From Saccoglossus kowalevskii (taxonomy: Eukaryota; Hemichordata; Enteropneusta; Harrimaniidae), in contig NW_003135370.1 of assembly GCF_000003605.2 (NCBI RefSeq), positions 176,965-240,964 of the forward strand: DNA of 64,000 nucleotides, written 5' to 3'. The notes beneath the pieces are model-generated. The model searched no databases, was not told the DNA's origin, and saw nothing but the letters and a program-made list of their open reading frames with translations. Every line of letters begins with the position of its first letter. Within the stretch, counting starts at the first letter, position 1. The translations under genes were made by a program, and so were the position numbers. Positions 1 to 64,000 of the stretch are shown one piece after another.

Positions 1-185
1 AAAATTATTTCTCAGTACTTATTCACTGTTACAATGCTGTACCATTACTTTCACCATCCTACTACAGCCAGATCTGAAGGCCTTTGCCGCATTCTGGCCA
101 CGCTGTGTGGCGCGTATCGCGTGGACGGGTTTCATGTTCTCTGCACGTAATAAGCTCGGTTATTAAGCATCCTTTTTTGGGGATG

Positions 186-265
186 CCCGGTGGCCGAGGG
201 GAAGACGTGTATTGGCGTGAAGCTTGGCGATTAGGTGCCGTACGCGAGCGCCGGTTCGAGTCACG
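186..265 (+). other. tRNA-like sequence with pol III A and B boxes (tRNA relic or SINE head)
   Basis: TGGCCGAGGGG at 193-203 fits an A box and GGTTCGAGTC at 253-262 fits a B box; the spacing of about 60 suits a Ser/Leu-type tRNA with a long variable arm. I could not fold a convincing acceptor or T stem, so it is a relic or the 5' end of a tRNA-derived SINE rather than a working tRNA. The segment is GC-rich against its surroundings. Confidence 0.45.
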
Positions 266-640
266 CACGCAGTACGTATTTACTATAATTAGACATAGTC
301 TTTACCTTGCCGTTTATTCGGTGTTATTTGCTTACGCTTTGTACTACCCTGCAAGCGGCGAGCAGTACCACCACATACTACCATAGTCTAACCCGACGTT
401 GAACATCAGTCTGAAGTCTAACTGGGAAGGAAGCCTTGGCGCTGTGGGTGAGAAGGAAGAGTTCAAGTCGCTAACTACCGTCGCTGGCTTCTTATAATTC
501 ACCGAACGACGCCGCCGACTGGCACTGTTCGACGCACGTTGGTGCGTGGCCGCGTGTTGTGCTGAACCTCTGCAAAGGCGGGCAATACCGACGGAGAGAA
601 CTGTAGCAAGCATACGTTTTGTGTACCTAATAAACTATGG
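266..640. other. GC/CpG-rich segment, no gene recognised
   Basis: Positions about 400-610 have many CG dinucleotides and sit at the window edge. Open frames exist (for example minus strand 344-613), but I recognise no domain and no splice structure. It could be a CpG-rich promoter, a SINE body or part of an exon of a gene to the left. Confidence 0.4.
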
Positions 641-2273
641 TTTCACGTAATTTATGAGTAGTGTCGTATGTGTAAGACTGGCCGGTGTGCATTATTGCTG
701 CTTATATGTGCATATAGTTATATTGAACTCTACTGGCGCCCATCAGTCTAAATTATACCTGTGTTACACGAATTGTGTAATTTTATATTGGTTAAGAACC
801 TGCACACGAGGTGGTAAAAGTATTGCATACTATTTGGTATTGTGGTTAATATTTTACCCTGTGACCTCATGACAAACCATGGTACCTTATGTTGAACGTT
901 TGTCGTTGGACTCAGTGTGTGCTTTTTGATATTACGTAGTACCAGGAGGTACAACACTCATGCAAGCAATAGATGTATGTTATTTTAGTCGTGTTACCGC
1001 CACCGGATTTGTAATTTCTCCATTCCGATAAGTCCCCATATTACAAGCTTCAACATATACACAAGTGTATTGGTCGAAGGTATTTGGATGAACGGTTTCA
1101 CATTATTTAATTAGTGGCATGATCGATCTTTCATAATTGATTAATTAAAAATTAGAATTAGAAACTGACACTAGAGGATTTAATGCATTGTCCCTGTGGT
1201 TAATTTTCAAAGTGTCCGATTAAAAAAAAAAATAAGAATGAGACCGATATCTCCCATTTATTGATGTTAATTGTCGGTTCCAGTGTACGTACTGAAGAAC
1301 TACCGACACCAACAAGTTTCTGAAGATGAGTCGTCGATGTTCGAATGCTCGGGCGATTCTAGGGTCACACATTTCGAGTGAGAGAATGTTTTAAGTTTTC
1401 ATAATTGAACTATTGTAATACGGCACAGAACTATACTTTAGACTTCAAGTTTTCATATAATTAAGTTTATTCAAGCTTATTGGTGTTTACTTTTAAAATT
1501 GGACAGAAATGAAACATTTCTAGAAATCTATTGTTTAAATTTACATAAAGTGTGACGTGAACATTGCCACATCAGTATGTTATGCCGCTTTTTTGCATAG
1601 GCGAACGATGGAGCGATACACAAAAAATAAAAACTGCGACATTGTTGATAAGTGACCGCTCACTACTCGCCTACTAATTTAGCCAAGTAGTGCGTCCGGT
1701 AATTCATGACCGCAAAACACAATGATGTGACGTCATGATCGTGATTTAAATTCGTGTATATCATGACCTGAACCAATGTGGCGTTGATTTTGTACGAGCT
1801 CAGAAACTCTTCTCATACGTGAATACATAGTAAATACGTACAATGCTTTAAAGGATGGCGTAATACTTGTCCTAGTGTTTTATAGCAAACTAGTACTCCG
1901 TGAAATGGGGCAGAGTGAACTGTTGGAAGGACTCAACGAGAATCACCGCATTCAAAAGTACTAAACTCTCACAAAATGTCTGTCTATAAATATGATTTGG
2001 TTGTCTGATTTAATACCTATTACGCGGGATATTCTGGACTATGTTTCCCTCTACAAGGTAAAATGTCTCGACATCGGAACTTCATAGTGGGTGTGACATT
2101 ATGTATTAAAATAGTCTATATACCCTACCCTATACGTTGACACCAGCATCAAATATAGTTCGAATATAGGTAAAACGTTTTAAAATTGTTAACCTTTATA
2201 AGTGAAATTTTCAATTGCCAGTGCTGACATATATAGTACATTTTTCTACATATATATATTTATTCTGATTTAG

Positions 2274-2407
2274 AACTACGTGACAGGACTGTGTGACCAT
2301 CTTCCTAAAACTACGAGACAGGACTGTGTGACCATCTTCCTATAACTACGTGACAGGACTGTGTGACCATCTTCCTAAAACTACGTGACAGGACTGTGTG
2401 ATCATCT
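2274..2407 (+). repeat. Minisatellite, 35-bp unit, about 3.8 copies
   Basis: Units start at 2274, 2309, 2344 and 2379, with sequence blocks AACTACGTGACAGGACTG and TGTGACCATCTTCCTAA. Only a few substitutions separate the units, so the array is young or homogenised. Confidence 0.95.
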
Positions 2408-2754
2408 AATCATAGTAGCATTATAGTAATTTAATGCACTATCCTGGCGTCAATCCCTCGATTACAAGCACCTGCGGATCTTCACCAAGGTTTTCCCAAG
2501 TCCGCATTAGTCAGTGAATAAATCTCGGCCAGTGGATTTAGCCTTCCTATATATTGAGTCTGTGGTACACTCATCCAGAGTAGGAGCTACCTTTTTAGGA
2601 TTTATCTTCAGATCGGATACAATTTCAACTTGGGTTTACCTTTCATAAGTTGGATGCTAAAAGCATTTTTCTAGCGATGACATTAAGAATCTTGAAAAAG
2701 TAAACTATAATTACAAAACAATAAAATTCATCGTATTAACAATTACTCAGTGAT

Positions 2755-2880
2755 TTAAAGCGGGGGAGTCGTCACCCGAGCATGCGTCAGATTGCCATAA
2801 TGTGTCATTGTTTACAAACTAGCCTCTACCCATGAGCCTTTGCGTTTTTAGCGTTTGTTGTTTTCGTCATTTGAATTAGC
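2755..2880. mobile_element. Partial copy of the short TTAA MITE, opposite orientation
   Basis: Begins TTAA then AGCGGGGGAGTCGTCAC and follows the reverse complement of 50215-50333 through GCATGCGTCAGA, TGTTTACAAAC, CTACCCATGA and TTGCGTTTT. Homology fades near 2880, so the other terminus is lost or diverged. Confidence 0.7.
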
Positions 2881-3536
2881 GAATCAGTTCTCTCGCTAAA
2901 TTCGCCAAAAAGACATGCCCGCAAAAAAGACATGTTTTTCAGTATATAATGTACCATAAAGTCAGTATTTTTGATTCTCAAATACATACAGTAAAACTAG
3001 ATCGAGTTACCGTTACCACGTGCAACAGATATACTAAAACGTCATGGTGCTAATAGAAAAGCAGGAGAGTGGTATGACCTCTCAGTTTTATTGATTACGT
3101 AACCATACAATTATATCTGACGCAAAATCCCGTCAGGCTCATTAATTTAGAAAGACAATGACCTCGAAATCTTGATCCCCATAAGAATCGCACGGTGCCT
3201 GGTATTGTGACTACATTTAAACCTTGGTGGCGTGTCGAGAAGTTTTCTGGCCTGGCTTCATTCCAGTAAAATCGCTCACGATTTGATTTATGTTTAGTCG
3301 TGTAGATGATTTTTTTTTTCGATGACGCTAATGTGCTTCCTCATTCAACTGTCACAAATACGTGGAGCCATTTAGACACAATATATCTAGATACATTTTG
3401 AGAACGAATCACGTGATCCAGTCATCCGGATAACTCCTATATTAGTTTTGCCAGTAGATTATTTATATAAAAACCGTTGCATATGTGAATATTTTTGAAA
3501 TTACCTGAAACAGTAAGATGAAATGAATAAAAAATC

Positions 3537-3542
3537 TTTATT
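3537..3542 (-). promoter_or_regulatory. Candidate polyadenylation hexamer for gene 1
   Basis: AATAAA on the minus strand, about 620 nt beyond the stop codon of gene 1. It is the first clear canonical hexamer I found, but such hexamers are frequent by chance in AT-rich DNA. Confidence 0.3.
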
Positions 3543-4164
3543 TCCATCAAAATGGCATTACTTATACATATTAATAAATAGCTGTTTTTTGCAAATATAT
3601 CTTCACTCAAGTAATAAGTTATATTATTTTGCACATTTAAAAATGATTTTATAAATGTATTATAGAGAATTGTTGTGAGACACGTATGCACGACTTGATT
3701 AAAGTGTTACATTTTTCAATTGTGCGTTATATGCCACATCTCACCACATCCCCCTCTTAAATGCAGTTACTGCTGGAAATGTGAGATTAACATAATGGCA
3801 TGGGATGTAAATAGCCGCATATACAATACGATTCGACAGGTGTTATATATAGCAGAACTGGAAAGAAGCAACGCCTCGTAAACTCAACGAGAAATATTTT
3901 CAATAATGCGAATCTGTCCAGGGCAGATTCACTTTGAAACCTTGGGACCCTGGATCACTCAAGCAACAACATATCGCTCTACTGGCCGTGCAAAGATTTT
4001 TTCCCGGAAACCACCTTATGTAAATGAACCAAAAAAAAACAGCACGGCAATGTGATTTTCTTTGCATATACAACAAAGACACAGGATATACACTGATGAC
4101 ACTTTTCGCATCCTGGCTTGACACTGAAAAACAGCGCAACACAGCCCCCTTGAGCCATCAAAGA

Positions 4165-4458
4165 CTACTGTGTTTTACTGCAAATATCAGTATGAAGTGC
4201 CTGCGGGGGCAGTTTCTCCTCGCCGTAACCATAGAAACACATTGGCCAATATACAGCATTGAAGACAATGAATGAGAACGGGAACACAAACCGAGCAATT
4301 CGATCTATCAGCCGCGGTGTTAATTTTGAAGGTACCGTCATGTACGGGGTAGGCGAGTCCGGTGGCTCCTCTTCTCTTCCGGCTGCTTGCTGTGTAAATG
4401 GACTTGACACTAAATTTACCGGTATTTCAATGCCACCATTCCTGCTTCTTTGAGATGC
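4165..4458 (-). CDS. Gene 1 exon 9: M3-M4 loop, M4, stop
   Basis: 294 nt from acceptor ATTCTAG (phase 0) to stop TAG at 4167-4165. It encodes residues 361-457: a Ser/Pro/Glu-rich loop, then [20 protein letters not shown] (start of M4) and a tail of about 20 residues. The ID-ARF-FP-F-FN-YW pattern is the standard M4 signature of anionic receptors. Confidence 0.94.
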   Translation of the reverse strand, partial: ASQRSRNGGIEIPVNLVSSPFTQQAAGREEEPPDSPTPYMTVPSKLTPRLIDRIARFVFPFSFIVFNAVYWPMCFYGYGEEKLPPQALHTDICSKTQ

Positions 4459-7400
4459 CTAGAATGTTTGAGATTGATAATGGAATAAGATTAGAATGTA
4501 AAAATTCAGGAACCTTGCCATGACAAATTTGTTATATATGCACGAGTCGTACACCATCGGCACAGGCGATGTAAGCACATAATGTTATGGGTGCATAATA
4601 GCCTCAATATTTCTATTTTTCTGCGTACACCGTATAATTTAATAAGGTGATAGTCAATAATCCATAGCTACATTGAAGGATGGACGCCCTCTAGTGTGCA
4701 CACAGTATCAAATCTCTTTTATGATAATTAGCAAACTTCATTAAGTATTTTGGAGCATTACATTATTTTCACCAGACTAAGGGAGCCGCAGAAGGTTCAA
4801 CAATTAGTATACTACCTGCGCATGTTCTTGGCCGCTGTCATTATGCGTGCAATACGTATACCCATTGCTGCTGACAATGTGGCAGCTTCGCCTGCATGTC
4901 GCCATGAGGTGGCGATGTTTAATATAATAGACAGAATAAACTTACCACACGATTTTTTTTAACAACGTAGATTGCAATGAAATTCTCGAGTGTCTGGAGG
5001 TCATGTATACATTATAAAAAATGTATTCCATCAATGCGGGTTATTATATAACTTTGTCGTTATTTATATCACAGTCGTGTGTATGTATTGCGTGCCTGCA
5101 AATGGGGCTACCCCGTGAGCTGCTTACGCAATGAAATGCAATCTTAGCGTAAACTATCTGGAGACTTATTCTAATTCATTCCTTTCACGCAACAACTCGT
5201 AAAACAGAACACACGGCACTAACACATCTCGAGAAATGACATTTACGACAACTGCGGACAATACAATTTTAGCAATCATGACAGAATTATCGTTCGCCAG
5301 AGTTGATTTTGAATATTGATAATATCAATAATTGTATACGCAAAACTGATAATTATCCTAACACCGGCATAAAATTTAACACCGCAATGCCCACCTTTTT
5401 CTTGAGTGACTTGGCTTCTTTCTGTCGTTTTTCCGTCAGTACGTAGTTTACAAGAGCGAATTCCACAAGAGCAGCAAAGACAAACGCTAAACAGGTTGTC
5501 ATCCAGACATCTATAGCCTACAGAGAAAAGATACACCTGCTTTGTTATGTGAAATACAGTTTTTCTGTGTATTGTAGACTCATTTTCCCGCCAATCGTGT
5601 GGTTTGTGCGTTTTTCCTGAATTGAATTGAATTGATGTAATTTCATTTGGTTTCCACTTCACGCCAGGTTTATGTAAACAATACGATCAGCTCCGAGGGG
5701 TCCGACGACGAAAGGTCCGTATAACATACATTTGTCCCAGTCTTTCATTTACGGCTAGCATGACAGCAAAATAATTGGCCATCCTAATCATGCTTCTGAG
5801 TACTTGTTATTGTAATTCCTTATTTAGTAAAAGATCGACTGTGCAGTACACAATACAGTAGTAAATTAAGAAGTGTTGTATTAAATATATCGCAATTGAC
5901 AGTAATTATAAATACACAATAATTATATAACAAATTATAAATAAATTAATTTGTATGATATTTTATCATGATAGAAACAATAATTTCAATCAGGTAAAAT
6001 GAAAATATTATTTTAGCCGCAAAGATAGCAACATTCGTTCGAAGCTCGTGTACATGCGCCGTATTTACCCAAATGTACAAGCGCATGCGCACCGGCGCAC
6101 TGAATTGAAAAAAATACTGCTCTGTTAAATCATACCATATTCTTTTTATTTACCTTAATGTAGGCCACCGGTGGTAAAGTCTCCCTAACGCCCGTGCTTT
6201 GCGCTGTCATCGTGAGTACGGTGGTTATTCCCAGTCCCACACGAGCCGGCGACGCTTCGGGGTTGATCCAGAACGAGACCCAAGACACCACAACTAAGAG
6301 GATGCTAGGCACGTACGTCTGAATAAGATGAAAATCGAAGATTCGACGGAGGAAGAAGTAGACTCGTAGACAAGAAAATTCACCTGAGAAAAAAATCACT
6401 CAATATTATTTTTGTTTAACGACCACGTGAATACGATCGTGTTTTATTTGGTTTCTTGAAACGTGATATCATAGTACTTCTTTAGTCATTATTTGTTTAT
6501 GTCGTATCAATAATGTGTACTTGTCAAAAACACCAGGCAGAATACTAAGCTGCGAGGCGGGATATTGACGTAGTGTTGTCGTGGAAGAAGTGTGTTACGC
6601 TAGAGTGGAAACTTTTCAATTATTCATGAAAACGAAAAAAAAAAAAAAAAAAAAACACTCAGAGCTCGTTACATGTACCATAATGATTTTCACCAAGTCA
6701 TTTGTTTTTAATTTGACCAATCTACTGCAATTATTCAAATTTTCGTCATTATCTGTGAAACCTTTTTTTTTTATTTAGCCGAATTATACATTTTTGAGCA
6801 ACATGTAATTCAACAGCAAGAACGAATAGCATGGCATTTTCCTATACAAGAGCCCTTCACCGACGTGCTGTTTATGAATGCGCGTCTCCGAATTCCTTGG
6901 TTGTACTATTATATAAATGCTATAATATGTACTATATTTGTTCGGCGGGTGGACTGTTGCTGTTAATGAAAACCATAGGGTAAAATGGACTAGATGAACA
7001 TAAATATAAGAAACATAAATATTTGGCTAATTAATCATCATTGATCAATAAAAACTAATATCTAGAATAATTTGCTTGTCGATGTCTAAATATGGTTCTT
7101 AACATGATTCTGATATATAACAAGTTCACATTTATAATTCATTTTTTTTGTTAATATATTATACGATGTTTTCGATGGATAATTTGGTGGCCACTTTAAA
7201 ACCATCCCATAAAATAACATGACCTTCGTTGCCATAGCAATGAATTAATATATTATTTAGCGGGTATCTTTACAAAAGTGGAATATTCAAGACGGATAGT
7301 CTGTTACATTTGAATTTTCCAGAATGTAAGTAACCTAGCCATAACCATGCATTAAGCTTAAACTTTTTTTTATAAAACACGAATATATTCACATATAAGC

Positions 7401-7460
7401 ACACATTTTAATGAAGCTGTATTACGATATGATTGTTAGCATACACGAATCGCTTGTGTA

Positions 7461-7503
<43 letters not shown>

Positions 7504-10500
7504 ACAACTAAGATTTTGAACCAAGCGAGCAGCAAGATTACTTTGAATATAAACTCAATCAACATTACACGCAAAGTGAATTCAATGTAAATTGTAAATT
7601 GCTTGGTTGTTTAAAAGCGCACATCTATTAAGTTCCATATTTAGCTTGTCATCAAGAGTCGCTAATTACACTTTTATTGTTAAAGCCCTATGTTAAATTA
7701 TTGATTTAGTTTAATAAGCACGAACGCGGCGATCCGAAACTTGTCCTACATACTCCTCCTTACACGCGAGGACTTTATTTGACTTTCAACTCGTTCACTT
7801 TTAAACAGAATTAATTTCATCCCGCTATTTTTTCAGATAAAATTCTCATTCGGTGGCAGTGTTATTGATTGTCTGTCACGTAAAACGATAATGTCGTAAG
7901 TTTCAAGGGGGTTGTAGTAATCAATTTCACCATCACTCAGTCTGATAAACTGCAAATTCTTTCTTTCAAGATAATTTCAATCAGGTTAACCGTGAGGCTG
8001 CTTCGCCGAGGTTGAAAGTAGTTGATGTTGCTCCTGTACAGTTCGCTGTAAAGAATATGTGATAATTCTCACATATTTTTAACACTGCGCAAACATACTC
8101 GACATTGCTTATGCTATTCACTTTGCACGCCGTTACAATTATCACGAACAAAGGGAAAAGGTAATAGAATTAACTCTATAATCCAATGCCAATCTTAAAG
8201 ATTATCACTGTATTTGTTAATCTAAGTGAAGAAGTGTAATTTATTCATGTGATGCTGTTAGCATTGTCAGAGAAACAAAGTTTAGATAGAATACGTATAT
8301 GCTATTATTATACATCTGTCACCGTAACGCCACAAGTTACAGCGTGCCGTAATTGTGCGGTATTTTACGGGCTATTTTCATCCTACCATATTAGGAAATG
8401 CGAATTCCAATTATGGAATGATTATGCGCGTAAACATCCTCTAATAATAAAAACAAACATGGCTACCATCAGAATTTGACCAGACTCCACACAAAGAAGT
8501 TTGCTGATTCTGCTCTAAACATTTTGAATTTCGGCATTCCCATGATGTATCCTTGGAAAGAAAACATGTATAATAATAAGATTATTACGAGGATACCTCA
8601 AAGTATGCACTCACATAGAACAGAGTCGATACTTCCACTGCACTGTCCTCGTGCATACTTTGAGGTATCCTCGTAGTAACCTTTTATTATAATTGCAACA
8701 TCAATGTATTTACGGCCACTCTCCGACACACAACAACACGTACCTGTAGAATACACATTGACACACTGTACTGTCTTTATGTCATGGAGAACAAATTCAG
8801 GTATTTCTATTTCTTCATTTTTCAACAATGGCGTTTCATTCTTCCATCGAAGCACCACATCATGCGTCCTATAACCATCTGTAACATATATTTATGAATA
8901 TGCATGATTTGGGGATGATAAGATCAATTTGTATTAATACCATAACACTGCCCATATATTGGAAATCACATGTCGCCAGGGAAAATGATTGTCCCTTTTC
9001 CCAATGAACATGAATAATAAATTAAGGTTATGATAGGAAACGAACAAGTATGTGTTATGTATAGAATTAGTGACTAAATTGAGAAAGTTAATAAAGTGAA
9101 AGGGTAGCATGGAGAATTAAGAAAATATATGTTATTCCTGTGTCCTGGTTTAACCGATAAGAGTTTACAGTTTACATATAAGTCAGTCTCATTTACCTAC
9201 TGCCATTATATGAACGGCGGGGGCGACACGCGTTCAGAGTTGGGTACGACTGTTACATTTTAGTAAAAAATACGTTCCTAATCACCATACCGTGCCATTC
9301 AGAATAATCAACGATTATTTTCTATTTTGATTGTTTCCTTCAAATTTTATATTTCACTGGCCACCTCGGGATTATATTCCATAATTAGATTCTCAGTATG
9401 TTAAGACACTGCATTACAATATTGCATTTGTTTATCGTGTTACCCCGCCACACATTTTCACCATGAAAATAAACATATGTTCTTCTATTTGTCTCTTTCT
9501 GTTTTTCATTCACGTTACACGTAATGTTTTCTGCAATAGTACGAATTGTTTTACCCTGACCCCCTTACTAAAGATATTTTACAAAGAAAGACAAATATTT
9601 ATCTGCAGATCAGCGAATCGTGCAGTCCATCATACTAAGTAATTTCATTTTTCGAATTAATTATGGAACGAGAACGAATTTCTTCTGGGTGACCACATTA
9701 CATTTATTACGTAAATGACGTCTGAGTAGATTTTCAAGCAATATAAAAAGCAGACATCAGGTGCGTAATGACAAATGACTGAATTTACTTTTACTAAAAA
9801 TAATACGATGTAGTTATTACAATTGATATTCCGAATTCATATGTGACGAGGAATCATTTTTGTCCAGGGTTTTGCATGTCTGGCTCGTTATTAAATGATT
9901 ATTAGATTTTTTTCCACTGCCCATAGCCGAATTGCAGTTTCATATTTTTTTATCATTTGAAGTTCAGATTGAGATGTTTCTATGAACTTCACCGATTGTG
10001 TACAAAAGGAATCTCTACTGAAAATGGTTGCACTTTATGAAATAGAAGCTTACAAGAATTTAGATCGTTTTCAAAGCTCGATACTCTACTCAAATTGGTA
10101 CACTTTAGAACGTGGGCTTTATAGTGCTAATACTATTTAGATTACGTATGCTTCGTACACCGATATCAAAGGCAATTTACTGTGTGTACATAAAACAAGT
10201 AATAAACTGTCTGGAGACATATCATGGTGAATGAAACGATCACCCATCAAGTCCGACGGTGACTGTGTATTGCCTCAGCTGTCCGTAATGAGAACCCAGT
10301 AGTTTACATAGCTTGGAATATCAAAGTTGAATTGACCATCTGATAAAATATACACACAGCCGTGTACCTCATGTACATGTACATGTACATGTACATGTGG
10401 TATAATTGTGCAATGGAAAATATCTCCGGAATTTTTTAGATGGCATAACATAGCACTGATAAATGAACCACGTTCATATGTTATTCAACTCGTGTACAAT

Positions 10501-13500
10501 CAATCAATATGAAGAACAACTCATTGTATTTGTCTAATGAAATATATCAAGGGTTGTTTCATTACATGTACATAAACTCGTACATAACATTATTAGGTAT
10601 AATCTGATTATGAATTACCTCTTTATTTTTTTCCTTTTTCACTTATGAATATTTGGTATTTTCAAAACACTCAAATCATGGTAAGTACGACCTTTACTCT
10701 GTTAACGCAGATGGCACCAAACCGCGATCCAATGTGATAATAAATAATGAATCTAAATAATGAATTTCTTTGAAGTTCAATTTCAAGCTTAAACACATGC
10801 GGCCACACACACATTCCTTTAACCTTTAGTCAATTTAAAAGTACAGGATAAAAATTAATGCGAGTTCGACACTCTACAATGATGTTTTTCCTAATGTGCT
10901 AGATGTTTTATCTGTTATACGATCTTGTATCGCTTATGGTAATTCTTCGAATCACGATCGATTGGAATATGGAGTACATATGATGTTTTTTTCTATTCGG
11001 TAACTAATTATATATCACGACTGGTATAATGTATACAAATGCTGGTCATCGACTGCATCAAAATGCATTACTTACAGCTTTCCATTTCCATATGACAAAC
11101 TTGACTGTCCATGGGATATTTCCTCAGATTCATATTGCAGGCCAGGGTTAAGCTTAGCCTGAAATTGAAATCATTATAAAGTGTGATTAACGCGAGTTAA
11201 TGGAGCGTGGATCATGTATAATGCATGGTGATGAATGCTACATGAAAGCATCGCATTTAGTTTTACATTCACAACAGGGAATGCACTTACATAGAAGAAT
11301 AGATGATATATCGGCCTTTACCTCAACTTTACCCTACTTTCTCAAATAAATACGTATTACAGATATACAATCCAACAAGTCAATTAAATATTAGCTATCA
11401 ATAAGGTTTTATTGTCATTTTTTTATTTTGTGCATTTATCAGCATTACTACTGGAACTGTTAGATAAATTGATATTTTGTACAATGTAATACAATTACAC
11501 TGAAAACATTTCAATAGTTAGGGACACGTTTTAATGTAAGTTTCAGTGTTACCATCTAACTTAGATTATGTAAACTACAGGAAATCACTGTGACAATGTT
11601 GGATTTGATTGTTTCACTGTTGAATACGGTTTTACGACTGTAGAATTACGTACGCATTATAATCCTGCAATTAGCAATTATTCAATATATAACAACCAAA
11701 TGATTGCCACAAAAAATCCCTGAAACGGAATGCACTTAATGTTAGGAACATACCAAATTGAAAAAAAAACTAATATGCAAATATTTACTGTCTTTGATAT
11801 TCCGGGAGTGAGTCTTGGTAGATCTTGCGCGATATTAGGTCTTTTGAATTAAACAGTAAATATTCCCCTAATGGAACTGGTTGAACGCCACTGTACATCA
11901 GGCATTGAGTTTTTAGATGTTTAAGCCCAAGGCTGTTAATTAGAAGTCAAACACACGCACGGTTAATAAGGTACCTCAATTTGTAATCTACGAACAAAGT
12001 ACAGACAGTCGCACCTTTCTCATCTGGTGAACCATATTCTTACAATAAAACCGCAATAAGTGAACATGATAATACTCAATTTTACAATATAACGTGCTGA
12101 ATAATATAAAGATTCTTGACTTTCACTCTGTGGCATGTGACATGATTTATATCTACAACATATATAACATATATAACGTACAATTAACATTGTATTATTA
12201 TTAATAGCTTCAAGAACCGGAAAGTACATTTCTCCAACAAAATTCAGTTTATAACCATGACCTATGGGAGTTCCTTATGGTGTTATCGCATGCGCTAGTA
12301 ATACAGTGTTCAGTCACGCAAATATCCCGATACGGATATACGTGCAAGATTTACAGAACACAAATTTCGGTGATAGTACACGATTTTCACATCGAAATAT
12401 CCATTAGTGAAATCTTTAGTTGAGTGAATACAATAGTAGGCTCATATTATTCATTCGGAATTCTGATAGGTCAACGTGTAACCAACATACAACAGATCGT
12501 CTGAAACTTTGAAATAGAATTTATATATACATTTTCTTTTGAAAAACTATTTAAATGACAGTTGACATCAACAATATTATTAAAAATTCTATTAACTATT
12601 CTGTGTATATTTGCGTGTATTGATTTGAACAGAAACATACATAATATCAGTGTTTGAAATTACACGGGTGACTATTCAGTCAGGCTGATGACAATTTTAA
12701 GTTTCTAGCCTTGTGGTCGGGTAGATTGTTTGAGAAAATAAATAAAATATTACTTTTTACAAAAATCATAAAATGGCTACTGATATATTATTGTTGTCAA
12801 AATTATGTACCTAGAGATCTGTTGTGATCTTTTTGACACATGCAACATGCAAGACAAGTATAAACAACAACAATGCATGAACTATGCGTGATTTAGCGAA
12901 CTCTCGCGTGATTTCTGTGAACTTTCACAACCATTACTTGAATGAAAGTCACTGCAGTGACACTGATTGAATAAAATATAATGAAAACATAAACAGGGCT
13001 GGTAATTTTTTTAGCATTTATACCTGTTGTCATGTTGTCTGGGGTAAACTATTATTAACAAATTTCAAACACTGTCCATATATATAAATCATTATAGTAT
13101 CATCTTACCTTAAGCTGTATAACACATCTCCATTTGGGTATATTCGAAGTGCTTTATTTTCCACTGTTATATCATGAAGTTCACCACTTTTCTCATTAAT
13201 TATATACATATCGGGTACCCATAGGTTTTGAAGAACCCTCTGGTTGACGTTAAGGCTATACCTACTTGTACCGTTAAATACAAGACGAGGATCGTTCCAG
13301 TATTGCCGAATGAACGCCATAATGTTATAATCCTGCTATAAACAAAAGTAAAATCAACAAAAACAAAACAAAAGTACAATCAGAAAGGGGGAAACTAAAA
13401 CTAAGTTCCACAGACTTTATACAGACGCATCAAATAATAATAAAAACAAAACAATATCATACTGCAACGAATCGTTCTGGACACATTCTGAGTAACATAA

Positions 13501-16500
13501 AATAGACCATAGAAATAGCATATCAAGTCGTAATACTATTTGTTTCTAAATGTTACTTCTTTGTGGATGCGCAATACCTCGTACGGGTCCGACGATTTTG
13601 CTATAAGGCTATGATGCTCACTTGAGCGAATAAGTGCTGATGAGAATCGATTGTACTTTCGTTCACCTTTTTGGATTTACTTAATATCTGTAATTTTATT
13701 TACCTTTTTTCAAACACAAAACGTAATTCAAAATCAATTCTAGTATTTGCTATTCATATTCTGGGTTCAATTGATCATGCCGTATTTAACAATTGTATGC
13801 ATAAATTAAAATATTCTAGCTATTGAACATTGGTACAACATAATTTCCAATATAAAACTTACTATTTGCATATTTGATTTGGCTATAAAGAGCAACGTGA
13901 TTTTCTGCGTTCAATTGTACTTCAAACAATTTCGTGACAAATTTCGACAAAATAACATAAGTGAACATTATTTTAACAATAATGTAGTCAAATTTAGATT
14001 CCCACTCATATAACCGCATTTCAATATTTTTATAAAATGATATTTATCGAATTCCAAGAAAAAAGGAATAGTATTGTATTAGAACCTCATATTTAATTTA
14101 ATTTTTTTATTTCAACAAAACAATCACTTTATGGAATAGATTGTAGTGCTTAATTCTAAATCACTACTTAAACTACTAGCAATAAAGTAATTGGAAAAGA
14201 TCAAATGATTTTGTTCAATTCCCCCAAATCCCAATTCAAATTCCATTTATAATATGTTATGATATTAATATTTAGTTGAAAGATTTACCGAGCGAAGAAT
14301 AACAGATGGTACATGGGTAACCTAATAATATACAATTGTATATTATTTTTGTGTTTTTTGTTTTACTTTCACTTTCATAATAATAATAAATGCATTATAT
14401 ACAGACAACGAATTTTGCACTGTATAATAAATCAATTTAAATTCAATTTTGAAAAAAATCATGCTTAAGTTATTGACAGTGTTGTAATGTTAACATGAAA
14501 CTCGATGAACGTAGAAATAGTTTTATATATATTTTATGTGCATCAGCCACCAGGTTCAAATTGTAATAACTGACACATTCTGTAAAAAAACCCGACACAT
14601 TTTGTAATAAAATGACTGAAACATTTACATTACGTCTATTGTGTGCAATTGACTGACGGATATAGATTATTCAAACCAAAATCCACCGTTTTATCTTTTC
14701 AGTCGATGGTTAATTAAAGCGAAATATACTTATAACATCTTTAGAAATTGTGTGTGAGATCACTAACATTCAGTTACAATACAAACAACGCGCATTGATA
14801 AACGTAAAACGTTAATAGATAATAATGATAATTATAAGTATAATAATGAATGAATTCACGTTAATGTATGTCTGGTACTGGTAATAAACTAGCTAATATT
14901 TAATTTTATTTAACGCAGTATAGTTGTTGACAAATTTGACAACTGGTCGTTCAATATCGCATTTACTGTTTTGTTGTACTCTGTTCTCAGAATTCACTAC
15001 AATTTTGCTTCTGTTTAATCACTATGTATTGTGCTGTGATACAACACATACATATTATTAATTGAATCGAAGGTCAAAGCAGTACAGGTTGTAGTCATGA
15101 ATACCGATTAGTAAGACACTTTGGTATTGATTAACTTTAAACGACAAAAACACATCAATGTTGACCGAGTCGAAGGGTTATGGGTTTGAAATGTTCACTT
15201 ATGATGACTGGATATTCTACATAAATCTAGTAAATCGAATTATATAATATACAGTTAATCGGAAACATCTTTTGATCTGTGATTACTGAAAAATAATAAT
15301 CAAAATATAGTTATATCTTGTACTATATTGTATCACATTTCAGATACCAGAAATCAGACAGACTGCAAACCGAACTGTGCCGTGACAGGTAATTTGGTTT
15401 CAGGGTTGACAACGACTCATGACATTAATTGGTAAATCAACACTGACTGACAAACGAGTTTGTAGAAATTGATTGTATTTCCCAAGGCATTTTTGTGAGT
15501 ATTGTTAATGGAATAGTTTAGTAGATACATCATAAATGTTTAAAGGACAATTATACTGCTAACATTACTCAGACAAAACAAACTAACGTGCACGTTTTTT
15601 TTCGAGCTCAAACGAATATTTCAAGTATGTGACCTATGATGAAATGGGACGTGAGGTTTGTTTAAAATATTTCCGTAATACGCGTTCTTGTTTGTGTATA
15701 TCATTTAATCTATTAATTACTAAACATTGGAAAGATATATTGCGTTAGACTCCGTCAGGACATACGAGTCAGACCAGGGCTAGGTGGTATCTATGTAGAA
15801 CTCCCTAGTCACGTGTTCAAATACCACTTTCCTATTTAACATGCTATTTATTTATCATTGTGTTAGGAGACATATATATTGGGAAAACATCAATTAGTGA
15901 CGTGTCAGTCGTTATTATTATTGCATTGTGTATTGTTGATGACTGATATGTTGTTATGCCAACTACCGTGTACAATACAGTTTCAACGATATGCAGTTAA
16001 CTGATTCGCCTGAACTACGTTTGTGAGATAATATATTTAAAAAAAACATTTGTTTTTATTTTCATGGCATGTCCACCACTATCTATGTTGAATACAAATG
16101 ATACAGGATGTGTAAATGACAACTAAGTTACGTGAATTATATTCTATGATGGATTACAATAGTCAATTTCACTAATATAAATTTTACGATCTTACTTGGT
16201 TCAATAATGCACACTGACAACACGGAGGACTGCAACGACTTAGAATATTAATACAGACTATACTTGCAGTTGATTACATATTAACCATTCCGATTTAATT
16301 TTAGACGATGAATGAAAAAACAATAGTATTGTGAATGAATAGAGGTATGGACTTGTGAGCTATTAATACATTTTTTTCTATGCTATCGATAAAAAAGCCA
16401 TTGCTCGACACGTCTAGCTATGTTTAATAGTCACATAGGACTACGATTACCAAATATTATCTTCTATATATTAATACTCGATATCGTTTTGCATATTGAT

Positions 16501-19500
16501 CACTAGTGTTGCGTCATGAGAATCATTACTAGCATACGCATGGTGTTGTTCGATTGAACACCGGGCGTACTTGTATACAAACAACATGATGCCAAGAGTG
16601 AAATAATTCAACGCTAAAGTATCACCGAAACTTACCATAGTTGTAGTGATTGTATCAAACCCACTCACGATGTACATATCATAGTCCACATTAACGGGGG
16701 GACCTTAGTGAAAGGAATTTTGATTACTCAATATTGTATTCACAATAATAAAAATAATAATAACAACGTATGGCATATATCTACTTTTTAAATGATAGCC
16801 TGAAAATAAAAATATCTTCGTCTAATGTAGATTTTGCCACATTTCAAGACTGCCATGTTAAGTAGAATTCTGATATAGACATTATTACCATATCTTAAAT
16901 AACCATATATCGAAGGTTTCATCTGAAACGTGCTCAGGTAATAAATCACTGATGACATAAATCACTGAATTTTTTGCACATATCATATGATATATGTAAT
17001 ATAAACAATCACAACATACCATTTGCGCCTGGTCGTATCCTCATATCATAGCCCTTCAGCATATCGTCAAGCATCAATGTTAAGTTGGCAGTCTTCTCAT
17101 ACTGGTAGTCGGACCTCGCGGTAGTCGCGATTCTGAAATGAGTAATACAGTGAAGTAATATCGACTAGTGTGCACTGTACATTGCTTGATGTGAATGTCA
17201 CCACTGTTTACATACAACAAGTATTCTTATGCATTAGATATCTTTCAATATAAACAATTGATCGTAGGCGCAGCTCGTTCGATTTGAACAATTGCATTCT
17301 CTTTTGACAGTACACAAATGCAAGCAGTAAACATAAACTCTTATTAGTATCTTTTGCCATATTAATATATACATTAAAATGAAAACCGTGGTTGATGATA
17401 TATTGATCCGTTCAAAGGTTGAATGAATCTGTAATACGCTTAGACATGATATAAAGATGATTGTGTAATTATGTCTAACGGGCAATACGACGGAGATTAA
17501 AAAAAATATAACAACTGACACAGAAGATGAAATAGGGATTACACGTTACCTTGGTGATATCAATCTACACGCCGAGTGTTATTGAGTTGAAATACAATAA
17601 AATTACAATATAACACTGTGATTGTCCATCTGTCGAAGCTTAAACGTCATGCATAAACTCATTTTTTTTTCTCAACCTCTTTAAAGATACGTAATCCCTT
17701 ATTCATAAACTCCGCCAAATCTATCACATAAATAGAAGATTCTAAACAATTTTTAAGGGATGATATATCAGACCATATGCTAGGAGTGACACATGATTCT
17801 GCTATTATAATATTTATAGGAGTCCATATATATATATATAATGTGAAAATGTCTATTTGTCACAATTATTGTATTTACACACTAGCATTGTTATTGACTA
17901 TTTTTTCAATGGGCACCGTCTGTTTCACACTAACCGACAGATGACACGGTTGGTTGTATTATTTCACTAATGTATATTACATACATTTAAGTCTAATATT
18001 AGAAACGTGAATGGTGCATTGCATAATATATCATGGAACGGATACAGCGTACTATTGCGACACGGGCCGTATTTGACATTCAACCAAACATGCTGTTATA
18101 TCAAAATAACTCCTAAGTATCTCTCTCACATTATCAATGTACATTAAAAATAATGTCGTGCTTCATAGACTGGAGATTTTATTTATATTTATTAATTTGC
18201 CACGTATTGATATTAGCGACAAAACACACACACAGGCAAGTAACACCATTCACTGTCCCACACAGGTGACAGATTACAATTAATTTTGCTGTTGCTATAA
18301 ACTGGTTTGAACAATAGCACGTGTACATGAATCAACAGGGAATTGTTAATATAATGTAATGTATACAATTATTAATAATACACATTTGCTAAGGTCAAGG
18401 AAAGAATCGTACTGTAATAAATCATCGATGTTCTGTGGTGAGACACGGCATCCGGAATGAACAAAACCATCATGCCGGAAACCAAACTAACTAGATTTAT
18501 ATATTGAGCTTGTGTAGCTTCACTGTGCACGAGATTACATCATATTTAACACTATTCTCGTAAATAAATATATTTCGTAGCATCCAATACTCATATTATA
18601 ACTGCAACACAGAGTGTTAATTTCAAACAGAAGACAATTGATACGAACAATACTTAAAGGTTGGCGGGTAATAAATCAGTAATCGGCGCTGCAATTTCCT
18701 GCCTCAGTATTTCTCCTTAACCGGAAAATGTCCACTGATCTTAAGATATGTGTCAACGAACGCAGACATGCATTGTCAACGATGCCTTGTGTATAGAAAG
18801 GACAATTGTCGCAGTTTTGGATGCAGCCTTTAGACCGGAGTGCTTCTAGTTAACCTATGGCTTACAATTTGCTTTTATGATTGGATTTTATGTTGCAGTT
18901 AAAGTGAAACGTAATACACCACATTTTATCTGTATTAATCCAAGTCACACTAAGTACAGTTTTAATTCAGTTGGCAATGTTTACTCTACAGCGTTATTAC
19001 TTGACCTAATTTTAACAATTGACGTATGAACTAATGTATTTTATTTGCTTTCCCAATACGCACATACAAGCCAGCAACTCGAAGGCATGTCGGTTACTGT
19101 TTCTACTGTCAACCCGTTTCATAAATCATGTAACGACACGTCTCTGTTATTAACGTGTGTTAATCAGAAACTCTTAGCCATTTATTTTTTATTATAAACG
19201 TGCCAAGTTCATAACTAGAAAAATATTAAAAAAAATAAACACTCCATTTCATGAAATGCGACAATATTTCGATTTTACGTCATCTGCCTATAGAGGGATG
19301 CGAGCCATTACAATAGGTCGCCCTACTAATTTTGTGAAAAAGATTCCGATTCTGTGAACTCACACCGACTAAGATCACCAACCACATCGAGTATATAAAT
19401 GTACAAATGAATAGGGACAAGTAGGTTTTATCATAATTGCGGTGGTGCACGGGAACCGACATATATACCACGTTGATCCACAGTGAGTAATATTTTATAG

Positions 19501-19702
19501 TTATTAGAACTCAGTATGCTCTACAGAATAACTCGACACACACATACATAGTAATATTAAAAAAAAAATAATTGTTATACTCACCCCATTGCGTGTAGAA
19601 TGGGCGGTGATAAAAGTATAATTATCACGAGAAAATTGTAGTTAATGACATTAAACATCTCCATGGTTTCCACCATTCTAGTCCACATTGTACGAAATAG
19701 TC
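4165..19702 (-). CDS. Glycine-receptor-like Cys-loop chloride channel subunit, complete gene of nine coding exons
   Basis: Assembled by me from nine minus-strand exons with GT-AG introns and consistent phases (1374 coding nt, 457 residues), a normal length for the family. It should form pentameric ligand-gated anion channels in the plasma membrane. Seen: signal peptide (core about residues 19-33), extracellular domain, Cys-loop C177-C191 (13 residues between), second pair C236-C247, M1 about 260-281, M2 about 289-309 preceded by Pro-Ala-Arg (288-290, the anion-selectivity signature), M3 about 322-344, a short M3-M4 loop of about 70 residues, M4 about 416-436 and a polar tail. The second cysteine pair and the stretch WNDPRL are typical of glycine receptors and glutamate-gated chloride channels rather than GABA-A subunits. 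The native ligand is inferred, not shown. Introns hold transposon relics but no exon is broken. Confidence 0.93.
5395..5517 (-). CDS. Gene 1 exon 8: M3
   Basis: 123 nt, phase 0 at both ends, acceptor TTCTCTGTAG; donor GTGGGC is weaker than the others but the phase fits exon 9. It encodes residues 320-360: [20 protein letters not shown] (M3) and ALVNY, followed by a Lys-rich start of the intracellular loop. Reading through the donor would reach a stop after about 14 codons, which supports splicing here. Confidence 0.9.
6154..6383 (-). CDS. Gene 1 exon 7: fused M1-M2 exon
   Basis: 230 nt, phase 1 in and phase 0 out, acceptor TTTCTCAG and donor GTAAAT. It encodes residues 243-319: C247 closing the second disulfide, M1 ([20 protein letters not shown]), Pro-Ala-Arg, and pore helix M2 ([15 protein letters not shown]) with G at 2', T at 6', L at 9' and R309 at 19'. 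The usual vertebrate split between M1 and M2 is absent. Confidence 0.97.
6946..7385 (+). repeat. Dispersed repeat, copy A (gene 1 intron)
   Basis: Matches the reverse complement of 20960-21735 in blocks: GGGTGGACTGTTGCTG at the 5' end, TTGATCAATAAAAACTAATA, TTTTCGATGGATAATTTGGT, CATGACCTTCGTTGCCATAG and ATTAAGCTT at the 3' end. The family is not identified; no protein-coding signal. Confidence 0.8.
7461..7504 (+). repeat. (TAAA)11 microsatellite
   Basis: Uninterrupted tetranucleotide array in the intron between exons 6 and 7 of gene 1. Confidence 0.98.
8541..8695. mobile_element. Foldback (hairpin) element, copy A, in gene 1 intron
   Basis: Arms at 8584-8610 and 8651-8679 share a perfect 25-bp inverted match (core GAGGATACCTCAAAGTATGC) around a loop of about 40 bases; weaker pairing continues outward. 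A second copy is at 50605-50765. Homology between the copies starts at CATGATGTATCCTTG and may extend to about 8500. It sits about 50 nt inside the intron after exon 6. Confidence 0.8.
8744..8878 (-). CDS. Gene 1 exon 6: loop B to loop C, first cysteine of second pair
   Basis: 135 nt, phase 1 in and out, acceptor GTTACAG and donor GTACGT. It encodes residues 198-242, starting YGYRTHD (loop B) and ending with C236 and Y240-S-T242 of loop C. A foldback repeat begins about 50 nt beyond the donor. Confidence 0.95.
10371..10398 (+). repeat. (ATGTAC)n self-complementary array
   Basis: Almost five copies of a palindromic hexamer in the intron between exons 5 and 6 of gene 1. Confidence 0.95.
11076..11158 (-). 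CDS. Gene 1 exon 5: signature Cys-loop
   Basis: 83 nt, exactly the classical length of the Cys-loop exon; phase 2 in and phase 1 out, acceptor AATTTCAG and donor GTAAGT. It encodes residues 170-197 with the family-defining loop C177[14 protein letters not shown]191, including the invariant Pro and Asp, followed by MEMES, which leads into loop B (E196). Confidence 0.97.
13109..13332 (-). CDS. Gene 1 exon 4: main extracellular beta-strands, loops D, A and E
   Basis: 224 nt, phase 0 in and phase 2 out, acceptor TATAGCAG and donor GTAAGA. It encodes residues 96-169, including [12 protein letters not shown] (loop D, R104), [12 protein letters not shown] (loop A) and [12 protein letters not shown] (loop E, S168). 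The size is close to the 221-224 nt exon of vertebrate GABA-A and glycine receptor genes. Confidence 0.96.
16636..16703 (-). CDS. Gene 1 exon 3: GPPV motif exon
   Basis: 68 nt, phase 1 in and phase 0 out, acceptor ACTAAG and donor GTAAGT. It encodes residues 73-95 beginning GPPVNV, the conserved G-P-P-V strand of anionic Cys-loop receptors. 68 nt is the usual size of this exon in the vertebrate homologues. Confidence 0.92.
17020..17132 (-). CDS. Gene 1 exon 2: N-terminal helix and beta-strand 1 region
   Basis: 113 nt, phase 2 in and phase 1 out, acceptor TTTCAG and donor GTATGT. It encodes residues 36-72, including [12 protein letters not shown], which corresponds to the LL-K-GYD-R-RP motif near the start of mature GABA-A and glycine receptor subunits. 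One likely N-glycosylation site (Asn-Leu-Thr) is visible. Confidence 0.92.
19585..19702 (-). CDS. Gene 1 exon 1: start codon and signal peptide
   Basis: The ATG is at 19688-19686 and the exon ends at 19585 with donor GTGAGT, leaving phase 2. It encodes 34 residues plus two bases of Gly35. The hydrophobic run [17 protein letters not shown] is a good signal-peptide core. In-frame Met5, Met9 and Met11 are alternative starts. A good acceptor (TTCCAACAG) lies just upstream at 19703, so a separate 5' UTR exon, or further coding sequence, may exist upstream. Confidence 0.75.
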
Positions 19703-20767
19703 CTGTTGGAACACATATAACAACACAATAAGTTACGTTTCAATAGCAGTGCGCGTTTAAAGCAATCGAACGTAAATGGGTTATATGGCCAATTGTGTAT
19801 AGATGACAATAAAAGTAAGACTCCTTAACATAGTGCGAATTTGTTCTGCCAAACAGCGTGCTCAATTTGCATGCGTGAGTACTACATACGGGAATTGTAT
19901 AAGTACATTATCATATTCAGAGCTTAATATCCATAATATTACGGAACAGATGACTGAGATAATATCCGTAAAAATGAAATGTATTTTATTATAACAAACT
20001 CATATGAAAGTAAAACAGACTGGGAAGAGCTCGGGAAGAGACCTGACAGGTCACATAGGCGTGGCGCTATAAAAGATGATATATAGTGGAATCAGTAAAC
20101 GTATTAATGTGAAATAAACAACGTGCTCCTCTGATTTAATCTCTGACACAACTATAATATATCTATAAGCCTATTGTGTACACGACACAACGCCGCATAA
20201 TCTACGCGGCTAATACAAACAGCGACATTACATTGGGTTTAATTTGTTTTAATACAACGCTGCGCACGTGGGTTCTTTGTGAGATGTAGCTGTGCTACTC
20301 AATGCAGAATGAGAACGAGTGTTTGCGTTGCATGTACATAGAACTTAGATCAACGCGTGAAGGTGGATGATGTAACCTATCGTTGCCCATTGTAATGATT
20401 CATACGAATTATTATACATGTTATCACGATAAAGAATGTATTACGAACATGCCATTTACTTTCGTTAATAATTTCAATCTCTTGTTAATGGTCCCATCGA
20501 GGTATAAAAGGTTGATAAATATAACATTTATATTATGTACCGTGACGACTTCACGTCACCAACCATAATGCTTGCATTTTCATTTCCCATAAATACTTAA
20601 CTAATCTTGCGTTCAGGGCTTTACTAACCCATAGCAATAACATGTACAGCTGCTGTTGATGAGAAAACTTACGTCAGCCATATGCATCTTGTTTCACAGT
20701 AGTGTCATTGCTCTTTATTCACAAGGATTGTGTTAGACACCCGCATCTCATCTACTTATGCAGATCG

Positions 20768-20882
<115 letters not shown>

Positions 20883-20959
20883 ACACAAGCGGTTCGTGTA
20901 TGCTAAAACATATCTGGTATATCGCAATAAAGCGTCTTTGAAATGTTTTATTATATCAG

Positions 20960-21338
20960 AATTAAATGTGTTTTTATAAAAAAAAAATAAAGCTTAATTC
21001 ATGTTTCCGGCGAGGTAACTTGTATTCAGGAAAAGTCAAATGTTACAGACTATGCGTTTTGAATATTCTGCCTTTGTAACGATACCCGTTAAATAATATA
21101 TTAATTCATTGCTATGGCAACGAAGGTCATGTTATTTTATGGGATGGTTTTAATGTGGCCACCAAATTATCCATCGAAAACATCGTATATATTAACAACA
21201 AAACTTGAATTATAAATGTGAACGCACTAAAATTAAGAAAGATACAAACCCACGGCAAAGATATTCATTTAGACATCGACAAGCCATTTATTCTAGATAT
21301 TAGTTTTTTTGATCAATGATGATTAATTAGCCAAATAT

Positions 21339-21402
<64 letters not shown>

Positions 21403-21735
21403 GATTTTAATTTATTACACCATAATGAAAGTTAACAAATCATTCTAGGCTGTTATGTAAAAAAAATAAAAAAACAGTAACAAAAATAGAAGTTAAAGAA
21501 AATTTAGATAAATGCAGTTTAAAATGGCAAATTATGTACGATATGTACATGTCTATGTGTCATGTTTCATGAAACAAAGTTTTAAGTATTTAGTCAAATG
21601 CTTGATTAAGTTACGTTCTTTTGTATTAATAATAGTTTTGAATTTGTTTATATTTATGTTTCTTATATTTATGTTCATCTAGTTCACTTTAATGTATGGC
21701 ATTCACTGTCAGCAACAGTCCACCCGTCGTAACTT
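20960..21735 (-). repeat. Dispersed repeat, copy B (inverted), split by an (AAT)n tract
   Basis: Inverted partner of 6946-7385, lying about 1.3-2 kb upstream of gene 1 exon 1. Compared with copy A it carries about 300 extra bases (about 21340-21645), including an (AAT)n array, so either this copy was expanded or copy A lost the segment. Confidence 0.78.
21341..21402 (+). repeat. (AAT)n microsatellite, about 20 copies
   Basis: Uninterrupted trinucleotide array inside the dispersed repeat copy B. Confidence 0.98.
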
Positions 21736-22408
21736 CGCGATGGCTTAGACTAGTAGCTCTATAACGCCACAGACATCATCACTGTTCATGTATTCGCATG
21801 GCAACGGATTTTAATTCAATTGACAAAATTAACTTACAAATGAGGGTGAATGTAATGATGCTCATTTACGATAGCGATAATATTGCGCGTTTATGGGCCG
21901 ATTACTATATGATGAAACTGTGTCGTGACGAAGACGATGGTTTTCAAGATATTTAAACGAGAACTCGTCGAACTATACATGGTTGATACCACAATCTACT
22001 CACCTTGCCTGTGCCGGCACGTCCTGTGTATTACCTACAGGAATATATTCGTAATTCTTGTTATAACTAACTCCATTCTCCCAGGATTCGAAACTTCATC
22101 AAAATCATAACAAATATGTCCATTTGATTAATGCATAGATTGGCCGAGTTGGGTGGGGAATTACACCTGTATATGTTGGCGCCATTAAGTCAGTCAGGCA
22201 ATTTGGATGTCAAGACATTAAAATTATCGGCATCGCTAATTTATTTGAATACCCTGCAAAGTAGTATACATTAAACTCATTTTATTAAAACGAAGCTGTT
22301 ATAACCGGACCACGTTTCTCGATGCCGTCGGTTATTTTGCGTTATATAAATCTTGCAATTGAATAGACACGTGCATCGATTTTGTGATTGTCGTTAATGT
22401 CAAAAGTA

Positions 22409-22444
22409 AATTCATCACGACGTCGTGTCAATTTCGTGATGAAT
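22409..22444. repeat. Short hairpin
   Basis: Arms ATTCATCACGA and TCGTGATGAAT (11 bp, perfect) enclose a 13-base loop that itself follows an ACGACGTCGT palindrome. It lies upstream of gene 1 on the other strand; meaning unknown. Confidence 0.6.
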
Positions 22445-22935
22445 GCCGGCAGAGTTAGTGCGTACATACGGGTCTACGTCAAATCGCATACAATATAAAT
22501 ACGAATAATGTGAACTGCAATTAACAGTGTAATACATTTCACACGTGTTAATATGCAGTGCAATCAATTTGCATTATTGAGGTCACGAACACAAAGCGAA
22601 ACGTGTCCATGCAATCGTAATATAAATAATTGATTCGCTTGCATGTATATATTACTAGACATATTCGTATCACCAAGATATACTGCATGAAATATTTAAA
22701 CATTGTTTTCGTGACAAATTTCGTTGATAACGTCTGGTATTACGACATTTTATATTTTGCCTGGCGCGAGAAATTTACAATATTAGTCACGAATGATCTG
22801 TTTATCCCATGCGAAACTGTATGAGCAAAAAAATGTGACGAAAATAACCACGGGAAAAAAGATTGCCTAGAGTAGCGACTGGGAGCTGTGAAAGAAGCGG
22901 AAAGGACAATGCGCGTAATTCAAGACGCGTACTTT

Positions 22936-22962
22936 TTGTTGTTGTTGTTGTTGTTGTTGTTG
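22936..22962 (+). repeat. (TTG)9 microsatellite
   Basis: Nine TTG units following a T-run; no coding context. Confidence 0.95.
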
Positions 22963-25900
22963 CTCTGGATGTAAATACACGTATATTGGATGCGGGGATT
23001 AACATCAAATGATTTGTATTGCCAAATAATATATCTAAAATTAACGAATTCAGAATATTTTCATTAATATGAATCTGCAATATAATGTGAACAAATTTGA
23101 ATTTTCACATAAATAGAATATCCACAATAAAGATTGGAATCGCGCCATGCTGTTACGCGAAGTCATCTGGCTGATTCCACCTGTAGCGCTGCTTTTTGCC
23201 GAAAACGAATAAAATATCGGGAGTCAAAATATTAGTTTTGTTGTCAATATTTCTGGATTCGTAATTGCGTTCTGTGTGTCGTTGGAATTTCTTGACTCCG
23301 GATCAAACACTAACGCGGAGACCAGAAGATAACACGGTTTCAGAAGATGCCGAATGGCCGCGTAGATCGGAAACCGACAAATATTTAGACTTAAACAATG
23401 GGACACCGTGATTATAACGGCTGCTCATATAGTAAATATTGACATACATCAGATAGAAGCTAATAGATGAAATGTGGAAGGTTTTTTCATTCGCGTCCGA
23501 TATAATATCTAGTATTTTTCCGATACCAAATTGGTTTATCTACTTTGAATTTCTGTAGTTTCAATTTTCTGAAATTCCCTGTCAAAACTTTTAGGTACAT
23601 TACAAAGAATAGTACAGATGTGTATTCAATTACCACTGGATTATGTAATTGAATACAGTTCTATCATTCTGGACAGTCTCACTACTGTGTAATTAAATAC
23701 TTCACTTCACGGGATAATATAAATGTTTCCCCGTTGTAAATTTTGCTTCTGGTTATATATCTTCTTTTGCCAGCAAATATCAGCAATATACAATTTTGTC
23801 CTGTCTACTAAGTTTGTTTGTATGAAACATATTTGTTTAAATTAGTTTTGGATTTCAAACATGAAAGTGGGGACACTGGTAGTAAATTTATTACTTTAGA
23901 CAACAAGTGTAGTCTATGACAGTGAAACAAATTTGAGAAGTTTCACTTGACTCGCTTCCTCAGAAATTCAGTGCATCTCCCTCTAAGTATAAATGATTGA
24001 ATTCTATACATACACATGGCACTAACAAAACATCGGACATATACCACGTTTTCAGTACATAGATATATGTACTTATTAGCACATATTGTTTATTTATTTA
24101 AAGCACACACACAGTTAAACATGGGTGACCTTTGATTTTTTTTATCCCTATGTGTCGTGTGATCCCAATTAGGTCAATATACAAAATATGGGTCAGGTCA
24201 ATATAAAGAGTCTAATCCATTGATCAATTAAGCTGTATTCCACCAAGGTCAGTGTTAATTATACGAGTGGTGGTATATTATACATATTTATAGGCTATTA
24301 TAGCCATCCCACGTGACATTACTTGATAGTAATGATATCATATTGATTTGAAGCTTAAACAAGCAAGTAGTTTAAGTGGCAGCTATGGGAATATAAATAT
24401 TTAAAATTCTTCCTCGCTCTACATGCGACATTGCGGCTTTTGTCAATCGTATTCCGTTTTTAGGAGTGCCAGTTGTTTTTCATTAATGTGTGTGTATACT
24501 GTTTTTTATTGAGGTTTTGGTAAGGCTTCATATAAGATAATTCTAACACTAATCTACTAAATACCATCTTTTACTATGCAAATCAGCTATATGATTTTAT
24601 TAGGGTCCCAGTCCGTTTGAGCCTGATTAGGTCTTAGAGTTTTGGCAGAAATGGCCATATTTGAGACATTTGTTTCTGATGAGTACTTTAACCAACGAAA
24701 TTGATATTTTGTGTGCAGCATGTACAGCAACGCTTCTTACAAAAAAAAGATGTGTAACATGGTATAGCCGCCATCTTGGATTTTCAGCAAAGTACGTGAC
24801 CGGAACTTAGGGCATTTGTTTTCATGAATGATTCAAGAATAAATTTGATATTCGTATGTGGCGTGATAAAGCTTATTATGAGAAAAAATAAAACAATTTA
24901 AATCATTCACATGACCACATTTTCGGCAATTTTATCTCATGGGTGCCTTCAATCGATCAAATTGCTATTTTTCATTCACGTAACTGCCATCTATCCGGCA
25001 AGACTGTCAACAATCATTTTTTGAGTGTACTTAAAACGCTCAACTTGATGAAGTTCAGTCAACCCCGATGAAGTCAAGCTTGCCCAGCATCCTCACATGG
25101 TTTCATAAACAATTGGGATTTCATCAAAACTGGAGGTACGGTGTGATTTGAATGTCAAAACCCGCAAAAAAACAAAATGCATTTCTCACATTTTCGGGGA
25201 TCTAGGAAAGCAGTTTCAAATGATCAATATTAACACTGACATATAGGCTATGGAGCCACATGTTGAATCAAGTTCAATTGGCATCCTTTAAACTTGAACC
25301 CGACATAGTTACTCTGCAGCTTTAATTGTTATTTATATTTAACGTCGCATACTGTGATATTTAATTGTAATTTATTACGCTTGAGTAAGTGAAGCATTTG
25401 ATTAATTCATTAATGGAAAACCTAATCACCATTTATCAAGAATTAGAAAAGTGTGTGTATGCTTCACTCTGTCCATAGCGTATAATCGTTGGTGTATGAG
25501 TGCGAATTTATTGTTACAATTCAGTGGTCTGAATATGCTGCGTGCAGTAGATACAGCATAACACGTCAACATACATTTTTACTGAATATGGCGTAGGAAT
25601 CATATATGGTTTTGGAGTAGTGTGTGTTTGATATTAGACTTTTCAATTTCACTTCCTGTCTTCCGGTCAATTGTGCATTTCAAGAGAAAGCGTTTAATCA
25701 AGATAACCGTGCGTGAGTGCTCGGTATACCGATTCTATTTAGTAGGTGTACGTTTAGGTTAGTTTAGTTTAGTTTCCAAAGCCATAAGCAACCATTTATA
25801 ATTTATATGATCGTCTTTGTTCTTCAAGATAAATTACCAAGTCTAGACTCATAACGTAGTATACTCAATAAATAAATAAAGAACACCAGTCGGTAAACAA

Positions 25901-26952
25901 ATTTGGCCCAATTGCCAATAGCAAAATTGAAAATGGGCTGACATTTTGGGAATTTGACAAATGTGTTTATGAAATATGTATTTGACGGAGGATTGACGAT
26001 AATACTGTGCAAGGTGTAAAAAGATATTTTTGGTGCGAATATAGTAAAATTTTAGTAAAATGATTCGTTATTTGACAAACGCAGTTGCAGTCCTCATCGA
26101 ATACTGTGTACCTATCTGTGCATAGAAATACAGGAATTTTCAATTTCAAAAATAAAAAATAAATTCAAGAATCGGGCAAATAGGTTTATGAATGTATCTC
26201 ATAGTTTCACGTTATAGTTCAAAAGCGACACTTTAAGAGATAGTTTTGGCGCCAGTACCACATTTCATCGAAAATGGGAAGAAGTGGCCGTGAAAAACAA
26301 ACATCCACGCACAGCACAAAGCAAGATTAAGAGTATTTGACGTGTACATGTACCAATAGGTGAAAGTCGTCATAACGCAACACAACTATAACAGTGTTGG
26401 CAATAGTATTGTCCTCGCTTTATGGCTTTGTTAAATATGGTTGATAAATCACGCATAAACTGCCTACGAGTTGTAGTTAACGAAAACGTGTGAACTGATA
26501 GAGTATGTGCCAGATATGTACTGCCCATCTCTCGGGAAATTTATAAGTAAATTCAAATGTGAATAAAGAGTGTATGTAATTAAGCGTAAATACTTTTTTG
26601 TTTTTATTGAGATTTTACAATCAATTCATCGTAAATCATCATAAATCAATATGTTGCAACAATATATAATATTGTATAAACATAAACATTAATGTACTAT
26701 TGTCAGTTTGAATCAATTACCTAGTGTTGTGAAATATAGAAGCTATGCATAATACAACATGGAATGATACTATAGGTATTATTATATAATTCTTAGCACA
26801 ATGACGTATATCCTCTCTGAAATGCCACATCATTATAATTATTTTAGAATGACATTTCATAATTTCAGAAATGCTAGTGAATTTAAAACAAAACATATCC
26901 TATATTATTAACCACATTGCGAATAAAAACATTAAGTGTAGCACCAGTCATA

Positions 26953-27376
26953 TAGTCTAGTGGGATTTCATGGAAATGTGCATGTTAAGGGCATTCTGGG
27001 GGTAAAAGTCGGGAACCAGACTTTTTAGCATAATTCGGGTGTACTGAATCCGATAAGCCCGGTTCCCAAGCGAAATTTTAGTTTTTTGAAGGTCTAATTT
27101 GCATAAACAAAGTAGCCGCCAAATTTTCAATTTTCTGCCATATCTAGGTAACTAGGCAAGCAATCGTGACATATAAAAAGACCGTACCTATGTTTTCATG
27201 GTTCAAGGAATATGATGAAAGCATTTTTGATATAACCAACTTAACACAATACTCATAAATATGCAAATTAGCTGCCGCCATTACTGAAAATCGTTTTTCT
27301 CCTATATCTCTGTAACTAAATAAGCAAACACGTCAAATGAAGTGTCTCTACCTAGGTTTTCAGAATCAGGGAATAT
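26953..27376 (+). repeat. Left terminal inverted repeat of the 26.9-31.5 kb transposon
   Basis: About 424 bp, matching the reverse complement of 31046-31476 with scattered differences. It contains two subterminal units, each with a GCCGCC core near an ATGCAAATTAG-type motif and ending in a block like CCTAGGTTTTCAG. Confidence 0.85.
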
Positions 27377-28023
27377 TTTAAAGACATCTATAGAGCAAAT
27401 AAATGAGTAATAAGTGCCCAGGCTGAGTAAAGGAGGATTTACTAACTCAGAAGGCCAATCCTTGTATAATTCGAGTTTGAAAAGGGGATTCCCAGATGCA
27501 ATTTCTGCAAAGAGATTCACTGAATCAGGTTTCTCACCTGATGCACTATGATTACCTATGACATATTATTGACATGTTAGCTTCAGTGCCTTCCCATTAG
27601 CTTTACAGTGGTTACTCATTGGTTTTGATGATGAGTTGAATTAGCCAGATTTTCTCAAATCGATTAATACTCGAGACGTAGACAGAGGTTATCCAGTTCT
27701 ATTTTTTTTAGTAATCTGAGGGATAGTATCACTTCTCTTTTCCTATAGATTGTAGGGGTCTATTCAGACTTATAATAACGCCGACAATTGCGACTTGGCT
27801 TCAACCAGACATTAATTGGTTGTACCAGATGTCCTTCAAAAGCTGTATCAAACCAGCATAAACTCTACAACAAGTGAGCCGGTATTCACATACCCTGTTG
27901 ACAAGACCTGGTTTATGAAAGCTGTAGAGGACAGTGAATCGTAAAGCAAGCCGAAGCAATGGACATGGCTTTTTTTTCTGCGACGTCAAGATTCCAACAT
28001 AAAACCGTCTTGTCACATCAACG

Positions 28024-30942
28024 GAGCCAGAGCAAACTGCAGTAGGGTATTTGCCTATAATCCTTGCTCCAGCTAATGAGTTAGATACACTTAATACAGT
28101 TGTTAAGAGCTGCATAGCAATATCTGCACATTTCGATCAGGAGCATACAGTCCTAACAGTAGATCAAGCATTATTCTGCAACTGAAATGGTGTGTTGAGG
28201 AATACCAGGATAAACTGTGTCCTCGTCTTGGTAGACTACATACCGCAATGAACTTCCTGAAGGCAATAGGAGATCACATGGCTGGATCTGGATTAGCTGA
28301 AGTGTGGCTGGAAAGTGGTATACTAGGGGAGGGTGCCATACAGCTTGTCATGTCAGGAAAGGCATACAACAAGGCAATGGGAGCTCACAAGCTTATTGTG
28401 CAAGCTCTGTGGAGGGTTCTTTTGCCAGCATTTGTTTCATTTGCTGAAGAATTGGACAAGAGTTGTTTCGATGCTGTAGCTGCAATGGTCGCTGATGAAG
28501 ATATAAAAAAATATTCCAGAATTAATAGCAACACTAAAGTCTGAAGGGTTTCAAAAGCTTCTTGAGAATTTTGTTGAGAGTAAATCCAATGATGTGAACT
28601 TCATCTTCTGGTGGGACTACATGAACATGGTGACCATAATCTTGCAGGTTACTCCAGCACAACGGGAAGGAATCTGGGACCTCCATCTCCACTCCTTTAG
28701 TCTGATGTTACCATACTTCATGCGTTATGACCATTTGAACTACGCAAGATGGGATCTGGTGTATATAGCAGAGATGCATAAACTTCCAGAACCTGTGTTA
28801 TCGGAGTTCCAAAGGAGCAATTTCGTTGTAAAACGTTCAGCTGAAAAGTTCAATCAAGTAGATCCCGACCAAGCCATGGAATGGATAAATGGTACTGGAA
28901 AGAAAGGAGGTGGAATCATTGGTTTTACTAAAACAATATCGGCACTTTGTAGATAGACTCTTTTATACAACCTGAGGTCTCAAATCGCAGCAGAAACGCA
29001 TGTCATGTACAACCATGGTCCTGGCAGTAAACGTGTTCATAAGGAAGTTACCAAATCACGACAGAAGCGGGATAATGATGACGAGGATTCGTTGCTTTCT
29101 GTCTTCCAGGGATTTAATGTGTTTGCATCAGGTTGTCCTGACTCATTGCAAAATCTGGCAACAACGGATCTGGCAACAGAGGCTATCCAGAACTCGTTAC
29201 TTTGTGCCAAAGATCTTGGACAGGAAGAAGTGAACACATTTGTCGAGGAGAGGACGATTGTATCAGACCAAGGTGGCAAGCCGGATGTCCAAATCCATTC
29301 ACCATTACACAAGAGTTACGCAAAACGTTTTGATCGCTCTATGAAGTGGTTAAAGACTCTAAAGACAAAGTCAAGAGAACTATCCTAATGGTGGATAGAA
29401 ACATCCTTAAACGCCTTGTTATCGCCTATGAGGCAGGTCGTCCAGTTGACCTGCCATCTGTCCTTAAGCATGAGCTTCTGCCAGTCCCTGTGTCACTTGC
29501 AGAAATGAATCGAAGACTTCGTACAGGAAACAAGTCGGCATTGGCTGACAAGTTAATTGAAGGCGTTGTCTGTCCTGATGCAATTGAACTTAATGGAAGA
29601 TCATCTTGCCTTATAATTGATGGACAAGCACTGGTAGTTGCCCTGGGAAAGCCTGACAAGGCAGTGACATTTGGAGATTTTGCTGACACGTATGTAAGAA
29701 CAGTACTGAAGGCCACTTCTAGCTATGAACGGGTTGATGTTGTCTTTGACAGATACAGGGACGAAACAATCAAGGCTACCAGGTCAAGACGTACAAAAGC
29801 AGCTTGACCAATAAGACGACTTGTTGAGGGTCGTAATGTGCCTCTTTCAAACAATTGGACAAACTTTCTGTCACTCGCTGACAATAAAGCAGATCTCGCA
29901 AATTTCCTGTCTGAACAGCTGTGTGCTCAGGCGCCCGATAAGGAGGTTGTAGTTGCTGGTGGGTTTAGAGAGGAACTTGAAGTTAGATCGTCGAAGGCAA
30001 CAACAGAGTTGACAAATCTGCGAGCCAATCATGAAGAAGCAGACACTCGTTTAGTGTTACATGCTGTGCATAGCCAGTTCAATACCGTCGTTGTATCATC
30101 AATAGATACAGATGTTCTTGCTCTTTTAGTTTCACATTTTCCGCGTGCACAATGTGAACACCTGTGGATGCTATCAGGTACCACGAAGAAGCCATGATAC
30201 ATACCCATTGCAACAGTTTTCAACAACAGCTTTTTTACCCTTTCATGCATTAACTGGATGTGACACCACATCTTATATTGCAAATCACACCAACAAATCG
30301 GCATGGAAAGTCTTCAAAAAGCACCATCAACTGCTCATTAACTTGGGACTAGGGGAACTCAGAGAAGAGATTATTCGATCTTCCGAAACGTTTGTCTGCA
30401 GATTGTATGGTGTGCGGAAAACTGACTCAGTTGATACAGTAAGGCATATACTGTTTGCAAAGTCTGGTAAACCAGAGGTGATGTCAACAACAAGTGATGC
30501 TCTCCGCTTCCACTTGATGCGATTACATTACCAAACAATGGTATGGAGAAATGCTCATTGTCCGATTTCAGAGCTTCCTGCACCTGTCGACATGGGATGG
30601 AAACATGGTGATTCAGGATTGCAGCCTATTTTGATGTCATTAAGTCCGATTCCAGAAAGTTGCTTGGAAATTATTTTGTGTGCCTGTCAGAAACAATGCA
30701 AGACACGTCGTTGTAAATGTTGCAAGGCGGGGTTACCGTGCACAGCAATGTGTGCATGTCAGCAGTATAGTGATGATCAAGCAGTCTGTATGAATATGGT
30801 CTATTCTGACGAACTGTTCATTCTAAACTTTGGTCTGACCATTTCAGTGTTTCGGGGGAAAGTTGGGAAAATGTGTTTATCAAATTTCCTTACCCTGAAA
30901 ACTTGGGTAGAGACATTTCATTTGGCAGATTATCTTATTTAG
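28024..30942 (+). pseudogene. Transposon-encoded protein: XPG/FEN-like nuclease block and C-terminal CXC domain, broken
   Basis: Consecutive frame segments belong to one former protein. In order: a segment from about 28024 (YLPIILAPANELDTLN), a segment with MAGSGLAEVW and SGKAYNKAM, one with HLNYARWDLVYIAEMHKLPE, one with VVFDRYRDETIKATRSRRT, one with NHEEADTRLVLHA and SSIDTDVLALL, then FHALTGCDTTS, and a Cys-rich end (CACQKQCKTRRCKCCKAGLPC) of the Tesmin/TSO1 CXC type. Spaced acidic residues (EADT, DTD, GCDT) resemble the catalytic layout of FEN1/XPG nucleases; that reading is an inference. Breaks: frame changes near 28175, 28505, 29340 and 30232, and in-frame stops at 28954-28956 (TAG), 29805-29807 (TGA) and 30207-30209 (TGA). 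The N-terminus before 28024 is unclear. Not functional as it stands. Confidence 0.82.
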
Positions 30943-31476
30943 TTACTGAGATATTGAACAAAAACGAATTTTTAGTAATGGCGGCCACTAATTTGCATAC
31001 TTACGAGGATTATGTAATACTGATTAGATCAAAATAATTTTTTCATATTCCCTGACCCTGAAAACCTAGGTAAAGACATCCGATTTGACACGTTTACTTA
31101 CTTAGTTACCAAGATATTTGAGAAAAACTATTTTTCAGTAATGGCGGCAGCTAATTTGCATATTTATGAGGATTGTGTAATACTTATTAGATCAAAAATG
31201 TTTTCATCATATTCCCTGACCCTGAAAACATAGGTATTGACGCTTCATATGTACTATTTGCTTGCCTAGTTATGAGGATATTGAAGAAAATTTAAAAATT
31301 GGCGGCCATTTTTTTTATGCAAATTAGACCTTTAGAAACTCAAAATTTCGCCTGGAAACCGGGATTATCGGATTCAGCACACCCGAATTATGCTAAAATA
31401 TCTGGTTCCCGACTTTTACCCAAAAATGCTCCTTGACATGTTTTTAGGGGTTTCTTTCTGAATTTCCACTAGACTA
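30870..31476 (-). repeat. Right terminal inverted repeat with an extra subterminal unit
   Basis: 31046-31476 is the inverted partner of the left end. A further unit at about 30870-31045 has no equivalent on the left. CTAATTTGCATA-type motifs at about 30988 and 31152, and the matching site near 31318, give a period of about 165 bp. The last reading frame of the element runs into this repeat and stops at 30942. Confidence 0.82.
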
Positions 31477-34400
31477 ATATTTAAATATTTTTCAAATGAA
31501 CCGATGATGCGTGTTACATTTTTACGTCATAGTTGAAATACTTGCCGGTTGCATCAAATTCTAAGATATGTAATTACTTCGTGCTTTACTAACTGATAAG
31601 GCGTAGAAACTGAATCGTTTCATTATTCCCCAATGGCTTGGGTAGATGCTGTATAATTAACCCTGTCACTTTTATCATCAACAGTCATTTAGATATTTAA
31701 TTATTTTGCATTAGAAGAAAATTATTAGCAAGTGATAATTGAAAATAGTTTCCAAATTCTCCCCTGACTACTCGCCAAAGTTGCAGTCGGAAATGAATAC
31801 AGGTTCCTTACTGAAATTGACACGTGTGTGCTATGATACTTATGTATAATGGTTACAAAAAAAACGCTGTATCAATTCAATTCACACAAACAATATAACA
31901 AAAATGTCAGGAAGTAAGCTAACCATTACAAGAAGCATTTATTGATTTTTTTTAGTTTATAAAACATAATACATCGCTTTTATTATTAGCTAAAAAATAA
32001 TGCTCCAAAAGGTGATACTACTATACGCTATTTATTAATTTAATCAAGGTACTAAACACCTCGCAAACTGTCTCCATGGCTACTATTACCAACTCATATC
32101 AGCACAATGGAACTTTGCACGTAACTGCAAATATAATATCCAATATGTGTTTCAAGAATCAATCATCTATGATAGGTAACTTAATACATTCGAGGTGGCT
32201 GATGGTACTTAGCGCCACTGTGTGATTACTGAACTAACCGTGTATATATGTTTGTTTTTATTCAGAAACCAACACAAATTATAAAATTTGTATTGGACTT
32301 GGCAAAGATACATCTGACAAAACGAGATTCTGAAATATCGAGAACTAAGGGGTCAACAAAGAGATTCGCAAGTGTCCCAAGTTAGTTTCACAAATTGTTA
32401 AACAAGGTAGACATCGTTTATCTTTTCACTCGACTGTGATTATATAAAGATACAGTTTCATGAAACAGGGTTCAGTTCTTGTTTGTTGGCTCGTTTTCGA
32501 ACCTAATGAGCCTGATAAGAAATCTTCCTGATAGACTCACACTAGTTTTACAGGCATCAACACTGAGGTGACAGCCATCGGTATTTAACCGCATTTAACC
32601 TCTCCATCGCAATATTGAGGTATAATGTGTAACACATAATATAACACCCAGTCTACTATTATATGATTAGTGTTGTTTTAACGATCATTTATTGTTTGTT
32701 GCGTTAGCAATGACTAACATCAACGTTCCCAGGTCCCTTCTACTTATTTTGCTATACACGAGTACACATTAAAGGGGAAGCGATAAATACATTGCGCGTT
32801 AATAATTCAATTTTGTTGAACGTGAGCAGCGAATTGTAGTTAAATACCCCATACCATGAAGGGAATGCAATGCGCAAGTAAATACAGACAACATACAACA
32901 TTTAGATAATCAGGGCGTGGGTACCCAGGAAGTATTACCAGCATGTGAAATGCCATGCAAATAATTAATGATGTATGCCTTAGAGCTACCAATATATATA
33001 TATATATATATGCATATTTATCGACCTAATTACGTCAGTATCAAGCACACGGTTATGTAATGTACACTTAACAAAGCAGTGTGTTATCATACTCACCAAT
33101 TAATCGCACAATTAGTAGAGATTACGCAGAGTTCTGTTCTCAGTCGAACGCCGTGTTTAAAACAGCATCAATGCATATGTTAATTAATCTGAACCCAGTC
33201 ACCTTTCACCTGTACAATCAGCAAAGGTTGTGGTGGCCTTGCCTCAAAAACCGTACCATGCTGGGACATATCAATTTAACTGGCTTGATTATGACAGCAC
33301 TGTCTATTTTATATGAAAAAAACTGAATATATACTGGTCATTTATCGTTTTACAGTCTCCTATTGCGCAATTTAATTGAAGATGACTTGCATTACGTGAA
33401 AACCGGTTGACGCACAGAAATTGTTTCAACATAACTTGCATACTAGGATTTGCAGCATAATACGGTATTGTAGTACGCTAATCAAAGTGCCGATTTTTTT
33501 TTTCTGTGAGTAACGAATTCATTTCAGATATCGTTATTATTAGCAGTATTGTGCAAACTAGTGTTCGATGACATAAACATGCAGCCTTTGTTTGGCTTCT
33601 TAGACGTCTGTTTAATTGTTCTACGTCTACCAACCAGTCACAATAAGCTTACGCAAAATTCATATGTACGGCCTTTTTACACAAGGCCCAAACATTTAAG
33701 TCGTCACAGAGTAAATGGTTAACATCTATTACCATCTGACGGTTTAGCAAATTTATCATTGTTGGCCTATTAATCCATCTGTGTGTAAGGTGTGATTTGT
33801 GAAAGCACTTCGAAGTGGTCGGATTGCATTAACATCATGAAATACATATGCTCATGCTTAGGATCAATTCTTCTGCCTACGTACACACATATTTTTGCCG
33901 GATCAATTGTCATAGCTGGGTCAACTCTCTGTTGTAACAGTCAGAGCCCGCATATACCATAAAGGAGAGTACACAAATTCCACTCATACCAAGTGAGTCA
34001 AAGGCAATTGACATTTGGCTTTACTGTTTACCCAAAAGGTCACTGGCCAATATATCACCGTTTGACTGTATATGGTTTAGTGAAAATTGAAGCTTTACTA
34101 ATTTTCGTAGTTTATTTCCCTTATATAAAATACTTTTCAATACCTCGAAAAAAAGGAATGTACAATTCTATCCTGCACCTGTCACATGCACCAAATAAAC
34201 AATATCGTGTTGAAACACACCAAATGTAATCGGAGTTGTCGGATCATTTAGTTGTAGAACGATGACATATTCACCTAGTTGTATGTGGTTTGTATATTAT
34301 GCATGTAAAAACTAGATAGTTTTAAAACGTTGGCTTGAAATTATTTGGAATGCAAATATGCGAATAGTATTTATAATAATTTATACTATTTATAATTATA

Positions 34401-34925
34401 ATAAATAACGTCATGCTCATTGTATGATTCGAATGAAGGTAAGACTGTATCTTGTACCATGTGTTGTCGAACTGTGTACACATCACTGTATTTTTCTCTT
34501 TTACGTGGGTTCATTTTTAAGCGAAAAAGTCAAATACATCGACAATTACTGAGTTTTGTAATGTTTGCATAATTCACAATTCCCATTTTCTGGGCACCGT
34601 GATGCCCCAGATGGGACAATCTTTTGGGACTTTTTTGATTTGACGTGAATTATGAACAATTAGTATTAATTTTATTTTGTCAAATGCATTTTACATTGTG
34701 TGTAGTAATTTTAAATAATTCTGATCCCGTGTCATGGCATTGTATCAACACCATCGTAACATAAAGAAAAGAATTATTAATTTGACATTCTTATCTCCAT
34801 TGTACTGTAGCAACAATCAGAAAAAAAATACGGTATTTACCTAGTCGACCTGATCGTCTCGTCATCTCAAAGTTTATGATACATACTTATGACGTATCGT
34901 TTCAAAAATGTTCAAAATTTGTTAT
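31477..34925. other. Gene-free stretch
   Basis: AT-rich, with one (TA)n tract; no exon, RNA or transposon ends recognised. Confidence 0.55.
32993..33011 (+). repeat. (TA)n microsatellite
   Basis: About nine TA units next to ATGCATAT. Confidence 0.9.
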
Positions 34926-35827
34926 TTAAGGTAGAGATGCAGGTTCGTGGGCACTTGGGAGTGAACATTTTGTTTTGCTTTTTATTATCCAAACAGTCTT
35001 GGCTATGGACTTTTAAAATTTTGTAGAATTGTGAATAGTTCAACATACTCAAAAAATGATTTTAAAATATAGATAACAAGTGCAAACTTTATCGCTTTTG
35101 AATGCTTAGCAAGATTTAGCAAGGCTGTACATAAATAATAAAAAAGAAACATGGTGAAAAAATAAATGTCGGGATCTCCATATTATGCACTATATTTATC
35201 TTTTAACAAAACGATAATACATTTAAATTTGGAACTGTTACAGCGATTTTAAGTATGAGCATAAGCAAACTTCTTACTGAGTGAATTGTTATGCAAATTA
35301 GCAAATATCTCAGCTTCTTTTTAGTGCACATCCCAGAACATTAAAAAATAGCTCCTAGACGCTTTTACCTTTCTTGATTGACAATGTGTTTATCTTCAAA
35401 ACGCCGTCGGGGAATTGTTTTTAGTTGAACAGTGTTACACAAATCGTACAGACAACTAGCCCGGGTGTTAAGTTATGCATAAACTTGAAGTAGCGAAATT
35501 TGAGCTGCTGTCCTGCAAAATTGACAATTGGTAGACAGTTTTCAAGACAGCACTTTCTTCATAGTAAACAGATGTACCCATAAACCAATTTTGACAGGAA
35601 ACAGAATCATGGTTTAGAAGCTAATTTCTTTAAATCACTTTTGACCAAAAAAACACATTTTTGTGCATATTTCAAATTACAGTGCTCATAAAAAAATACT
35701 AACATAATTTTAACATTCATACAATAAGCTTTCCGAAAATATATAGTTTTGTGGACAAGGGAGGTCATCTTGGTTTCCTAATTAACTAATTAAAATACCT
35801 GTCAGGTAAACTGCATCTCTACCTTAA
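34926..35827. mobile_element. Non-autonomous TTAA-type transposon, 894 bp
   Basis: Flanked by TTAA on both sides (34926-34929 and 35824-35827), with perfect inverted ends GGTAGAGATGCAG / CTGCATCTCTACC; the match including the TTAA and one more base is 19 bp. There is no coding potential inside. TTAA duplication is the hallmark of piggyBac- and Kolobok-type transposases, which would have to act in trans. Confidence 0.78.
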
Positions 35828-37705
35828 ATGACACGTAAATCAATCAAATTGTATCTTTCGGTAAATAAGTCAATGTCAGCGTAATAGAATTCTCTGCGAA
35901 TTGTACACGTCGATATCACTTAGCTGTGAGATTTCCGCGACGTTTTCGACGATATTCAAATTAACATCGTCACTAAGATGCGAATATGGATGGAAAGCTT
36001 ATTATAACACATCGTTTTAACACCTCTGAATTCTTGCTTGTGTCCCTTGCCAACATGAACGTACAGAAAGTGTGAATTGTAAAAATCAAAATGAACAAGA
36101 GAAAATAAATAATTCATTGATTTTGTCCATGTTATTATAGAACCCTCAAACTGTGGCTGTACTCAGTCATCTTTCAAAGGATAAGAATCTAGTGGGAATT
36201 AAAAGGGCAAATGGGATTACTATCAAGTATTACAGAAAATTCTCAACTGAAGTAATGCCTAGTCGAACAACAGAGTCCCCCGTTCAATATTGCACATTTT
36301 ACTCCAGTAATACTATCAACTACACCACGATAACACTGCGTGTCACTTACACTAAGCCACAGTGGTCATAGTCCGTAATAAAGTATCTATAAAACTATAG
36401 GAACCATCTTTCTAATTATGCTGTATGTGAAACAGCAACGAATGAAGATCGTCATTTCTGTATAACACGTGTAATGCTAGAAACGTGATGATCTAGAAGT
36501 ATAGTTTATATGATGCATTATGAAAGCTGAAAGGTTACTATGAACGCTTTAATTTATTACTAGACCTAGTAAATTACTCATAAATTCATGGAACTCGTGC
36601 AATGGCGTCATAAAATTGATCAGTTGTTAGTAAACAAACCTATTATATAGAATATGTTTCTTATAATGAAGGATGATACCGGTCTATGCAATGACTATAC
36701 TTCAGCTGTGTGTGTGTAAGATTGTTATGTCCCTGTACCAGGCCTTCGATTAGAGGGTTTACCTGTCGGTCGCAGTTTATTAATAAAAAAAATGATGTGA
36801 AAATATCAGAATGTATTATATATATGCATGCGAAAATAGCGCATATATCTGTTTGTAGGATGTCTAGCTGCCTAGTTGCTTGGCTGTCATCGGCGATTAC
36901 GGGTTTTAACTCAAACTCCGTCTCCACAAACTCAGTTCAATTTTCAAAACTTAAGTTCATTTAATCTTCTTATGTTCTTTTCATTTATTTATGTATTCTG
37001 CTTGACTTCGTTAGATAGAACAAAAGATAAAACAGAGAGATTACATATCCCAATGAATCTGAATAATTTAGTGGGAATACCATGTGACATAATATAACGG
37101 TTTTAACACCATAGCAACAACAGAAAAAAAAACACTGCCTCCTTCATCTGTAATATGTCTACTCTCATAGGCGGGGGTTTGGCAAACCGAAAATACGTTA
37201 AAGGTAACGTGTCGAATGCATTGAATAGAACATCGAATAGAAATGTTTCGGCCAAGTTTGCCAATAACATTTAATTTTTCTCATATGTATTAGGGGCGAG
37301 AGGTTTCAAATGCAATGATTAAAAACAAACAATTATCAATAATTTCCAAACTGAGTATAGCTTAACAGTATCTTGAGCCACCCACCTTTGACAAGATTAA
37401 AATTATTAAATACACAAACAAAAATGTCACTTTTCTAATTTCTATATATTGTTACCCAACTAACGCAATATGAATATACGCGACCCTGCACGGTTACAAA
37501 ATTGTTGTGGGCGGATTTTTACAAGCTCGTTTACCCCCCCCCTCCAACGTATAAAATGATTCTCAAAAGCAATATATGATTTGTTTACAGTTTCTTGCAG
37601 TTCTAACATCGGTAGTAAAGTTGCCTATACGAAGCAATATTTGCTGAAAATTAAGAAGCCAGTCACAATAGGCAAATTATCATATATGTTTATTTAAAGT
37701 CTCGA

Positions 37706-37732
37706 GAATAACGATAACGATAACGATAACGA
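37706..37732 (+). repeat. (AACGAT)n hexanucleotide array, about four copies
   Basis: AATAACGATAACGATAACGA continues for one more unit and ends in GAGAC. Confidence 0.95.
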
Positions 37733-40700
37733 GACAACATACCTCCAGCCATTATATAATACAGATACGACAATGCTATTAAAATGATAACACCAGTCTG
37801 TTCTTATTATTTATTTAAGCTATCTTAAACCGAGATAGGCAAACGCTGATAGCATGCAATCTGTGAGAACCGAGTTCCAGGAAAAAAGAAAAATACAGTT
37901 TACAGTTAAGCAACACTCACGACACAAGTTGTTCTTGGATACTATCTGCGATCACATCTAATATGAAAGGCAGATAGTATAGAATGAATGTCATTTCTCA
38001 TATATAAGTCAAGTAGACCGATCACGGTTTAAAATATTAAAGTTCATCTCGGTGGATCGGTTGTTTACATGGTATATAAAATGTTATTACAATATTTGGG
38101 CCTGATAGCGTGTACTTTGATTGCCTGAATATCCCCTTAATCAAGCTATGGTTAAATATACTACTGTTCCTGGTGTTCATAAATAGGCTTTAAATGGGAG
38201 TAACACACATTAAGCTTAAATGCTGTTGTCAAATTTAATCGGCAAACATGATATTTTGAGGTACGAACACACAGCGTAATGAAAAACGTTGTAACCCATC
38301 GAGTATTTCTTGGTATAAAAGAGAAGCACGAGAAGTTTATTTTGCTCGTAAATCGGGAATCGGCGTCGGTACTTTCTAAATTTATGTTAATTCAGGCGAT
38401 GCGACTAACAAGGAACTACACGGATAAATCCCGGAACGCTAAAGTGAGAGCACTCATTTAATTTAATCACGGTCGCAAGTAGAATATTTCAGAAAATTTA
38501 CATTATAAATCAAAGTTTGCACTTAACCACTGTCGCAATCGGTATTGCGCAACACATGGTTCTCGTGCATGCATGTCGTTTATTTTGCAATATATCGTGG
38601 TATACCCGACTTCTGCGGTGGTTTAATCTTTAAACATACGACGTATTATATATAGCACACGGGCAGCGCTCGAAACTTGTGTTTGACTTGATATCCCACT
38701 CGTATAGAATCACTATAACTGACTGACTGATTCATCAGTGATACTAGCATCTTCGTAGTATCGTTATCTTCACGAGTATGCATGTAGTATTTAATGGTAG
38801 TTGCATGGCGTCTTTGTTCTCACAGTGGAACTATTATCATATGACCTATTTATTATTAATTGCAATACAGGTTACAATATTTACCATCTAGTGTTTTATT
38901 ACTGTTTCCTACCAGGTGCACTGCAATTAATCATTGAAGCTTGATAATTTGTCACGGTAGAAAGTATGAATGCCGCAGGCTTTGCCAAACTATGTTTTTA
39001 TCGGGAAATAAAATATAATGTTGTCACCATGTATAATACAAAAAATGCATGTATGCAAAAATGTCATGCTATAAGCTTCTACTTACAGTTTTTGTACCAA
39101 TATATGTTTGAGGGAAGGAAATTTCATATAATTAATAAGAACATCGTGTTTTTTTCCTTTTTGTGTTTTTGATTGTTGTTACATTTCATCTACCGTGACC
39201 TCGTGATAATTCTGGGATGCTGATCAAAACAAATATATATAATATGTGTATTCACAAAAATGAAAACGTTTTTGTTGTCGATGAGGAGGGGGATCAAATC
39301 AATCTGACAGCGATCCACCAAAATATAAAATATCAAAACAATCAGGCTAATAGTTTGGAAGTGACTCCAGAAATATTTTTTTTTACCAAAAATGAAAAAC
39401 ATATTCGTTAGATTATCATCATAAAAATCAAAGTAACCAAGAAAGCGCTTTCAATGAGAGGTCAAATATGGATTTTTTTTACCAAAATAAAAAAAAAAAT
39501 CAAATTAGAGATTTGAAGATATCATCACAGAATGAACAAAACTGAGAATGGTCCACTTGAGATACCTGTATACTGAACATTAAAGCAATCGCACTTGCGG
39601 TATTCAACTGTTAACTAAAACAACTCAAGATATAACTAGATCTATTAGATACCAAGATACAAAGAACGAAAACAACATTGAAACTGAGTCGGTAGGAAAT
39701 ATCGCTTCACAAATAGAACGCTCACATAAACTTGACATTGGGCGAATTGTGACCCATCCAACTACCTTTTTGTCATATAAGATATGGTACAAAATTAAGA
39801 TAATATAAGTATCATGATTATGCTAGTGTTGGCGAGATACTCGATGAAAGTTCAGCTTTTTCTATATAAAACAAGATACAAGATTAGGAAATGACCGGAG
39901 ATAAATACTCCCCCGTACGTAATAAGCAATAAGTTTACACCATATACTCCTGGAACGATTAGAACTACTTTATAGTCGAATGGGCAACCATAACACATTT
40001 CGCGTGACAAGTTAGTAATCGACAACGAAATATATTTTGTGAAAAACCGAAAAATGTAGTTGAGTGAAAACCAACAACGTCGTGTGTTCACACATTGCTG
40101 TGGTTGATTTTTGATTGGATTGTTATCAATTTTAAACATTTATACTGACGTTTTAGAAAATTGTGTTCGTAAACAAATTACATTCATTTAACGAAATGAG
40201 CCGACTAATCCTGCTCATGTGCTCCACAGTATGATCGAATCCCCTTTAGAACACCGAGATATCGCATGAATATGGCACCAAGATTACAATGGCTTTCGAT
40301 TTGTTTTGAGTTGAACTGCATTGACGCTTACAAGACTTGTGCATGTTGATTGTCGCATCGGGACAGTGTAATTAAAAGTATTTTACTACTTGGATTGTTG
40401 TTATGCTTATCTAGTATTGATTTGTTCGGGGTTTATCGTAGGATGGGGAATACCACACAGCTTGGCAATACCAGAATACTGGGTCTCAGGGAGCATAAAC
40501 AGATGATATCATTCACGAAATATCTTGTTATTTTTAGGTTTTATTACAATGGATTAAACCGATTTCCCAATTGGGGTTTACTAAGTAAACCAAGTCCCTA
40601 AGCCTCTGTATGCCTCAAAGCGTCAGATCTGTCTTCCTCGAGACAGGCATTTCTCGTCCTGTTGCTTAGAACTAAAAGTGGCCATTGTGATTATCAATGA

Positions 40701-41027
40701 CTGTCACAGACACGTGGTCGACTTGTAATACTAAAATGAATTGTTGTTTACTGAAAAAATAGCTTAGATAATAATACAGTAGCCGCGGGTTTGTAGGTAA
40801 AATCAGAATTTGAATTGGCTTGGAGTTAGGTGTTTTTTGTTAAGATGAAGAAATTATTTTCATATTCATGGTGGTTTATCAACGCGTTGATGCTTTCCAC
40901 AAACAAGAAACATACATCTCTTCTTGATTATCATGTTGTTGAGCCATGTAAGGTAAATATTATGGCAAACTGTGTTTTTATTTGATACCTGTATACTACA
41001 CGTAGCCACATGTAATTAGTATTAGTA

Positions 41028-41153
41028 TTGGCTAGGTATTGACTGAATGTTAGTGTCGTCTGGGTGTTCAATGAGTGTTAGTGTTGGCTAGATATTCAAT
41101 GACATTTAGTGCTGGCTAGTTAGTCAGTCGAAGTGTGTGATGGCTGGGTATCA
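41028..41153 (+). repeat. Degenerate minisatellite, about 28-31 bp unit
   Basis: Four to five imperfect repeats of a unit like TTGGCTAGGTATTCAATGA plus a GTTAGTG block. Units differ in length and sequence, suggesting an old array. Confidence 0.7.
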
Positions 41154-43049
41154 ACATAAAAATACTGGCCAAGGCATACAACGACAGTTAGTGGTATATA
41201 TGAGAACGATGTATGATTTGTACAGAAGTCCAGTACAGGCTAGTATTCTTTTAACTATGTTTAATTTAAACAAAGTAAATGGCTGAGCGTCAGAGATCAA
41301 TAAAGCCGGCCATGTAAGTGCACCAATGTTATAACATAACTATATACAAGTCCAGCCTTTCAAATGTTCGATAAAAAGTTCTGAATAATTATAAGAACAC
41401 GTGCGATCCTAATCCGATATTTAGATAATATAAAACTTTGCATTGCGCTCTAATAATGGATTCATTAAAGGGATGGATAGATAACGTCGTTACGTCTTAG
41501 AATACTGATAGCAATCATTCGAAACCCATCAATAAAATCAGCAGATATCAAAGGTTTTAATGAGTGAACGTTTTTAATAAGAATTCCACTTCGTACACAG
41601 TGAAATGCGACATTGTTTGTTTAACTGAGTGCACATTATGTATATGTCGTGATTATAGATATTTGTGATTGAATTTATCTGATATTAATTATCAATATCA
41701 ATATTGTTAATGAAATAATGTATTGTAATGGTATAGTAATAAGTTCAGGGCCTCCACCAACATCCTGTATATGTGAGGGAACGACACGTGGAATCTAATG
41801 TAAAGTTAACATGCTTAGGAAATGTAACCGTATTCCATTCCCATGTCTAAGATATGACTATATTCTAAACCTAACCACAAATACGAATAAAAATACAAAC
41901 AAAATTCGACTTGGTTTTTGTTACAATCTTCGCTTCATATAGTCAACAAACAAAAAGTCAAGCTAAACAAATGCGGACATGCTCATTTTTTGGGCTTGAG
42001 TTGCAATATTGTCAAAAGCATGAATTGAGTAAAAACAATCTTCATTATCATTAATATCATTAACGTTTTACAAAACAATGATTGATTTGTAGGAGTGTTG
42101 TATCCAGTGTAAAAAAAAAACAGGCGTTGAAATGTACACTCGGTGAATTGGAATCAGTAATTCTGACGCATAGTAGTTTTTGGCAGTCGAGGAAGATCTG
42201 ACTGTGGATTGTGATTAGTTTATCCAATACATAGCAACTGGTGTTTTAGGTAGTATGTTTCCCTTTCATGTAAAAATGTTGCAACAGAACAACTGAAAAA
42301 AGTAAAATGAAAGTAACCAATGCTTTTTTGGGTCATTCTGGCAATGAAAGCCTTTTGTAATTGTAATTGTAATGTATATTATTAATTAATATCTTCACAT
42401 TCTGAATGCTCATGTGATGCTGATGCATCACCTGAGAGTTGTCGGCGACATAAATGTTCTTGTGCACCTCATTTGCATATTTTCAGTCTGACCAAATATC
42501 CATTAATAGCAGAATGATTGTTGTCATTCTTACTATGCTATCATACATTGGAAGACGCCAATGCCACAAAGCAGCTACATATTTAAATATGTTTCCCTTG
42601 AAATAGAACCCTGAAATATAAGAACTATATACAGTCTGGTCATACAGTCAGTAAAACAAACTGTTATTTATTTATTACTAAGGTACTAAGGTTATATAGT
42701 ACTTTTACCGAAGATACGCGTGCCGCATACATCGAGTGTTAACTGGTTAAATGTGGGCAAGCTTCAGTTTTCTTGGCGATGAAATTGAACGAAATTAAAC
42801 ATAAATGCACATACAATGTCAATTATAATGTTAACGTTTCGTTTCATTTTTAAATTATGTAATTATGTAAATTATGTAAGCTGATCCTTTAATGTTGCGT
42901 AATTACATATATCTTATATAATCCCAGTCGACGACCGGATCGTCCTAAGCCATGTCTAATCATACAGTTGAACATTCACACTCGCAAAGTTTCATGATCG
43001 AGCGATATAAATTGTAACGAAAAGTTAAATCGATTATATACAGTGATAT

Positions 43050-43385
43050 AAATAGTTATAGCAATAATTTTATAATAGCCCATCGGATCATATTATGACA
43101 CAAAAATAATGGCATCTCACGGATACGAGAGTCCAGGTCGATTACGTTAACCAAAGCCGAACACTGACGTCAAAAGCGACTTTATCATCGGTAGTACTTA
43201 CTTGTCCGTATTATGTTCAATATTTGTGTTAATGTTGATAATAACATTACAGATAGGAATGTAGATGCGGTCAATTGCCGTCTTTGGTAGCCATCACGTT
43301 ATGACGTTAGCAATCGATAAAACAATCCTTTAATAATATGCAAAAGTCCTTGATCACACTCACAAGCCAGACATTTCATCTATCA
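43050..43385 (+). repeat. Diverged direct repeat, copy A
   Basis: Shares order and sequence blocks with 44960-45360: TCGGATCATATT, then GACGTCAA-AGCGAC, GTAGATAG-AATGTAGATGC and ACTCACAA. Indels are frequent, so these are old copies. Family unknown. Confidence 0.55.
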
Positions 43386-44959
43386 ATTTATACAGAACAT
43401 GTCATGAACAAGCCTACTCGTATAGTAATTTCAAATTCGTCTCTCGCCGGAAGCTAGGAACAAATGCAAATTAAAATTACTAGACTCGTTTAATTGTAGG
43501 GTCGAGGATTTGATATCCTGTTAATCCCATGTATTCATTTCAATGCTTCTAAAGGCTAAGAACTTAGACAGTGATCGTAGTTCGTTCGTTCGCATATTAA
43601 ATACATCGTAGAGCGTTCTTCCCAATTTGCGTATATATTTACTGTGTCTGGTAATATAATTACTAATTTTGGAGTTTGAATTCAAACAGTGACCGTTTCA
43701 TGATCGTTGACATAACAGCACGAGCCATCGTGGTTGAAACACATGTTTGTGCGAGGAAAAATTGTAACAACGTCTCACAATTATGCCGCTTTATGTCACA
43801 CTCGCGTTAAACAATCAGAACTATTTGAATTTATATGATTCCTAATAATAATTCGAGAAATAGTATGTAAAGCAACCAACATCTTGAGATAATGTTGTAT
43901 CTTGTGATAGTCTATCATGATGCCAAGAGGTTAATCTTCATGCATTGGACCAATCAGATTTCTATGATTTTAATAAAAAACAGTTATTACACCGAATACT
44001 TTATTACACTGAACTGCCATGATATTTGTGATGTGTTTATTTAAAGAGGCCACGTACAATTAATACATGATAACATCAAATATTTCATTTTGCAGTTCTT
44101 AAAGATTATGTTTTCAATCTCTTAGTTTGAGCAAGAAATCATAAGAAATAAACATCAACTGGAGATACACGTCATACTCAATTACGTGAAGATATATATA
44201 TCAAATGAGCATATTTGAAATATATGAAAATATGTCTTAAACAAGTTGAAATTTTTCTCCGCATTACAATCAATACTGTTGATTCAATTAAACACGTAAA
44301 AGAGTTGTTTAGTAATTGGGCGTTTCACTGTGCGTGGAATCGTTTCTATTTATGTTATTATTTTACATAAAACAGTATATGATAACTAAAATTGCATGTA
44401 TTTCAAATATTAAATCCAGTCACACAGTAAGTATGAGATACTAATAGAGCATCTTCAGATGTTTTTTTGTTAAACACCATTGGTCACAAAAATGTGTATG
44501 ACCAGGAATCATCAGAATACGAATAAACAGATTCGACTGTCGACTCTGTCCATTGTAATTCTGATATGAATCTGTGATTATTTGTGATTAATTATCTCTA
44601 TTTTTTGTATTGAATACCCATGTGATTCATAATAAACGTGAATTCGATATATACTGCTAGTAGCATTCCTTTTTATTTTTACTGTGATCGCGCGAGTACA
44701 TTTTCCCCTTTGAGACGATGTCGTGATATTAACAATACACACATTGTACAACGCATTAATAATGCAAGTCGGCATCGCTTTAATGTGGAGTTATATATAC
44801 CATCGGGCGACGAACCCTTACTTGACTACTACAAACATTGATATCGTCCTTAGCCAAGATTAATCAGTGTATATGAGCAGAGAGTTGAGCATTTACATTT
44901 TTATTATCTCATTATACCCAAACTATAGACATGTGATGAAAAGAATGGTAATGATACAA

Positions 44960-45360
44960 ATAGGTGTAGCTATAATTTTAATGGCATAGATCTTCGGATC
45001 ATATTTTGACCTTGACATTAATGGAACATCGCAAATACGGGAGCCAGACTATATTTAACATATATGTTGATTAGCGGCATTGGCGGGTACATTACAAAAC
45101 TCGGCATTGCCAAATGATGATCGTCGATCGAAGCCGATCGTTGACGTCAATAGCGACCTCTTGGTTGGCAGAACTTAATCGTTCGTATCAGTGTCCAATG
45201 ATCGTGTTGCTGATGGTAATCAGGCAGAGTGTAGATAGAAATGTAGATGCATCCAATTACTTGCTTCGATTGACACATAACATTGTCGCATCAGGAGAGA
45301 AATAAACAATGTTCTACCGAGATGTATAAGGCCAAGAACAAACTCACAAACAAATATCAC
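44960..45360 (+). repeat. Diverged direct repeat, copy B
   Basis: Partner of 43050-43385 about 1.9 kb away in the same orientation. Contains a 63-codon open frame at 45114-45305 that is not preserved in copy A, so I do not call it a gene. Confidence 0.55.
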
Positions 45361-47978
45361 ATTGCATTCCAACTTTGCAAATGTATGTGGTACCATTTTC
45401 TGTCCAACATATATCCTGTCTAATATTGAGAGATTGTAAATAGATATAATGAGTTATTAACTGTAGAATAAAAAATATGAAAAGAGGCTCCTAAAATAGG
45501 CTAGATTTTTGAAAAATAGAAACTAAATACGTCAAGAGGCTTTTTCACTTCTTTTCAATTAATGCAGTGATAAATCACGTACCATGGAAGATTGAAATAA
45601 ACCTAAACTGCGCGATGTCTTCTTGTGACGAATTTAGTTTTTGTTATCGATTCTTTTCTTCTTAAGTACACCATTTAGTCACCTATTATATTATATTTTA
45701 TCGTATGGCCACACCTGCCAGTGAATAAAACAGTGATATCATCTTTAGATCCGGATGGTAATTATATATGTATTTGAGCGAACAGAAATATAGGGACATA
45801 TAAATTGTTAATCACTAGCATGATAAATTGTTTAATTGCGTGTGAACATTTAATGTGTAGCGTTTTTCGACCATGCAACTAACATATTAAAAATACATTC
45901 ACAAATTCAAAACTGAAATCTTATGTGTTTATTTGTGTTATGCATTCAGCTTTGTATATTATTTCTATTACAGCAACAAGGGAAAAAAGGAAGAGTGTCC
46001 GTCACGATTTTTTATGCGCGGAGTTTTTTTTTAACAAACAAATACTGAAAAACTCTTTCTTTTGAATTTCACGTATTCAAATCTATACTCTATTTCTATT
46101 ACCACAATAACTAAATTATATTATAGCACATGCTTGAAATTGAAATAATTGCCAATTTATATTCTCGTGTATGTTTTTCATTTTCTCATATTCACATTTT
46201 AAATTAAAACTGAAGTGACATAAATTGTACAGTGAATGGATATTGAACATCCTTATATGTTAGTCGAATTGCATTTCGAATGCAATATATATGAAAAAAA
46301 TATTGGTTTTTGTACGATTTCCTTTCTGCTCGCCGATATTAGCATTTAAAAAGAAATGCAATAAACGTAAGAAAAATAACTTTGTTTAATTTGGTAACTG
46401 GGCATCTTACTGAAACCTCTAAAACAAATAAAATTGCATTTCTCACAATTTGATTTTTTTTTATTTTTAAAACACGGCCAGCATGTATTTTTTCATAATT
46501 GGGATCCAAATATTTTAATTAATATGGCCATATTATGTTGGTAAGTACACACCGGGGAATAATTATTATATGTTTTAGTTACCCGGACGAATAAAACCCA
46601 TTTTGTGAATACAGTGTGCAGACCATATAGTGTGTGATAACATGTATGACTTCGGAATCTACTTACTGTGTATGTAACATGGTATTAATTCTCACGGGAC
46701 ATATTCGTTTTATCTCAATACAGTAATTGTCTACGCGCTTAGTTCTGTGAATCATTTTCAACGAGTTCCATATATGGCTATTTTTGCACGGAGTAGCTAC
46801 GCATGTGAACGTTCGTACATACGATCGTCTGGTTCAGAAAGAACACCGAAGATATATTATAATATAGCTGACTAAATTACTGACGGCACAATATAATTTG
46901 GCACGTTATTGGGCACCACGTTGCATCGGCATTTGTAATGCCGGGATCTTACGTATTTGATGTTTTATCATTTTATGCTACTTACAATATGGCGTTCACG
47001 CAATAGTTTAACTTTGTGGTATTATTATTGAATGCTTCAGCGTGATGTCGCGTGTTATCTCGAGGTTTATCAACTAATTATCTATAAGTACGTTCGTTTC
47101 TTGTGAATGTGTGCGTTAATCTTAATAAATGTTGGCATTGTATATTTAAATAATAGAGTTAGTAACTTAAACTTCACATGTTGAAAACATCACATTCAGG
47201 GACATGAAAAAAATAAACGCGTATATCTGCAATCCTGGCATATGGGCGTATTGGTCATATTGAATAGAAATTTGTGAAAAACAAAACAAGGTCGGGCTGC
47301 TGAAATATAAAAATGCATGTAATATTTTAATGCCCCCCGCAAAACGTAGTGCCTATGTTCAGACTTAACCCATACACGCCATGTGACTATGTTGATAAAT
47401 ACAGGTTATGATATTCGAGCCCTACCACCCGGCACAGGTCAACATGTTATATAGCTCCACTTTAATTGAATTCACAAATAGAAATAAGTTTTAGACACAG
47501 GTATAGACTTTTATTGTTAAAACATTTGTTTGACATATGCTTACACCTTCATCAGATTGTGTGTTTTATAGATTCTGTTATTATTGTTTCAATTTCGTCC
47601 TAGTAACGACAACACCGGCATATGTTAGCCTTTAATATATGTAACATGTTGTTCAACCGCAAATTAGTTATTGAAAAGATTGAAACTGATTTCTCCAAAT
47701 ATAGTTTGTGGTACAAAATATTGTACAACGTAACCTAACATAGGCGTTCTAGAACTGACGAATCAGAAACGACTCTATATGACATTATTTATCCGTGTGA
47801 CACGTTCAGAAACCTGAGAATAGTAACAGCAGTCATCATGTTAGTCACGTTTGTATGCTTCATTTCAAGACACAGTTGATGATATCTACACTGTTTAGGG
47901 TTATCCTGGAGATTATTAGAGCGCTGAAGTGTAGTAAAGAAGCGGACAGTTAATTATGACTCGTCTTGCTAGAATAGC

Positions 47979-48018
47979 TATGTATATATCCTTGTGTATA
48001 CACAAGGATATATACATA
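47979..48018. repeat. Perfect 40-bp palindrome
   Basis: The left half TATGTATATATCCTTGTGTA is the exact reverse complement of the right half with no spacer. It can extrude as a cruciform; no gene is adjacent. Confidence 0.95.
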
Positions 48019-49842
48019 TATGTGCTTGCATACAAATAAATGTCGCAATCACTTATACTATCATTTCTATATTGTAGCATGTGATATAACCATACATACA
48101 TAGTTATGTAGTAACATTACATTGTCTTGTTTATACAGTGTTATAATATTATTTGTCTGCTAATAAGTAAGTTGCAATGTCACAAACACTTTTAACGTTC
48201 GGAGAGAATAGCATTGAATAGCATTATTTACTAGAATGCGTGTATGCACCCAGATAGCTAAATATGTAAAGTATGTATTCTTTATTTATATGACTTTAAT
48301 TTCTGGAAAAAAATTGAAAGAATAACCACTGAGTAGGTCGCATTTGATTGGTCATGATGATGTCAGAATTAAAACAAATATATACACAAATTTACATATT
48401 TGTAATTGAATTGTAAATTTGCTGCACTGATTAAATGTTCTTGAAATCTTGATCTTGAAATCTGAATATTTTGACATTCAGTAAATGGTAAATGATATCT
48501 CATAATTATTTCAAAGACATGCAAATATGCAAATATGTTGAATTAAAAGCAAAAAATAAATACTTTGCATATATTTATAGCCATGATACTCTATTACTAA
48601 ATAAACCCATGAGGAATGTTTTGCCTTGATCCACGGAGCTAAATTCCAGGAAAGAACAACCATTGTCTTTCTAAACCGCGATATGTAAATTAAATGTTAC
48701 TACATGTAATATCGATTTGTGAAAAAGCGCATGTAAGCAATTCGTTGTAATGAGATAAAAGCATATATTGTTGACGTTAATCATATTATATCTAATCTCA
48801 CCTTATCAGCTGGACCAAAAATATGCTGTACGCTCTATGTAGCCAATACATAACCAAACCTCACTGTGCTACAGACTGTACTTCAGACAAATGTGCTTTG
48901 CTCTTTAAATACCTGACATCGTCTTTAAACAGAAAGACCCTTTAGCGTTGCCATTAATGACATGCGACCACCTAATGTGCTTGGAATATATAACGTCAGC
49001 GTCGCCGGTGGGACATCATGTTTATTCATGATTACGGATTGGGATGGCTAATTGGTTAGCGTGACGAACTATAATGTATGCTATTGTGCAGTGTGCTATG
49101 TGTGTAAGCAAGTCCCGATCTGACTTTTGCTCACATATGTTAATTGTCCATTTATTGACAGTCATTTGTGTGATAATTTTACAAACATATACTGTACAAC
49201 ACTTATTATGTAATGTAATGTTGTGTCATGTTATAATTCCAATCACCTGTATCAACCTGTATCAGAATCGTTCTACCAAGGGCAGAATTTTTTTTGCATA
49301 TAAAATGTACAGCTGCATTTGTATATACATATTTTAAAACTTTGCCCAACCTGTCATTACAAATATTTCATTACATTAGTAGAAACATATATAACAGTGT
49401 ATAAAATGTGGCTAAACAATTCAATCTTGAATTGAGAAATAACTGGACAAGTGAATGCAACCTTTGTATGCCATACACGCAGATACACATATTTATTGCT
49501 AGCAATACATAGTCCTTATTAATTGCGTCCGTTTCTACTACATGCTCTAGTGCCCTAGTAATCCCTTAGATAAGCCCATGTAGTTCTGGACTACCTGTAT
49601 GTACGGGTATATCTCAAGTTGGGCGTGAAATGATGAATACACATGTGACTTACATAATGGCTGGATAAACTAATCATAAGTCACTGACATACTCTCACAA
49701 ACGAGTGGCGCTGGCATGAAAGTTGTGTAAACTTTCTTGTGATGAGTGAGTTTTGTACATTGTACAATGTTTTGTGTAACAAAACAATTAGGCGAATACA
49801 ATCCATAGATACTAATAAACTACTTAAATGGGTTCAAACGTC

Positions 49843-49855
49843 GGGGGGGGGGGGG
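49843..49855 (+). repeat. Poly-G run of 13
   Basis: Thirteen consecutive G bases in otherwise AT-rich DNA; the length is likely variable or assembly-uncertain. Confidence 0.95.
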
Positions 49856-50186
49856 TGGTGAGATCGAATAACATAACAGCATATTTGCATAGGAAAATAA
49901 CATTAGTGCCAAAAAATAAAAGCAACTTTCCAACAACCAGCATCGTGTACCAGTAAGTATATTAGGCTACTTTAAATTATGCAAGTTCGCAAACATAATT
50001 TATAACAACAGGAATGAAGCAATGAACGTCGATGCCACAAATGTACCAACGTCATACGCATATCTCTCATGAAATGTATGTACTTGACTTACTGCACAGT
50101 CCCACACATATAATTAATCATTGTCAACCACATACGTTCCCATTAAAAATCGTGCGAATTTGTTGGTTATACAGTTACGACTACGT

Positions 50187-50333
50187 TTAAAGCAGGAGGG
50201 TTGTCACATGCGCACGCGCGGGAATTGAGTTCCAAGTAATGATAACAACACATGCTAAAACGCAAGGGTTCATGGGTAGACGCTTGTTTGTAAACATCTG
50301 ACGCATGCGCAGGTAACGACTCCCCCGCTTTAA
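50187..50333. mobile_element. Short TTAA-flanked MITE, 139 bp
   Basis: The element spans 50191-50329 between two TTAA copies. Ends AGCAGGAGGGTTGTCAC and GTAACGACTCCCCCGCT are imperfect inverted repeats that extend inward through GCGC-rich stretches. A related copy lies inverted at 2759-2880. It is markedly more GC-rich than its surroundings. Confidence 0.75.
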
Positions 50334-50604
50334 AGTGTCAGTAATCAATAACAAATATGATAATATATACTAGTCTGTTAGTTGCGTGAGATTTTTGAAT
50401 TGGTGTGGGCAGTAGCTGCTTATGATATATCTTACATATGTTGCATATATGTTTTACTTTCTTTTATCTAGCTCACAACTTATGAGTATTTCTAGTAACT
50501 GTTGTACAAAATCGATTTACCAAAAAAAATTCCATTTTTTAAAGAAATAACCGAGTGACCTAAACAAAAAAATTAAATTCGCTGATTTTGTTTTAAACTT
50601 TTTT

Positions 50605-50765
50605 CATGATGTATCCTTGAACGGAAATGATGTATAATAAAAAGGTTATTACGAGGATACCTCAAAGTATACACTCAGACCAGACAGTACGCCGTCGCAT
50701 CGACCTCCGTTTGTACTGCCGCTGTATTGTCTTCTTGCATACTTTGCGGTATCCTCGTAATAATC
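50605..50765. mobile_element. Foldback (hairpin) element, copy B
   Basis: Same layout as 8541-8695: CATGATGTATCCTTG lead-in, arms at 50648-50672 and 50736-50763, loop of about 63 bases. The two copies differ most in the loop, which is longer here. No coding potential. Confidence 0.8.
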
Positions 50766-52899
50766 CATAGTATTGCATTAATACACGTGCGAGGCACGTC
50801 GTGTATAAAAAAAAACAGCTATCTATATTGTATGTGTTTATTCTGGTGGATTACATTCGTACAATGTTGGTTTGAGTATTACTAATATAGCAACGGGGCA
50901 TTCAGACAAATTCAAAGAGAGTTAACCATGTTGTTGATTTGAGTATGAATAAATAAAAACTCATTATAACCAGTTCTAGAGTTACCACAATTTATGACGC
51001 AATGTTCTCGCAATTATATTATTATTCTATTACATTCCCGGGGCGCACCGCGGTAAAACTGTTTGTATGCAACACCAATAGGGCTATGAGCAATTTGCTC
51101 ACGTAATTACCAGCATAACTATCCGACAATCAAATTGTTGCTGGTGGGTAAAGTGTTCTCAAACTATTATTTTGGTAAGAAAAAAAGTCATTTGAGTGGA
51201 TATCATGGAAAAGTTCGTATCAATCAGAACAGGAAACGTATATTATTTCTTAATTTCTTTTATAGAAGTATATCCAATTTCATATATTGAATGCCGACAA
51301 TGAAGAAATATCGCATGCAATTAGTATCTAAGAAATAGTATTTTTGTCCCGAAGCACATTATATCTTCTAAGTTCTGCGTTTTCTCCTGGAAAAATGAAT
51401 AATTTAACGGCAGTTTGATATATTTACTACATTGGGCTACTATTGTCATATTTCTGACATGTGAGTCGGCGACCATACGATACTCGGTATTTCATCTGTC
51501 ACCCATGTTTTGTTTGCATTAAAAGAACAAGCGCACACATCCACGCAGTATCAAATAGATTTTTATTTGTTTGTTACGTAATTGCATACGTCCTGTATTT
51601 CCGAAGTAAAAATCATTTGTTCATTGGTATGCAATTACGCACTACCGCCAGGTCTTCAGTGTCGTTTATATGGTAAATGATGTCAACTTTTGTCCGACTT
51701 GCGATGGCTGAATGGTGACTTTTTTTATTGTTAAAATTTATCAAAATCAAACATTTTGTCATTCTGGAACTTGATGTTGGTTGTTTAAGGATGGGTTCCG
51801 TTCAAACTTTGTACTCATATTTGATATTATGAGACCCTAATGAACGAAATATGTGACAAAAAAACTAAATCTATATCGTTTTTGAAAGTTTGAATATCCA
51901 TGAGGGGTAGATAATGATTAACTACAAAGCTATAAGTAGAATCGACCAAGATGTATACCACAATGTTGAAACGCGGACATTGTCACTGCTACAACAGTTG
52001 CGTGTTTCATAAAAATTAAAAAGGAACATAATATTAAACTTTATTAACGCAATCAGTGCGACGGGGAGCTCTTGACAGGGTTTTAAATGTGACAACTATC
52101 GAACAGCGATATGGAAAAAAGAAGGCTATAAAACTATGACTGACACGAGAAAGATGGGCGGGAACTTGTCTTCTCATTTGAATATTTATTTGAATAATAT
52201 TTAGTGGATTGTAGAATCAAACTTGTTTAGCGTATCATAACTTGATTTAATCATTTTATTCATGTTTGTGTATATTAATTCTTTAAAATAGGATGATTTT
52301 TTGGGGTGAAACAGTTTATTTATTTATTATTATTTATTATTTTTGGCAAAAGTTGTAACTATGGTCAAATTGCCAATTTCTATCACATGACCCCGGCTTA
52401 TTATGTAATTAGATCACACTTACCATTCATCAACAGAATATTATGTTTTACTGAAGGCGAGGCTGAAGAATAAGCAATTATTTTTAAGGTTGTATTCTCG
52501 TGTGCTTTGAGTTATGTAAAACATCCAACTCTGAGAACAGAGTTATCCAGCTGTAATGATGCGAACTGGTAACTTAAAATCTCCAAAATTAACTAAATGT
52601 TGGCTAACGTAGTGGATAAAAAGCCTGACAAAAATGCATCCAGTGAGAACAAGTGCGCAGCCTTACAGAGACAGAATTTATTATAAAAGACCCTTCAACC
52701 AACCAAAAGACTTGTATTTGGAGTGCAAGATTTACAGAATCTATGGAGAATGACATTCACAAATCAGAGGAAACGGAATCGTAATTAGAGACCAAAAGTA
52801 ATGATACCCAGTTTATAAACATTGAAATAATCATGCAAAAAACTTGAGTTCAAAGACATAGAATTCAGACAACACTACATAACAAATAATAACTAGACA
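50766..52899. other. Gene-free stretch between foldback copy B and the Gypsy relic
   Basis: AT-rich. The part from about 52440 may be the 5' leader of the retroelement, but I found no repeat pair to prove a long terminal repeat. Confidence 0.45.
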
Positions 52900-53606
52900 C
52901 CGATAGACACGCGTGGTGAAGCTGCAAACAGATAGGGAATTAGAATTAAATCCCCAAAATGCGTGGCATGGGCTTTACTGGTAATGTGATATGAAGAACC
53001 AGATGGGGTTCAGAGGGTATCAGATAGTTCAGTTACCATATTAATTCAGCAGATGCTAGAAAAAGGTAAATGTTGTTAAGCTAGTGACAACGTTTGTTTA
53101 TAAGCACAAAACTTGATTAGTTATTAAATATACGTTACCCTGGCATGATTACAAGCCACACTTGGAGCAAAGCACACTTGTAAGCGAGAGAAAAGATCAG
53201 GATAATTCTATTCTTAAATTGTGACTTGATTTGACATTTTTTCCCTGGCATGACTTTGGAACATCACGGCGGGTGTGGCATGCCAACATCAGATGCTTAC
53301 CCTTCACGTATACCTGGTCTGACTCCCTTGTGAGGGTTTGTGATGTTCCGCTTTTATCGATTATGTTAGTATATTTTTTATAGATAACTGATATTTGGAT
53401 AATGGCTTATTGGTACTACTATAATTATTATTGCACAAGAGATGCCGTATGGGGGAATTGTATAAGACGAAATCTAAAAAGGATAGTGGTTATCCCGTAT
53501 GTACACTTGCAAGATCAAATTGCGAGGCAGTACCTTAAATCTGCCAGCCTGAGTACGAGGAAGAAACAAAGTGAAAGTTGCATGTAGGAATAATTGACAC
53601 TGGTTA

Positions 53607-53622
53607 CCCCCCCCCCCCCCCC
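53607..53622 (+). repeat. Poly-C run of 16
   Basis: Sixteen consecutive C bases inside the Gypsy-relic region; the exact length may be a sequencing uncertainty. Confidence 0.95.
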
Positions 53623-53778
53623 ACATTGGAAGAATTTCACATTGTCGAAAAACTAAAAGTATTTATCGTAGTTTTATTGACAAAGGTGCAATGGAAGTGA
53701 TTATGATTAACGTAGCCTGGAATACAAACAGATCTTGAATAATGGTGGAACAAGGCTATGACTATATTTGATAGTGAC

Positions 53779-53820
53779 TGCTATAACTGTGACGACCATG
53801 GGCATGCGATTTCATAGGAC
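53779..53820 (+). pseudogene. Degenerate CCHC zinc knuckle (gag nucleocapsid remnant)
   Basis: Reads CYNCDDHGHAIS followed by a stop, matching the first three ligands of C-X2-C-X4-H-X4-C. The last cysteine is lost. Its position upstream of the protease-like and reverse-transcriptase-like remnants supports a gag origin. Confidence 0.5.
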
Positions 53821-54679
53821 ACTCCAAAACATTTTATGTCAAAAATACAACCAGCCTGGGGATCAAGTCGATATTGAGGATGGGAAATGGTTCAACAATC
53901 ATTGCTGCACCACTGATCATGGATTACAGCAAACAATTAAATTGGTGACGTCACAATCAAGCAAAGCCATGTGCGACTATTACCAATCGTGAGTGATTGC
54001 CAATTAGCTTGGGAATGGATATTATGGGTTTGATTAATGGAGCTCTTGGAAAGCTACGAATTTGCACTGATTCACAGGAATGTTGATGTCGGAAATGATT
54101 TTCAGAAGATCAATGTTGAGTGCAACTACTAAAATACGGCCAATTTTTCATGAGATAATGGTAACCATTGGCAATACGATGATTCAGTTCGGTATGCCGA
54201 CAATTTACGTACACATTGGCGATACAAGACGAAAGTTGAGTGATTGTGACAAATGTTGTAATTGAAATATGCGTTCCAGTGGCTATGGAAAGTGTGCTAG
54301 TTATTAAAAAATTACATTTGAGTATTGGTAGAAAAACTGATAGCACAGTGATTAGAAAAGCAGAAAGTTTAGCAGTGGGGCTAGTTTACATGAAACAGTT
54401 ATTTGTTTGTCAGGAGGCAAGACTGTGAGGAACATCAAACTGGTTTCGATTAGGTAATAAATTGAGGCAGGCTCCAGAAGCGGAAGACGAAGAAACGACA
54501 TTAGACTTTCTTAAAAGCTATAGAAATGTAATAGAAACAGCCGAGGAGACTGTTGAATAGCGAGCCAGATATATTTCTCACTGGTGACCGAAACTACTGC
54601 TTATATGGAGATAAGATAAATAAAAAGAAGATGTTTTACGCAGGTGTGATGCGACACTCGAGCTGATGGATTAGCTACG

Positions 54680-55085
54680 TGGTCCTTGTATGTAAGACAA
54701 ATGGCTGTTGCATAGGCTATCGAAGGTTAAACGAAATGACTTTTAAAGATGCATATCTGTTGCCACGAATCGATACGTTCCTGGACAATCTATCTGGTGT
54801 TCATCAGTGGTTTGCTACCTTGGATTTGCGTTCGGTCACTGGTAGACGGTGATGCACAGAGATGAGCAGTTGAAATCAGCATATGGTTTACCTGTTGAAT
54901 ATGATGGCATGGCTTTCGAATTATGCAATACGCTCTCTATATTTGAGAACATTATATAGAGAATATAATGTAATGCCTGGCACTCTAATTTAGTTGATAC
55001 TATTATTTATGGAAGCAGTGAATGTAGAACTAGGTTTGAAGAACCAGCAGCGCCCAAACACCTAGGAGATCGGGTATTTTGGTAA
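54680..55085 (+). pseudogene. Gypsy reverse transcriptase remnant
   Basis: One frame reads VVLVCKTNGCCIGYRRLNEM, then DAYLLPRID and WFATLDLRS, matching the conserved V-V-KK-G--R-C-DYR-LN, D-YPLPRID and FSTLDL-SGY blocks of Ty3/Gypsy reverse transcriptases. It continues after a frame change with a block like the F-MPFGL-NAP-TFE region (MAFELCNTLSIFE) and a ruined Y-DD box (LVDTIIYGSS at about 54990). No intact enzyme could be made. Confidence 0.78.
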
Positions 55086-55090
55086 TTTAC

Positions 55091-58000
55091 AACAATGAAT
55101 ACCAGTGGGTAGATGAAGATGGCCGCGAAACAGAAAAAAAATGAAATATGAATATGTATGATCAATGATTTGATCTTTTACCTTCACTTTGACTTATAAG
55201 TAAAAAGTTAGTCCATGAATTAGGTGCCCCGGGAAGTGAGTTGTGGGTAATGTAAACATTCATTTATATCGGTTAAAATCCTCATAGCGCAATAAATTCT
55301 GAACAATTATTGATTTTATATTTAAAGTCAAAACGAAAGTTATTGGTTGAAATCGGATTTCGCCGATTTTTTCCAATATCCAAACTCCAACTTCAAATCA
55401 AGCACTAAAATGCAGAAGTGGCTGCGACACAATTCCAAATAAGCACACTAGGCAAGAATAATGGAGAATATACTTTAATGTTTGGACCAACAAACAGACA
55501 AACAAGACAAATCGGTGATATCTATGATGTAGTGTTCTTTTTTTCACACTGATTTGTTTTTTACTAATATATCAGGACGCCAATTATTATCTCATTACAT
55601 TTATGTATCATTTCGATAATAATATGTCCATATAGGGCTGTTGAATAATCCAAGTTAATTAAAATTCGATGAAATCTATACATGACGAATATAAGGAAGG
55701 TAATTACGTAGTTGTCATATGTGTCGGTGATTAAGTAGGAGCAAATATAAACACATGTTTCCAGCTGACGTGATTACGGTGCAATTTTCACCACAATTAT
55801 ACCAAAGTGCTATTGCATACCATGGCTCATAGCATTAATACTGTCTTCAAGCAGGAGCTTCCGAGCTAGGATTATGTTTTGGGTTGGATATCATACTATA
55901 TCATATCATCATGGTCACCGGGCAATCATCCGGTAGCTGGAAGAGAAAATTTCTTTTCAGAAATAGTTTATACTAGAAATAAAGTAAATTTAGTTGATAA
56001 TTTTGAGTCGGACCGTGTTAATCAAAACATGAAATAGATATCAATCGATCTAGGATGTTGATTTGCTGAATACATATATGTTTAATAGTTTTGTTGTTGC
56101 CGGAAGGGTAGAAATAACATTTTCAATCAATATACGATTCATTACTGTCACAGTTAGTATATTTGTCCCCGAGCAAATGATTTGAGAAGACTATGTTGAT
56201 TTAGTAATTTGGCATAATGACTAGATGTTTCTATTCCTACACTTTTCGAAATGGGACACCGATGCCATAAACGCTCAGATTTAATCTACTATTCACAATT
56301 TTTTGTATTAAAATAACAAATAACAAATACGAACACGTGATCTCACAAGCCTGGTGTGTTCGCGAACGCGAGTTCGTGCACATGGCCAGAGTGGTAAACC
56401 ATTTGGGTGCCGCGCCGTTTTGCGTGTGGTGTCAGCGCATTGTCGTTCGTTTACCGCCTAGACGACGTGTCGATTGCGTACGATCTGGGTGTGCACCTAT
56501 GCACTGTAGAGTAATGTACACTATGGTTCGGCAAGGACTGTTTCGTTTTTATTCAAATAACCACCTACAAGCTGATTGATATTTGTTTTATATTAGCCAT
56601 GCTCAGAATAAACCGTAAGTTAGAATTTGAGGAGGTAATAATTTCATTGGTTTTAATAGAGGAACACAAAAAGCAATACACCATCATTCGGCCTAGTAGA
56701 CAACAACACTGACAATAGTTTGTGTCACTGTCACAATGCAAAATTGTGTTGTATATCATGGTGACATATGGTTGGGACTTGGGATTAGTTAGTAGCTGAA
56801 AGGGAAATCGCTGGCAAGCCCAGGGATATCAGGCATTTGGAAGGAATTGTATTGTCATTAGATAATGCATTGAATTATGTCCCGGATCACGCATACAGTC
56901 AAACTGAGCACCAAACCGATTTAAGTGGTGAAAATCCAATTATTTCGTATTCAGTTAGACATTTTTGTCTGTTGGGCTGATAATGTTAACATCTTCTATT
57001 TCCTAGGGGTTTCGGGATTAGTATGTCTGACTTTTTCAATGGAGAAATTGTGATTATTTGCTACGAGACAACAAATTGATATTCGTTTTTCTTTTCAAAT
57101 CTAGAAAAAAAGAACAAAGAGAGCTTTATTTTAATGAATGGCAAGACTTGCACAAAATATATTTAATATTTTTAAATTGGTGGTTTTGTTTAGTGTTCTT
57201 TCATATGTACTACCTAATTGCACGAAAATTAAGAATAAAGTTGTTACATGGTGTGGCAGCCAAAGCCATTACAATGTCAGCTTACATCGTACTGTTGTAC
57301 TGCTTGTTTGGTCGTATGCAAAACTTGGTAACAGAAATGTATACTGAATAATTTAAAATGTTATTTGCATTTGTAATTCACAGCATTAAAGCTGAATTGC
57401 AATTGATTGGATATAATATAATATATAATGATATAGCTGAATAAAAAGAACGACAAACATATTACAAAAAAAAAATATTATATATAATCATAAAATTGCA
57501 ATGGATCGCAATTGTTTAAACAATTGATTAAAAAGTTGCAGATCTATAAATATTATGACTACAAAAAGGAGATATTGCTTGATAGATATTGCTGCGTGCA
57601 AGATAGCTAATGGTTAAAATGACATGAAATGTACAAGCTATATATTGCAAATTGTTTACATTTAATTGGTTTACGTTGATGGATAGTTTTTACATTTATA
57701 AGTGGTGTACTTAGAGCACAAGATATTTTTATTTTTTATTTGTGTTTTTAGCCATTAAACCAGGACGCCATACAGACCTAACATATTCTAATAAAGGATG
57801 CATATATAATCGGTATAGATTGTTATCAAGTCAAAAGTTGGTAATTAGTAAAGAGTTCGACAACGTATGCTACGAGATGTCGGTTCGCTTTACTGATAAT
57901 ATTGTTGATACATTGATGCATCCCACTTTAAGTTTTATTGTACTGTAATCCCGAGTGCAGTAATTCTTCAATAACTCGGTCATTAAGCTTGATAACTGGT

Positions 58001-59873
58001 GGTTGCAGTCTCAACGTACATAATGAGGCATTTAATACTATTTAATACCATACTGTGTTCGGACGAACCTCAAAGTTGTTATTCCACGAATGACAGCGTC
58101 ATTATCAGCGTACAGTGGTCAAGTGTACGAGCGTTATATCATCCATAGTGACATTGGATGTGAGTGTATCAAAAGATTTAGTAAACTTTACGACCGATTT
58201 TTATAATGATCGATAACTACATTGGCAGTCATGTGTAGCGCCACACCGCGTTCAGTATGGGTTCCATTCGACTTCTTATTACACATCGCATGCCAATCAT
58301 TGTTATGCAGTCTTCATGACGTGCGCCCCTTGCGACATATGCACACACAATCTGTCCGTAGTTGGCGCAATTCATCTTTCTTGCTTCTCGACTAAATCAA
58401 AGACAATTTCTAATGTCTTTGACTAAATCAGCCTTCGCAAGTGAACTCGCGAGTGGTCTCACAGCAAACTGCCATCACACACACACACAAGCAAGTACAA
58501 CGAATAATTAATAATAAAATAAATTTATTATGATCCAACACCTTACAAAAAAAGGTTGCTGATTGTTCACTAGCAAACACTTTTACACCGGGGACCAACC
58601 AAGCATATGAATGTCGTTTTAAATTTACGGGAATTTAATGGAACTTAGCTGAATGACCTGATATATATATATTTCTCTTACATAATCGACTTCACGAGGC
58701 AGCATGAAATGCACGATACCTAAAACGTATTGTAAAACGTGGACCTCGTACACACTGAGCTTGGCGTGACCATGAGTTGAATACAATGTACAATAAATCG
58801 TAATGTACACAAACATACTTCTCTCCATCCCACTAGTACACCCGTCACATCGAAATACGTTATACTGGGTTTCTACATTATCACATATGTCATATATATT
58901 AAACGGTAACAAAAAAGGCGTGTTTCTCGTTAGCTGCATTGATAATGTTTCAATGTTTCACCCGGCACTTCGCAGAGACGAAGACTACCATTATAAGCAA
59001 CACTGTATTTATCGCACAGTAACAGTCCATGTTTTCAATGCGCAGTACTGGTCTGAATAATAAAAGGTTATTTTAATATCGGTAATTAATACCAATACTC
59101 TTTTGATGATGGTTCTTTTTTCGGCTATATCATATATATATCAGGTATATGTTGATTTTAAAAGATAACAATGTACGTACTGCTGTGTATCACTCATACA
59201 AGAATCGAAGTCATATAATTCTCGAAGCAGTTAATCAGACAATCCCTATTCCCAAAAACAAAAGATTTCTTAGAACACTACTAGATGGCGCTTTATGTCA
59301 CAAAGGATTGAACATACAGTACATGTATAGTTTACTCACACAATAATTACTAATGATAAAGGTTAGAAACCAAATTATACGATTATACTAACTACTAACT
59401 ATTATTAATTCAAAGATGACTTGCACCAGTGAGTGCGGCCATTGTACTGATATGAACATTTGAGAATAAATACTACAAGACTAATTGAAAATTGTCAACA
59501 TACTTGTTCATGTAATCAAGTTGGAGTGCTTTAAATTCTATTTATTTTCAACTGCGTATTTACAAACTAGGACTAGGCGTGGGTCGCCGCTGTTGTATGT
59601 GTTTGTTTATTGTGATTATATCACACATCAGTTTCATATATTGTTTCAAATCGCAGAATTGTCTTTGCTGGGGGTGGTTGTGGAATCTTTCATCGTCACA
59701 TTTTCAGTATCCGGATATAATTAACGGTGATAATTCAACGGCGTAGATGGATGTAGCGGTGTTCAGGAATAACGCTTAAACGTTGTTGTTACATTACCCT
59801 GGATCATGTTGTGTAATCTACTACTTCACAGAGATTATTTATGCCGCCCATATATAAATGCATACATGTAGTC
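55091..59873. other. Gene-free stretch downstream of gene 2
   Basis: One GC/CpG-rich island at about 56337-56520 holds an 80-codon open frame with no recognisable domain; the rest is AT-rich. The 3' UTR of gene 2 occupies the right end. Confidence 0.5.
59606..59611 (-). promoter_or_regulatory. Candidate polyadenylation hexamer for gene 2
   Basis: AATAAA on the minus strand about 260 nt beyond the stop codon of gene 2. The placement is plausible, but the hexamer is common in AT-rich DNA. Confidence 0.35.
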
Positions 59874-60113
59874 CTAAGGACTATTGGTCAGATATGTCGG
59901 CCAATAGACAGCATTAAACAATATAAACGACAATGGAAATGCCATTCTGGCGAGACTGTCAATCTTCTCAGCCTGTAACGTCCAATGTACCCTGTTTTTA
60001 GGTTTCATCAGTTGGCTCTTGCTAAACTGCGGTCCTCCAAGACATGCTTTTAATATTCCAACACACGGTGATTCCGACTGTTCCGACTCCTTGTGGGGGA
60101 TTGTTGTCCCATC
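59874..60113 (-). CDS. Gene 2 exon: M3-M4 loop, M4, stop
   Basis: 240 nt from acceptor CCACCACAG (phase 0) to stop TAG at 59876-59874. M4 reads [20 protein letters not shown] followed by WPTYLTNSP and stop. The tail is much shorter than in gene 1. The acceptor was chosen because it keeps phase with the M3 exon; another AG 20 nt upstream would shift the frame. Confidence 0.9.
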   Translation of the reverse strand, partial: DGTTIPHKESEQSESPCVGILKACLGGPQFSKSQLMKPKNRVHWTLQAEKIDSLARMAFPLSFILFNAVYWPTYLTNSP

Positions 60114-61049
60114 CTGTGGTGGACGAAAGTTGCCTGGTATTATTACTTGTACGCAATTTTATAGAGTAACAAAGAACAAAAGGCGCTTTTATAATTTATA
60201 ACAACCTGAAACTTATATTTACAGTTATGATGGTTATACAAATTGAACTTCTATTTTGTTGCATCTTAATTCGGGTAGCAATGCTCGATTGATGTAAATG
60301 TTATCAAAGCCACCAACTATAATACTCACCGTAGTTCGAACTGAATATCTTCGTTCACCCTTCATCTTTTCCTCCCTTTTTCGTCGTTTTTCAGACGCTT
60401 TTGCCTCCGTGACCAGGAAGTTGACAAGTGCAAACTCCAGCAATGCACCGAATACAAAGACTAGGCAAGTGGTCATCCACACGTCAATGGCCTGCAATAC
60501 CAAGATTTGATATAACATTGGATTACGCGGTGTCATTGCGTTATTTGCCGATATGTTTCTCATATTATCTCCGGTAGCGATTGACCGGAAACCCCCAAAT
60601 TAGAGAGAACACACTGTCAATAAAACAGCACGCATGGGGGCCATGCTCAAACATTTGAACATATTTGACTTGTGATGCGCTGTTTATTTCACAGCGTCAA
60701 TTATCTATCCGACACGAAAACGTAAAACAAAAGCCGCATACAGCCATTTTACGTTGCATGTATCTCAAGTTTTGTTTTTCAAAACTTTTGCAGCATAGTA
60801 GCGATAATGGCCTACTCACTTTGATGTACGACACCCTTGGCAACGACGCAAGAATGCCAGAACTCTGTGTCGTCATAGTAAGAACGGTGGTAATTCCAAG
60901 ACCAACACGAGCGGGCGCTGCGTCGGCGCTGATCCAGAATGACACCCAAGACAAAACCACCAGTAATATGCTAGGGATATACGTCTGAAGAATGTAAAAC
61001 GCCATCAAGCGGCGTAGTGTAAACTGTACAACCAATAGTGTGTAATTAC
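59874..61049 (-). CDS. Second glycine/GABA-A-like Cys-loop chloride channel subunit, 3' half (M1 to stop)
   Basis: Three minus-strand exons with matching phases encode the C-terminal half of an anion-channel subunit: M1-M2 (60820-61049), M3 (60330-60491) and M4 to stop (59874-60113). Pro-Ala-Arg before M2 predicts chloride conduction. Against gene 1 the M1-M2 exon has the same length (230 nt) and most residues identical, so the two are probably paralogues. Odd points: the cysteine that closes the second disulfide in glycine receptors is replaced by Leu (GNYTLL against GEFSCL in gene 1), and M2 position 19' is Leu, not Arg. The ligand-binding exons are not recognisable between 61050 and 64000 and probably lie further upstream. 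No stop or frameshift is seen in these exons, so the gene looks functional. Whether it is closer to glycine or GABA receptors cannot be decided from this half. Confidence 0.9.
60330..60491 (-). CDS. Gene 2 exon: M3 and start of intracellular loop
   Basis: 162 nt, phase 0 at both ends, acceptor TATTGCAG and donor GTGAGT. It encodes [20 protein letters not shown] (M3), ALVNF and a strongly basic/acidic charged stretch rich in Lys, Arg and Glu. It is 13 codons longer than the matching exon of gene 1. Confidence 0.95.
60820..61049 (-). CDS. Gene 2 exon: fused M1-M2
   Basis: 230 nt, phase 1 in and phase 0 out, acceptor TTTATTTCAG and donor GTGAGT. It encodes [15 protein letters not shown]1 ([20 protein letters not shown]), PAR and M2 ([16 protein letters not shown]) followed by [13 protein letters not shown]2 has G 2', T 6', L 9', T 13' and L 19'. 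Confidence 0.96.
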
Positions 61050-64000
61050 CTGAAATAAACACAATATGACAGATTAATGAAATCTAACTAAATCTCATAG
61101 CATTTCTAGCATCACTAATACTCGCATTTGATTGTATCCGATAATAAGAGTCTTAAATTGTATTCTGATATATATATTCATTTTTTAACTCAAAATACTG
61201 ATGTCCAACAGTATCCTCATTCTAGTACAATAGAACTAATGATGAGGTAGTGGGAGCAATTCTGTCTTACGAGAGTAGAATGTCAATGAATTTAAATATA
61301 TAAACTAGAATACTCCCTATCTGGGCATATTCATGAGAATCAATAACGACACAGGAATAAGAGAATTTCAGATATGCTTGCTGTTGCTCCACAATGACGT
61401 GTTTTACAATAACACGCGTGGTGGCTGTAAAAATACAACTCCCGATGAATTCAATCGCATGATGTGAAGTGAAAATGTAGGTCGGTCACGAGGTATGCAC
61501 TGTAAAGGCATACACATGACGCCAAGGGATGCTGTCGGAACTGTAGGTAAAAAAAAAAAAACGGTAGGGAGTCCGTTCAATGCAAATCTGTACAAGTCGC
61601 AAATAGCGTTGGTTGTATTTTTCCTAGAACGGAGAATGGGCTGTAGGACAATTTTATTTTGAAACGCTCGCGTCGCGAATGAGATGGATTGGAGGTTGTG
61701 ATTTGAAAAATCACTCGATGACATACGCGTATGTGAATAGATGGGTGATTTACGTTGCCTTACATGAAGTTATTAGTCATTATGCTATCTGCCAAAATAT
61801 TGTTTAATTTGTATGTTTGCAACCGTTCTATTATATCAACGCCAGATCCACTTGTCCAATTTCTTCAACAACTCGGAGCTAAAGACACACACATGACAGA
61901 TAGTATAGAAATAAGCCTTCAGTATTGAGGCACATATACGACGTCAGCATTGTGAAGCATGATTAGAATCCCCATATTTTCTTTAATTTAAAAATTCGGA
62001 ATTGAAAACCCGAGAAAAGCATCTTATGAAAAATCTCTAATTCACATGCGCATCCTTCCTGTTAATGCAATAAGCCTCTGTTAGTACTCCACGCGTGAAT
62101 AGAGTGTCGCGATTAGAACAGATCGTCGATATATGCTGTATCGTAGATTTGAGGCGTTGGGAAGTTCTTTTGTTAGAGGATTGTTCAGAGAGGATACACA
62201 GAGAAACAAATTAGTTGAAATGCAACCACATCATAATACATACAGATAATACAATTACAATCATGTCATATTGACTGGCAATCGATCAAAACATATGACG
62301 AGTCAACTTTATCGACTCACATCACAAATATAGGATGATAATGTATTCTAATGTATGCCTATTTTAAAGGTGAATCTGTGACTAATGCTTAACAATAACA
62401 TATTTGAACTTTGAATGACAGTGCGTCAATCACGTAAAAAGGACAATATTTTTTTGGGAAACGGCGTGCTAACCCATATTGCGCAATATTTATCAACACA
62501 TATGATTTTAATATTTTACCAACCATATTCATATAATCAGTACGGTTGTTATAAAAAGATTTAAAACATGGACTCGTTACTATGGTTCTGGAATTGTTAT
62601 CTTAAATAAAATATGTCTTTTAGTAGATGGATTTCTGAAATGTACTTGTAAATATTATTATTCCCCGTTGTTGAAGCAAGAAGTAACTGGATGACCTGTG
62701 TACAATGTTCATACTAGGTTATATCGTAAACATTTTACAGGTTAAACATTGCTGTGTCATAGTGTGACGGAACACAGATGTTACCCAAGACGTTTATTTG
62801 TTCACACATCGGAATCGGTGAGTTATTCACGCCTCATGGTAACTGTTGAATGTGAATGAACACAGTACGCCTGTTTCACTAATAAAGCAATGCATCCTAA
62901 TCAGATGCTTATTTACTGTATTTGCGAATAAACGCAGAGTATTTATATAGCGTATTTGTTTTATATTATCGCAGTATCACGCATATTAGGTACTGGATAA
63001 GTGTAAATAACCACGTGACGAGTTCCTCTCTGTCTGTTTTTGGTGATTACATTGAAGAAATCCTTTATTCCATTTGCTTTTCTGTTATTGTTTATACAAT
63101 GTCTTTCTAAACAGAAAACCGAACCGTGGAAAGTGGGCTTCCATGGCCTTGACTTAGTTTTCCCAAACTGCGATGGCCGTAAATGAGAGGAAACGATTAA
63201 GCCGTCATTAGATGTTTTGATAGAGTAATGCTTACACGAGAGGAATCATTTATTTTTATTTCAAATATCATGTGTACCAGGAATGACGTCATCGGGGAGT
63301 ATGCAACATATCATTGAAGACCGAATCATAATATCGTCTCTCTAATTCTACCCCTCCACTCTGACTGGTTTGACAATTGATGCTCACCTAGATTTTATTC
63401 TATCTGTTAAAAGGTTATGTATTTTCATAACAGCAAATGCAATACCATTAAAGTTAAACATAATACGTCGGCATTTTAATGCAAACATAAACATATTGCA
63501 TGGGTATACTTCAACACTTATTACTATGTAACAGATGAAATTCCAATCTAGGATTATATTACGTCTCATGATTATTTTTTTCAATATTCTTAGTGGTGCA
63601 AATCAAGTGGCAGAGTGCTCTGTCAAAGACGATATTATTATAGCGCCGGAGGTGTTGTTGCCCACTTACGATTAATGGAAAACATTGATGGTTGAATACA
63701 TGCGGTCATGATAAATCTGTTCAACTTCTGATTATTTTTTATTTTTTTATTTTATTTTATTTATTTTTGTAATCGTCTTTTTTTTTCGTATGTGATTATA
63801 TTGTTGTTGTTTTTTTTCAATTATTTTCATAATTCTAATTTTCTGTAATTGTCTGATTGCGAAAGCCAAAATATCTGAGCTACCTTCATAGGAGATCTCA
63901 TATAAACTCTCGCAAACTTCAATAACCAATCACTAACAGCCACGGTTGCAAAACATGTAATAATCACTGTAATATACAAGACCTTCTCTGATTGGTTGAC
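61050..64000. other. Intron or 5' region of gene 2, no exon recognised
   Basis: I searched the minus strand for counterparts of gene 1 exons 2-6 (Cys-loop, YGY, WNDP and GPPV motifs) and found none. The next exon should end in phase 1 with an S/N-T-G codon series before the 61049 acceptor. Confidence 0.5.

Follow-up and report, generated by a model that had tools for sequence, protein, structure and literature searches.

The nuclease of AcademX transposons is of the XPG type. AcademX belongs to the Academ superfamily as one of its lineages (Kojima 2020, as cited in PMC10045372) and, in the excerpts of PMC10045372 used here, it is linked with a nuclease and makes target site duplications (TSDs) of 3 or 4 bp; AcademH, in turn, is linked with a helicase and makes TSDs of 9 or 10 bp. 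Likewise, excerpts of PMC10294476 give a mean length of 5,565 bp for Academ elements in bivalves. In a limited collection of papers, among the matches listed, we found none joining Academ, or a transposon, with an XPG nuclease; a CSB-piggyBac fusion that came up in a loose literature search was judged unrelated.

Here we analyse an element from Saccoglossus kowalevskii, located in a stretch of 64,000 nucleotides (the window) that is part of contig C2750, together with its relatives in the host genome, which was scanned over 572 Mb and 4,830 contigs. The element is, quite probably, a decayed autonomous DNA transposon that moved by cut-and-paste and belongs to the AcademX type of the Academ superfamily, an assignment made by features in print (a nuclease and a 3–4-bp TSD) and not by alignment with Academ proteins.

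Ends, copies and target sites

The transposon is a single unit of 4,524 bp (window 26953–31476) that begins with TAGTCTAGTGG at position 26953 and closes with CCACTAGACTA at position 31476, its far end being the complement of TAGTCTAGTGG. A preliminary description of this DNA had placed modular inverted ends at these positions, and both the ends and their modular nature were borne out. Local alignment of one arm against the other over ca. 450 bp scored 260.5, whereas none of 200 shuffles exceeded 19.5. Of 421 aligned bases, 357 were identical, a level of agreement indicating that the window copy is old. The 5' terminal inverted repeat spans 26953–27385 (plus strand) and the 3' one 31040–31476 (minus strand); they include inverted pairs of 81% (26981–27202/31219–31440) and 88% identity (27200–27290/31132–31222), and the terminal 18 nt of the element match in inverted orientation at 89%. 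Modularity is due to a repeat of ca. 163 bp that is present in three direct copies at the 3' end (30868–31290, plus strand) and has inverted matches in the 5' end.

The genome contains at least 104 matches to the C-terminal piece of the encoded protein, the window's own included. The first 348 bp of the element are matched 21 times, and two of these matches are its own two ends. With at most one mismatch over 10 bases, the 5' terminus was found elsewhere in the genome beside other flanks, and it recurs with one base changed in L030 and L031, located on contigs C3704 and C1168, respectively. These two copies have their left flank in common, so they probably represent a single insertion that lies in duplicated or allelic DNA; L050, examined in search of a 3' end for the copy on C1168, did not contain element sequence. 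In all, we distinguished three families in the host genome, and the termini of all of them begin with TAGT: members of family 2 (L014 = C1351, L025 = C342, C1343, C344 and C4662) start with TAGTGCTGCAGCA or are at most one base off, and those of family 3 (C347, L016, L017 and C2302) start with TAGT(C/T)A(G/A)G. No relatives were found in the viral contigs scanned, nor in plasmids and phages, each searched with one protein piece.

Several short sequences recur within the element ends. ATTTGCAT and ATGGCGGC are repeated within the end modules (window 27097–27274 and 30977–31317), and the motif ATGGCSGC exceeds shuffled sequences in families 1 and 3, and is not present in family 2; this motif was picked post hoc, and the repeated modules partly explain its excess over shuffles. 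These sequences resemble POU and YY1 sites. We also observed a MITE-like short element of ca. 0.5 kb with ends of the family 1 type (L034 1193–1667, G000:C4339), beside which no 3-bp duplication was seen. In family 3, the end sequence recurs inverted ca. 0.7 kb inward from the 5' end (L015 1197–1912, G000:C451; L087, G000:C1266). We rejected the possibility that these stretches of C1266 and C451 were 0.7-kb short elements with family 3 ends, because the flank common to both contigs indicates that the inner "end" is part of the interior sequence and does not terminate an element.

The window copy is flanked by the triplet ATA at both sides (26950–26952 and 31477–31479), as the preliminary description had noted; its duplication rests on this one pair of triplets, because no empty site was seen. 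A 3-bp duplication was nevertheless upheld across copies, being exact in four of the seven two-ended elements, which are drawn from the three families: the window copy and C1343 (both ATA/ATA), C344 (CTT/CTT) and C347 (CAG/CAG). None of the four extends to a 4-bp repeat. Two others match at two of three bases (C1351, ATA/AAA; C342, GTA/ATA), and C4339 shows no duplication (ATA/TAA). An eighth candidate with a doubtful right end, L010, would also show none if that end is real (CAG/GAT). This count leaves out lone ends (L037, L038, L039, L040, L043, C4662, C2916, C2302, L016 and L017) as well as C451, whose left end is truncated, and C1266. The expected chance of an exact match is ca. 0.02 per element, assuming independent bases and 35% G+C. 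A permutation test with six of the seven elements (C4339 omitted) yielded P values of 0.05 for exact matches and 0.033 for matching letters, and is weak because ATA recurs; CTT and CAG supply most of the weight for the 3-bp duplication.

The size of the duplication also bears on whether this could be an AcademH or Kolobok-like element. According to excerpts of PMC10045372 and PMC9587614, both are DDE groups in which some lineages have accessory helicases or nucleases, and our element shares with AcademH the presence of an accessory enzyme and, by our assignment, the superfamily. However, neither a helicase nor a TSD of 9–10 bp, the features of AcademH, was seen in it: the exact duplications are of 3 bp, and no helicase family matched at E ≤ 1 in four pieces of the long relative L020 and one piece of L023. 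Likewise, the duplicated triplets (ATA, ATA, CTT and CAG) do not include the TTAA of Kolobok. We therefore regard an AcademH or Kolobok-like origin as extremely improbable.

Other repeats occur in the window. An inverted pair (6943–7511/20764–21729), with up to 285 nt at 85% identity, (ATAA)n tracts and a separation of 13–15 kb, is perhaps a tailed retroelement present twice in opposite orientations. There is also a tandem repeat with a spacing of 35 bp (2271–2442; four copies listed, the last just 63% alike) and a dispersed repeat pair of 73–89% identity (8541–8679/50605–50763). The open frame at 60697–61083 resembles a Cys-loop channel by its motif, which makes an animal host most likely.

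Protein layout and decay

The window copy retains a decayed protein on the plus strand, spread over seven open pieces that overlap or adjoin one another (28003–30942). Its first part (28003–28956), which is absent from the preliminary description, is a DDE-like transposase remnant in overlapping frames containing TVDQALF (D at ca. 28162), LGRLHTAMNFL, YDHLNYARW and DQAME (E at ca. 28879; positions counted by hand). It is followed by an intervening region that is matched in relatives (28957–29388), by a FEN/XPG-like nuclease and by a cysteine cluster. The same order is found in the long relative L020 (C3001), where a finger-like N-terminus precedes the DDE-like transposase, the nuclease and the cysteine cluster; a remnant of the finger-like region is present in L009, and it is lost in the window copy. 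In the transposase alignment, the D of VDQA/CDE is present in all five rows with letters and the H of G.FH in all six, and in the motif D...EQT neither residue varies (the D in 10 of 10 rows, the E in 8 of 8 rows). An extra D motif, DN.D/N..E.T.DGK, occurs in L020 and L023; L009 has a degraded version of it, and a search of the window copy did not find it. The conserved D and E residues are candidates for the catalytic three.

At the 5' end, the closest copy, L009 (G000:C3704, the same copy as L030), is 90% identical to the window element over an alignment of 853 positions; further inward, the identity is 87.5% over 2,500 positions. Both start at the same base and have different flanks, and their match ends at window position 30430, indicating that L009 does not have the 3' end. 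At 27804–27980 (plus strand), the window has 177 bp unmatched in L009, which contains 1,203 bp at this point (L009 2490–3692) that code for remnants of the finger-like region and the first transposase motif. The window copy has thus lost N-terminal coding sequence and, adding the difference with L009 to its length, the undeleted element would be about 5.5 kb. The preliminary description had considered it a full-length element, and it does have both ends, although that description overlooked the internal deletion. With this loss, and with its stops and frameshifts, the window copy is dead and cannot move by its own encoded products.

The cysteine cluster (30679–30762, plus strand) shows five invariant cysteine columns in 13 sequences, including that of the window. 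With its dense cysteines and CxC spacing, we take it to resemble the Tesmin/TSO1-type CXC domain; unlike that domain, it had no match in profile searches, and a tesmin-type CXC domain was not recovered from either Pfam or PDB. The C-terminal cluster previously noted is therefore present, without Pfam or PDB support for the tesmin-type label, and "CXC" describes here the spacing of cysteines and is not a family assignment.

A diverged FEN/XPG-like domain

The nuclease is split by a frameshift into two parts, both on the plus strand. Part 1 (29334–30197), with one internal TGA, contains LIIDG (ca. 29619), VFDRYRDETIK (ca. 29748), HEEADTR (ca. 30033–30047) and SIDTDVL (ca. 30105); part 2 (30130–30600) contains HALTGCDTTSY (D at 30262–30264) and the stretch that follows. 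All three acidic motifs of the preliminary description (EADT, DTD and GCDT) are thus present, and LIIDG and VFDRYRDETIK add to its list.

We compared the domain with known nucleases using two profiles, A1 (the first nuclease alignment) and A2 (a trimmed alignment of 10 nuclease cores). As a reference, a pattern scan for FEN1 yielded 26 contigs, 13 of them with a full-length archaeal FEN1, and the three of these controls that were tested all matched Pfam XPG_I and XPG_N. With hhalign, A2 against the 13 archaeal FEN1 sequences scored 34.06 (E = 0.0011, probability 20.6%), above column shuffles (at most 22.87, n = 60), block shuffles (at most 20.37, n = 40), two alignments run in reverse (16.81 and 17.29) and an alignment of the transposase part (19.24). 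Against a single FEN1 (L076), the E-value of A2 was 0.0084 and its probability 4.8%. A1 likewise scored 33.07 against archaeal FEN1 (probability 12.0%, 171 columns), pairing in order four motifs, which cover the acidic set and the helical GxGxK region of the FEN1/XPG superfamily: VFDRYRDETIK..R.RR, HEEAD, DTD and GCDT..GKGKKTA. A fifth FEN1 motif (LIIDG) was assigned by eye and lies outside the hhalign alignments. In hmmsearch comparisons with PDB sequences, Exonuclease 1 accounted for four of the five hits of A1 (E = 0.23–0.95) and for five of the six hits of A2 (E = 0.021–1.6), values that are not significant taken alone. The top PDB hit of both profiles, Rabaptin (E = 0.03 with A1 and 0.0032 with A2), was judged a chance coiled-coil match.

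Searches with individual sequences were less informative than these profile comparisons. None of the 10 nuclease members matched Pfam XPG_N or XPG_I at E ≤ 10, which reflects the sensitivity of the models and is not a defining trait of the domain. Among the window pieces searched, no Pfam or NCBIfam model reached its cut-off and no PDB sequence had E < 0.4. Isolated matches under the cut-off to Pfam DUF3822 (E = 0.0043 in one piece and 0.018 in a longer one) and to Orthopox_A43R (best E = 0.011) were judged to be due to chance. An AlphaFold2 model of the window nuclease from its single sequence had a pLDDT of 34.6.

The domain shares with FEN1, EXO1 and XPG the order of motifs VFD..K..RR, acidic E/D, D.D and G(C/T)D..G.GxKxA, and differs from them in being very diverged, under detection by Pfam XPG_N/XPG_I, and fused to a transposase. 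The proposed kinship of this middle domain with FEN/XPG, as advanced in the preliminary description, is well supported by profile scores above those of 100 shuffled and two reversed controls. The domain could conceivably be a relic with a FEN fold that serves for DNA binding or protein contact and has no nuclease activity; indeed, the EEAD motif is altered in L024 and L015, and RAD replaces GCD in L020. However, four aspartates of the window core (D152, D173, D175 and D226) occupy columns that, in the alignment of 10 rows, are invariant or conserved to at least 90%, and we deem a relic unlikely. The FEN/XPG-like domain would likely be catalytic.

Superfamily placement and possible mechanism

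The combination of a nuclease with a 3–4-bp duplication is in print for AcademX. The Academ candidacy put forward in the preliminary description is therefore probably right, and its suggestion of a possibly undescribed kind of element found no support, because the kind is already known. Besides these two features, the element resembles AcademX in its inverted ends and Academ in general in its undeleted length, since ca. 5.5 kb is close to the mean of 5,565 bp given for bivalves in the excerpts of PMC10294476; the window copy differs from AcademX in being internally deleted.

These same features, nuclease, 3-bp TSD and length, argue against a DDE transposon of another or unnamed superfamily that gained its FEN-like nuclease independently of AcademX. 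Such an origin would agree with a weak match of a window piece to Pfam DUF6589 (E = 0.12) and with TAGT termini, which we did not find stated for Academ in the excerpts of the literature at hand; moreover, the fit to AcademX is by features. Overall, we consider this origin unlikely. A more specific proposal, which we hold to be quite unlikely, is a separate lineage whose transposase is not of the Academ type and whose defining traits would be TAGT termini, a finger-like region, a DDE transposase, a cysteine cluster and an independently recruited FEN-like nuclease that would be obligatory in transposition.

Returning to an element of the AcademX type, a mechanism can be outlined around what is directly observed: the ends, the 3-bp duplication in several elements, the copies, the domain order, the nuclease motifs and the decay. 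The ancestral protein would have consisted of an N-terminal cysteine/histidine-rich finger-like region, a DDE-like transposase, a structure-specific nuclease resembling FEN/XPG and, at its C-terminus, a cysteine cluster. The transposase might bind the repeated modules of the ca. 430-bp ends and cut at the TAGT termini, with the ends being joined across a 3-bp stagger; the FEN-like nuclease may trim flaps or branched DNA during excision or gap repair, and the cysteine cluster and the finger-like region may both bind DNA.

Our results do not establish any new element class, and what they describe is mostly an ordinary transposon of a known kind. They do, however, assign defined termini and a 3-bp duplication, within one host genome, to proteins that were not recognised by the domain models tried, and the TAGT start shared by the three families helps repeat annotation. 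The element also offers a concrete test of whether a fused flap nuclease is required for transposition.
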